From Alicyclobacillus kakegawensis NBRC 103104 (GTDB lineage: Bacteria; Bacillota; Bacilli; Alicyclobacillales; Alicyclobacillaceae): DNA of 42,186 nucleotides. The translations under genes and the position numbers were made by a program. Every line of letters begins with the position of its first letter. Position 1 is the first letter of the stretch. Under the pieces are notes generated by a model. It did not search any database. It was not told where the DNA came from and was given only the letters and a program-made list of their open reading frames with translations. Below are positions 1 to 42,186 of the stretch, piece after piece. The stretch covers positions 1 to 42,186 of the forward strand of contig NZ_BCRP01000022.1 in assembly GCF_001552655.1 (NCBI RefSeq). Reading direction: 5' to 3'.

Positions 1-1
1 T

Positions 2-223
2 CGAGAGGCGTATCACTTGGCCGACAACGGCACCAAGAAAGAGGGCCAGGCCCGAGTACTAAAACAAGTGTTCGACAGTGGGAAAATGACTGAGCGCAAG
101 CGCCAGGCGGCAGAGAGCTGGCTGCAGGGACACCTGCCGGCGCTGGATGGACCGCACGCGAGCCGACCGTGGATCAAGTACGTCCTGCGGGAGCTGGTAC
201 GGTCTCCGTTCACGGTTGCATGA
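2..223 (+). CDS. C-terminal end of an unidentified gene (partial)
   Basis: The reading frame is open from the left edge of the window to a TGA at 221-223 and encodes about 73 residues of a basic, GC-rich, non-hydrophobic protein ending in a run of Arg, Ser, Pro and Phe residues. I do not recognise the family. An in-frame TTG at 17 has no convincing ribosome site, so this is more likely the 3' end of a longer gene. Its composition is clearly more GC-rich than the transporter genes that follow, and a sigma-A promoter lies between them, so it is probably not in their operon. It could also be a transposase tail. Confidence 0.35.
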   Translation, partial: REAYHLADNGTKKEGQARVLKQVFDSGKMTERKRQAAESWLQGHLPALDGPHASRPWIKYVLRELVRSPFTVA

Positions 224-281
224 ATGCTGACGGTGAGGTCTCACCTACCGGAACTTGACACGGACGCAAATGATTTTCTTC

Positions 282-310
282 TTGAAAAGAGAAAGTCACA
301 GATCTATAAT
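282..310 (+). promoter_or_regulatory. Sigma-A promoter of the sugar ABC operon
   Basis: TTGAAA (282-287) and TATAAT (305-310) are separated by exactly 17 bases, a near-consensus housekeeping promoter 46 bases upstream of the solute-binding protein start. A strong ribosome site (GAGGGGTG, 342-349) precedes the GTG start. I see no catabolite-control site overlapping it. Confidence 0.8.
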
Positions 311-355
311 TCAAATAGTTTATTTGTTAACCAAACATATTGAGGGGTGTAAAGT

Positions 356-1693
356 GTGAGCAGATCAAAGAGGCTGTCTCTAGTTGCCGTAAGCGCTGCC
401 ATTGCGGCTACTGTTGCGGTTGGGTGCGGTTCTGGTGGCACTTCTAATGGCAGTAATAGCAGCAGCGGTAGTAGCAGTAGTCACACATCATTGACACTTT
501 GGAGTGTTGACAGTGGATTGGCTGAAAAGACAGACAATAAATTAATAGCGCGTTACAACAAGGCAAACCCGAATGCACAGATTCAGGCACAGTATATCGC
601 GCCTAATCCGTATCTGCAAAAGTTCCAAATTGCAATGGGAGCTAAGAAAGCTCCAACCATCTTCATGAACTGGGGCGGAGGACGTCTTGAGAGTTATATC
701 AAGGCAGGCGACGTGTTGAATTTGACGCCTTATTTGAACGCCGACCCATCATGGAAGAACAAGTACCTTCCGTCGGTAATGAAGTCGGTTACATTTAACG
801 GGAAGATTTACGGGATTCCATATGGGAACATGCAGCCTGTGAACTTTTTCTATAACAAAAAATTGTTTCAGCAATATAATCTAACGCCCCCAAAGACATG
901 GGATGACCTTCTCTCTGACGTGCGCTTCTTCAAATCGAAGGGTATCATCCCTATCGCTCTGGGTGGAAAGGATAACTGGCCTGACCTCATGTACTTTGAA
1001 TATCTTGTAGACCGTTTAGGTGGACAACAGCCATACAACGATATAGCCGCAGGCAAGGCGGGTTCCTGGTCCAATCCGGTCATTACAAAGGCCTTAACTA
1101 TGATGCAGCAACTGGTAAAGGCGGGCGCTTTTGAGCCGGGATTCAGTTCCGTCGGTTCCGGTGATGGATCTGATGCAGCTTTGCTTTACAGCGGAAAGGC
1201 CGCTATGTGGCTAATGGGCAGTTGGGGCTATGGCGCAATTAAGACCAGCGATAGTAGCTTCATGTCTCAACTTGGATGGTTCCCATTCCCTGCTGTTCCG
1301 GGTGGCAAAGGCAATCCCGCGGATGTTTGCGGAAACCCCAGTGACTACTATTCTATCCCGACGTCCGCGAGTCAACAGCAGGTCAAGGCTGCAATTAACT
1401 TCCTTAAGAATTACAATCTCGATTCGGATAACGTAAAAGACCTCCTTGCTATAGGTTATGTTCCTGCAGTGAAAGGGATTGAATCACAGTTGAAGCAGTC
1501 GCAAGATGCGTCTTATGAGACCTTCTATTATAACTTGGCGAAAAACGCTCCATATTACCAACAATCCTGGGATACGGCTCTTCCCGCCGCGGAAGGAAAC
1601 GAGTTGGACACGGACCTTGGAAAGCTACTTGCAGGCCAGATGTCGATTAGTCAATTCGAGACAGACATGAACACGCAGCTCCAGCAGAATTAA
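356..1693 (+). CDS. ABC sugar transporter, extracellular solute-binding lipoprotein (family 1)
   Basis: This is the high-affinity binding lipoprotein of a CUT1-type carbohydrate importer, 445 residues long, which is normal for family 1. A basic n-region and hydrophobic stretch end in a lipobox-like AVGC with Cys24, followed by a Gly/Ser-rich linker to about residue 45. This indicates Sec export, lipidation and anchoring on the outer membrane face. The body has the family 1 pattern (LTLW near residue 46, many aromatic residues for sugar stacking). The GTG start follows GAGGGGTG at good spacing. Two permease genes follow directly. The sugar ligand cannot be read from the sequence. No ATPase gene is nearby, so a shared MsmX/UgpC-type ATPase encoded elsewhere is presumably used. 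Confidence 0.93.
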   Translation: MSRSKRLSLVAVSAAIAATVAVGCGSGGTSNGSNSSSGSSSSHTSLTLWSVDSGLAEKTDNKLIARYNKANPNAQIQAQYIAPNPYLQKFQIAMGAKKAPTIFMNWGGGRLESYIKAGDVLNLTPYLNADPSWKNKYLPSVMKSVTFNGKIYGIPYGNMQPVNFFYNKKLFQQYNLTPPKTWDDLLSDVRFFKSKGIIPIALGGKDNWPDLMYFEYLVDRLGGQQPYNDIAAGKAGSWSNPVITKALTMMQQLVKAGAFEPGFSSVGSGDGSDAALLYSGKAAMWLMGSWGYGAIKTSDSSFMSQLGWFPFPAVPGGKGNPADVCGNPSDYYSIPTSASQQQVKAAINFLKNYNLDSDNVKDLLAIGYVPAVKGIESQLKQSQDASYETFYYNLAKNAPYYQQSWDTALPAAEGNELDTDLGKLLAGQMSISQFETDMNTQLQQN

Positions 1694-1709
1694 GCAAGAT
1701 TAAACAAGC

Positions 1710-1735
1710 GACCAGGAAGGCACGCCTTCCTGGTC
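1710..1735 (+). terminator. Hairpin between binding protein and permease genes
   Basis: A perfect 11-bp inverted repeat (1710-1720 with 1725-1735) closes a 4-base loop directly after the binding-protein stop codon. No T-run follows, so it is more likely a 3' stabiliser or partial terminator than a full stop. Such hairpins let binding proteins be made in excess of their permeases. Confidence 0.55.
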
Positions 1736-1760
1736 ATGATCTCCAGTGAGGAGTGATTGG

Positions 1761-2654
1761 ATGCCTGGCACACGCATGAATTGGCAACGTTGGGTGATGA
1801 CGTTGCCTGCCATTGTATTTTTCGGAGTGTTTGCCATCGTTCCGATGTGTGTTGCTGTATATTACAGCGGGCTAAATTGGAGCGGTATCGGACAGGCCCA
1901 ATGGGTTGGTCTTGCTAATTGGGCAAATGCTTTCAGCAATGGAGAGGCGCTTCATTCTCTGTGGTTGACGATTGAATTGATGATTCTTTGTTGGCTGTTC
2001 CAAAACCCGCTAAGTCTTGTGCTTGGTGTATTTATGGCAGGAAAACAACGACACCGAGCTGTGTATGGGGTCATCTATTTCATTCCCTTACTTTTTTCGT
2101 CTGTGGCCATTGGTATTACGTGGTCATACATTCTGGATCCCGAGTTTGGATTGCTAGACTCGTTACTGAAAGCCCTCGGTATTGGGAATGGCTCTGAGAA
2201 TTGGCTTGGTAATCAACACATCGCGATGTTCGTTGTTGCGTTAATTATCGCCTGGCAGTTTGTACCTTTTAATTCGCTGTTGTATCAAGGCGGTGCCAGG
2301 CAAATCCCTGAGTCGCTTTATGAGGCGGCAATGTTGGATGGGGCGACTCCGATTCAGGCGTTCTTTTTCATCACACTGCCCCAACTGAAGTACACCATCA
2401 TCACGGCGACTGTTTTGATTCTCACAGGTACGCTTACGTATTTCGATTTAATCTATGTAGTGACAAACGGCGGCCCGGGCGATGCGACGCAGGTCCTTGC
2501 CATGGATATGTATAAACAAGCCTTCACGAAGCTGAACATCGGTGCGGGCAGTGTCATCGCTGTCATCCTTGCCGCTTTCGGATTGCTACTATCTATTCTC
2601 ATTCTAAGGCTCACCGGTTTCAACAAGATGGAAAGTCAGATGGAGGGTGTCTGA
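1761..2654 (+). CDS. ABC sugar transporter permease 1 (MalF/UgpA type)
   Basis: Integral membrane permease of about 297 residues, the first of the pair that forms the import channel. It has about six hydrophobic segments and the binding-protein-dependent permease (EAA) loop, seen as EAAMLDGATPIQAFF followed by ITLP at about residues 195-215, which docks the ATPase. I choose ATG 1761 because GAGGAG (1748-1753) sits 7 bases ahead of it; the upstream in-frame GTG at 1746 lies within the ribosome site itself. It follows the binding protein after the hairpin and is 5 bases from the next permease, so the two are cotranslated. Confidence 0.9.
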   Translation: MPGTRMNWQRWVMTLPAIVFFGVFAIVPMCVAVYYSGLNWSGIGQAQWVGLANWANAFSNGEALHSLWLTIELMILCWLFQNPLSLVLGVFMAGKQRHRAVYGVIYFIPLLFSSVAIGITWSYILDPEFGLLDSLLKALGIGNGSENWLGNQHIAMFVVALIIAWQFVPFNSLLYQGGARQIPESLYEAAMLDGATPIQAFFFITLPQLKYTIITATVLILTGTLTYFDLIYVVTNGGPGDATQVLAMDMYKQAFTKLNIGAGSVIAVILAAFGLLLSILILRLTGFNKMESQMEGV

Positions 2655-2659
2655 CCGAC

Positions 2660-3535
2660 ATGTCTACATCAATGGTAACCGTCCAGCAGGAAGTTAAGCA
2701 TAATAAACGTCGCAACAGGGTATCCGGCTATGGGATTGCATTTACTGCGTTTGGTACTATTTGGCTGATTATAACAGTATATCCGTTGCTTTATATGCTG
2801 ATGACCAGCCTCCGGACACAAAATGGTTACCTGATGGGGAAACCATGGTTACCGCCCTTGCATCCGACGCTCGATAACTATGTTCAAGTGATCCAAGCCG
2901 GTTTCTTTCATTACTTCCTTAATAGCGTCGTAGTATCTGTCTCAGCCGTGGTTCTTATTGTGACCTTTGCTCTGTTTCTAGCCTACGTGGTTGTCCGTTC
3001 GAGGAGCAAAATAGTACACACGATTTTTAATATTTTTCTTGTTGGGCTTGCCATGCCTATTCAGGCAGCCATCATCCCGGTTTATCTGTTAATCCTCAAG
3101 CTAGGGTTGTATGATACGTTGATTGGGATGATTTTTCCTATGGTTGCGTTCGGGTTGCCGTTGACCCTGCTTATCTTGGTAAATTTCCTACGTGATATAC
3201 CTACGGAATTATTTGAGGCCATGGGGCTTGACGGTGCCTCCGATTTTCAGACCGTTTGGCACCTGGTAGCTCCTTTATCAATTCCCTCTCTTGTTTCGGT
3301 AGGGATTTATCAATTTATACAATCGTGGAATAACTTCCTGTTTCCCTTAGTACTTACGCAGAACAAAGCTGTCCAAGTCCTCCCCTTAGCTATTGTGCAG
3401 TTTCAAGGGGAGCATACAATTGACGTCCCTGTAACAATGGCGGCCGTTATTTTTTCGGCTCTGCCCCTTATCCTAGCGTATATATTTGCCGGACGATACT
3501 TGCGCCGTGGTATGTTGACCGGATTCGGTAAGTAA
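2660..3535 (+). CDS. ABC sugar transporter permease 2 (MalG/UgpE type)
   Basis: The second channel subunit, 291 residues with six predicted membrane segments. The cytoplasmic EAA loop is visible as EAMGLDGASDFQTVW followed by PLSIPSL. The C-terminus (RRGMLTGFGK) is the usual MalG-family ending that projects from the membrane. The ATG lies 5 bases after the permease 1 stop, with GGAGGG (2642-2647) inside that gene as ribosome site; Met5 (2672) is an alternative start. This is the last gene of the transporter operon. No sugar hydrolase or ATPase follows, which leaves the substrate undefined. Confidence 0.9.
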   Translation: MSTSMVTVQQEVKHNKRRNRVSGYGIAFTAFGTIWLIITVYPLLYMLMTSLRTQNGYLMGKPWLPPLHPTLDNYVQVIQAGFFHYFLNSVVVSVSAVVLIVTFALFLAYVVVRSRSKIVHTIFNIFLVGLAMPIQAAIIPVYLLILKLGLYDTLIGMIFPMVAFGLPLTLLILVNFLRDIPTELFEAMGLDGASDFQTVWHLVAPLSIPSLVSVGIYQFIQSWNNFLFPLVLTQNKAVQVLPLAIVQFQGEHTIDVPVTMAAVIFSALPLILAYIFAGRYLRRGMLTGFGK

Positions 3536-3857
3536 GATATCCCCATTTCAATTACCGAGATGGAACGTAATCGCTTTGTCCTCTCGGGGCATAGAAGGTA
3601 TCGAAAGTCGTCGTTCCGTCAAGGGTCGCTGCGCTCGTTCGGTCTGGCGCCCTTGACGTCACTCCTACCGGTCGGATTTGAGCAGCTTCGGGACAAAGCC
3701 AGGGCTTGACGGGGCGGATCATCTGCTCCATCTCCCCACTTCAAGTATTTGACTAATGTTTCCAAGGCTGACAATACCACGCCTTTTAACGGTCGGGCCA
3801 TCTCGATAGGACTCTAGTTTGACCTACCTTTTCGATAGGAAAGTGAGTCGAATCCAT
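3536..3857. other. Intergenic region, possible IS debris
   Basis: I see no convincing gene. A 9-bp inverted repeat (3617-3625 with 3650-3658) and a direct repeat of TCGATAGGA (3804-3812 and 3832-3840) are present. A 60-codon minus-strand frame at 3619-3801 has no clear ribosome site and no family I can name. The high GC content between an AT-richer operon and mtlD would fit an insertion-sequence scar, but I cannot support a specific element. Confidence 0.35.
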
Positions 3858-3880
3858 GAAAGAACCGCGCCGTGGCGCGG
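3858..3880 (-). terminator. Terminator of the mtl operon
   Basis: A GC-only 7-bp stem (3865-3871 with 3874-3880) lies 37 bases beyond the mtlD stop. On the minus strand it is followed by TTCTTTC. The stem has only a 2-base loop, so the effective hairpin is six pairs with a four-base loop. Position and orientation fit termination of mtlARFD mRNA. Confidence 0.65.
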
Positions 3881-3916
3881 TATCGGACCCCAACCAGGTG
3901 GCTTATATGCTTCTAG

Positions 3917-5071
3917 TCATCTCGCCAACTCGTCATAAGCAACCGCCACTGCTCGTACGAGGGCCTTATCCTGCAAGCCACTCACGGACCTCACGATCCG
4001 CTCGATACCTTGCTCCCGGATGGACTCCTGCAGGCGCTGTGCCTGGGCGTCACCTGGGTAATCAAACCGATATGCGGAGGCGATACCGGTGACCAAGTGC
4101 TCGGCGGGCAGGCCGTACGCGCGACACAGTCGAAGCGGCGCAACCAGCCTGTCCTCGGGCCCCAGCTTCCGTACGGGGTCGCGCCCGACGCGGACAACCT
4201 CGTCGCCCAGGTACGGATTTCGAAACCGCTCAAACACTCGGTCTGCATACACAGCCAGATCGGCTTCGGTGAATGTCTGTTCATACTTCCGCGCTAGGGC
4301 GGCCGCAACCTCGGCCTGTGCGCCACGGGCTGTGTCTGCCGCTCGGCTGTGGTGTGTGGCCTCATCGATAGTGCGGCATCCTGCCAAGTAGCCGATATAG
4401 GCCAAGATGGCGTGAGCGCCGTTGAGCAAGAACAGTTTCCGCTCCAGGTACGGACCCAAGTCGTCCACCAGGTGGACTCCGTGAATCTTTACGTCCCCTT
4501 TCAGCGCACCGCGTTCGACGTCCCACTCAAAGAAGGACTCGACAAACGCGTCGAGCGGCTCGGCTCCCACTTCCGGCCGGTGATTGGGAGCAATCCGGTC
4601 CACCGCCACATTGGCGAACCCAATGTGTTCTTCGGCAAAGCTTTGCGTCGACTCGTCCAACCGCGCCCATACGGACTGTTTCAGCTGATGGGTGGCGTAC
4701 AGCGCGTTTTCGCACGCAAGCACGTTTTGGTAGCCGCCCCTGCCGGACATGGCGCGCCGACGGATGGCTTCTGCCAGGACATCGGCCACCGCGTCCAGGT
4801 TATCGACACCTACGGCCGTAGTCACCACGTCCGCATCGGCGACGTGATCCACGCATTCGGAAGAATGTAAGCGCACCGCCCGCACGCCTGTAACAGATTC
4901 GGTTTGCATGGATTCTCCCAGGATGCACACGCGGTAGCGTCCACGCCTGTTGATCTCATCCACGAGCGTGTCCGCCACATCGGCAAACACCAATTCGTAG
5001 CCGGATTGGTGCAGCAACTGCCCGATAAATCCGCGGCCGATGTTGCCAGCGCCAAAGTGGACAGCCTTCAT
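3917..5071 (-). CDS. mtlD: Mannitol-1-phosphate 5-dehydrogenase
   Basis: Cytoplasmic enzyme that oxidises mannitol 1-phosphate to fructose 6-phosphate with NAD, the second step of mannitol use. The N-terminus MKAVHFGAGNIGRGFIG is the classical MtlD Rossmann motif. Further on, NVAVDRI and ERKLFLLNGAHA carry the conserved Lys, Asn and His of the polyol dehydrogenase active site. The length of 384 residues is normal. I choose ATG 5071 because it gives the canonical N-terminus and overlaps the mtlF stop as TGATG, with GGGAGGG 6 bases upstream; a GTG three bases earlier is possible. It is the last gene of mtlA-mtlR-mtlF-mtlD. Confidence 0.96.
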   Translation of the reverse strand: MKAVHFGAGNIGRGFIGQLLHQSGYELVFADVADTLVDEINRRGRYRVCILGESMQTESVTGVRAVRLHSSECVDHVADADVVTTAVGVDNLDAVADVLAEAIRRRAMSGRGGYQNVLACENALYATHQLKQSVWARLDESTQSFAEEHIGFANVAVDRIAPNHRPEVGAEPLDAFVESFFEWDVERGALKGDVKIHGVHLVDDLGPYLERKLFLLNGAHAILAYIGYLAGCRTIDEATHHSRAADTARGAQAEVAAALARKYEQTFTEADLAVYADRVFERFRNPYLGDEVVRVGRDPVRKLGPEDRLVAPLRLCRAYGLPAEHLVTGIASAYRFDYPGDAQAQRLQESIREQGIERIVRSVSGLQDKALVRAVAVAYDELAR

Positions 5072-5505
5072 CACAGGCCCTCCCGCCGGATGATGTCGAG
5101 AATCTCACCGGCATTGGCGGCGCTGACCATGGCCTTGACGTTATCTTCCTCCATACACACCGTGGCGATCTTCCCGAGTACCTCGACGTGCTCTTCGCCG
5201 CGCCCAGCAATCCCAATCACCAGCCGAGCCACGTTCCCGCCGCCAAAGTCCACACCCTGCGGGTATTGTGCAATCACAATGCCCGATTCACGGATGAGAG
5301 GGACCGATTCCGGCATTCCATGCGGGATCGCGACTCCGTTGCCGATGTATGTGGTCATGCTCTGTTCGCGGGCAATCATCCCGTCGATGTAGCCGGCCTC
5401 CACGTAGCCATTGTCCACTAGTTTCTGCCCCACGCGACGAATTGCGTCGTACTTGTCCTCGCTCGGGACGCGCAGCAGCACGTCTTGTTCTGTCAGTTCC
5501 CTCAT
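5071..5505 (-). CDS. mtlF: PTS mannitol-specific EIIA component
   Basis: Cytoplasmic phosphocarrier that takes phosphate from HPr and passes it to the EIIB domain of MtlA. It is 144 residues long. The phosphorylated histidine is in GVAIPHGMPES (His62 from the start chosen here), followed by the usual GVDFGGGNVARLVIGIAG strand region. ATG 5505 is preferred because AGGAG lies 8 bases upstream; the GTG at 5514 overlaps the mtlR stop and has no site. It lies 5 bases after mtlR and overlaps mtlD by one base, so translation is coupled. It may also phosphorylate MtlR, as in other bacilli. Confidence 0.95.
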   Translation of the reverse strand: MRELTEQDVLLRVPSEDKYDAIRRVGQKLVDNGYVEAGYIDGMIAREQSMTTYIGNGVAIPHGMPESVPLIRESGIVIAQYPQGVDFGGGNVARLVIGIAGRGEEHVEVLGKIATVCMEEDNVKAMVSAANAGEILDIIRREGL

Positions 5506-5510
5506 CTCTC

Positions 5511-7769
5511 TCACTCCTGTGTCTCCATGATGCGCCGCGCCTTTGCCGTCAAATCCTCGGCATCGGCTGCATGCAAATCAATGACCCACTGCGGGTCTTC
5601 CACCAGCGCTCGGCTCAACCGGCCGAGCCGCTGCAGCACCGCGGGCGGCTCGTCTTGGTGGGCCAACAGAACCAGCACCGTCCGCACCGGCTCTGGATGC
5701 TCTCCCAGGGCGCGCATGAAGACCGCCTCCCGCAGACGGACGACGCCGATATACGGAACACACAGATCCACGGTGCGTGCGTGCAAAAGCGCCATAGCCG
5801 CACCGGGCAGCACCACGCTGCCCTGTCGCTCCCGCTGCCACAGCGCCTCCCGCACCAAGGCGGCAGAGGCGCCCGCCAAATCTTGCACCCGCAGGGAAAT
5901 TTGCTGGACCAGGTCTTCCACGCAGGAGGCTGAGGTCGACCACACATCCAATCCGGGTTCTGCCCACCGGCGAGCCGTCGGCGAAGGATGGCGGGGCGTC
6001 GCTCCTTGCATCGGTTGGCCGGCCGCGCGCAGGCTGGGCGGCGGCACGCCCTCCACTCCAGTCCGTTGTGGCCGGGCCGTCAATTCGTTGATTGCGGCGC
6101 GGACGCTGTCAATCTCCTCCTGGGTTAGAAACGGGGAGACCACCACAACCGGCACGTCCACCTCCTGGGCGTCGGCAGGCACGGTGCTCAATATCAAGTC
6201 GCAGTCCAGGGCCTGCCCGTGTCCCGCCGCCCCCACTCCGACAATTTCCAGCTGCGGAAGTTCGGCTCGCACGCGGCTGGCTAGAAGTTCCGCCGAACTG
6301 ATGCCGTTGGGGCAGACGATGCGCGCCCGCGGCCGCTGCTGCACACGCAGGCGCTCCAGCGCGGCCCCTACGTGCATGGCCAAAAATCCGACCTCCTCCG
6401 CCGGAACGTCGAGCTTTGCTGTGGCAAACACCTCGCGACTGGCGGCGAGGGTGGCCGCATACACTCCTGGATAGCGCCGGCGCACCTCATCAAGCAGGGG
6501 ATTCCGGATGGACAACCCGGCGGCCATCCGGTGCATCGCCGGCTCCAGGTGCTGAGCCAAGGCCGTCGTGAATTGCCGATCCGCCTGCAACGGGACACCG
6601 ACCTGTCGGCCGATGGACTCGGCTAAACGATGCGCAAACTCGAGAGCAGTCACGTTGGCGGGCAGCAGCTGGTCCCGCTGGGTCAGTTGCACCTTGGCGC
6701 CGCGCAGGTGCGTGACCAAATCGGCGGCTTCGGCCTCCCATGCCAATCCGGCCGCATCCGGCGCAAGCTGCTCCAAGATGCGGCCGACCAGCCTGCGATC
6801 GCGGGTTTCCTCCTTCAGGCGGATACCGTCCTGAAGGCGGGAGCTGTCCACGCCGATCCGGACGCTGTTCGCCCCTCCCGCTTCCGTGCGCGAGCCGCGG
6901 GCAGCTTTCCCCTTTTCCCTCGGACGCGCATGTGAACGGGCACCCCTTCCAGACTGGTGCAAAGCAGGTTCATCGGCAGGTGCGTCGACGAGGCTCCGGC
7001 CCTCGCGCAACCGGGCGAGCGCAATCAGCACATGCAGCAAGAAGGATGCAAAGCCGGCTTCGTCAAGGGGCGGATCGAGCTCGGACAGCTCTGCCGAAAC
7101 CACCTGATAGACCCGTTTCACCTCTTCGGGGCCAAAGAAGCGGACGAGAAAATCGAGGCGTGCGTCGGGCATCTCCGCCCCCGCCGCATGGGCAGCGCCT
7201 GCGGATGTCTGAGAAACTGGGTCGCGCAGGAACAGCATGAGGTCCTCCGGGCGAATCCGGTCGTGCACCAACTCCGCCAGAACCAACCGCCGCTGCCGCT
7301 CCTCTCCGGCCACCTCCACCCCGTATCCGCGCCGGCGTACCAAACGCAGGTGGTACTGGGCAAACCACTCCTCCAGGCCGTCCAGAAGGTGGCTGACGCT
7401 CGCCGGAGCCAGATCGAGACGGCGACTGAAGTAGGCCAGCTTGACCGGTCCGCCCGCCGCCAGCAGTTCCGCCGCGACCAGCCAGGCCCGGTCCGCCGGC
7501 CCCAGCGGCAGCGGCCAACGTGCTCGCGGGGCGCCACGCACGGCCTGATCGATGGCGGCGGCTGGACCCGCCAAGCGCCATATGCCTGCCTCGTCACTGG
7601 CGAGTGAAGCGCCAAAACCGTCCAGATACGCTGCCACCGCACGCAGGTCCCGTTGCAGGGTGCGACGGCTGACCCCCAGCTGCTCGGCCAATGCCACCAT
7701 GTCAGCGCCCTGCGGTCGCGCGGCGGCCCGCAGGAGGAACGCTTGGCGGGCCGAAAGATGCCGGTTCAT
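5511..7769 (-). CDS. mtlR: PRD-domain transcriptional activator of the mannitol operon
   Basis: DNA-binding activator controlled by PTS phosphorylation, 752 residues. Reading from the N-terminus: a DeoR/BglG-like helix-turn-helix (LAEQLGVSRRTLQRDL, about 28-43) and a second helical region; PRD1 with its His in LLHVLIALARLREG; PRD2 with LAMHVGAALERL; a GatB-like EIIB domain whose Cys is in RIVCPNGISSAE; and a C-terminal EIIA-like domain with a candidate His in ALLHARTVDLC. It is longer than the roughly 690-700 residue MtlR of bacilli because of two low-complexity Arg/Gly/Pro-rich insertions, one after PRD1 (about 268-320) and one between EIIB and EIIA (about 560-605). It lies between mtlA and mtlF, so the regulator is cotranscribed with its target genes. 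Confidence 0.93.
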   Translation of the reverse strand: MNRHLSARQAFLLRAAARPQGADMVALAEQLGVSRRTLQRDLRAVAAYLDGFGASLASDEAGIWRLAGPAAAIDQAVRGAPRARWPLPLGPADRAWLVAAELLAAGGPVKLAYFSRRLDLAPASVSHLLDGLEEWFAQYHLRLVRRRGYGVEVAGEERQRRLVLAELVHDRIRPEDLMLFLRDPVSQTSAGAAHAAGAEMPDARLDFLVRFFGPEEVKRVYQVVSAELSELDPPLDEAGFASFLLHVLIALARLREGRSLVDAPADEPALHQSGRGARSHARPREKGKAARGSRTEAGGANSVRIGVDSSRLQDGIRLKEETRDRRLVGRILEQLAPDAAGLAWEAEAADLVTHLRGAKVQLTQRDQLLPANVTALEFAHRLAESIGRQVGVPLQADRQFTTALAQHLEPAMHRMAAGLSIRNPLLDEVRRRYPGVYAATLAASREVFATAKLDVPAEEVGFLAMHVGAALERLRVQQRPRARIVCPNGISSAELLASRVRAELPQLEIVGVGAAGHGQALDCDLILSTVPADAQEVDVPVVVVSPFLTQEEIDSVRAAINELTARPQRTGVEGVPPPSLRAAGQPMQGATPRHPSPTARRWAEPGLDVWSTSASCVEDLVQQISLRVQDLAGASAALVREALWQRERQGSVVLPGAAMALLHARTVDLCVPYIGVVRLREAVFMRALGEHPEPVRTVLVLLAHQDEPPAVLQRLGRLSRALVEDPQWVIDLHAADAEDLTAKARRIMETQE

Positions 7770-7812
7770 AGGTATCGCTCCCGTGCATGTTCAACGCACC
7801 CGCGAGCCCCGC

Positions 7813-9312
7813 TCACTCCGAGATGCGCTTGAGGTCCTCGACAAAGGCGTCGTACGTCGCCTTGTCCAAGAAATTGTCGACCACGTAGATTTTGGCGTGC
7901 GGGGCCACTTGCCGGGCGCGCCCCACCAAGCTCTGCTGGGTGAAAACGACCGTCGCGTCGGAGGGAATCTGGTTGACCGGGACGTGCGTCACGTCCATGT
8001 TGAATCCTCCGGCCTGCAGGCGTTTTTTCAGGATGGACGCTCCCATGGCGCTGGAACCCATGCCCGCCTCACAGGCGAACACCACGCGATTGGGTACCTC
8101 GGTGAGGGTATCCGTTGGCTCCTGCCCAATGGCGCGCTCCGCTGATGCGATGGAGCGGTCTGCCGCCTCCGGAACCGACTCGGCCTGGGCTGAGGCGGCC
8201 AGACCTTTGCTCTGCAGCTTCATGCCGCGCACCCGCTCTTTCGCTTCGTCCAGGTTGTCTTCCGCTCCTTGCCCCGTGCGCAGGAGCAGGCTGGAAATCA
8301 CAAACGACACCGCCGCCGCGACGAAAATGCCCAACAGCACAGGGAACAGGCCGCCGCGCGGCGACATCATGATCTCCGCGATGATGCTCCCCGGTGAAGC
8401 CGTCGCGACCAAGCCCGCGCCCGTCCACATGAACGTCGCGTCGCCCGCGATACCCCCGCCGATGACCGCCAGCACGAGAATCGGCTTCATCAGCACGTAC
8501 GGGAAATAAATCTCGTGGATGCCGCCGAAGAACTGAATCAAGATGGCACCCGGAGCAGACAGCCGCGCGTTGCCTCTGCCAAAAAGCCAGTAGGCCAACA
8601 GGACGCCCAAACCGGGACCTGGGTCCGTCTCCAGAAGGAAGAAGATGGACTTTCCAGTCTCCTTTGCTTGCTGGAGGCCGAGCGGATCGAGAATACCGTG
8701 GTTGATGGCGTTGTTCAAGAACAGAATCTTACCGGGCTCAATGAAAATCGCAATCAACGGCAGCAGGTGAATCGAAGTTATCCACTGCGCCGCAGCGCCG
8801 AGCGCCGCCGACAGGGCGGTCATCGCCGGTTCCACAACCAAAAACGCCAGGATGGCGAGGATACCGCCGAGGATGCCGGCCGAAAACGTGTTGACCAGCA
8901 TTTCGAACCCCGCCGGAATGCGGTCTTTGACCGCCCTGTCGAACGTTTTCATCAAGTAGCCGGCAAGCGGCCCCAGAATCATGGCGCCGATGAACATAGG
9001 TACGGATGATCCGACCGCCACGCCGGCTGTAGCGATGGCGCCGACAACGCCGCCGCGCTCTCCGTGCACAAGCTTGCCGCCGGTGTAACCGATGAGCAGC
9101 GGGATGAGGAAGTTCACGAACGGATTGACCAGCTGCGCCAGTTTCGGGTTGGGCAACCAGCCAGAAGGAATGAAAAACGCGGTAATCAGTCCCCACGCGA
9201 TGAATGCGCCGATGTTGGGCATCACCATGCCGGCCAAGAAGCCACCAAATCGCTGCAGGGCGGTGCGTGCCCCGCCGCTGGGGCCTGGCATGGCCGAGGC
9301 TGGAATCGCCAT
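7813..9312 (-). CDS. mtlA: PTS mannitol-specific EIICB component
   Basis: Membrane permease and phosphotransferase that imports mannitol and releases it as mannitol 1-phosphate. The N-terminal EIIC domain has many hydrophobic segments and the conserved GGIHEIYFPYVLMKP motif. A variable linker leads to the EIIB domain with the phosphorylated Cys in VVFACEAGMGSSAMG and an ATVVFTQQSL strand typical of EIIB-Mtl. Total length is 499 residues; EIIA is separate (mtlF). ATG 9312 is preferred because AAGGGGG sits 8 bases upstream; the earlier GTG-like frame to 9351 lacks a site. It is the first gene of the operon, 43 bases before mtlR. Confidence 0.96.
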   Translation of the reverse strand: MAIPASAMPGPSGGARTALQRFGGFLAGMVMPNIGAFIAWGLITAFFIPSGWLPNPKLAQLVNPFVNFLIPLLIGYTGGKLVHGERGGVVGAIATAGVAVGSSVPMFIGAMILGPLAGYLMKTFDRAVKDRIPAGFEMLVNTFSAGILGGILAILAFLVVEPAMTALSAALGAAAQWITSIHLLPLIAIFIEPGKILFLNNAINHGILDPLGLQQAKETGKSIFFLLETDPGPGLGVLLAYWLFGRGNARLSAPGAILIQFFGGIHEIYFPYVLMKPILVLAVIGGGIAGDATFMWTGAGLVATASPGSIIAEIMMSPRGGLFPVLLGIFVAAAVSFVISSLLLRTGQGAEDNLDEAKERVRGMKLQSKGLAASAQAESVPEAADRSIASAERAIGQEPTDTLTEVPNRVVFACEAGMGSSAMGASILKKRLQAGGFNMDVTHVPVNQIPSDATVVFTQQSLVGRARQVAPHAKIYVVDNFLDKATYDAFVEDLKRISE

Positions 9313-9365
9313 ATATGAATCCCCCTTCATGTATGAGTGCTGAGATACCATCTGGTGACACGTCT

Positions 9366-9394
9366 ACTCTACGAGGGGTGCAAGGCGGGGTCAA
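9366..9394 (-). promoter_or_regulatory. Promoter of the mtlARFD operon
   Basis: On the minus strand, TTGACC (9394-9389) and TAGAGT (9371-9366) are 17 bases apart, and the mtlA ATG is 53 bases downstream. The -10 box is imperfect, as expected for an MtlR-activated promoter. Upstream lies a GGCGCGCC palindrome (about 9413-9420). I cannot identify a confident MtlR or catabolite-control site. Confidence 0.65.
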
Positions 9395-9674
9395 CGCAAA
9401 CAAATTCAGAGCTGGCGCGCCGGTTGGCGACAAAACTGAAGAGAGTCATGGCAAGAGCACCACCTTCATTGCCCATCCTTTTGCCGTCAAACAGGTTGTA
9501 CCCCTGCTTCGCCCCAGAGAGGGGCAGACGGTGGGTGAGGGCTGTCCGTACCTAACGTGCTCCCGGACAGCAGGAATCATGTGGGTTCAGGAAAGGAAAG
9601 TGGAGAAGCGGAGATTATTAGGGCCTAGGCCCGTCCATCTGGTTAAAAATGGAACGCTGCGAGGTGGCTGGATT
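9395..9674. other. Divergent intergenic region between mtlA and the repeat-protein gene
   Basis: No gene is supported. It holds an 8-bp inverted repeat with a 15-base loop (9541-9548 with 9564-9571) and a perfect 12-base palindrome GGGCCTAGGCCC (9621-9632). Either could be an operator or a weak hairpin. Confidence 0.4.
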
Positions 9675-9704
9675 TGCATAACTTTGTCGGCCAAGCACAG
9701 ATTA
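9675..9704 (+). promoter_or_regulatory. Probable sigma-G (forespore) promoter
   Basis: TGCATA (9675-9680), 17 bases, CAGATTA (9698-9704) resembles the sigma-G pattern (about TGNATA, 17-18 bases, CATACTA; five of seven matches in the -10). It lies about 48 bases before the ATG of the repeat protein. There is no good sigma-A promoter in this stretch. Late sporulation control is an inference that agrees with the SASP-like protein. Confidence 0.45.
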
Positions 9705-9751
9705 GGTGAGAGGTCTCATGATCTCGCACGAAAATAAGGGGAGGACTGGAA

Positions 9752-10489
9752 ATGCACCAGGCTCTGCAAGAACTGCAGCAAATCCGCTCGATTTGCCAGC
9801 AGCTGGCGGCCGACGAACAGCACAACGCGCAGATACTCCAACAGTCGCCGACGGGCGCGACGATGGCGGCGAAAGAATCTCAAGCCGCACAGCAGCTCCA
9901 GCAATGTGTCCAACTGTGCGACCGGATTGCACAATCGATTCAGCAGTCCAGTCTGCAAACCAACCAGTTTGCGGGGTATGCACCGTTTGCCCAACAAAAT
10001 CCGTCCCATCAACTCCAGCCGCAGACCTATTCGTCCGCCGCTGTGCAACAGGTGCTGCAGGCGGACCGGGGGACTGCGACCGACCGGCGCGAGGCCCCAA
10101 GCTACACCCATTACAGCTCCCAAGCTGCAGGCGCCCAATACGGACAAAACTTCGCGTCGAACACGGGTGTCCAGCAGGCGCTGCAGGCGGACCACCAGGC
10201 GACCGACTGGCGCGGACCGAGCCACACCAACTACAATGCCCGGCCGACCGCCCAGTTTGGCCACAGCTACGCTTCCAACACGGGCGTGCAGCAGGTGTTA
10301 CAGGCTGATCACCAGGCCACCGACCGACGCGAGGCCCCAAGCTACGCCAACTATAACGCTCCGACTAATGCGCCGTATGGGCAGAATTACGGCAACCCCG
10401 GCGTCCAGCAGGTGCTGCAAGCGGATCACCAAGCCACCGACCGCCGAGGCCCCAGCCAGGCGAATTACAACAGCCGCGCGTATCAGTAA
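9752..10489 (+). CDS. Glutamine-rich repeat protein resembling gamma-type SASP
   Basis: A 245-residue hydrophilic protein with no signal peptide or membrane segment. Residues 1-70 look like amphipathic, Gln-rich helix with two Cys (52 and 56). Residues about 98-245 consist of four units beginning VQQ(V/A)LQAD at 98, 140, 179 and 218, each continuing with QATDRR, a Pro-Ser, a NYN-type aromatic patch and then (Q/P)(Y/F)GQN(F/Y)ASN. This order recalls gamma-type small acid-soluble spore proteins, where FG.EFASET is followed by a Gln-rich NAQQVRQQN block, but the protease cleavage residues (TE before FA) are not conserved. The ribosome site AAGGGGAGG (9736-9744) is strong and a sigma-G-like promoter precedes it. 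A nitrogen-storage or coat-associated forespore protein is likely; a spore coat protein is the main alternative. Confidence 0.75.
   Translation: MHQALQELQQIRSICQQLAADEQHNAQILQQSPTGATMAAKESQAAQQLQQCVQLCDRIAQSIQQSSLQTNQFAGYAPFAQQNPSHQLQPQTYSSAAVQQVLQADRGTATDRREAPSYTHYSSQAAGAQYGQNFASNTGVQQALQADHQATDWRGPSHTNYNARPTAQFGHSYASNTGVQQVLQADHQATDRREAPSYANYNAPTNAPYGQNYGNPGVQQVLQADHQATDRRGPSQANYNSRAYQ
10043..10456 (+). repeat. Four tandem coding repeats of 117-126 bases
   Basis: The units start at 10043, 10169, 10286 and 10403 (codons for VQQ.LQAD) with spacings of 126, 117 and 117 bases. Units 2-4 share nearly identical DNA around GCAGGTGCTGCA and CACCAGGC, so the array arose by recent tandem duplication inside the gene and may vary in copy number between strains. 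Confidence 0.8.
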
Positions 10490-10509
10490 CTTTTCGTCTC
10501 AGCCGCATC

Positions 10510-10534
10510 GGCCGCCCGTGCCGGGCGGCCTTTT
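10510..10534 (+). terminator. Rho-independent terminator
   Basis: An 8-bp GC stem (10510-10517 with 10523-10530), 5-base loop and TTTT follow the repeat-protein gene by 20 bases. The SDR gene ends just beyond on the other strand, so the hairpin may also separate convergent transcripts. Confidence 0.85.
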
Positions 10535-10535
10535 G

Positions 10536-11279
10536 TCATTCGATATAGATCATCTTGCGCGTCATGCCACCGTCCAGCACCAGGTTGACACCTGTTAAGA
10601 AGTCGTTCGCGGGGTCGGTCAGATAAAAGCAAGCCCGGGCCACATCGCTTGGCCTACCTACCCGGCCCGCCGGGTGCTGAGCATGATCCGCCTGAGTCAG
10701 CGCGCCGTAATCACCTGTCTCAATCCACCCTGGACTGATACAGTTGACACGAATGCGCTTCGAGCCGAGGGAAACAGCCAGCGCGTGGGTGAGTGCCACA
10801 ATCCCGCCCTTGGACGCGGCGTAGGCTTCACTGTTGGGCTCGGACATCAACGCCCGCGTCGACGCGATGTTGACGATGGCGCCCCCCGTCTCCGGCATCC
10901 GTTTTGCCACCTCGCGCGCGCACAAAAACGCTCCCCGCAGGTTGGTCTCAAGCACCGCGTCCCACTCCTCCACAGTCAGTTCCAGCGGCGATTTCCAGAT
11001 GCCAATGCCCGCGTTGTTGATGAGAATGTCGATCCGCCCGAACCGGGCGGCGGCGGTTTCCGCCAGCCGTGTGACGGCCTCGGCCTGACGCACGTCACAG
11101 ACCACGGTCGTAACAGAGTCCGGAGATAGTTGGGCAGTCGCCTCGTCCAGCAGCTGCGCGTCTCGGTCGGCGAAGACGACGCGCGCCCCCGCCTCCACGT
11201 ATGCCGTTGCCACCGCCCGACCGATGCCCCTCCCGGCCCCGGTCACCAATACCACTTTTTCCGTGAATAGTCCTGCCAT
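10536..11279 (-). CDS. SDR family NAD(P)-dependent oxidoreductase
   Basis: Short-chain dehydrogenase of 247 residues. The cofactor motif TGAGRGIG (about 13-20), NNAG, the catalytic Ser region and YAASK (Tyr and Lys) are all present, as is the C-terminal LDGGMT segment. An Asp at the end of beta-strand 2 (VVFADRD) favours NAD. ATG 11279 is chosen because AAGGAGG lies 8 bases upstream; the open frame extends further but is not translated plausibly. It follows the MFS gene by 73 bases on the same strand and is probably cotranscribed. The substrate is unknown; 3-oxoacyl-ACP reductase-like or sugar/alcohol dehydrogenase activity are possibilities. Confidence 0.9.
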   Translation of the reverse strand: MAGLFTEKVVLVTGAGRGIGRAVATAYVEAGARVVFADRDAQLLDEATAQLSPDSVTTVVCDVRQAEAVTRLAETAAARFGRIDILINNAGIGIWKSPLELTVEEWDAVLETNLRGAFLCAREVAKRMPETGGAIVNIASTRALMSEPNSEAYAASKGGIVALTHALAVSLGSKRIRVNCISPGWIETGDYGALTQADHAQHPAGRVGRPSDVARACFYLTDPANDFLTGVNLVLDGGMTRKMIYIE

Positions 11280-11352
11280 AAACGCGTGCCTCCTTGTTGC
11301 AAGTATCTTGGCGATTTCATGCGGCCGTTCCGCAGGCTGCCTCTGCGCACCT

Positions 11353-12561
11353 TCACATACCAACGTTGGCTTTATTCACCCTCTTCATCGCCTGGCGGCC
11401 GGTCGCAAACCAGGCCATCCCGGCAACCATCAGCAACAACCCGCCGGTACACCAAAACAGGCTGTGAATGGAGTAGGCGCCGCCAATCCATCCGCCAACC
11501 AAGGGTCCGACCGTGTTACCAATTTGGTTGGCGGTCTGGTTCAGCCCGAACGCGCGCCCGCGAAAATCAGGCGTGGTGAAGCGCACCACGAGCCCGTTGA
11601 TAGCCGGAAACACCGCACAGAAAAACGCCCCGTAGATAAACCGAACAAGGGCAAACGTCCACACCTGGTGGAACGGAATCTGGGCGAGGGTCCAGAAGCC
11701 CCCACCAATCAGGCCAATCAGCAACACGCGCCGAAAGGTGGTCCTGTCCGCCAATTTGCCCCACAGTGGGGCAAACACCACGCTAGCGATACCCGCGAGG
11801 GAAAACACCACCCCGGATAGCAGCGAGGCGTTGCGCACAGAACCGGATAACTGGGCGACGTACAGCGTCAGTACGGGCTCGACGGTCATGATGGAAAAGG
11901 CGGTGAAGGCGTTGAGCCCGAAAGCGGACAAAAGTGGTTTGTTGTGCCACGCGTCCCGAAACGACGCGATCACAGACGTGCGCTGTTGAGTCGGCTTAAA
12001 CCTGTCCTCCGTCACCCAGAAGATGACCAGGAGTGTCGAGCAAAACACCAGGACGCCCGCACTGGCGAAAGCGATCCGATTGCTGAACAGGTGGGAGAGG
12101 CCCCCGCCTAAAAGCGGCCCCACGATGCCGCCGGTGGCCGTCGCGGCGGAAATCATCGAGAGAGCGTACCCCACCTTATTCTCCGGCGTGTTGGTGCCGA
12201 CCAGCGCAATCGCGCCTGGGATGTATCCGGACAACAGCCCCTGCAGGATGCGCAGGGCCAACACCTCGTAGGGGTTTGTGGTGAAAGCGGTGAGCACGTA
12301 GATAACGAACAAGGCAAACCCCGCCCGGACAATCATGGGTTTGCGGCCGTACTTGTCCGCCATGGAGCCCCAGAACGGAGAAGCGATGGCACCGGCCACG
12401 AAGGCGGCGCTGTACAACAGGCCTGACCACATTTCGGTGTGCGTGTGCACGCCTATCTGAATGAGGAACAGGGGGAGGAACGGGATGACCATAGAGAAGC
12501 TCGCCGAGGTGACCAAACACCCAATCCACAACACCGCCAGGTTCCGCCGCCACGTCTCCAT
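11353..12561 (-). CDS. MFS transporter, drug efflux type (DHA1, MdtG-like)
   Basis: Proton-driven exporter of 402 residues with about 12 membrane helices. The MFS signature in the loop between helices 2 and 3 is clear (GSMADKYGRKPMIV), it is repeated in the second half (GKLADRTTFRRVLL), and GGIVGPLLGGGL matches motif C of antiporters. This points to efflux of small molecules such as drugs. The ATG is preceded by AAAGAGGCG. It is first in a two-gene unit with the SDR gene. The substrate cannot be deduced. Confidence 0.88.
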   Translation of the reverse strand: METWRRNLAVLWIGCLVTSASFSMVIPFLPLFLIQIGVHTHTEMWSGLLYSAAFVAGAIASPFWGSMADKYGRKPMIVRAGFALFVIYVLTAFTTNPYEVLALRILQGLLSGYIPGAIALVGTNTPENKVGYALSMISAATATGGIVGPLLGGGLSHLFSNRIAFASAGVLVFCSTLLVIFWVTEDRFKPTQQRTSVIASFRDAWHNKPLLSAFGLNAFTAFSIMTVEPVLTLYVAQLSGSVRNASLLSGVVFSLAGIASVVFAPLWGKLADRTTFRRVLLIGLIGGGFWTLAQIPFHQVWTFALVRFIYGAFFCAVFPAINGLVVRFTTPDFRGRAFGLNQTANQIGNTVGPLVGGWIGGAYSIHSLFWCTGGLLLMVAGMAWFATGRQAMKRVNKANVGM

Positions 12562-12779
12562 GCCGTATCGCCTCTTTACCCTGTGTGTTCTCTCCCCATT
12601 CTACATTACTACAGGGTTTTTCAGGTCGAAGAATCTCACATGTTGCGCACGGCTTGCGCGCGGCCGAGTTTCCGTGAAATGAAAGATGGAGCCCCCTCTG
12701 CACACCGCTGCAGAGTACCACGACGGGAACATCTCCACAGCGATGGCCCCCGTAGCAGCTGCCATCAAGCCTTCTGTCG
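12562..12779. other. Spacer between membrane-peptide and MFS genes
   Basis: Both flanking genes are on the minus strand. A TTCGAC element about 16 bases from TAATGT, upstream of the MFS ATG, is a possible weak promoter. I see no further gene and no clear terminator for the membrane peptide. Confidence 0.3.
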
Positions 12780-12884
12780 TCAGCGCGACCAAATGTCCAA
12801 GTGAATAAACTCCTGCGCCTCCAGCATCAGAAAGAAAATGACCGCAATCAAGATGACAATCGCCGCCACACGTTTCGCATTCAT
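12780..12884 (-). CDS. Small single-span membrane peptide, 34 residues
   Basis: ATG 12884 is preceded by GAGGAG at 9 bases. The product starts MNAKR, then has one strongly hydrophobic helix (about residues 6-22, VAAIVILIAVIFFLML) and a short charged tail ending HLDIWSR, so an inside-positive N-terminus and external C-terminus are predicted. A longer open frame to 12971 lacks a ribosome site. No family is recognised; small stress or sporulation membrane peptides of this type are common in bacilli. It is transcribed divergently from the RNA element near cysK. Confidence 0.55.
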   Translation of the reverse strand: MNAKRVAAIVILIAVIFFLMLEAQEFIHLDIWSR

Positions 12885-12986
12885 GAGTCCGGTCTCCTCG
12901 TACTGTGATGAAACATAGGGTACCCAATTGGCCACAGGCGCATGAGCCCGATCCCCAACGTCACATTTCATGTCACACCTGCACCT

Positions 12987-13030
12987 TTGACCTACAGATC
13001 ACTTTATATTTGTAATGTTTTATTACAAAT
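12987..13030 (+). promoter_or_regulatory. Promoter overlapped by a perfect 9-bp dyad operator
   Basis: TTGACC (12987-12992) and TGTAAT (13011-13016) are 18 bases apart. A perfect inverted repeat, ATTTGTAAT with ATTACAAAT around a 5-base spacer (13008-13030), covers the -10 box and the expected start point. This is the classic geometry of a repressor operator. The repressor is unknown; the half-site does not match Fur, PerR, Rex or CymR consensus sequences as I know them. Confidence 0.6.
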
Positions 13031-13162
13031 TAAGTTGATCCAGAGCAGCATTGGCGGTACGATTCAGCTACGGGCGTAAGCATCGCTCCCGTGCTTTACT
13101 CCCTCGAATCGTCCATGCGTCACTTCCCATGACTCCCACTCCGCGAGAGTGGGACTTTTTTT
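13023..13162 (+). ncRNA. Candidate structured RNA of about 140 nt upstream of cysK
   Basis: Starting near 13023 from the promoter above and ending at a strong terminator, the transcript has nested stems: outer ACGATTC with GAATCGT (13059-13065 with 13106-13112), inner ACGGG with CCCGT (13070-13074 with 13088-13092), then the terminator hairpin. No open reading frame with a ribosome site lies within it. The T-box and SAM-riboswitch signatures are absent. It could be an independent small RNA or a terminated leader; cysK has a TATAAT of its own further downstream, which favours the former. Confidence 0.4.
13134..13162 (+). terminator. Rho-independent terminator
   Basis: An 8-bp stem (13134-13141 with 13147-13154) with a 5-base loop is followed by C and seven Ts (13156-13162). 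It ends the candidate RNA 146 bases before the cysK ATG. Confidence 0.9.
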
Positions 13163-13231
13163 GCCTTTCCAGGTCTGTCCCCCGCTTAAATCATTTTGTA
13201 TACTTTCCCTGGCAAAAAACAATGAATTACT

Positions 13232-13261
13232 GAGGTCAAACCTCCATGATTTCGTTATAAT
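13232..13261 (+). promoter_or_regulatory. Probable cysK promoter
   Basis: TATAAT at 13256-13261 lies 47 bases before the ATG. There is no good -35 box; in its place is a small dyad GAGGT-CAA-ACCTC (13232-13244), which suggests that an activator or repressor acts here. Confidence 0.5.
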
Positions 13262-13307
13262 GTGTACGAGTCAGTTGTTTTGTCCCCAAGAAAGGAAGGT
13301 TGATGTC

Positions 13308-14267
13308 ATGTCGAAGTCGCTTGGGACGCCGGAGCGTCCAAAAATCGCCCGCAACATTACAGAGCTGATTGGACACACCCCGCTCATCCGGCTCAACCAG
13401 ATCAGCGATGCCACTGGCGCCGAGGTGCTGGCCAAGCTGGAGTACTTCAACCCGCTCGGGAGTGTCAAGGACCGTATCGGCTATGCCATGATCACCGCGG
13501 CCGAACAGCAGGGCTTGATCAACAAGGACAGCGTTATCATTGAACCCACAAGCGGCAACACAGGTATTGCCCTGGCGTTCGTATGCGCGGCCAAGGGTTA
13601 CCGGTGCATCTTGTGCATGCCGGAGACCATGAGTATAGAGCGCCGCAAACTGCTGAAGGCGCTTGGCGCCGAACTCGTCTTGACCGAAGGGGCCAAAGGC
13701 ATGAGCGGCGCCATCCAAAAGGCAGAAGAGTTGGTGAAGAGCACGCCCAACGCCTTCATGCCGCAACAATTTAAAAACCCTGCCAATCCGGAGATCCACC
13801 GTCAGACGACAGCGGAGGAAATCTGGGCGGATACCGACGGCAAAGTGGACATCCTGGTCAGCGGCATCGGGACCGGCGGCACCATCACGGGAGTTGCCGA
13901 GGTCATCAAACAGCGCAAGCCGTCCTTCCAAGCTGTGGCCGTGGAGCCCACGGATTCTCCCGTTCTCTCCGGTGGCAAGCCTGGTCCGCACAAAATCCAA
14001 GGCATCGGAGCCGGCTTCGTCCCTGATGTTTTGAACACGAAAATCTATGACGACGTGGTGCAGGTTTCCAATGACGAGGCGTTCCAGGCAGCCCGCAAGT
14101 TGGCCCGGGAAGAAGGCATTCTCGTCGGCATCTCGTCTGGCGCCGCGCTGCACGCGGCTTCTGTGGTAGCGAGCCGGCCTGAGAACCGGGGGAAAACGAT
14201 TGTCGCCATTCTGCCGGACACGGGTGAACGGTATCTGTCCACTGCGCTGTTCCAAGACGAGCAATAA
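13308..14267 (+). CDS. cysK: Cysteine synthase A (O-acetylserine sulfhydrylase)
   Basis: Cytoplasmic PLP enzyme that makes cysteine from O-acetylserine and sulfide. It is 319 residues, slightly longer than the usual 305-310. The PLP lysine is in [11 protein letters not shown] (near residue 50), the substrate loop TSGNTG and the phosphate-binding [10 protein letters not shown] follow, and the C-terminal [10 protein letters not shown] is typical of CysK. ATG 13308 is chosen from the AAAGGAAGG site (13291-13299) 8 bases upstream; the frame is open farther but gives a non-homologous leader. It is monocistronic between a structured leader region and a strong terminator. Confidence 0.95.
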
Positions 14268-14319
14268 TCAGGTCGACCGTCAGCGTAGAAGGGATTGTAC
14301 ATCTGTACAGCCAGCGTCA

Positions 14320-14367
14320 GGGGGCTGTCCCAAAGGTGCCAAACGCCCCGGGACAGCCCCCTTATTT
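14320..14367 (+). terminator. Terminator of cysK
   Basis: A perfect 12-bp GC-rich stem (14320-14331 with 14350-14361) with an 18-base loop is followed by TTATTT, 52 bases after the stop codon. Confidence 0.85.
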
Positions 14368-14425
14368 GTGGAAATCTGTGTGGATTCATGACAAGGCTTC
14401 CGTGCAGCGATAGCCGCCAGCTGTC

Positions 14426-15781
14426 TCAGTTCCTAGACAGTTCCCCTATAAGTTCCAGCAAAGTCCATGCCTTCGGAACAGAATCAAAATCTTTCAAGAG
14501 AGACCAAACCTCATTCTGCTTTGTGTTCCCCCACGCTCCAGTTAAGCGACGAAATTTATCCTCCACCTGCACCCAAGTTAGCGGATTATCGATACTCCCG
14601 GACGCGTGGTCAATGCGAACAACACGTTCGCTCCCGTCTTTCAGTTGAACTTTCAACTCCGCCGCGTCCCTGGCAACATGAGAGGAACTCCGCAACGTTA
14701 TCTTGTCCATCAAATTCCGAATCTCACTTCGCCCAATACACGCCTTGGAAAACTGCGAAGGCACAACAAACCCGTCAATAATCGCCAGGGATAACAGATA
14801 GGTCGCACTAAACTTCCCATCCAAGCCCTCCGACGGGTGCTTAATGGCGGTCAACTCGTTGACAAGTGGATGCACGAGTCCAACGATTTCTTCAATGCTA
14901 TCCGCCGAAATGCCAAGGTTATGAATCTCAATTCCCCCGTCAATAATGGGATGAGTGACGACACCGCACGGATATGGCTTGAAGCTGTTATCCATAAAGT
15001 GCCATCTCTCATTGAGATCATTAAAGACCGAATAGTCTATTCGATCTGTAGTGATGGCCAATCCCCGGTCACTCTCAAGAAAATTCGCAGGACCATCGGC
15101 ACCCATTTTGGCCATTTCAGCCGCCAACACTGAATTGCTCGCTGCCAATCCAACCTGATATGGCTTGCCCATAGTGCCAAACGCAGCGCGAAATCCACTT
15201 GTCCCCAAACCCGCCAACGCGGCTGCGTTCACGGTCTGTTTGAGAGAAAAACTCATCAGCTTCGCTATTGCGAATGCCCCGCCGAATCCACCGAGGCTTG
15301 CAGTGATATGCCAACCGGCATCGTAATGTTTGGGATTCACAGCAATTCCTATGCGAATGAACAATTCGCATGCAACCGAAAAAGCGCTAAGAACATCCAG
15401 CCCGCTTGCTGTAGAGTCTTCGCGAATGACCGACAACAGCGCAGCAAAAACCGGCGCACTGGGATGAATGACGGTTGCAAGATGCGTGTCGTCAAAGTCT
15501 AAAACATGAGCGTTCGCACCATTGATGAAAGCAGCATTCATCGGACTGACACGGTCACGAACGCCAATCGCAATCGCGGTTCCCGGCCCAAAAGACCATC
15601 CCGGAGCCGTATCGCCACAGAAGATTCGCCCCTCATCCGTCTCCTGGCCAGCCCACGTCACTGCAATCCAATTGGCCAGTGACTTTTTGGCGTGTTCTAT
15701 GACTTCGCACGGAATGTCTTCGCTCTTCACACTTAATGCCCACCGTGACAGTTGCTCAAGCGCATGTACACTTCTCTCCAC
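14426..15781 (-). CDS. MmgE/PrpD family protein
   Basis: A 451-residue cytoplasmic protein of the fold that includes 2-methylcitrate dehydratase and cis-aconitate decarboxylase. Typical features are the N-terminal helical domain with NGANAHVLDFDDTH (about 88-101), HPSAPVFAALLSV, a GTMGKPYQVG loop near residue 200 and the SFKPYPCGVVTHP segment near 270. There is no prpB or prpC nearby, so propionate catabolism is not implied. The adjacent MFS importer and GntR regulator suggest use of an imported carboxylic acid. Its AT-rich composition differs from cysK next door. Confidence 0.88.
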   Translation of the reverse strand: MERSVHALEQLSRWALSVKSEDIPCEVIEHAKKSLANWIAVTWAGQETDEGRIFCGDTAPGWSFGPGTAIAIGVRDRVSPMNAAFINGANAHVLDFDDTHLATVIHPSAPVFAALLSVIREDSTASGLDVLSAFSVACELFIRIGIAVNPKHYDAGWHITASLGGFGGAFAIAKLMSFSLKQTVNAAALAGLGTSGFRAAFGTMGKPYQVGLAASNSVLAAEMAKMGADGPANFLESDRGLAITTDRIDYSVFNDLNERWHFMDNSFKPYPCGVVTHPIIDGGIEIHNLGISADSIEEIVGLVHPLVNELTAIKHPSEGLDGKFSATYLLSLAIIDGFVVPSQFSKACIGRSEIRNLMDKITLRSSSHVARDAAELKVQLKDGSERVVRIDHASGSIDNPLTWVQVEDKFRRLTGAWGNTKQNEVWSLLKDFDSVPKAWTLLELIGELSRN

Positions 15782-16153
15782 CGTTTTTCAGCAACCCTTT
15801 CTGTTCTGATGTTGGTTCATTTCGTGTCAGTTGGGAGGACGTAAAGAACAATGAACGTGCAGGCATGGGAGACGCAATCTGTCGGACAATAGATTTAAGA
15901 ACAGTATCAGATACGCGTCCCCCGCTTGCGGCCTGCTCGTCAACACGCAAATCGGCCACTTGGCTTCTTCGTCGAAACATCCGCTCACAATTATAACTTA
16001 TAATCTCGAAACGATGATCTCATTCTCTTGTGCATTCTCGACAGTTCCCGAATTACTGGACACTGCGTCATCACCCTCAAAACCTGTGGAAAAATCATCC
16101 TTCTATTCGAAATGGGTGCGATTCCGTTTGTCGCTAGATGCCCATTGGCATCC
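15782..16153. other. Spacer between MFS importer and MmgE/PrpD genes
   Basis: A 372-base gap between two same-strand genes. A 74-codon minus-strand frame (15756-15980) overlaps the MmgE start and has no ribosome site, so I do not call it. The gap contains the AT-rich dyad at 15990-16004, suggesting that the MmgE gene has its own regulated promoter. Confidence 0.45.
15990..16004 (-). promoter_or_regulatory. AT-rich dyad operator upstream of MmgE/PrpD
   Basis: ATTATAA-C-TTATAAT is a perfect 7-bp inverted repeat around one base. On the minus strand it contains a TATAAT that could be a -10 box. It matches the dyads in front of the MFS importer and gntR genes and is a candidate site of the GntR regulator. 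Confidence 0.5.
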
Positions 16154-17548
16154 TTACCCCGAGACGACTCTCCCTTCGATATCCTCCAATGACTTTTTAT
16201 TTGTTTCTTCTCCAAAGGCCGCTGTAACGACGCCGACGCCCAACACGGCCGCAATCATGGCGAAGACCCACTCGACACCGTATTTGTGTAAAACAAACAC
16301 CACCGCATATGGAAATACAGCGCTTGCAACCCGACCAATGGCGACAGCTAGCCCCACTCCAGTGACTCTCACTTCAGTTGGGAATAACTCCGGCAAATAC
16401 GTCGAAATACTGACCCCGCCAAACGCCATAATCATGACCTCGGTCAGGAATCCCATCAATAGGATGACAACAGGATTTCCGCCATGAGTCAATGTAACTC
16501 CATACAAAATTCCAAAGACACACCCTAAAACTCCAGCCCCAATCATGACAGATTTCCGCCCCACGGAATCACTAAAGAAGACACCTATCAAACCTCCCAA
16601 TGGCAGCCCGATCCCCATTACAGCTGTATAATACAAGGAATGCGCCAGTGTGAAATGGGCAGAAACGAACATCGTGGGGACCCAAGAGACGAAGCCAAAG
16701 ACAACACAGAGCTGCACACATTGCAATAAAATTGCAATGATAGTCCTTCTTATCAACCGTGGACTGAACAACTTCACGAACCCCAGGTCTTTTTTGGTCA
16801 AAGACAATTTAGTCTTTGTTCTGTTTGCTTCTCCTAAACTCTCCACTTTCTCTCGAATTTTCCGCAAGTATTCGCCCTTGCTGATTCCCTCTGCAATTGC
16901 GTTCGCGATCGTGACATAACCCTTTTTCTCCAGCCAACGCGGAGATTCAGGCAACGTTTTTCGAAGCGCCCACACAATCAGCCCCATGATTCCGACAGAC
17001 GCGAACATCCAACGCCATCCGATGGTAGGCAATAAGGCAAGCCCTACGAACGCAGAAACGGGCTGACCGATGCTGACAACGGCATTGAGCAGGTTGTTAT
17101 TCACCCCTCGGCGCTGGGGAGGAACAAACTCAGCCAGGGTTGAGTATCCCGTGATGATCTCACCGCCCAATGCCAGGCCAATGATAAAGCGAAACACTGT
17201 GAACCACACGACATTCGGCATCAACGCAGCCAGTATGGAGGCAGTGCCGAACACAAACAGATTAATTTGGTACATCTTCTGACGTCCGAGAAGATCAGCG
17301 ACCAACCCCGAGGCAATGGAACCTATCGCTAAACCCAAGAAATTATAGAACAATATATTCGCATTCTGATTTACATTCGAAAATCCTGACACCACAAAGA
17401 GGGCCAGAATCGGACTCAGCATATATAAATTAATGCCGTCGATAAACATTCCAGCCGCGATTAACACATTGATCTTTGTGTGAATGGATGAAATGTGAGC
17501 GCTATCAAGCCGTCGCTGAACAACAGATTCATACTCAAATTCAGCCAC
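16154..17548 (-). CDS. MFS transporter, sugar/organic-acid importer type
   Basis: A 464-residue permease with about 12 helices. It shows the sugar-transporter branch motifs: DLLGRQKMYQ after helix 2, PESPRWLEKKG before the long central loop, DSVGRKSVMIG in the second half, and PTEVRVTGVGLAVAIGR. The central cytoplasmic loop is long and basic. This resembles aromatic-acid or niacin-type symporters rather than drug exporters. GTG 17548 is preferred over 17557 because GGGAGA lies 9 bases ahead. It is upstream of MmgE/PrpD on the same strand and downstream of gntR, so the three genes probably form one catabolic unit. Confidence 0.87.
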   Translation of the reverse strand: MAEFEYESVVQRRLDSAHISSIHTKINVLIAAGMFIDGINLYMLSPILALFVVSGFSNVNQNANILFYNFLGLAIGSIASGLVADLLGRQKMYQINLFVFGTASILAALMPNVVWFTVFRFIIGLALGGEIITGYSTLAEFVPPQRRGVNNNLLNAVVSIGQPVSAFVGLALLPTIGWRWMFASVGIMGLIVWALRKTLPESPRWLEKKGYVTIANAIAEGISKGEYLRKIREKVESLGEANRTKTKLSLTKKDLGFVKLFSPRLIRRTIIAILLQCVQLCVVFGFVSWVPTMFVSAHFTLAHSLYYTAVMGIGLPLGGLIGVFFSDSVGRKSVMIGAGVLGCVFGILYGVTLTHGGNPVVILLMGFLTEVMIMAFGGVSISTYLPELFPTEVRVTGVGLAVAIGRVASAVFPYAVVFVLHKYGVEWVFAMIAAVLGVGVVTAAFGEETNKKSLEDIEGRVVSG

Positions 17549-17627
17549 TGAACCCACTCTCCCATTGATTTTATATTTTGATCGATAGACTCCCCCATTT
17601 GTGGCTCGTATCTGCAGCGCTCTACTC

Positions 17628-17645
17628 TATAATTTATAAATTATA
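17628..17645 (-). promoter_or_regulatory. 18-base palindrome upstream of the MFS importer
   Basis: TATAATTTA-TAAATTATA is a perfect palindrome lying 80 bases before the MFS start. Its left arm on the minus strand is a TATAAT. Just upstream on the minus strand is a perfect AGGAGGTGAT ribosome-site sequence with no start codon after it, an unexplained oddity. It is a candidate GntR-family operator. Confidence 0.55.
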
Positions 17646-17711
17646 ATATCACCTCCTCAGTAAAAGCACTTGCATTCAATTTCAGGCCTCACCCCCTCCA
17701 CATACTTCCGA

Positions 17712-18368
17712 CTAGCGCAAGACTTTTTTTAGAGCATTTCTAACTTGATCCCAGCTGTGATTGACGTGGGTTCTCACTGCTTCCACCGCCTGAAACGGAT
17801 CCTCCGTCAAAGTATCCACGATAATCCGGTGTTCTTGTAAAACCTCAATTGGTCGTTCCTGACTGTGCGTCCAAGCTACTGCTCGCAGAAGCGGAACCAT
17901 CATCCACAGTCGTTCAACCATGTTTTCCATGAGCTCATTCTTGCTCAATTTCGCTAATGTCACGTGAAATTTATAATTAAGAAATTGCAATTGCTCATGG
18001 TCTCCCCGTCGCAGCGCCGATTCCTGGTCATGGATCAAGCTGTCTAACATCCGCAGAACAGTTGGATCAACACGGTATTCAGCCAATTCTATAGAGCACG
18101 GTTCTAGCACCCTGCGCAGGTCATATACATTTTTCGCCTCTTCCCAGGAAAAATTACGTACAAATAAGGCGCGATGCTCCTTTCGTACAACAATACCGTC
18201 CGATTCAAACTGTTTCATGGCTTCCCTTACAGGTGTCAAGGACATTTCAAACTCAGCGGAGATTTTTTCCTCATACAGCCTTGTGCCTGGCAAGTATTTT
18301 CCCTTTATAAATTGCTCTTTCAAGCTAGTGTAAGCAATTTGAGATAACGTTCTGTTAATATCCGGCAC
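17712..18368 (-). CDS. GntR family transcriptional regulator, FCD (FadR/VanR) subfamily
   Basis: A 218-residue regulator with an N-terminal winged helix (about 10-70; the core recognition stretch MSLTPVREAMKQFESDGI is typical) and a C-terminal FCD ligand-binding helical bundle whose metal-binding His and Asp residues are seen in LNYKFHVTLAKLS and THVNHSW. The start is a GTG pair (18371 and 18368) sitting inside AGGTGGTG; there is no separate ribosome site, so the mRNA has a short leader. It is transcribed from a perfect sigma-A promoter overlapped by a dyad, hence autoregulation is likely. It probably controls the MFS and MmgE/PrpD genes. Confidence 0.9.
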   Translation of the reverse strand: MPDINRTLSQIAYTSLKEQFIKGKYLPGTRLYEEKISAEFEMSLTPVREAMKQFESDGIVVRKEHRALFVRNFSWEEAKNVYDLRRVLEPCSIELAEYRVDPTVLRMLDSLIHDQESALRRGDHEQLQFLNYKFHVTLAKLSKNELMENMVERLWMMVPLLRAVAWTHSQERPIEVLQEHRIIVDTLTEDPFQAVEAVRTHVNHSWDQVRNALKKVLR

Positions 18369-18390
18369 CACCTATTTTATTAATTATCAT

Positions 18391-18426
18391 TTATAAGATT
18401 ATATTGATGTTACAGTCCAGTGTCAA
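18391..18426 (-). promoter_or_regulatory. Consensus promoter of gntR with overlapping operator
   Basis: On the minus strand, TTGACA (18426-18421), 17 bases, TATAAT (18403-18398): a full consensus. The sequence TTATAAGATTATA (18391-18403) covers the -10 box and resembles the dyads at 15990 and 17628, so a bound regulator would block the promoter. Confidence 0.8.
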
Positions 18427-18637
18427 CGACACAAGGTCATTCAGGCTGATATGAGCGAGTCCGTCCAGCCTCAAAAAGGCACATTTTAAGCGAACGGATA
18501 GTGAGTTCCAGATATCCAGAAACGTTATTGTCCCCCTTTTCTACAACGATGAACAGTTAGATGGAATGGGGCGCTGTCGCGAGGCGAAGGAAATATGGAA
18601 TATTTTGATTTGATAACCCGATTATACTGCCCTACGG

Positions 18638-19321
18638 TTACGCAATATTGATGGCCCTCGCGGCTAATACTGCGATAATCATCAGCGATATAGAAGACTG
18701 GGCCATCATCAGTACTTTGCAGCGACGCGACATAACCATCGTGTCTGTCGGACTGAACGCTGTACTGGTGTTGAACGCTAGGAATAGATAGTCGATGAAA
18801 TTGGGGGTCCAGCTTTCCCATTCAGGCAGATTGGATGTCATCTGTGGAAAAAGAAAGTCACGTAACTCAGGTTGATGGGCATGCCGACGGATTGGACCGC
18901 CTTGATCTACCTCCCAGTACCAAACCGCGAACACAAGGACATTCGCTGACCAAAGTATAGCCGCGTCACGGAACAAAGCGAGTGCGCCTTCGGTGTGATG
19001 AAACAATGCGATGACGAGTAGAATCACACTAATAAGTACCCCGACCGTGACAATGAATGTGATAAGGATCCCTATTCTTCGCGTCCATACATGGTGACCG
19101 CGAAGTATCGCAACATAAAGTGGTATCAACAAACATCCGATAAACACGAGCAGGCCCCAGTTTGGTCCCGGTGTGAGATTCCCCGATAAAACACTAACCA
19201 GCATGCCAATGACCAATACAGCGATGGAAAAAGGCCACCGTCGCACATGGCGAACCACTTCACTAAGTTCCTGAAGTTCATGTTGAATTGGATCGTAGCT
19301 TCTGGAATGCTTTTTTCGCAT
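18638..19321 (-). CDS. DUF1345-like integral membrane protein
   Basis: A 227-residue protein with about six membrane helices. The C-terminal part, with a DYLFLAFNTSTAFSPTD motif followed by SRRCKVLMMAQSSISLM and AINIA, resembles the end of DUF1345 proteins, in which a pore-like TSTAFS stretch precedes a basic SRR turn. The function of the family is not established; an ion-channel-like role is sometimes suspected. AGAGGA precedes the ATG. It stands alone between gntR and the ABC genes, without a visible terminator. Confidence 0.65.
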   Translation of the reverse strand: MRKKHSRSYDPIQHELQELSEVVRHVRRWPFSIAVLVIGMLVSVLSGNLTPGPNWGLLVFIGCLLIPLYVAILRGHHVWTRRIGILITFIVTVGVLISVILLVIALFHHTEGALALFRDAAILWSANVLVFAVWYWEVDQGGPIRRHAHQPELRDFLFPQMTSNLPEWESWTPNFIDYLFLAFNTSTAFSPTDTMVMSRRCKVLMMAQSSISLMIIAVLAARAINIA

Positions 19322-19540
19322 AGGTTAGTCCTCTCTTCCTATGAGCGAATAGCCATAGCGCACCTTCTTTGTTAACTTTGTCAACATCCGAATAGAATAA
19401 TTACCGCATTATCCGATCTTGTGAAAAAATCATGAATGGTTGACTGTAAAACACAATTAGCGGATTCAAACCACTTGTAGAGTCCAGCCGTGGACTCGCC
19501 GAAGTCATCTGTGATGCAATCATAGGTGACTTTCATTATA
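19322..19540. other. Spacer without a convincing gene
   Basis: A minus-strand frame of 67 codons (19381-19584) has no ribosome site and overlaps the permease remnant. I see no gene, only likely pseudogene decay product. Confidence 0.35.
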
Positions 19541-19729
19541 TCAGCATGACACGACTTGAGTGCGATCATGGCCGCGCAGCACATCTAAAGTGACCACAGC
19601 CGTAAGCGCAATGAACGCTGACAAAGGAGAATCGCGACAATAGTCCCTCTGATGTTGTTGTAATGATAAATCACAGACAATCAGAACAGAGACAGGCATC
19701 CATGTGCGCGGTCTCCGGTATATTTTCAT
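19541..19729 (-). pseudogene. Remnant of an ABC-2 permease gene
   Basis: The frame begins 11 bases after the ATPase stop with MKIYRRPRTW, followed by VSVL. The intact permease upstream has MKIYFRLRTW at the same place near its N-terminus. After about 15 residues the similarity is lost and the frame closes at 62 codons. This fits a decayed permease that once followed the ATPase in its operon. The match is short, so confidence is moderate. Confidence 0.4.
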
Positions 19730-19740
19730 TTAAAATCAGG

Positions 19741-20664
19741 TTAAACGAGATCACTATCTCCTGTCAGTTCCAAGAAGGACTCTTCCAATGTCTTGGTTCG
19801 CACGTTGACCCAATACACTTTAATGCCTGCAGCCACGAGGGCTTCGACAACCTGCGATGTTTCCTCACGAGTAACACGCACCGCCAAACCATGGTTTGTT
19901 GTTTCAGCCGGTCGATTCACAGTGGCGGAGATCACTTTCTCGGCGTGGTCCAGTTGATTCACATCGAACACCGTGATTTGTTCGTTAGTACCACTGACCA
20001 TGTCATGGACTCGCTTTACGCTGATAAGCCTCCCATGCTGAAGAACTGCCACCCTGTCACACATCAACTCCATTTCGGAAAGCAAGTGACTCGACACGAT
20101 GACCGTTAGACCTTCCTGGTTAGCCAATTTGCGCAGATGATCTCGAAGTTCCCGAATGCCAGCCGGATCGAGCCCGTTTGTAGGTTCATCAAGAATGAGT
20201 ACTGAAGGCTTGTGTAGAAGCGCTTTGGCTAACCCCAGGCGTTGACGCATTCCGAGGGAATAGGTTTTGACCTTATCGTTAATCCGCTTTTTCAATCCTA
20301 CGAGTTCCACGACTTCGTTGATCCGCTCTCGGGAGATATCGGATGACATCCGGGCAAAGTGCAGCAGGTTTTGATAGCCGGTGAGAAATTTATACATTTC
20401 CGGGGTTTCAACGATGCAACCGATCCGTTTCATAGCTTCTCGGAAGTCGCTCCGGATATTTAGCCCGTCAATGAAGACATCACCGCTTGTGATGGACATC
20501 AGTCCGACCATCATCCGGATCGTGGTCGTTTTCCCCGCTCCGTTCGGACCTAACAAACCGAATACTTCTCCTTTTGGGATGTCGAACGATAAATTATCGA
20601 CAATGGTCTTATTGCCGATTCTTTTGGTGAGATTCCGAATTTCAACCACTATGTCTTTTGCCAT
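19741..20664 (-). CDS. ABC transporter ATP-binding protein (BcrA-like exporter type)
   Basis: Cytoplasmic ATPase of 307 residues. Walker A GPNGAGKTTT (about 38-47), signature YSLGMRQRLGLAKAL, Walker B LILDEPTNGLD and the H-loop SSHLL are all intact. The roughly 80-residue C-terminal extension is typical of bacitracin/lantibiotic-type ABC-2 exporters. AGGAGG lies about 10 bases before the ATG. Its partner is probably the permease gene 256 bases upstream, now that the permease directly downstream is decayed. The substrate is unknown. Confidence 0.92.
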   Translation of the reverse strand: MAKDIVVEIRNLTKRIGNKTIVDNLSFDIPKGEVFGLLGPNGAGKTTTIRMMVGLMSITSGDVFIDGLNIRSDFREAMKRIGCIVETPEMYKFLTGYQNLLHFARMSSDISRERINEVVELVGLKKRINDKVKTYSLGMRQRLGLAKALLHKPSVLILDEPTNGLDPAGIRELRDHLRKLANQEGLTVIVSSHLLSEMELMCDRVAVLQHGRLISVKRVHDMVSGTNEQITVFDVNQLDHAEKVISATVNRPAETTNHGLAVRVTREETSQVVEALVAAGIKVYWVNVRTKTLEESFLELTGDSDLV

Positions 20665-20920
20665 GAAGAACTAACCTCCTGAACATCGACGTGTCGGATA
20701 CGCAACGAGAACATCATGTCTTCCTTAGTGGCCCGATTTTTTCAATAACTCAATCGAAATCAAACGAAATTGTTTTTGTGGTATCCTACCCGAGAGTCCA
20801 GAGACTTAAGACTACGCACTACTGTATATTTAGAACCGACTCCGAAGCATTACTGCATTAACGCCCCATTAGCTGAATATATGCAGGGTCGCTTTACTTG
20901 AAATCCCAATTATTCATCAT

Positions 20921-21733
20921 TTACGTATGCGACACATCTCGTTTCACGAATGTCATCCAGGCCAGTCCAATCATGACGATTAAGTACGCGATGAGCATTG
21001 AGATAGAAAAACCGGGTCTCATTCCATGAAGCAGAGGTCCGCGAATCACGTACTGAGACAGATCGGCGTTTACAAACAAAAGGTATTTGTCCCAAGAATA
21101 GTTTCTGACAGCAACAGCAAGTGTGGGCCCCATTAGAGTTGCCATAATGGCAACGGTTATAGCCAACGCACTGCTGCGGAACAGGGTTGAAATCATGATA
21201 GCGATAGTCGTTGTCACAGTAACCTCGATGTACAAGAAACCGTATTGCATAAACAGATACGATGACACAGCCATTTGGTGAAACGTATGGTTTGGGCCTA
21301 CGTATGTTTGAGGTACCGAGGCCCCTGCAAACCCGAAAAAAACGCCACCAATAGCCCAAGACAGGATCAACATCGACAGGGTCATAAACAGTGAGAATAA
21401 TAATGCGGCCAAGTATTTTGAGGCTAGAATTTTCGACCTTGACACACTTTCTGTCAACAACATATGGATGGTTCCGGCGCTGAACTCTCCAGCGACAATA
21501 TCTCCGCCGATGACTGCCACGAATGCAAACAATAGTGTTTGGAGATCATTCGTGGCTTGTAACGAAAATGTCCACGCGTTCAAACTGGTCGGACCCAGAG
21601 CTTTCATCATGTTCTGTCCGCTATACAAAAACAATGCGGTCAATATGATAGCAACACCGAGAAGTGAGAACAGGCTCCACGTTCTCAGCCGGAAGTAAAT
21701 TTTCATGTTCTCATTACGAACTAGGTTGAGCAA
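20921..21733 (-). CDS. ABC-2 family transporter permease
   Basis: Membrane subunit of about 270 residues with six helices. It begins with the pattern LVRNENMKIYFRLRTW and includes GGDIVAGEFSAGTIHMLLT, the typical amphipathic coupling region of ABC-2 permeases. I choose TTG 21733 because GGGGGG lies 6 bases upstream and the product then starts like its relatives. The frame is open up to an ATG at 21805 whose extra 24 residues are atypical and lack a ribosome site. It likely works with the downstream ATPase to export a peptide or drug. Confidence 0.82.
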   Translation of the reverse strand: MLNLVRNENMKIYFRLRTWSLFSLLGVAIILTALFLYSGQNMMKALGPTSLNAWTFSLQATNDLQTLLFAFVAVIGGDIVAGEFSAGTIHMLLTESVSRSKILASKYLAALLFSLFMTLSMLILSWAIGGVFFGFAGASVPQTYVGPNHTFHQMAVSSYLFMQYGFLYIEVTVTTTIAIMISTLFRSSALAITVAIMATLMGPTLAVAVRNYSWDKYLLFVNADLSQYVIRGPLLHGMRPGFSISMLIAYLIVMIGLAWMTFVKRDVSHT

Positions 21734-22087
21734 TTGTACGCCCCCCTGGGCCTTTCCGGAATCACTCGTAGCGTAATCGATTTGCGCGCTCACTCCGTAC
21801 AGCATATTCCGAATCCGAGCCTAGGGCAATCTGAAGTTAACTAAGTGTCTAGGTGTTTTACGTCCACGGTTTTTAGCCCATACAATGATGTGATACAACT
21901 CTCAACTCCCCATTCTACCGATCCAATAAGCGAATCAATCATGACACTTTGCGGCCATAGCTCGAGAATATGAAGTCACCGTATACTTATACTGGTGTAT
22001 TTATGGGAGAGTGACGAGGAACAAGACCTGGGCCATGCCTGGGACCACGCCCGGGACACGACCAGGCCCTGTCGGCCTCCCGTCTAT
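21734..22087. other. Region between the UvrA-like gene and the ABC permease gene
   Basis: No gene is seen between the UvrA-like stop and the permease start. It is an AT-rich stretch that should hold the permease promoter on the minus strand; I could not pick out a convincing -35/-10 pair. There is no clear terminator for the UvrA-like gene. Confidence 0.3.
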
Positions 22088-24355
22088 TCACCGACCGGCC
22101 GTTGCCCGCAAATACTTGCCCGTAATCGAATGTTCGGCGTCGACGATTTGCCCGGGCGTGCCTTCGAAGATCACTTGCCCGCCCCGGGTGCCGCCGTCAG
22201 GTCCCATTTCGATAATCCAATCGGCGTTTCGGATCACGTCCAGATTGTGTTCGATCACAATGACGGTGTTGCCGGCATCGACCAACCGGTTCATGATCGC
22301 CAGCAGATGGCCGATATCGGACATGTGCAAGCCGGTCGTCGGTTCGTCCATCACGTAGATGCTGCCTTTCTTGTGCAGCTCGCTGGCCAGTTTGATACGC
22401 TGGCATTCGCCGCCCGATAGCGTGCTGAGCGGCTGGCCGAGGGTCAAATAATCGAGCCCCACATCGCTCAATGCCTGAAGTTTGCGGAGCACGTCCTTGT
22501 TTTCGAAGAAGGCGAGTGCCTGCTCGACGGTCATCGCCAGCACGTCGGCGATCGATTTGCCGTTGAGCTTGTATGCCAGCACTTCTTCCTTGAACCGTTT
22601 GCCTCCGCAAACTTCGCAAGGAAGCTTGACGCTGTCCAGGAACGCCAGATCGGTATAAGTGACGCCGAGACCCTGGCAATTTTCGCAGGCACCTTTGGAG
22701 TTGAAGCTAAACAGACCCGGGCTCACCTTGTTCGCCGCCGCGAACGCCTTGCGCACGTCGTCCATAATGCCGGTGTACGTGGCCGGATTCGAGCGCGCCG
22801 AGACGCCGACGGCCGATTGGTCGATCGCAATCGCCTCGGGATATTGGCGCAGGAAAACCTCCATCAAAGTGCTCTTGCCCGAGCCGGAGACGCCTGTCAC
22901 CACCGTCAGTACACCCGCGGGAATGTCGACGCTGACATTGCGCAAATTGTGCAGATTGGCGTCCACGATGGACAATTTGCCGGACGGCTGGCGATATATC
23001 TCCTTGAACGGGAGCGGCTTCCTCAAATGTTTACCTGTAAGTGTATCGGCCTCGAGCAGGCCCTCATAACTGCCTTCGTAGACGATCGTACCGCCGCGGC
23101 TGCCGGCATGTGGGCCGACATCGACGATATGGTCCGCCACTTGAATGACGTCCGGGTCGTGTTCGACGACGATGACGGTATTCCCCTTGTCGCGCAGCTT
23201 GCGCAATAATTCGTTGAGCCGGTGCACGTCGCGGGGATGCAGCCCGACACTCGGTTCGTCAAAAATGTAGGTTACATCCACCAGACTGCCGCTCAGGTGC
23301 TTCACCATCTTGACGCGCTGCGACTCGCCGCCGGACAATGTATCAGTCTCACGGTCCAGCGTCAAGTAGTCAAGTCCGATATCCACCAGATGCTGCAGCC
23401 GCTCCGTCAGCGACTTGACGACCGGCGCGGCGACAGGATCGTCAATCTCTCGAATGACGCGGATGAGCTGTCCGACCTCCATGGAGGACATCTCCGCAAT
23501 GTTGAGTCCATTGATCCTGCAGCTGAGCGCGGCCTGATTGAGTCTCGCGCCGCGGCAGCTGGGGCAGGGACCCTCGGAGATGTACGGCGCAACAGCTCGT
23601 TGTGTGCGTTCGGACAGCGTCTTCACATCCCGCTTGATGTACTTGTTGGTGAACTTCTCGATGATGCCTTCCACTGTAATATTCACTGCCTTCCCGGCGA
23701 ACTGCATCTTCACTTTCCTCGCCTTGCCGTACAGCAGTTGCTCCAGCTCCTCATCCGAATAATCGCTCAGCTTCTTGTCGGGATCGAAGAACCCCGACTG
23801 CACGATATACGTCCAATCCATGCTGTTCACCGTATAGCCCGGCAGCAGGATTGCCCCTTCATTCAACGACTTTGACTTGTCCAGCGCCTTGTCGAGGTCG
23901 ACGCCGAGCCTGCGGCCGATGCCGTTGCATTCCGGGCACATCCCGTTCGGATCGTTGAAGGAAAACAAATGGGGCGGTCCGACATGCGGTTCTCCCAAAC
24001 GGGAAAACAGCAGGCGGAGCAACGGGGAAATATCGGTAATGGTGCCTACCGTGGAGTGCGATCCACCGCCCAGACGTTTCTGGTCGACGACAACCGCCAT
24101 GCTCAAATTTTCGATCGCGTCTGCATCCGGTTGCGGAATCCGCGGCAGAAAGTTGCGGACGAACATACTGAAGTTTTCGTTCAGCAGACGCTGGGATTCG
24201 GCGGCGATGGTATCGAAAACGATCGACGATTTGCCGGAACCGGATACACCGGTAAAAATGGTGATTTTGCGCTTGGGAATGCGCAAGGATACGTTCTTAA
24301 GATTGTTCTCCCTGGCCCCGCGAATTTCGATAAACTCTTGATAAGGTTGGTTCAT
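22088..24355 (-). CDS. UvrA-like ABC ATPase (UvrA2/DrrC class)
   Basis: A 755-residue protein with the two-ATPase layout of UvrA. The first Walker A is GVSGSGKSS (about 36-44), the first signature is LSGGESQRV, followed by FDEPSVGLHPRD. The second half has GVSGSGKST, LSGGECQRI and MDEPTTGLH. Zinc-finger type CxxC pairs occur at CPECNGIG, CPSCRGARL, CENCQGLG and CEVCGGKRF. It is about 190 residues shorter than housekeeping UvrA because the UvrB-interaction region is missing, as in UvrA2 paralogues linked to drug resistance or DNA-binding toxin protection. GGAGGAAGG precedes the ATG. It is GC-richer than the ABC genes beside it, which suggests separate acquisition. Confidence 0.9.
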   Translation of the reverse strand: MNQPYQEFIEIRGARENNLKNVSLRIPKRKITIFTGVSGSGKSSIVFDTIAAESQRLLNENFSMFVRNFLPRIPQPDADAIENLSMAVVVDQKRLGGGSHSTVGTITDISPLLRLLFSRLGEPHVGPPHLFSFNDPNGMCPECNGIGRRLGVDLDKALDKSKSLNEGAILLPGYTVNSMDWTYIVQSGFFDPDKKLSDYSDEELEQLLYGKARKVKMQFAGKAVNITVEGIIEKFTNKYIKRDVKTLSERTQRAVAPYISEGPCPSCRGARLNQAALSCRINGLNIAEMSSMEVGQLIRVIREIDDPVAAPVVKSLTERLQHLVDIGLDYLTLDRETDTLSGGESQRVKMVKHLSGSLVDVTYIFDEPSVGLHPRDVHRLNELLRKLRDKGNTVIVVEHDPDVIQVADHIVDVGPHAGSRGGTIVYEGSYEGLLEADTLTGKHLRKPLPFKEIYRQPSGKLSIVDANLHNLRNVSVDIPAGVLTVVTGVSGSGKSTLMEVFLRQYPEAIAIDQSAVGVSARSNPATYTGIMDDVRKAFAAANKVSPGLFSFNSKGACENCQGLGVTYTDLAFLDSVKLPCEVCGGKRFKEEVLAYKLNGKSIADVLAMTVEQALAFFENKDVLRKLQALSDVGLDYLTLGQPLSTLSGGECQRIKLASELHKKGSIYVMDEPTTGLHMSDIGHLLAIMNRLVDAGNTVIVIEHNLDVIRNADWIIEMGPDGGTRGGQVIFEGTPGQIVDAEHSITGKYLRATAGR

Positions 24356-24486
24356 GGTACCTTCCTCCGTTCAACGAAAGCTGAATTCTTCATAGAGGTA
24401 GTACCAGCGAAGCTGTTACCACCCGCAATGGAATATAGTGGTATTTCCAGTCCCGAAATCAGATACAGCCAACATACGTGTAAAAA

Positions 24487-24570
24487 CAGATCACTCAACT
24501 TTTTAAGCTCGCCGCACCATTTACCCCAGCCATACTTAGCGCCTTCGAGTCCTTGAGCATTTGAGGTTCC
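24487..24570 (-). pseudogene. C-terminal remnant of a second SRPBCC (AHSA1) gene
   Basis: Minus-strand translation gives GTSNAQGLEGAKYGW followed by GKWCGELKKL. This lines up with the end of the intact ArsR-SRPBCC protein, GISSEQALSGAKYGW followed by QSMAKQLENVL. Nothing recognisable of the domain lies upstream. It is the stub of a paralogue lost between the UvrA-like and ArsR-SRPBCC genes. Confidence 0.7.
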
Positions 24571-24615
24571 GATATATAGTCAAAAACAAAAATGGCTAGT
24601 CCAATAACGGACAGT

Positions 24616-24755
24616 CTGTCGACTGAAACGGCCTTCAGATTCCATTCTGAGACGTGTTTCTTATCTCCTCCATATGTGACTCCCTTACATAACGAAAACG
24701 CCGCACAAAACGGCGTTTTCTGTCTGATAATAGACCACTCTGTCGACTAAAACGG
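24616..24755. repeat. Direct repeat pair flanking a hairpin
   Basis: CTGTCGACTGAAACGG (24616-24631) recurs as CTGTCGACTAAAACGG (24740-24755), 15 of 16 bases identical. The 10-bp hairpin at 24694-24720 lies between them. This may be the scar of an excised element or a terminal repeat pair. Confidence 0.55.
24694..24720 (-). terminator. Perfect 10-bp hairpin, probable terminator
   Basis: 24694-24703 pairs perfectly with 24711-24720 around a 7-base loop, and both arms end in an A/T tract (GAAAACGCCG). It lies 121 bases after the ArsR-SRPBCC stop and can act in either direction. Confidence 0.6.
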
Positions 24756-24841
24756 TCTCGGCCAGTTAGGATTAAAGGGAGTCCGGATCGTATTGCCTAC
24801 CCCGTCAGAAAAGAGATTGACCTACATGTAGAAAATTCGTG

Positions 24842-25576
24842 TTACAGTTCTGTTAACACGTTTTCGAGCTGTTTAGCCATGCTCTGCCAACCATATTTCG
24901 CTCCACTTAATGCTTGCTCCGAACTGATACCGGTTTGATCGAGATGCACATGAGTAGTTCCATCCTCATCCTGTTTCAACGTCCAAGTAACCGTATTGCT
25001 TTCCCCAGCGCTTACCCATGTGTAAGATAACCGATGAGGCTCGTCCACTTCGAGGACTTCACCCTCTATAATGCCGTTCCACCCTCCTGTCGGCTCCATC
25101 CGAAACTGAAATTTATGTCCAACAACCGGTTTAAAATCATTCTCCCTGAACATCATCCATTTCGAAAGAGTATTCGAATCCGTTAAAGCGAACCACACCT
25201 TCTCGATTGGACTCTTAAAGTGAAAATCCAGTGAGAGGGATTTCATTTTTTGTTCCTCCTGTAGTAAATGATTTAAAACGATCATTCTTTCTTTCCAGAA
25301 TTTCTCGTAATAAGATACCCAATCTTGAATTTGCCTTAACGGAGCAGCATTCAGCCGATACAGCGTTTCCCTGCCGACTCTTCGCTCGGTTACGAGACCG
25401 GCATCTTTGAGGACCGCCAAATGCTTGGAAACCGCTGTACGACCCATTTGAAAGTGAACCGTTAACGCATGCAGAGGCAATTCTTCTGCATCTGCCAAGA
25501 GACGAAGCAATTTGCGCCGAGTTGGATCGGCAATGGCGTGATAAACATCCCGCATTTGACTTTTATCTGTCAACAT
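24842..25576 (-). CDS. ArsR-type regulator fused to an SRPBCC (AHSA1) domain
   Basis: About 244 residues in two domains. The N-terminal ArsR winged helix (about 5-85) shows IADPTRRKLLRLL, MGRTAVSKHLAVLKDAGLV as recognition helix and RRVGRETLYRL as wing. The C-terminal SRPBCC/AHSA1 domain (about 110-244) has SPIEKVWFALTDSNTLSKW and ends GAKYGWQSMAKQLENVL; such domains bind hydrophobic ligands. No metal-binding Cys cluster of classical ArsR is present, so ligand sensing by the SRPBCC domain is plausible. GGGGAGG lies just before ATG 25576; TTG 25573 and ATG 25555 are alternatives. A dyad operator overlaps its own promoter. Confidence 0.88.
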   Translation of the reverse strand: MLTDKSQMRDVYHAIADPTRRKLLRLLADAEELPLHALTVHFQMGRTAVSKHLAVLKDAGLVTERRVGRETLYRLNAAPLRQIQDWVSYYEKFWKERMIVLNHLLQEEQKMKSLSLDFHFKSPIEKVWFALTDSNTLSKWMMFRENDFKPVVGHKFQFRMEPTGGWNGIIEGEVLEVDEPHRLSYTWVSAGESNTVTWTLKQDEDGTTHVHLDQTGISSEQALSGAKYGWQSMAKQLENVLTEL

Positions 25577-25616
25577 CACCCTCCCCATAAATACAATTTC
25601 CAAAACAATACTGATC

Positions 25617-25654
25617 AGTGTCCTATTTTAGGACACTAATCGGTGTCCTGTCAA
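25617..25654 (-). promoter_or_regulatory. Promoter and dyad operator of the ArsR-SRPBCC gene
   Basis: On the minus strand TTGACA (25654-25649), 18 bases, TAAAAT (25630-25625). A perfect inverted repeat AGTGTCCTA-TTT-TAGGACACT (25617-25637) covers the -10 box, and an extra half-site GGTGTCCT sits at 25642-25649 next to the -35 box. Autorepression by the encoded ArsR protein is the natural reading. Confidence 0.8.
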
Positions 25655-25818
25655 TCATTAGGTGTTTGTTAATATCTCCCTGTATGACTGCCTACATTCG
25701 GAGGAGCTGCGCAACGGGTATCAGGACGACGTACCTTGTGTGGGAAATACATCAGGGACATTTTTTCGTTCTTCCGGCACATCACCCACAGATGCAATGA
25801 GAACATGGCAATATTAAG

Positions 25819-26052
25819 CTGAACAGACCGTTGGAAGGCTGTGGAGTCTACGTCCCGAAGCCAGGGATATCGCTGTTTCAACGCGGGGAGTTGTCGCATG
25901 CAGGCGTATTGGTTCATCGTGGTCTTGCCCCGTTCGTAGGATTCCTTCCGACAGGTGAGAAAATGGTTGAACACGAATCGGCGGCACCCGATGGTGCGTA
26001 GGATTTGTTATTCCTCTTCTTTTGTTGGATAGAGGCGGAAGGTTTTATGCAT
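25819..26052 (-). pseudogene. TnpB (IS200/IS605 family) N-terminal fragment with an internal stop
   Basis: Translation from ATG 26052 gives MHKTFRLYPTKEEE, a TAA stop (26010-26008), and then in the same frame CRRFVFNHFLTCRKESYE and ALKQRYPWLRDVDSTAFQRSVQ. This is the TnpB N-terminal pattern (short strand, then FN..L, LK..YPWL, LQ..). Similarity ends after about 78 codons, so neither the RuvC catalytic core nor the zinc finger remains. It is an inactive relic. Confidence 0.75.
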
Positions 26053-26077
26053 ATCGTCCACCCACAACACGCTTCAT

Positions 26078-26097
26078 CCCACCCCTAAAGGAGTGGG
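26078..26097 (-). repeat. Hairpin of IS200/IS605 end type
   Basis: CCCACTCC-TTTA-GGGGTGGG on the minus strand forms an 8-bp stem with one G-T pair. It sits 25 bases upstream of the tnpB relic start, where a left-end subterminal hairpin would be expected, although such hairpins more often resemble right-end structures. Confidence 0.5.
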
Positions 26098-26192
26098 CTT
26101 TCGCACGGGATTTCTGTAAATTAAAGAATCGGTGCATACCCGCTCCAGGGGGTTCAATGTCAACTTGTAGATCTGAAATTTTGGAACAACAC

Positions 26193-26263
26193 CGATGGCC
26201 CCGACCGAGAAAACGCTCAGGGTGGAAAGTTACAACACCATCCTCTTCATGAAGATTCCTCCT
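26193..26263 (-). pseudogene. 5' remnant of a secreted-hydrolase gene (signal peptide)
   Basis: AGGAGGAATC followed by ATG 26250 gives MKRMVL, a TAA (26232-26230), then LSTLSVFSVGAIG in frame. The intact M14 peptidase gene has the same untranslated sequence and MKRTMLALSALGILSAGTVGG. Homology ends where the IS200/IS605-like sequence begins, so the rest of the gene was lost to insertion or deletion. Confidence 0.65.
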
Positions 26264-26366
26264 CATGGATTGTCTACAGGTAGTATAGCCTGATGCTCTC
26301 TACACGTCTAAAGAACAGACGCAATCGGCGCAAATTTGATGCGACTTCTCACGACTCACGTCCGCA

Positions 26367-26394
26367 TTGACGTATATTCTTGCTGTGTTACACT
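26367..26394 (+). promoter_or_regulatory. Promoter of the candidate antitoxin RNA
   Basis: TTGACG (26367-26372), 16 bases, TACACT (26389-26394). It points towards the 3' end of the toxin gene on the other strand, as antitoxin promoters do in bsrG/SR4-type loci. Confidence 0.65.
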
Positions 26395-26399
26395 AAATA

Positions 26400-26433
26400 T
26401 GAAAAGAGAGCCGGAGGGGGCAACCTCCGACTC
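26400..26433 (-). terminator. Terminator of the toxin mRNA
   Basis: A 10-bp stem with one G-T pair (26408-26417 with 26424-26433) is followed on the minus strand by TCTTTTC. It ends the toxin transcript about 90 bases beyond the toxin stop codon, exactly in the region where the antisense RNA starts. Confidence 0.7.
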
Positions 26434-26540
26434 CCGGGCACCAACGCCTTGGGCGTTGTCCCTGCCCAACAAGTTGTACGTCAGGCAGTAACCGCCCCAC
26501 AGGCGCTAACCAATGGGGGCGGTTACTTGCGTTTTATGGC
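26401..26540 (+). ncRNA. Candidate antisense antitoxin RNA
   Basis: From the promoter at 26367-26394, transcription would start near 26401 and run to the 11-bp stem (26488-26498 with 26516-26526) followed by TTGCGTTTT, about 135 nt. It would be fully complementary to the 3' untranslated region and last codons of the toxin mRNA. No protein is encoded with a ribosome site. The ends are estimates. Confidence 0.55.
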
Positions 26541-26621
26541 AAGAACCACTGCCACGACGAGCGACAAAAGCGCCACGATGAAAGATTGGATCATCAACGA
26601 CAGCACAGTAGCTACGCTCAT
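26523..26621 (-). CDS. Type I toxin, holin-like hydrophobic peptide (32 residues)
   Basis: ATG 26621 encodes a short N-terminus with MIQSF, one strongly hydrophobic helix (about residues 11-29, rich in Val and Leu) and a basic IKRK end. This is the pattern of the putative holin-like toxin family and of Bacillus BsrG/TxpA-type toxins, which insert into the membrane. A very strong AAGGGGGTG site lies 7 bases upstream, but it can pair with CACTCCC and CCCG just upstream (26631-26660), so it is likely sequestered until mRNA processing. The TAA lies in the arm of a shared hairpin. Antisense RNA, hairpins and small size together make this an intact type I toxin-antitoxin locus. Confidence 0.75.
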   Translation of the reverse strand: MSVATVLSLMIQSFIVALLSLVVAVVLAIKRK

Positions 26622-26722
26622 GGCCCCACCCCCTTCCCGAAAAGCCGGGCAGGGAGTGACCCCCAAGGTTTCGGTGCTTAGATATAGTCTATCAGATTTT
26701 TTTCTTTAGAGAGGAGACTAGA

Positions 26723-26815
26723 AACTACGGAATCGACACAATGGGGGAAATCTCGCGTATCCTGTGGAGCACAATTAGAGATGTCAATAAAAAGGTCGAG
26801 AGCAAGAGAAATTGA
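26723..26815 (+). pseudogene. 3' remnant of a class A beta-lactamase-like hydrolase gene
   Basis: The plus strand encodes NYGIDTMGEISRILWSTI, then RDVNKKV and a short charged tail to a TGA. The intact secreted hydrolase ends DYGIDTVEGISRILWNTI, then GEVDEKV. DNA identity is obvious across about 90 bases, and there is none upstream of 26715. It is a truncated second copy. Confidence 0.85.
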
Positions 26816-27518
26816 ACAGATTAGAAGCCGCCTGGAATTGTACCTCCAACCGGCTTTTTCCTATTTCTGAAAGTGTTCTTGAAGAAACAAACCCCTAACC
26901 TCCGGCGGAACAGGCGGATTGCGCACTTTCTCCACTTCACGTACGACATATTGAGAAGTAGTTCAACATGGTCCACAACGCGAGAGCCGCACATAGGTTT
27001 CAAAGGTTCCTGCGTGCTTAGGTACCAGAGCCAGATCTTCGTGTATGCGCCGTTCCTAATAAACTTAGGGGCAAGCAGGTTTAGTGCTATGAGGGCCAAC
27101 TGTGGAATCGACGCTAACGCTCGGGCCGATTTTGCACAGAGGACAGTTCATCCAGCGGCCGGCCAGTCTTGGTGGGATTGGCTGTAAATCTTTTTATTTT
27201 ATAGAACCGTTTCCAACTCGAGCTGAATCGCAACACGGTTCTACAACGAGAACGGTATCGTCAGTTCAAGCAGCAGCCTGCGCTCCACAGGCCTCACCTC
27301 CCGGTACCCGTAACGCGGTCCGCAGGCCCGGGGGTGAGCGACCGTTCACTGCAGCGTCAGAGGGGATGATAGGATAAAATAATCAAGGTATAATGAGAAT
27401 GAATAAAGGAGACGCACAACTGAATACGGAATCACCATAGCAACTCGTGCCCCTCGGTTCTCCGGCAAAGAGATGCCGCATCACCCTACGATACTGGCGA
27501 GGGGGCTGTCGTCCATCT
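26816..27518. other. Gene-poor stretch
   Basis: I find no gene I can support in these 700 bases. A minus-strand frame of 92 codons (26821-27099) starts with a TTG without a ribosome site, is rich in Arg and Trp, and matches no family I know. The AT/GC texture changes repeatedly, as expected of decayed mobile DNA. No terminator for the alr operon is evident. Confidence 0.4.
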
Positions 27519-28688
27519 TTACTCAGAACTTTCACCGTATAGACCCCCCCCACGCCGATAGCGGCGTGGCACCCTGGTAGCAATGGCGCAGAGGAGCTCG
27601 TAAGGAATTGTGTTTGCGAGTTCAGCCAGTTCGATCAAGGTCAGGTTGTCATAGATGACCACTTCATCTCCTTCCTGCACGTCTGAGAGCGAAGTGACAT
27701 CCACCAAGGTTTGGTCCATGCATACGCGACCGATGATGGGACACCGTTCACCGTGAATGCGGAAGTATCCTCGGTTCGAAAGAGAGCGCGGGAGTCCATC
27801 TCCGTATCCAATCGGGATAGTCGCCACGCGTGTCGTCCTGGTTGTCACGAACGTACCGCCGTAGCCGATGGCCGTCCCTGGTGGTACTTCCTTGAGCATA
27901 ACAATCCGCGACATCAGACGAAGCGACTGAATCAACGTTACGGAATGCTTTTTCAGGTTTTTGGAAGGATACACCCCATACAGGCTAATGCCGAGCCGGA
28001 CCATATTGAAATAGCTGTCTGGCAGTTGCAGAATGCCTCCCGAGTTCGCCGCATGGAACAACAACGGACCCTCATTTGGAATGGCCTGCTTCAATAGCTC
28101 AAAGAATGCGCGGCTTTTTTTCAGTTGTTCTATGGAAAAAGAAAGATCACGTGCGTCCGATTGCGCCAGATGAGTAAATGCACCCGTCAGCCGAATATAT
28201 GGGTGCCGCCCAATCAGCATCACGGCCTGCAGTAGCTCGTCCGCGTGACGAACACCAAGTCTGACCATGCCTGTGTCAATCTTCAGATGAACGTCCAGGA
28301 GTGGGCCTTGAGCCGTTGTCATACTTGCAGCCAGCTGCTCAGCGTGGCACACGGATACCACGGTAAGCGCGATCTGATGGCGGGCTGCAACGACCGCATA
28401 ACGTGGGGAAACATGCCCGAGCACCAGAATCGGCACGTCTATACCGGATTGCCTCAGTTGCAGTGCCTCATCCAGCGTCGCAACGCCTAAGCAGCGGGCG
28501 CCCGCCTCCAGTGCGGCCTCAGCGACTTGACAAGCCCCGTGTCCATACGCATTTGCCTTGACGACCGCCATGATTTGAACGTCGGGTCCGACGTGCTTTT
28601 GGACCGCCCGTACATTGTGGATAATTGCGTCGAGGTTTACATCTACCCACGTATCCCTGTAGTAGGTGCCCTGTAAACTCGTCGTCAT
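27519..28688 (-). CDS. alr: Alanine racemase
   Basis: PLP enzyme that interconverts L- and D-alanine for the cell wall or for D-alanine catabolism. The PLP lysine is in VVKANAYGHG (about residue 40-49), the catalytic C-terminal Tyr region appears as GYGGTF and IPIGYGDGLPRSL, and GRVCMDQTLVDVT is the conserved dimer-interface motif. At 389 residues it is of normal length. ATG 28688, 28 bases after the ald stop and preceded by GAGGG, is preferred over the GTG at 28730 inside ald. It is the last gene of the dipeptidase-ald-alr operon. Other alr copies may exist in the genome; this one is probably catabolic. Confidence 0.94.
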   Translation of the reverse strand: MTTSLQGTYYRDTWVDVNLDAIIHNVRAVQKHVGPDVQIMAVVKANAYGHGACQVAEAALEAGARCLGVATLDEALQLRQSGIDVPILVLGHVSPRYAVVAARHQIALTVVSVCHAEQLAASMTTAQGPLLDVHLKIDTGMVRLGVRHADELLQAVMLIGRHPYIRLTGAFTHLAQSDARDLSFSIEQLKKSRAFFELLKQAIPNEGPLLFHAANSGGILQLPDSYFNMVRLGISLYGVYPSKNLKKHSVTLIQSLRLMSRIVMLKEVPPGTAIGYGGTFVTTRTTRVATIPIGYGDGLPRSLSNRGYFRIHGERCPIIGRVCMDQTLVDVTSLSDVQEGDEVVIYDNLTLIELAELANTIPYELLCAIATRVPRRYRRGGGLYGESSE

Positions 28689-28716
28689 CACCCTCAGTCT
28701 GACCTGGTGCCCTCTG

Positions 28717-29832
28717 TCAAGAAACGACAAATTCGTATTCGTGGTATGGCATATCCAGGGCCTCAGCCACCGTTTTGTGAGTCACTGCACCGTATGCGAC
28801 ATTCACCCCGCCCCGAAGCGCCGGGTTTTGCCGTGCAGCCTGCTCCCACCCGAGGTTTGCAATTTGCAGTGCAAATGGGAGAGTGGCGTTGGTCAGTGCG
28901 ATGGTTGAGGTTCGAGCCACTGCACCCGGTATGTTGGCAACCGCGTAATGAATCACACCGAACTTTGTGTATACGGGATTCTCATGGGTCGTGATGTGGT
29001 CGATGGTCTCAACTGAACCGCCTTGGTCTATCGCAACATCTACAATAACGGAACCAGGTTTCATGGATTGCACCATCTCGGTGGTCACCAATTTCGGAGC
29101 CTTCGCGCCAGGTATCAGGACCGACCCAATGAGCAGGTCCGCCTCTGCGGTGCACGCAGCGAGGTCGTAGGGATTAGAAGCCATAGTCTGAACCCGATTC
29201 CCAAACAAATCGTCCAGAAATGCAAGGCGCTCAGCGCTCTTATCTAGAACCGTGACGCGCGCACCCATTCCCACAGCGATTTTCGCCGCATTCGTGCCGA
29301 CTGTGCCCCCACCGACAATCACCACATAGGCCGCGCGTACGCCGGGGACACCACCGATAAGAATGCCAGGTCCCCCATAGTGGTTTTCGAGGAATTGGGC
29401 ACCGATTTGCGGCGCCATTCTTCCGGCAATCTCGCTCATGGGCGCTAGTAGAGGCAGTGCACCACTTTGGGTTTGGACGGTTTCATACGCGATCGCGGTC
29501 GTCCTGGACTCCATCAGTTGTTTTGCGAGTTCCGGTTCTGCCGCAAGATGCAGATAGGTAAACAGTGTCAGACCTTCCCGGAAAAACGCGTATTCTGACG
29601 GCTGTGGCTCTTTCACCTTGACGACGAGATCCGCTTCTGTCCAGGCATCTTCGTGGGAGACCAGCCGTGCCCCCGCCGCTCGATATTCCTCGTCAGTGAA
29701 ACCGCACCCCTGACCCGCACCCGCTTCGACAAGAACTTGGTGACCTTGCGCGACAAAACTCTTTACACCTGTCGGGGTGACGGCGACTCGGTTCTCATTG
29801 TGCTTGATTTCTTTTGGGATGCCAATCAACAT
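28717..29832 (-). CDS. ald: Alanine dehydrogenase
   Basis: Cytoplasmic NAD-dependent enzyme that deaminates L-alanine to pyruvate and ammonia. The 371-residue sequence starts [20 protein letters not shown], the standard Ald N-terminus with substrate-binding Arg and Lys. NAD binding is at [16 protein letters not shown] (about residues 170-185), and [10 protein letters not shown] with [14 protein letters not shown] near residue 300 carries the conserved catalytic residues. ATG 29832 is preceded by AGGAGG; the frame is open a few codons further. It lies 13 bases after the dipeptidase stop, so the two genes are cotranslated. Confidence 0.96.
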
Positions 29833-29845
29833 GCGTATGTTCCTC

Positions 29846-30904
29846 CTACTGTACATTTGGCCGCGACATCACTCGTGCCGCGTTGCGGAAGGTGAGCATC
29901 GCGATCTCCTCGTCGTTAAATCCCCTCGCATATAACCGCTCAATCAGGCGAGGCACATCCTCCACGCGCGCCAGTCCATCGGTTCGTTCTGGAAACCCAA
30001 AGCTGTCCGGCAGATAATCCATGAAGTCAAAGCCCAATCCTACGTGCTCAATGCCAATCAGATCGGCTATATAGACAATGTGATCAATAAAACGGTCGAC
30101 AGTCGCATGGTCCGCGTCCACAAAGCGCGCATACGAATTGATACCCACCACTCCCTGCCGCTCGCCGATTCGGCGCAAGTGTGCGTCGGACAAATTGCGC
30201 GGATGATTGCACAATGCACGTGCATTGGAATGGGAAGCGATGACCACTCCCTCTGTAGCCTCAAGCACATCTGTCGTGGACGCTTCATCCAAATGCGACA
30301 CATCGATCACGATATTCGATCGCTCACACGCTTGAACGACAGCACGGCCAAAGTCCGTCAACCCCTGTCTCGCATCTGGATCGTAGAATTGACCTGGGCC
30401 GCTTGCAAGTTCGTTCTGTCCCCCCCAGACGAGGATTGCGTGGCGAAGTCCCAGCGCTTTCAGAATGCCGAGCGACTGGGCGCATTGTTCATTCCGCAAT
30501 TGGTCGAACTGCAGGCCGAGCGACGTGGGTCTCCACCCATCGTGAAAGACAGGCCATTGCTCAATGAACGTCATTCCTTCTACGCCCAACATCACCGCGA
30601 ATTTTCCGGATGCGATGCAATCCAAAAGTTCATTCACATCCGTCACCAATTGCACGCACGCTGTGGATTCCGCGAGATCAGCGAGAAGTGCGCCGGCAAT
30701 CTGCAGGATCCGCCTAGCGGCGTTGGCACGGTAGGCAGGTTCTACCCAAAGCGCGAGGATAGCTGCCTTCACTCCATGATCCATCAGGCGCCTGGCATGC
30801 CGGTTCTGAAACACGGCGTGTTCACCGCTCGCCCGTCTCGCTACGATATCGGCGGGAATGTCCGAATGGAAATCGAAGATTGTCAACCCGGATGTGTTAC
30901 ACAA
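29846..30904 (-). CDS. Membrane dipeptidase (peptidase family M19)
   Basis: Zinc dipeptidase of the renal dipeptidase family, 352 residues. The metal ligands are recognisable: HSD near the N-terminus (FDFHSDIP), the bridging Glu in MLGVEGM, and the two His in VIDVSHLDE and [11 protein letters not shown]. There is no signal peptide or membrane anchor, so the enzyme is cytoplasmic as in most bacteria. Family members cleave L-D as well as L-L dipeptides. The start is a TTG (30904) with GGGGGGAG 5 bases upstream; TTG 30886 is an alternative. First gene of the dipeptidase-ald-alr operon, which implies release of D- and L-alanine from dipeptides. Confidence 0.93.
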
Positions 30905-30968
30905 CGAACTCCCCCCAATCTTTGTGCTCCCCGCCGAACATCAATGGGTCCCTTCCTGCTTCACGTGC

Positions 30969-30997
30969 ATTATAAGATGGAGAATGGATGTTTTCAA
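30969..30997 (-). promoter_or_regulatory. Promoter of the dipeptidase-ald-alr operon
   Basis: On the minus strand TTGAAA (30997-30992), 17 bases, TATAAT (30974-30969), 65 bases before the start codon. It is divergent from the APC promoter, about 70 bases away. Confidence 0.85.
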
Positions 30998-31049
30998 TAT
31001 CCTAAATAACAAAAAATAAATTTACATGATATTAAACGACAACGGTCCG

Positions 31050-31094
31050 ACTTATCCGTTCGTACATTGACAAACAGGGATAAGTTAAGATAAT
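31050..31094 (+). promoter_or_regulatory. Promoter of the APC transporter with a flanking dyad
   Basis: TTGACA (31067-31072), 16 bases, GATAAT (31089-31094). An 8-bp inverted repeat ACTTATCC with GGATAAGT (31050-31057 and 31078-31085) brackets the -35 box and is a candidate operator, perhaps for the XRE-cupin regulator encoded downstream. Confidence 0.7.
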
Positions 31095-31153
31095 GTACTC
31101 AATGGGTAAAAATTTTATTTTATTGAAATCTATTTGGAGAGGGAGGAGAGCGC

Positions 31154-32566
31154 GTGAAGGTTGAGGGATCGAAGATACATGGCGGTTTTAAACCGGTTAT
31201 GGGACTGCGCCAGGTACTCGCAATTGCCATTGCTGCCATTTCCCCCACCACGTCCGTATTTCTCGTTTATGGTGCTGGCTTGGATTCGGCAGGGACCGGT
31301 GTATTTTGGGCATTCATCATCGGGGCGTGCATCGCTATCTCTATGGCGTTTTGTTACGCGGAACTGGGGTCCATATACCCAGGTGCAGGGGGAGCCTATA
31401 CAATCGTCCGGCGCGCGCTGGGAAAACCGCTCGGATTTGTTGCAGTTTTCTTGTTTTTGGTTCTGGGGGTTGTGGTGACGGCAAGTATTCTGGTGGCTTC
31501 TTCAACATATCTGAATTCACTTGTACCCCAAATCCCCGTGAATTGGGCGGCCGTGGCCATGATGGCGATTGTCACGTGGTTCTCACTAGAACGTATCGGT
31601 ACGGCGAGTTGGGTTGCCATGGTCATGCTGGTCATTGAGCTTGTCGTGATCCTGGTATTTATCGCTGTTTCCTTTACAGGCGTCAGTCACCCTATCGGAT
31701 TCATTCTTCATCCGATTACGTTGAATGAGCATGGTATTCTAACCGGAGTCGGATTGACCTCCATGATGGCCGCAGTGGTGCCCGCATTGTTCGCCTTTAA
31801 TGGCTACGACTGGCCGCTCTATTTTGCGGAAGAGACGATAGAACCTCGTCGCAATCTACCACGGGCGGTCATGATTGCCGTGTTGACTTCCGTCGTGGTG
31901 GAAGTACTGGCTGTTGTGTCTGCGACGCTCGCTATCCCGGACTTCGGCACTGCCATGAAGTCAAGTGCGCCACTTACCTATGTGGCACAGTCTGTGGCAG
32001 GCCACGTAGGTGCGACCATACTGATTATCGGGGTCGTCATCGCCATGTTTGACACCGGATTAAGCGGAAATCTGGCGTATGCCCGCATTTATTTGGATGC
32101 GGCGCGCAATGATAGCTGGCCGGAACCTATCAATCGCTTCTTTGGCAGCATGAATCGACGCAATGTCCCGAAGTGGGGGTTCGTCTTTCTCGGTCTAGGT
32201 AACGCGATCCTGTGTTACTTCACATCATTGAACAACCTCATCACGTTCACCGGTGTTATCATTGTGACCATCTATCTTCTGATTGCGATCTCCGCAATTG
32301 TGAATCGCTTCAAAGCCCGTTCGGAGGAACGGCCATTCCGGATGCCCATTTGGCCCCTCCCTCCCATCATCGCGATACTTGGCGTCGTCGTAGCCCTGAC
32401 GCAACAATCGTCCGGTGACATCATTAAAACTGCGGTAATTGTGGTTGTAGCATTCCTGTACTGGATTGCATATTTGAGGCTAAAGGAACGCAAAAAAGAA
32501 ATTGAAACGGAAACTGGAGTGCAGAATTTCGACAGCGTTGCATATGAGTTGAAGACGGAGGATTGA
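31154..32566 (+). CDS. APC family amino acid permease
   Basis: Membrane importer of 470 residues with about 12 helices. The N-terminal AIAIAAISPTTSVFLVYG is the unwound helix 1 motif of the APC superfamily, and CYAELGSIYPGAGGAYTIVRRALG is the conserved helix 2-3 segment. Further on, FAFNGYDWPLYFAEETIEPRRNLPRA is the typical loop after helix 6. The GTG start has GGAGGAGAG upstream. Its position next to dipeptidase, ald and alr suggests transport of alanine or of a related amino acid; the substrate is not provable from sequence. Confidence 0.92.
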   Translation: MKVEGSKIHGGFKPVMGLRQVLAIAIAAISPTTSVFLVYGAGLDSAGTGVFWAFIIGACIAISMAFCYAELGSIYPGAGGAYTIVRRALGKPLGFVAVFLFLVLGVVVTASILVASSTYLNSLVPQIPVNWAAVAMMAIVTWFSLERIGTASWVAMVMLVIELVVILVFIAVSFTGVSHPIGFILHPITLNEHGILTGVGLTSMMAAVVPALFAFNGYDWPLYFAEETIEPRRNLPRAVMIAVLTSVVVEVLAVVSATLAIPDFGTAMKSSAPLTYVAQSVAGHVGATILIIGVVIAMFDTGLSGNLAYARIYLDAARNDSWPEPINRFFGSMNRRNVPKWGFVFLGLGNAILCYFTSLNNLITFTGVIIVTIYLLIAISAIVNRFKARSEERPFRMPIWPLPPIIAILGVVVALTQQSSGDIIKTAVIVVVAFLYWIAYLRLKERKKEIETETGVQNFDSVAYELKTED

Positions 32567-32595
32567 AGGCCCAAAATCTTTAAATTGGTATCCGC

Positions 32596-32647
32596 GCACC
32601 GTGCAAAACATGACTACAAGGATTCGCCGTCATGTTTTGCACGGTGC
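32596..32647. repeat. Perfect 19-bp inverted repeat with 14-base loop
   Basis: 32596-32614 is the exact reverse complement of 32629-32647. It lies between the APC stop and the XRE-cupin start. No T-run follows, so it is not a standard terminator. It could be a strong transcript-end hairpin or a small mobile palindrome. Confidence 0.85.
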
Positions 32648-32723
32648 ATGTATTGTAAGTTATTCTATTAATCAAAGAGAAAGCCGGCGTAACGGTCAAC
32701 AGTCTGTTGGAGGAACCAATCGA

Positions 32724-33275
32724 ATGTCGGAATTTGACTATGCTAAATTAAGAGAGGTTCGGCAACAAAAGGGGTATACGATCAAAGAACTCGCCGACGC
32801 CTGCGGCGTGAGTACCAGCCTGATCAGTCAAGTTGAACGCGGAAGAGTTGTTCCGACCCTTACCGTCTTTTGGAGGATATGTAATTATCTCGACATCCCT
32901 ATGCATGCTTTTTTCCAAAAACAAGAGACCGACGAGAATCTGGTTGTACGTAAACATCAGCGCAAAATCATTCATTTTCCGGACTCTCATGTACGTTATC
33001 AGCTATTGACTCCGAACATGCATGGCCAAATCGAATTTCTTCTCGTCGAGATCGAACCCGGCAAAGCTCATGATCCAGAAGGTCTTGTTATGCACGCCGG
33101 TGAGGAATGCGGCTATGTGCTGGAAGGAGAACTCATCATTCGCCTCAATACCCATGAAATCCGTCTATATGAGGGGGACAGTATTTCATTCCCTTCTTCC
33201 ACTCCTCATCGGTTCATAAATCCTGGGTCTGTAACATGTCGTTCCATTTGGGCCATGACACCTCCAAGTTTTTGA
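32724..33275 (+). CDS. XRE-cupin family transcriptional regulator
   Basis: A 183-residue regulator: N-terminal helix-turn-helix (residues about 8-65, KGYTIKELADACGVSTSLISQVERG) and C-terminal cupin (about 100-180) with the metal-binding-type HAGEECGYVLEGEL and YEGDSISFPSSTPHRF motifs. Regulators of this SutR/PuuR-like group often control amino acid or polyamine genes next door, so the APC transporter or the divergent alanine operon are likely targets. GGAGGA (32709-32714) lies 9 bases ahead of ATG 32724. The open frame runs back to 32601 but only through the inverted repeat. Confidence 0.93.
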   Translation: MSEFDYAKLREVRQQKGYTIKELADACGVSTSLISQVERGRVVPTLTVFWRICNYLDIPMHAFFQKQETDENLVVRKHQRKIIHFPDSHVRYQLLTPNMHGQIEFLLVEIEPGKAHDPEGLVMHAGEECGYVLEGELIIRLNTHEIRLYEGDSISFPSSTPHRFINPGSVTCRSIWAMTPPSF

Positions 33276-33696
33276 ACAAGGCCCTTAGGGTGTCTCTGCA
33301 TAGTGTCTGATAAGCCGCTTCTCTGGTACGGGGGCGTTACCTTCTTCGTAGGTGAGATGAGGATAATGTTCATTCCCTCGTGGACCAGAGGCGGTATCTT
33401 TATTCCGTTGTCTGCGATACCCTCCCGACTCATGATATAGTGTCCGTTCTCCTTGTCGGGGACCGTTCTCGCCTTCTTCCAAAGTGGATGAGGCATCAAT
33501 GTACCAGAAGTTTCCGTCGTCGAACTCGGCCTCGTTCGATTCCTTCATCAACTGAGTCTATTTACCATTTGTGTAATATAAGGTTACGGGTGTATAGTCT
33601 TATTTTTTACCTTGCGTATATAATTTACCATTTACTACACCACATTCCAATTTTCTGGATACCCTTGTGGATCCCTCGGAAGAGCTGTCACGTGGG
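33276..33696. other. Gene-poor stretch after the XRE-cupin gene
   Basis: Two overlapping minus-strand frames (33206-33499 and 33285-33551) have no ribosome site and no family I recognise; their residues are charged and low in hydrophobics. The region from 33552 is very AT-rich. Probably decayed DNA. Confidence 0.35.
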
Positions 33697-33828
33697 TTAA
33701 TTTTCTACCCTGATATTCCCTAATATCATGCCGTCATTGACATACAGCACATTGTCCAACTCAATATCTGGATGCCTTACATATCGATGATCATTTATCA
33801 TCTGAATAAGCATAACATTACATTGCAC
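33697..33828 (-). CDS. Small ORF of 43 residues, or tail of a broken secreted protein
   Basis: GTG 33828 has AGAGGAG exactly 7 bases upstream, which is excellent spacing. The 43-residue product (containing MLIQMINDHRYVRHPD and NVLYVNDGMILGNIRVEN) has a coding-like amino acid balance. The same frame continues upstream through a TAG (33843-33841) into the signal-peptide remnant at 33948, so it may instead be the rest of a pseudogene. No family is recognised. Confidence 0.35.
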   Translation of the reverse strand: MQCNVMLIQMINDHRYVRHPDIELDNVLYVNDGMILGNIRVEN

Positions 33829-33840
33829 AAATTTACTCCT

Positions 33841-33951
33841 CTAGTGGACATAGATCAATGGAGCCACAGAAAGTAGACAATCTCCTGTTAGTAGGATGAT
33901 ACTGGGAATGCCAACCGAGAAAACGCTTAGGGAAGAAAATGCCAACATCGT
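33841..33951 (-). pseudogene. Signal-peptide remnant of a secreted-hydrolase gene, second copy
   Basis: From ATG 33948 the minus strand reads MLAFSSLSVFSVGIPSIIL and stops at a TAG. The first part matches the remnant at 26193-26250 (LSTLSVFSVGAIG) and the intact M14 peptidase signal (MLALSALGILSAGTVGG), including the shared GGACGATGTTGGC at DNA level. The start and ribosome site are lost. Confidence 0.55.
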
Positions 33952-34118
33952 CCATATACTCTACAAATCCATTGTGGATAGGCGGAAGGATTGGCAATAA
34001 ATTGTTTATACCAATCTCCGTTAGCGGTAGCGTCCAGCCCCGTCAGATGAAGCCATGTGGTGCCGAGGCCAAAAGGCGGCAAGCCCGGGGTTAAGGCGCT
34101 CAACCAATGGGGTAGTTC

Positions 34119-34199
34119 CTTGCGTTTTACGGCAAAAACCACAGCCACGACGAACGGAAGCAATGCGACGATGAACGATTTAAGTAATTTATGCGACAT
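34119..34199 (-). pseudogene. Decayed second copy of the type I toxin, stop codon lost
   Basis: From ATG 34199 the frame encodes MSHKLLKSFIVALL, then PFVVAVVFAVKRK, very close to the toxin at 26523 (QSFIVALL, then SLVVAVVLAIKRK). The stop TAA has become GAA, so the frame continues for another 63 residues. The strong ribosome site and the GC-rich terminators of the first copy are not preserved. DNA similarity spans about 90 bases on both sides of the lost stop. Confidence 0.75.
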
Positions 34200-34273
34200 C
34201 GCACCGGCTCATATGGAGCAGGCGATAGCATTGTTTCTAACCACGTTATTGCCTTGCATAATCCCCACCGCAT

Positions 34274-34870
34274 TCAGGTATGCATCTCGCTTTTCCGCCG
34301 TGATTGGAATCTGGCAACTTTGGTTCTATTCCCACATATCTTCATAGAACACCATTTACGTCTACCAGTCGAATCCCAAAAGAGCAACACACAATCAGGA
34401 TTTTCGCAGCGACGTATATGCCTGAACTTTTCTCCCGATAGAAGCTGTAGAGCATCAAACGCCACCAGTGATAGAAGTGAATCTCCAGGTGTCCCGAGAG
34501 GGAAAGGTAGAAGTTGATCTGCAACTAATTTGTAAGAAAAAGGTGTGTTCCTTATTCGTTCCTCGAGTTCCTCTATCCAATCTTCATCAGGTGAGTTTCC
34601 GGCCGCAATATGTTCGAAGTTGGTACGTAGAACAGCTCGAAACGATCGGATTTTCTCCAGATCGTTTGTTGTCCATTCTTCGTCTACTTCCAAAGATAAC
34701 TGCATGGGATCCAACGCCTTCGCACATGTCATGGTTTTAATCCACAGCTTAAGATCGTCTGTTGATTTCAACAGATCATGTCGAACTCCTCGTTTGATGA
34801 CTTCTGTATTTACAAGGTCCATAGAGAGAGAACCTGATATTAGTGGGAATGCCTGTTTTTTTGCGGACAT
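34274..34870 (-). CDS. CGNR zinc-finger protein (ABATE domain)
   Basis: A 198-residue putative transcription factor. The N-terminal ABATE-type domain begins ISGSLSMDLVNTEV. The C-terminal CGNR zinc finger has CENPDCVLLFWDSTGRRKWCSMKICGNRTK, with all four Cys and the CGNR motif. Such proteins are thought to be stress regulators, but few have been studied. AAGGGAAGG precedes the ATG. It is monocistronic in a decayed region, yet its frame is intact and it is probably functional. Confidence 0.9.
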   Translation of the reverse strand: MSAKKQAFPLISGSLSMDLVNTEVIKRGVRHDLLKSTDDLKLWIKTMTCAKALDPMQLSLEVDEEWTTNDLEKIRSFRAVLRTNFEHIAAGNSPDEDWIEELEERIRNTPFSYKLVADQLLPFPLGTPGDSLLSLVAFDALQLLSGEKFRHIRRCENPDCVLLFWDSTGRRKWCSMKICGNRTKVARFQSRRKSEMHT

Positions 34871-34977
34871 GTTCCTGCCTTCCCTTCAACGTCCATTGAC
34901 TGCGAGTAGCAAAGTGAGCATTTCGTATCCCTTCGTAAGAAAAAACTGACCAAACCATCATGAAGAGGAGAGCAACA

Positions 34978-35070
34978 ATGACTCTTCATCAGATTAACTT
35001 AGATGACTCACTTTTGCACGGTGCTCTCTCATTGGGCGGAGATGTGGCTCGTCTTGGGGACGAGATGTGA
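34978..35070 (+). pseudogene. N-terminal fragment of an IS256-family transposase
   Basis: GAGGAG lies 7 bases before an ATG encoding MTLHQINLDDSLLHGALSL, which resembles the M.(H/Y)QI.LD..LLH start of IS256/Mutator transposases. The frame closes with TGA after 30 residues and the catalytic DDE domain is absent. Only the start of the insertion sequence remains. Confidence 0.5.
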
Positions 35071-35163
35071 GGGTACTAGCAGATGATGCCAGGGGGAACA
35101 CAGGCATCAGGCTGTACTTACCTGAATCAAGGGATCCGCATGGTGATGTTTAAAAGCCTTGTC

Positions 35164-35231
35164 ACATAAGACTTTTCACTCGTACAGCAACTCCCAAGTT
35201 AAGCTGGGAGCCCGACGTGAAAATCTTATGT
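35164..35231. repeat. Long bulged inverted repeat with an inner hairpin
   Basis: ACATAAGA-C-TTTTCAC (35164-35179) pairs with GTGAAAATCTTATGT (35217-35231) with one bulge. Inside it, CTCCCA and TGGGAG form a second hairpin. The 68-base structure is of a size typical for subterminal IS200/IS605 ends, palindromic mini-elements or a regulatory RNA stem. Confidence 0.65.
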
Positions 35232-35272
35232 TAAAACAATTTTCATCACACCATCTATATACGCACAGGTTT

Positions 35273-35322
35273 AACTAACCTAGAATAAATTATTGACTGG
35301 TTAGTTTGCAGAAGGATATACT
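35273..35322 (+). promoter_or_regulatory. Promoter of the HPP gene with a dyad
   Basis: TTGACT (35293-35298), 18 bases, TATACT (35317-35322), 50 bases before the ATG. The 8-bp inverted repeat AACTAACC with GGTTAGTT (35273-35280 and 35299-35306) brackets the -35 box; a TetR-like repressor is conceivable. Confidence 0.7.
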
Positions 35323-35372
35323 TTTTTCAGCCGTGTTTTCGTGACAGACCTAGCGCAAACGAGGTGAGACTG

Positions 35373-35933
35373 ATGCAACCACAAGACTGTATCCGTACCG
35401 TGACATCAAACGTGTCCACAGTCAGAATGTCTTATATCAGGAAAATGAGGGGGCAAGGGCGTAGTCCGCTGAAGATCAATGTAATGGACAGTGCGACAGG
35501 GTTTATCGGCGGATTTTTGACTATTCTTATCCTTGTTGTTCTAGCACATTATTCATCGTTCCCCTGGCTAATGGCCCCGTTTGGTGCCAGCTGCGTTTTG
35601 GCCTTTGCCGCCTGGCAAGCTCCGTTGTCACAGCCCAGAAACATTATTGGAGGGCATTTTGTTTCCACACTCGTAGGCTTAGTAATCTACCACCTTTTTG
35701 GAGATCAACCTTGGACGTTAGCGTTAGGAGTAGGGGTTGCCATTGCATCTATGATGCTGACAAAAACAACCCATCCGCCAGCTGGTGCGGATCCCCTGGT
35801 TGTTATACTGGATGGGAACACATGGATCTTTCTGTTATCTCCAGTTCTGCTAGGCTCTATTGTGATTGTTCTTATGGCATTAATCGTAAATAATCTAAGA
35901 AAAGAAAGACAATATCCGACTTATTGGGTGTAG
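35373..35933 (+). CDS. HPP family transmembrane protein
   Basis: A 186-residue membrane protein with four hydrophobic helices. The family signature is present: WLMAPFGASCVLAFAAWQAPLSQPRNIIGGH and, in the second half, KTTHPPAGADPL with the His-Pro-Pro that names the family. Some members, in cyanobacteria and plants, transport nitrite; most are uncharacterised. ATG 35373 follows GAGGTGAG. The N-terminal 35 residues are basic and variable; a later start at the DSATGFIGG segment is possible. Monocistronic, ending at the terminator at 36068. Confidence 0.9.
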   Translation: MQPQDCIRTVTSNVSTVRMSYIRKMRGQGRSPLKINVMDSATGFIGGFLTILILVVLAHYSSFPWLMAPFGASCVLAFAAWQAPLSQPRNIIGGHFVSTLVGLVIYHLFGDQPWTLALGVGVAIASMMLTKTTHPPAGADPLVVILDGNTWIFLLSPVLLGSIVIVLMALIVNNLRKERQYPTYWV

Positions 35934-36067
35934 AGTTCTCAAGCTCGATTTGACGACACCATGTTGAGACGATGGAGAATGAGAGATATGGTAAGACGTG
36001 GATTCGTAGCACCCAGGGATATCCTATGAGGATAGGAGTTCGCATTCCGAAATTGAGATGAGTTCAA

Positions 36068-36104
36068 TGCGGGAAGAGCCTTGCCCTTCCCGCAAAACGT
36101 TTTT
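36068..36104 (+). terminator. Terminator downstream of the HPP gene
   Basis: A 9-bp stem (36068-36076 with 36086-36094), 9-base loop, then AAACG and five Ts. It lies 135 bases after the stop codon. Confidence 0.75.
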
Positions 36105-36269
36105 CAGACTCTGCTTTCATAGAGGCTACTTTGTCGGCTGGAACCACATCTACGGGCGGATGTTATCGAAAGTCCCAATAGAAGGGTACGTGCCGCGGGC
36201 CCTGCCTTCGCCGGACGGGGATGGCAGCCACACACACTGCCCATTCGGTAGTTTACTCATCGGTTCTGC
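36105..36269. other. Spacer between HPP terminator and M14 peptidase gene
   Basis: I see no gene or promoter here. No clear terminator for the peptidase gene on the minus strand is visible. Confidence 0.35.
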
Positions 36270-37586
36270 TCAATAATTCACGCGCACAACGCTGTCCGGA
36301 TGCTGTTTATAAAGGCTAATCGCCTGTTGGGCCATAAACAAGCCGACAGCTTTGTTTTGGTTCCAGATGGTCGAAAATTGATCGAGCGGAACGGGCTGAT
36401 TCCCTACGTATGTTCCTACTTCAACCGTCAGTCCGGGGCGACCGACATTGTGCGTCCACCAATCCGTCAATCCGCCACCGTCAGAGGCCCCTATGGGCTC
36501 AATGGAGTACCCTGTCATGCTTCGAACTTTCGTCGCGTACCAATTGTCAGTGCTCTCTTGAGTGTGGGTCAATTTGTAGCCCCAGTAAATGACTCCGCCT
36601 GAAGAATGATACGCGACTTCGTCCTGCGGATTGATTTGATTGATTAATTTCAGCACAGCTTTGACTTCATTAATGTAATACGGCGCGGGCCCTTTGTAAT
36701 TTTCGTACCACGGATGGTTTACAAGATCGTACCGAAGGTCCGCCCAGCCTCCGTCGTATTGGAGGTTCGGATCGATGCCCTGTGCGTTGGCTTTCCAGCG
36801 TTTGAAATTGCTGCTTCCGCCATTCCAACGCGTCAGGTTCGCCCAACTGCTTTGAGGGAAGGCAGACAAACCGAATTGTTCAAGTGTAACGCCGTCCGGG
36901 TTGACCATCGGGATAAACCAGATTGTCGCGTTGTTCAACACATTCCGCACGTTGTATCCGCCAATGGATTGACCTTTCTCGTACGCCTGAGCGTATTGCT
37001 CGATCATGTACATGTTTAAGACGGTCGTGATCCATTCCCGGGCATGGTGGGAGCCGTTGATGAACGCCGTTGGTTTTCCCTTGCCGATCGACACAGCGTA
37101 AATGCTGCGACCGTAAACAGTTCGTCCGACTATCTCCGAATGCACCAGATCTGGGTACTTGCGGGTTAAGGATTGGATGTCTTGAACCATCTTATTATAT
37201 GTATAGGTTTGATAGGGATTGACGATTGTCTTCGGTTTCGTCGAAGATTCGGGAGAGAATCCAAACAAAGCATTCCATGTTGCCAGACCAACCACTCCAT
37301 CGACCGTCAAGTGGTGAGCTTTCTGGAAGGCTTTTACGGCCTTCAATGTCTTTGATCCAAAAATGCCGTCCGCTGTACCACAAGAATAACCGAGCTTGTT
37401 TAATTGTTGCTGAACTTCTTTCACGTACGTTCCCCGACTCCCCATTTCTATCAAGTGCCCTGGGTATGTGACAGCCGTCGTGCTGTGTGATGAGGTCGCT
37501 GCATATGCCGTAGTTGGCAGAACTCCTCCAACTGTCCCCGCTGACAAAATACCCAAAGCAGAGAGCGCCAACATCGTCCTCTTCAT
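36270..37586 (-). CDS. Secreted M14 zinc carboxypeptidase with peptidoglycan-binding domain
   Basis: A 438-residue secreted protein. It has a signal peptide with cleavage near TAYA-ATS (about 29), a PG_binding_1 domain (about 45-110, VKEVQQQLNKLGYSCGTADGIFG) and an M14 domain (about 125-438). The zinc ligands are His and Glu in GSHHAREW and the distant His in AYHSSGGVIYW; the catalytic Glu is in LTVEVGTYVG. The best known relatives are gamma-D-glutamyl-diaminopimelate peptidases that trim peptidoglycan stems. ATG 37586 has AAGGAGG 8 bases upstream. It is divergent from a serine hydrolase with a paralogous N-terminus. Broken copies of its 5' end lie at 26.2 and 33.9 kb. Confidence 0.93.
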   Translation of the reverse strand: MKRTMLALSALGILSAGTVGGVLPTTAYAATSSHSTTAVTYPGHLIEMGSRGTYVKEVQQQLNKLGYSCGTADGIFGSKTLKAVKAFQKAHHLTVDGVVGLATWNALFGFSPESSTKPKTIVNPYQTYTYNKMVQDIQSLTRKYPDLVHSEIVGRTVYGRSIYAVSIGKGKPTAFINGSHHAREWITTVLNMYMIEQYAQAYEKGQSIGGYNVRNVLNNATIWFIPMVNPDGVTLEQFGLSAFPQSSWANLTRWNGGSSNFKRWKANAQGIDPNLQYDGGWADLRYDLVNHPWYENYKGPAPYYINEVKAVLKLINQINPQDEVAYHSSGGVIYWGYKLTHTQESTDNWYATKVRSMTGYSIEPIGASDGGGLTDWWTHNVGRPGLTVEVGTYVGNQPVPLDQFSTIWNQNKAVGLFMAQQAISLYKQHPDSVVRVNY

Positions 37587-37875
37587 CAAGATTCCTCCTT
37601 ATTGGTATCTACAAGCAGTATAGTAAACTAAAAAGACCCACAAAAAGGATTTCAAAGGATTTCGTCTGTTGCATATGAACATGATGATTTCGCACAGGCC
37701 TACTGAATCCTTGATGATGCCTATGGTAGTCCTCGCGACACGCCTAACTGGGATTTGTTTATGATGCCGGCTCGCCTCATTTCAGTAGGCAGCACAGCGA
37801 TCGCGGAGAAGCCAACATGTTAGAGTAATAGAAAGGAACACATTACATATTCGACCTTGCATTGGAGGCATTTTG
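37587..37875. other. Divergent promoter region between two secreted hydrolases
   Basis: This 289-base stretch must hold both promoters. Next to each start lies a strong ribosome site (AAGGAGG on the minus strand, GGAGG at 37863-37867 on the plus strand). Several AT-rich blocks are present but I could not settle on one -35/-10 pair for either gene. Confidence 0.4.
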
Positions 37876-39012
37876 GTGAGAAAAACAATCCTGGCTCTAT
37901 CAACAATCACTGCATTGTCTACCGGTTCTATCTTTGTTCCCCCGACGACGGCTATGGCCTCCACATCCACATCCACATCTATCGCGTACCCGGGACACTT
38001 GATTCAGATTGGGTCTAGGGGAACCTATGTCAAGGAAATCCAAGAGCGACTGAACAAGCTCGGCTATTCAGCGGGTACTGCTGACGGGATTTTCGGTCCA
38101 AAAACGGTGAGTGCAGTGAAAGCTTTTCAACAGGCACATCACCTCGCCATCGATGGGATCGTGGGCCCGCAAACCTGGGATGCGTTGTTTAGCTCGACTG
38201 GAGCCTCCTTTTCTACGCATCCTGCGAACTCTACGAAGAGTACCGTCAAACTTTCATGGGAGCAACAAAATTCGATTGTGTTCGACGGCGCTTTTAAGGA
38301 TTACCTGGAAGACCGCCACGACACCGTTTCTGTAGCTGTCTATGATGCGAATACAGGGCAAACGTACACGTACAATCCGAATGCGACCTATTGCACGGCC
38401 AGCATCGTGAAAGTTGCCCTGATGACCGTTTTATTGTACAAAGACCAGATCGCACATCGTGGAGTGACAGCCGCCCAGAAAAAACTGTTAACCCCCATGA
38501 TCGAAGAGAGCGACAACAACATGGCATCAGAACTTTGGAATCAATTAGGGCGTGGGAAAGGGATAACCCCTTACCTTCGCAAATTCGGAATGAGCCACAC
38601 GATAATGCGGAACGACGGTTATTGGGGCCTGACTGAGACAAACGTACTGGATCAGGTAACGCTTCTGAAACTGCTGGCATATCCCAACTCGATCATCGAC
38701 AACACGAACCGACAGTATGCTCTAGGATTGATGGAACATGTCGTGAGCGGGCAGCGCTGGGGAGTGTCGGAGGGTGTCCCTTCGGGAACGACCGTTGCGT
38801 TGAAAAACGGTTGGTCTCCGTATGTTGCTGGAAATTGGCGCATTAACAGCATTGGCTACATTCATGGACATGGTCACAATTACGTAATTGCCGTTCTAAC
38901 CTTCCACAACGCCAGTGAGGACTACGGAATCGACACAGTGGAGGGAATCTCAAGAATCCTGTGGAACACAATTGGAGAGGTGGATGAAAAGGTTGGTCAC
39001 GAAACTAATTGA
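37876..39012 (+). CDS. Secreted class A beta-lactamase-like serine hydrolase with PG-binding domain
   Basis: A 378-residue protein with a signal peptide (cleavage after about residue 29, TAMA-S), a PG_binding_1 domain (about 38-106) closely resembling that of the divergent M14 peptidase, and a beta-lactamase class A-like domain (about 125-345). Catalytic motifs are all seen: SIVK (Ser177 and Lys180 counted from the upstream TTG), SDN (213-215) and KNG near residue 306. Most such domains in Gram-positives act on wall peptides or are cryptic rather than true beta-lactamases. GTG 37876, 8 bases from GGAGG, is preferred over the overlapping TTG at 37873. A fragment of a second copy lies at 26723. 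Confidence 0.9.
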   Translation: MRKTILALSTITALSTGSIFVPPTTAMASTSTSTSIAYPGHLIQIGSRGTYVKEIQERLNKLGYSAGTADGIFGPKTVSAVKAFQQAHHLAIDGIVGPQTWDALFSSTGASFSTHPANSTKSTVKLSWEQQNSIVFDGAFKDYLEDRHDTVSVAVYDANTGQTYTYNPNATYCTASIVKVALMTVLLYKDQIAHRGVTAAQKKLLTPMIEESDNNMASELWNQLGRGKGITPYLRKFGMSHTIMRNDGYWGLTETNVLDQVTLLKLLAYPNSIIDNTNRQYALGLMEHVVSGQRWGVSEGVPSGTTVALKNGWSPYVAGNWRINSIGYIHGHGHNYVIAVLTFHNASEDYGIDTVEGISRILWNTIGEVDEKVGHETN

Positions 39013-39056
39013 AACCCAACAGATACTGTAAGAAATTAAATCATGCGGCCTGTTCT

Positions 39057-39087
39057 ATGAGCCCACAGCTTTAGCTGTGTGGCTCAT
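39057..39087. repeat. Hairpin with one bulge abutting a gene fragment
   Basis: ATGAGCC-CACAGC-TTTA-GCTGTG-T-GGCTCAT forms a 13-bp stem with one bulged T. It follows directly after the AAA fragment stop and the serine-hydrolase gene, and looks like an IS200/IS605-type end or a bidirectional terminator without T-run. Confidence 0.6.
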
Positions 39088-39090
39088 GAC

Positions 39091-39426
39091 CTAGATGCAC
39101 AGATTTGGGTACAAATGGTATAACACAGGCAGAGCAGACTTAACTTCCGGAGACAACTTTACACCTTGTTTTTCGGTCCAGCGCCAGAACATAATGCGAA
39201 TGTCCTCTTGGCCTGGGTTAGGAACGTAGATCTTCGTTCTCAAGCGCCCAGGGAGAACTAGTGCCTCATCGAAGTCTTCCAAGCGGTTGGTGGCCTCCAT
39301 GACGAAGACCCGATCCCGCGGCTCGAACCCGTCCATCTCCGCCAGGAGTTGATTCAGCTGGCTGCCGTGGTACGGATTCATGCCTTCCCGTTTCCCGATA
39401 AAGATGGTGGTGTCTTGAGTTGAACC
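39091..39426 (-). pseudogene. Fragment of an AAA ATPase of the FtsH/Cdc48 type
   Basis: The minus-strand frame encodes [51 protein letters not shown] and an AAA lid-like end. That is the part of an AAA module from just after Walker B to sensor 2. The Walker A loop and the Walker B acidic residues are missing, and the reading frame begins after an upstream TAA. It is therefore a truncated, non-functional remnant. Confidence 0.75.
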
Positions 39427-39506
39427 TTAATTCGTTGGAGACGCTCAGGATCGCGTGACAAAAACTCTTCAACAGACGCAGATGATGATGATGTACTAAA
39501 GCATGT

Positions 39507-40151
39507 TCACCGGCAATTCGATCTGTCTGACAACCATCCATTCTGTTCCGCAATGTACGCAGCTTCTACACGATTCCGAGCACCAGTCTTTTGAATCGCT
39601 GATGACAGATAGTTACGAATCGTCCCTTCGGATAAATGAAGTGCCCGGGATATGTCGGCAATGGTAGCCCCCCCAGCGGCTGCCCCGAGCACAATTCGTT
39701 CCCGTTCGGTGAGAGGGTTGGGCCCCACGCTCAGTGCCGATGCCGCCAAATGTGGGTCGATCACTCGATCTCCCGCCACGGCCCTGCGAATAGCTACCGC
39801 CAATTCCGAGGCCGGAGCATCTTTGACCATAAAACCGATTGCACCGCCGTCCAATGCTTGGCGTAGATACCCCGGACGTCCAAAGGGCGTCAAAATGAGG
39901 ATACGACAATCCGGAAGATGCTTATGCAGTTCGGCCGCTGCTGTTAATCCGTCACTGCCCGGCATTTCGATGTCGATAAGCGCGACATCAGGATTTGTGG
40001 CGAGTGCGGCTGACAGCACCTCGTCACCACGCGATGCCTCGGCCACCACTAGAATATCGTGTTCCAGAGACAGTAGTGCTCGAAGCGCACCTCGGACCAT
40101 GGCCTGATCTTCCGCAAGCAGAACGCGAATGACGTTATCCGTGTTCCCCAC
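39507..40151 (-). CDS. NarL/LuxR-family response regulator (DesR-like)
   Basis: A 214-residue regulator. The receiver domain (about 8-122) has the acidic pair in LLAEDQ, the phosphorylated Asp60 in VALIDIEMPG, and the Lys in FMVKDAP. The C-terminal LuxR helix-turn-helix (about 145-205) reads PLTERERIVLGAAAGGATIADISRAL with LSEGTIRNYLSSAIQKTGARNR. It is downstream of its cognate kinase, 35 bases away. The GTG start at 40151 has AAAGGATGG somewhat far upstream. Its probable target is the ABC exporter operon itself, as in yvfRSTU-type loci. Confidence 0.93.
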   Translation of the reverse strand: MGNTDNVIRVLLAEDQAMVRGALRALLSLEHDILVVAEASRGDEVLSAALATNPDVALIDIEMPGSDGLTAAAELHKHLPDCRILILTPFGRPGYLRQALDGGAIGFMVKDAPASELAVAIRRAVAGDRVIDPHLAASALSVGPNPLTERERIVLGAAAGGATIADISRALHLSEGTIRNYLSSAIQKTGARNRVEAAYIAEQNGWLSDRSNCR

Positions 40152-40186
40152 GATAGATTAACCATCCTTTTACACTTTTACAGATT

Positions 40187-41455
40187 TCAAACGGGCAAGT
40201 GTACTCGGAACAGAAAGCTGCCTGCGCCATCCGGACCTGCTTCAAGCTGTCCTTGTACCGCGCGGACTCGTTCGGCAATCCCAGACAATCCTGAACCGGC
40301 TACGAAAAGGTTCCCGGGTTTGACAGTCGTCCCCTCCTGGCTGCAACCGTCGTTCCAGACTTTCGCGTGTACATTCTCACGGTCTCCCCAAATTGTAATC
40401 TCACACTGCCCAGCTCTACTGTGTCGAATCACATTGGTTATGGCTTCACGTATTGTCCAAGCCAGAACCGAATCGATTTGTGGAGGTAGGCTGGCAACTG
40501 AGCAATCGATATTGCATGCAATGCCCGCAGCGAGCAGCATCTCCCGTGCGTTTTCCAATTCCTCAGTGAGTGTGGGCTTACGATAATTCATTACGGCCTG
40601 CCGGACCTCTTTCAGGGCCTCGCGAGCAACATTTTCAACATCTTGAATCTCAGCACTGGCTCGCTCTGGATCGAGAGGGAGAAGTCGATGTGCCAATTCA
40701 CTCTTGAGCGCCATGAGGGAGAGACTGCGGCCAAGCAAATCGTGAAGGTCTCGGGCAAACCGCAGGCGTTCATTGGCGATGGCCTCCGCTACGGCAAGGC
40801 GTGCGATCTTCATTCGCGCAGCACGCAACTCGTGAATTGTCGCTCCCATACGGACAAACCCGATCATGCCGAGCCCGAGTCCACACATGACTACGACAGT
40901 AATGCCGATGTTCACCCAGCCGACTCTAACGGTGAGGCCGGTCGCAATGGCCGTTACCATTGTCGCCAATACCGCTCGGACGGCTAACTTAGCTGGGAGT
41001 ACGAGGCCTGCACCACTAGCTGCGAAGAAAAACAGTTCTAACCAATTCGATCGCCAGAGCAGCGTGCTACCCACCGCCATCGCCGTGATCAAGCTGAGGA
41101 GCAACGTCAGCTTGTACAGGTTTCGTCGCCCCTTACCGTGGGGATTCCAGATGAGGTACACGTATAGCGCTGAATACGAAATGGCAACAACTAAGCCCGT
41201 GATGGTAGGAACTGTCCCCTCTTGAGAGATCAGCAAGTTCCGCACGGGAAGGTAGAGAAACAGAAGCCACATTGCGATAAAAGTTCGTTCCAAAATCGGC
41301 GGAAGGCCAAAATAGGACGTAAGTGAAGTGGATATTCGTTGTCTGACGGACTGATGATGCTGCTGTGTATGATCGAAGAGGTGCTGCGTTGCCCCCCTAT
41401 AGAGCACCCTCGACAACCTCCTTGGGTCGTGCTTAACTCGATGTAAGGTACTCAT
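40187..41455 (-). CDS. DesK-type sensor histidine kinase
   Basis: A 422-residue membrane kinase. The basic N-terminal 60 residues are followed by about five or six membrane helices (about 60-205), then a HisKA_3 dimerisation domain with the phosphorylated His in RFARDLHDLLGRSLSLMA and a HATPase domain with REAITNVIRHSRA and SGLSGIAERVRAVQG. The topology resembles DesK-type sensors of membrane state. ATG 41455 overlaps the end of the permease gene by about 23 bases and has no ribosome site of its own, so translation is coupled. It pairs with the response regulator downstream. Confidence 0.92.
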   Translation of the reverse strand: MSTLHRVKHDPRRLSRVLYRGATQHLFDHTQQHHQSVRQRISTSLTSYFGLPPILERTFIAMWLLFLYLPVRNLLISQEGTVPTITGLVVAISYSALYVYLIWNPHGKGRRNLYKLTLLLSLITAMAVGSTLLWRSNWLELFFFAASGAGLVLPAKLAVRAVLATMVTAIATGLTVRVGWVNIGITVVVMCGLGLGMIGFVRMGATIHELRAARMKIARLAVAEAIANERLRFARDLHDLLGRSLSLMALKSELAHRLLPLDPERASAEIQDVENVAREALKEVRQAVMNYRKPTLTEELENAREMLLAAGIACNIDCSVASLPPQIDSVLAWTIREAITNVIRHSRAGQCEITIWGDRENVHAKVWNDGCSQEGTTVKPGNLFVAGSGLSGIAERVRAVQGQLEAGPDGAGSFLFRVHLPV

Positions 41456-42186
41456 CACGATGATACGCGATGATCGCTAATACTAAAAATCCCACTGTAT
41501 AACCTGTGATCCAAGCAATATTGGTCCAGATGTCATGTCCGCCCTTAGCACCAAGCGTTGTCCAGCCCCACTCCGCTAGGTTGTATGAAGGCAGATAGGG
41601 AGCGAGTTCCTGAATGAACTTCGGAAGCAACGGAAGCGGCATAAACAGTCCTGACGCAAACGACATAGGAAAGAAGATGAGATTAGCGACAATGGTAGCC
41701 GAGTTTGGACCGGTTATGAGACCCAGTAGAAAGCCTAATACAATGAATGGAAAAGTTCCACATAACAATACACCGAGCACTTCGAGCGATTTACTGATTG
41801 GCATATGAATATGGGCGACGAAGGCACCGAAAGTAAAGAGTGCGGTCAATGTAATCAATTCAAACACTATCGCCATGGTGAATTTGCCGATGAAGTAGGT
41901 TCTGGTAGTGACGGGCGTGGTGCGCAGAAGCCGATACCAACCGCTTCCTCTTTCGCTTGCGACCGACGCACTGAACGAAGACATGGCCATGGACATTACG
42001 GCGTAGGTTCCAAAGGACGACATCATGTAGCATCCGGCATTGATGCCCGCCATTTGATCCTTGACATATGGCATGCCAAACATGGCAAAGAACAGAACAG
42101 GAAATAGCATCGTGGGAACGGAGAACATGGGCATACGAAACAGTTTAACGCATTCGAAATACACATAATGGAGGAGCGTCCCAATA
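41433..42186 (-). CDS. ABC-2 type transporter permease (partial, 5' end outside window)
   Basis: Membrane permease with about six helices; at least 251 residues are inside the window. It has the FRMPMFSVPTMLFPVLFF first helix, ASERGSGWYRLLRTTPV coupling region and FFPMSFASGLFMPLPLLPKF, typical of drug- or lipid-type ABC-2 exporters such as YvfS. The frame is open to the edge, with residues LLHYVYFECVKL before the first possible GTG (42164), so the true start lies beyond 42186. Its ATPase is expected just outside the window, because this permease-kinase-regulator order matches yvfR-yvfS-yvfT-yvfU of B. subtilis. Confidence 0.9.
   Translation of the reverse strand, partial: IGTLLHYVYFECVKLFRMPMFSVPTMLFPVLFFAMFGMPYVKDQMAGINAGCYMMSSFGTYAVMSMAMSSFSASVASERGSGWYRLLRTTPVTTRTYFIGKFTMAIVFELITLTALFTFGAFVAHIHMPISKSLEVLGVLLCGTFPFIVLGFLLGLITGPNSATIVANLIFFPMSFASGLFMPLPLLPKFIQELAPYLPSYNLAEWGWTTLGAKGGHDIWTNIAWITGYTVGFLVLAIIAYHRDEYLTSS

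Follow-up and report, generated by a model that had tools for sequence, protein, structure and literature searches.

In the window, the 42,186-nucleotide stretch of DNA analysed here (contig C22 of the 3.42-Mb, 71-contig genome G000), we found that a 245-residue open reading frame of Alicyclobacillus kakegawensis, at positions 9752–10489 of the plus strand, belongs to a family of VMQADR...PSYRNYNTQ repeat proteins, a separate, uncatalogued and probably spore-associated family of Alicyclobacillus relatives. The gene, the family, its repeats, its N-terminal domain and the SASP-like promoters of its relatives are established at the level of sequence. As for the function, we tentatively favor a protein of the spore core, synthesized in the forespore, which would act as a filler or amino-acid reserve resembling gamma-type SASPs.

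Gene structure and repeat units

The features of the gene, in window coordinates, are as follows.

9675–9704, plus strand: candidate forespore-type promoter in the layout of the PWM, TGCATA (9675–9680), N14 and GCACAGATTA (9695–9704)
9738–9744, plus strand: strong ribosome-binding site GGGGAGG, read from the sequence and kept in A. shizuokensis and A. herbarius
9752–9961, plus strand: N-terminal domain, residues 1–70, containing Cys 15, 52 and 56 and modeled as a hairpin of helices (AlphaFold2, profile A3)
10034–10123, plus strand: repeat unit 1, core SAAVQQVLQADRGTATDRREAPSYTHYSSQ, following QTYSSA
10160–10243, plus strand: repeat unit 2, core NTGVQQALQADHQATDWRGPSHTNYNAR, with YGQNFAS ahead of the core
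10277–10363, plus strand: repeat unit 3, core NTGVQQVLQADHQATDRREAPSYANYNAP, with FGHSYAS ahead of the core
10394–10477, plus strand: repeat unit 4, core NPGVQQVLQADHQATDRRGPSQANYNSR, with YGQNYG ahead of the core
10510–10538, plus strand: terminator-like hairpin with a T-run, an all-GC stem of nine pairs (10510–10530) followed by TTTTGTCA

The gene is probably monocistronic; the stretch scanned for terminators contains three terminator-like sites against 1.7 expected from shuffles, and the site at 10510 has the longest stem. Among named species, the gene occurs in two closest relatives, A. shizuokensis and A. herbarius (taken as genomes G001 and G002, respectively), and the copy of the former is 86% identical to the window protein. 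The dN/dS ratio is 0.143 overall, with 0.115 in the N-terminal 70 codons and 0.150 in the remainder, and the window gene is therefore under purifying selection. Judged by this identity, this ratio and the occurrence of the repeat profile in 23 of the 59 genomes of the order, the gene and its repeats are not products of chance. The window genome also contains gpr and six PF00269 matches.

The original prediction of a protein with four units of 39–42 residues is borne out, since VQQ(V/A)LQAD is present in every unit, with unit starts 42, 39 and 39 residues apart; each unit then shows ATD(R/W)R and PS, and the repeats are also visible at the DNA level. The order aromatic-Gly-x-x-aromatic-Ala-Ser-Asn, predicted for all four units, was found only in units 2 (YGQNFASN) and 3 (FGHSYASN) and is absent from units 1 and 4, the latter reading YGQNYGNP. 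In A. herbarius the protein is built of five units; SAGISQVMQADRTAATDRREGPSYTNYNTQ is found in three of these, without the FASN step. Across the family, the conserved motifs are VM(Q/N/S)ADR and PSYRNYNTQ, and FASN is not conserved.

All four window units fit the family core VM(Q/N/S)AD(R/H)...PSYxNYNT, with a best E-value in the window genome of 7.1e-16, which is not independent because the window units helped to build the repeat profile. An independent check was provided by aligning the family proteins of f1, the taxonomic family of the window species, with those of its sister family f2, which gave a profile-profile probability of 98.6% (E 9.3e-16). A scan of 20 members (eight of alignment A1, nine of alignment A8 and three others) against Pfam and NCBIfam with hmmscan displayed no hit that exceeded a curated cut-off, the results beyond the first member of each alignment being E-values only. 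No title on a VMQADR-repeat family was found in the sampled part of the Alicyclobacillus spore and SASP literature.

Promoter elements, distribution and neighborhood

Forespore sigma factors read sequences of the GYATA-N14-GGnnACAnTA type. Because no usable printed letters of a sigma-F/G consensus were found, SASP genes were used to train a gapped PWM. The training set consisted of the upstream regions of 28 alpha/beta-SASP genes from the order, in which GYATA is followed, mostly after 14 nt, by GGnnACAnTA. A forespore consensus supplied the starting weights and the fit was seeded with it. Family genes were kept out of the training set. Of 31 SASP upstream regions available, three were dropped, L085 and L069 for a contig edge or wrong place and L095 as belonging to a distant genus, and the distant L096 was kept.

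Among the 17 f2 family genes, all 14 whose upstream regions were extracted (G037, G049 and G050 yielding none) have a PWM site 33–42 nt ahead of the start with a spacing of 14–16 nt, these 14 sites not being independent, as several of the species are closely related. In the shuffle tests, which leave out the genes of G042 and G053, no shuffle out of 100 attained the score of 11 of the twelve sites, and three did so for the remaining site. Compared with 237 neighbor genes as controls, ten of the twelve rank in the top 2.5% and the others at 5.5% and 6.3%; the control row for G037 was disregarded, its start being an internal Met. Outside f2, the gene of G285, from another family of the class, carries CGCATA-N14-GTACAAACTA within the top 0.4% of controls, and the member from the metagenome-assembled genome DeMMO6_24 (DeMMO) shows a fair match (1.7% of controls) 44 nt from its GTG start. 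No convincing PWM element was found for the f1 genes G016, G009a and G009b, or any for the three f118 genes; in f1, moreover, the element of G017 lies 91 nt from the start, and that of G008 is marginal, 2 of 100 shuffles and 16.5% of controls doing as well.

The window element itself, 47 nt ahead of the ATG, scores 5.4 bits, a value reached by 13 of 100 shuffles and by 17.7% of the 237 neighbor genes; two of this genome's SASP genes, L017 and L018, score 21.2 and 25.0 bits, both being in the training set. The element is kept at 16 of 16 positions in A. shizuokensis and at 15 of 16 in A. herbarius, as against 28 of 59 flanking positions, and its joint three-species score was reached by 14 of 2,000 column shuffles. 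No sigma-70-like site was detected on the plus strand of 9360–10700. The earlier proposal of a sigma-G-like promoter driving a new class of forespore protein gains support at the sequence level from the alpha/beta-SASP element in f2, a possible target of either sigma F or sigma G, and from the conservation of the weak window copy in three species. Forespore expression appears likely for the family and likely, though somewhat less so, for the window gene.

These promoters also bear on the coat protein mentioned in the original prediction, considered here as a structural protein of the coat or another outer layer, in which the hairpin would oligomerize and the Tyr/Gln-rich repeats would be cross-linked. 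Coat genes are transcribed in the mother cell by sigma E and sigma K, which makes this option less likely: the f2 genes and that of G285 have the alpha/beta-SASP element, although the several f1 genes and all three f118 genes that show no clear forespore element would suit a coat protein. We consider a coat role unlikely; the composition of the protein is taken up below.

The repeat profile was found in 6 of 41 genomes of f1 and 17 of 18 of f2, and the N-terminal profile A3 in 7 of the 41 f1 genomes. In a sample of the class, 13 of 299 genomes carry the repeat, and five of these 13 do not belong to the order: G273, G304 and G318 (all f118), G285 (f125) and G327 (f111). The full protein with N-terminal domain and repeats is present in four of these five, G327 having fragments only. 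Near-identical long units of the form ALxQVMQADRQPQ.QA.QPQPTYGAGYGAA occur at L033:4800–5333 in the subsurface genome Bacillota DeMMO6_24 and also in G327.

For comparison, PF04259, the Pfam profile of gamma-type SASPs, was matched in 58 of 151 genomes of a class sample, G000 included, and in none of 23 genomes comprising the 18 of f2 (17 carriers and G052) and five others, 22 of the 23 being repeat carriers. In f1 it was matched in only 3 of 41 genomes, through the window gene in G000 and G001 and through a different gamma-like protein in G006. The N-terminal domain is absent from 34 of the 41 f1 genomes, and PF04259 is also unmatched in 33 of these 34; most f1 genomes thus have neither protein, and the relation is therefore not a strict swap, neither protein being needed there. 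In PMC3236038, sspE is given as absent from A. acidocaldarius and K. tusciae, and PMC3533761 reports low SASP gene counts for both species.

No neighbor is conserved in f1 outside the genus, nor was an operon link found there. In f2, the family gene is part of a conserved block (L099–L110, L118), flanked by a pst phosphate ABC transporter, itself downstream of an alpha/beta-SASP gene, on one side and by an HtpX-like and a SpeD-like gene on the other, these names having been read by eye from the sequence rather than by profile search. In at least 15 of the 17 f2 genomes, the contig and strand of the family gene also carry an alpha/beta-SASP match at a distance of about 4–7 kb, with none for G042 and G053 among the matches listed. 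Synteny was discarded as a clue to function; the f2 block is conserved, but f1 shares no neighbors outside the genus. A separate observation concerns cluster c8, a conserved f2 neighbor that looks secreted by eye: its genes at L108:1539–2114 (plus strand) and L103:11280–11738 (minus strand) are the top two of the 237 control genes, with SASP-type promoter scores of 20.3 and 16.0 bits, and may also be forespore genes.

Likeness to gamma-type SASPs

The window protein resembles gamma-type SASPs (SspE; PF04259, TIGR01442) in its repetitive build, in its abundance of Gln, Ala, Asn and Ser, in the order FAS-x-T-x-x-QQ of two of its units, and in the forespore-type promoter of its relatives. It differs in that the family core is VMQADR...PSYxNYNT, whereas the gamma core is TNAQQVRQQNQ, in the lack of the EFASE GPR site, and in the predicted folded hairpin of 70 residues. 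The compositions also diverge, with Lys at 0.1% in the family versus 6.3% in 20 gamma-SASPs and Tyr at 6.0% versus 0.8%.

According to the original prediction, the protein looks like a divergent gamma-type SASP; in the case of true descent, a very divergent one would have acquired its N-terminal domain and been deprived of the GPR site. This was assessed with the two curated profiles, with an HMM of our own accompanied by reversed, residue-shuffled and dipeptide-shuffled controls, and with five profile-profile comparisons. TIGR01442 gave the window protein 28.7 bits (E 1.4e-6), near but under its cut-off of 30.65; PF04259, with a cut-off of 28.4, gave 30.2 bits in a six-frame search but only 18.1 bits by hmmscan. 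Hence, the comparison with gamma-SASP profiles that had been proposed earlier gave a divided answer. Among eight members, matches at E ≤ 1 were obtained for two with PF04259 and for three with TIGR01442. The PF04259 match lies at window positions 10118–10333, and, its score being method-dependent, annotation pipelines may or may not call the gene a gamma-type SASP.

Our gamma HMM was built from 20 gamma-SASPs, ten of 30 gamma-SASP loci having given no ORF by the pattern used. It scored the window protein at 20.6 bits, the best of 40 residue shuffles reaching −10.7. With whole proteins, five of 23 members exceeded all 40 residue shuffles (G000, 20.6; DeMMO, 0.6; G001, −1.3; G002, −16.5; G017, −20.7 bits), only the first two scoring above zero; G009a, G008, G009b and G037 were reached by 1–3 of the 40 shuffles, and the other 14 members by 7–40. 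With dipeptide-preserving shuffles, the tails that beat all 40 were those of G000 (22.1 bits), G001 (16.3), DeMMO (11.7, the third best score of the family), G002 (−1.7) and G009a (−5.8), that is, five of the nine f1-type members and five of 23 overall. The likeness thus extends beyond the window species to several f1-type repeat tails. The N-terminal parts did not stand out against the gamma HMM, 2–39 of 40 dipeptide shuffles reaching their scores, and none of the 14 f2 members beat all its shuffles with either whole proteins or tails, the scores being at or near shuffle level.

Such shuffles destroy the repeats, so that one weak likeness is counted several times, a fault from which profile-profile comparison is free. 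By hhalign, the probabilities against 13 gamma-SASPs were 0.1% for the repeat cores, 0.1% for the f2 proteins and 0.4% for the f1 proteins, the last with the N-terminal helix aligned. At the level of single units, with the FAS region included, 42 f1-type units against 36 gamma units gave 0.27%, matched by 5 of 50 column shuffles, the alignment falling in the expected register (FAS over SS, AQQV over lQQV); 38 f2 units against the gamma units gave 0.24% over six columns, matched by 1 of 50. As a positive control, f1-type units were compared with f2 units, which gave 97.9% (E 6.2e-13) and was matched by 0 of 50 column shuffles. Thus, the near-threshold profile scores, the shuffle-beating members and the register speak for descent from gamma-type SASPs; against it are the hmmscan score, the scarcity of positive whole-protein scores, the failure of all f2 members, the repeated counting in the shuffle tests, profile-profile values at column-shuffle level beside a strong control, and the lack of FASN conservation across the family. 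We regard such descent as very unlikely. Common ancestry is not demonstrated, and convergence in Gln/Ala/Ser-rich repeats would be the simpler reading.

A gamma-like repeat protein of G006 (L036; contig C18, about 43470–43865, minus strand) was noted in passing. It has 117 residues with TNxxQQVRQEI repeats and no EFASE germination-protease site, and its PF04259 matches of 23.2 and 22.5 bits are under the cut-off, f1 being otherwise without gamma-SASP matches apart from those in G000 and G001. It comes from the same taxonomic family as the window protein and likewise has repeats lacking EFASE, but it keeps gamma-type TNPQQVRQEI repeats and has no hairpin domain, and is a different protein.

N-terminal domain, composition and possible role

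AlphaFold2, run on six sequences, predicted a pair of helices at residues 2–30 and 36–70, with block pLDDT values of 85–96 for residues 1–60 and 76 for residues 61–70. The helical N-terminus of 70 residues that had been proposed is consistent with this model; its two Cys residues are in fact three, Cys 15, 52 and 56, kept in five, six and seven of eight aligned members, respectively. Conserved Cys chemistry was considered and dropped in view of this partial conservation and of three f2 members having no Cys at all. From residue 72 onward the confidence is low (mean pLDDT 49.4, pTM 0.31), which we read as predicted disorder of the repeat tail. Neither the N-terminal profile against PDB sequences (E ≤ 1) nor Foldseek against PDB chains (E ≤ 0.001) gave a match, and Pfam and NCBIfam contained no informative match to the domain.

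The composition was determined for 27 members, a set without the proteins of G042, G050, G053 and G327. They contain seven lysines in 5,298 residues, with 19.0% Gln, 11.7% Ser, 11.4% Ala and 6.0% Tyr, and Cys occurs in 24 of the 27. Richness in Gln and Tyr, the presence of Cys, a variable repeat number and fast-changing spacers are common in coat proteins, and all are seen in this family, in favor of the coat role introduced above; the near absence of lysine would, on the other hand, permit few Gln-Lys cross-links within the protein. As originally predicted, the germination-protease site is not conserved: neither E-[hydrophobic]-[ADGS]-[STAG]-E nor E-[FIY]-A-S-E was found in any of the 27 members, the latter being present in 20 of 20 gamma-SASPs, whose extraction pattern contained part of that site.

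A regulator or scaffold of the forespore, for instance one that forms low-complexity condensates or that associates with the chromosome or inner membrane, would account for the 18 invariant columns of the N-terminal domain among eight sequences, for the Tyr/Gly/Ser/Gln low-complexity linkers, and for the strong conservation of VM(Q/N/S)ADR and PSYRNYNTQ, of which a pure reserve has no need. The lack of a known partner domain in Pfam and NCBIfam, of an operon link in f1 and of a structural match argues against it, and we find this alternative doubtful. Also rather improbable is a new forespore protein class that forms a gel-like matrix of the spore core, in which hairpin oligomers bearing lysine-free, low-complexity Tyr/Gln tails, with VMQADR motifs as 'stickers', would replace gamma-SASP where sspE is absent.

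In the reading that we tentatively prefer, the window gene would encode a protein of the spore core whose synthesis in the forespore roughly coincides with that of the alpha/beta-type SASPs. The latter are short DNA-binding proteins with a GPR site; their promoter element has the same form and spacing as that of the family, within the same order, but their profile (PF00269) gives no match to the window protein. The predicted hairpin of residues 1–70 would probably serve for oligomerization or docking. Behind it comes the extended tail of VMQADR...PSYxNYNT repeats, predicted to be disordered, almost devoid of lysine and rich in Gln, Ala, Ser and Tyr. The most likely role of the protein would be that of a presumably abundant filler or amino-acid reserve of the spore interior. 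This is the job ascribed elsewhere to gamma-type SASPs, here performed without demonstrable common ancestry or a canonical GPR site; an amino-acid reservoir is itself put forward as a hypothesis for gamma-type SASPs in PMC8452069. Several points weigh against the forespore reserve, namely the weak window promoter, the f1 and f118 genes without a clear element, the f1 genomes that do without either protein, and the Tyr and Cys contents, which are unusual for a SASP. Because the canonical GPR site is absent from all 27 members, nothing accounts for the fast degradation that a reserve of the gamma-SASP kind should undergo when the spore germinates.

As a separate repeat family in a lineage reported to lack sspE, with SASP-type promoters in many members, these proteins are a candidate for an independent invention of the same job. 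Curated databases could define the VMQADR-repeat family before borderline matches label it 'gamma-type SASP'.
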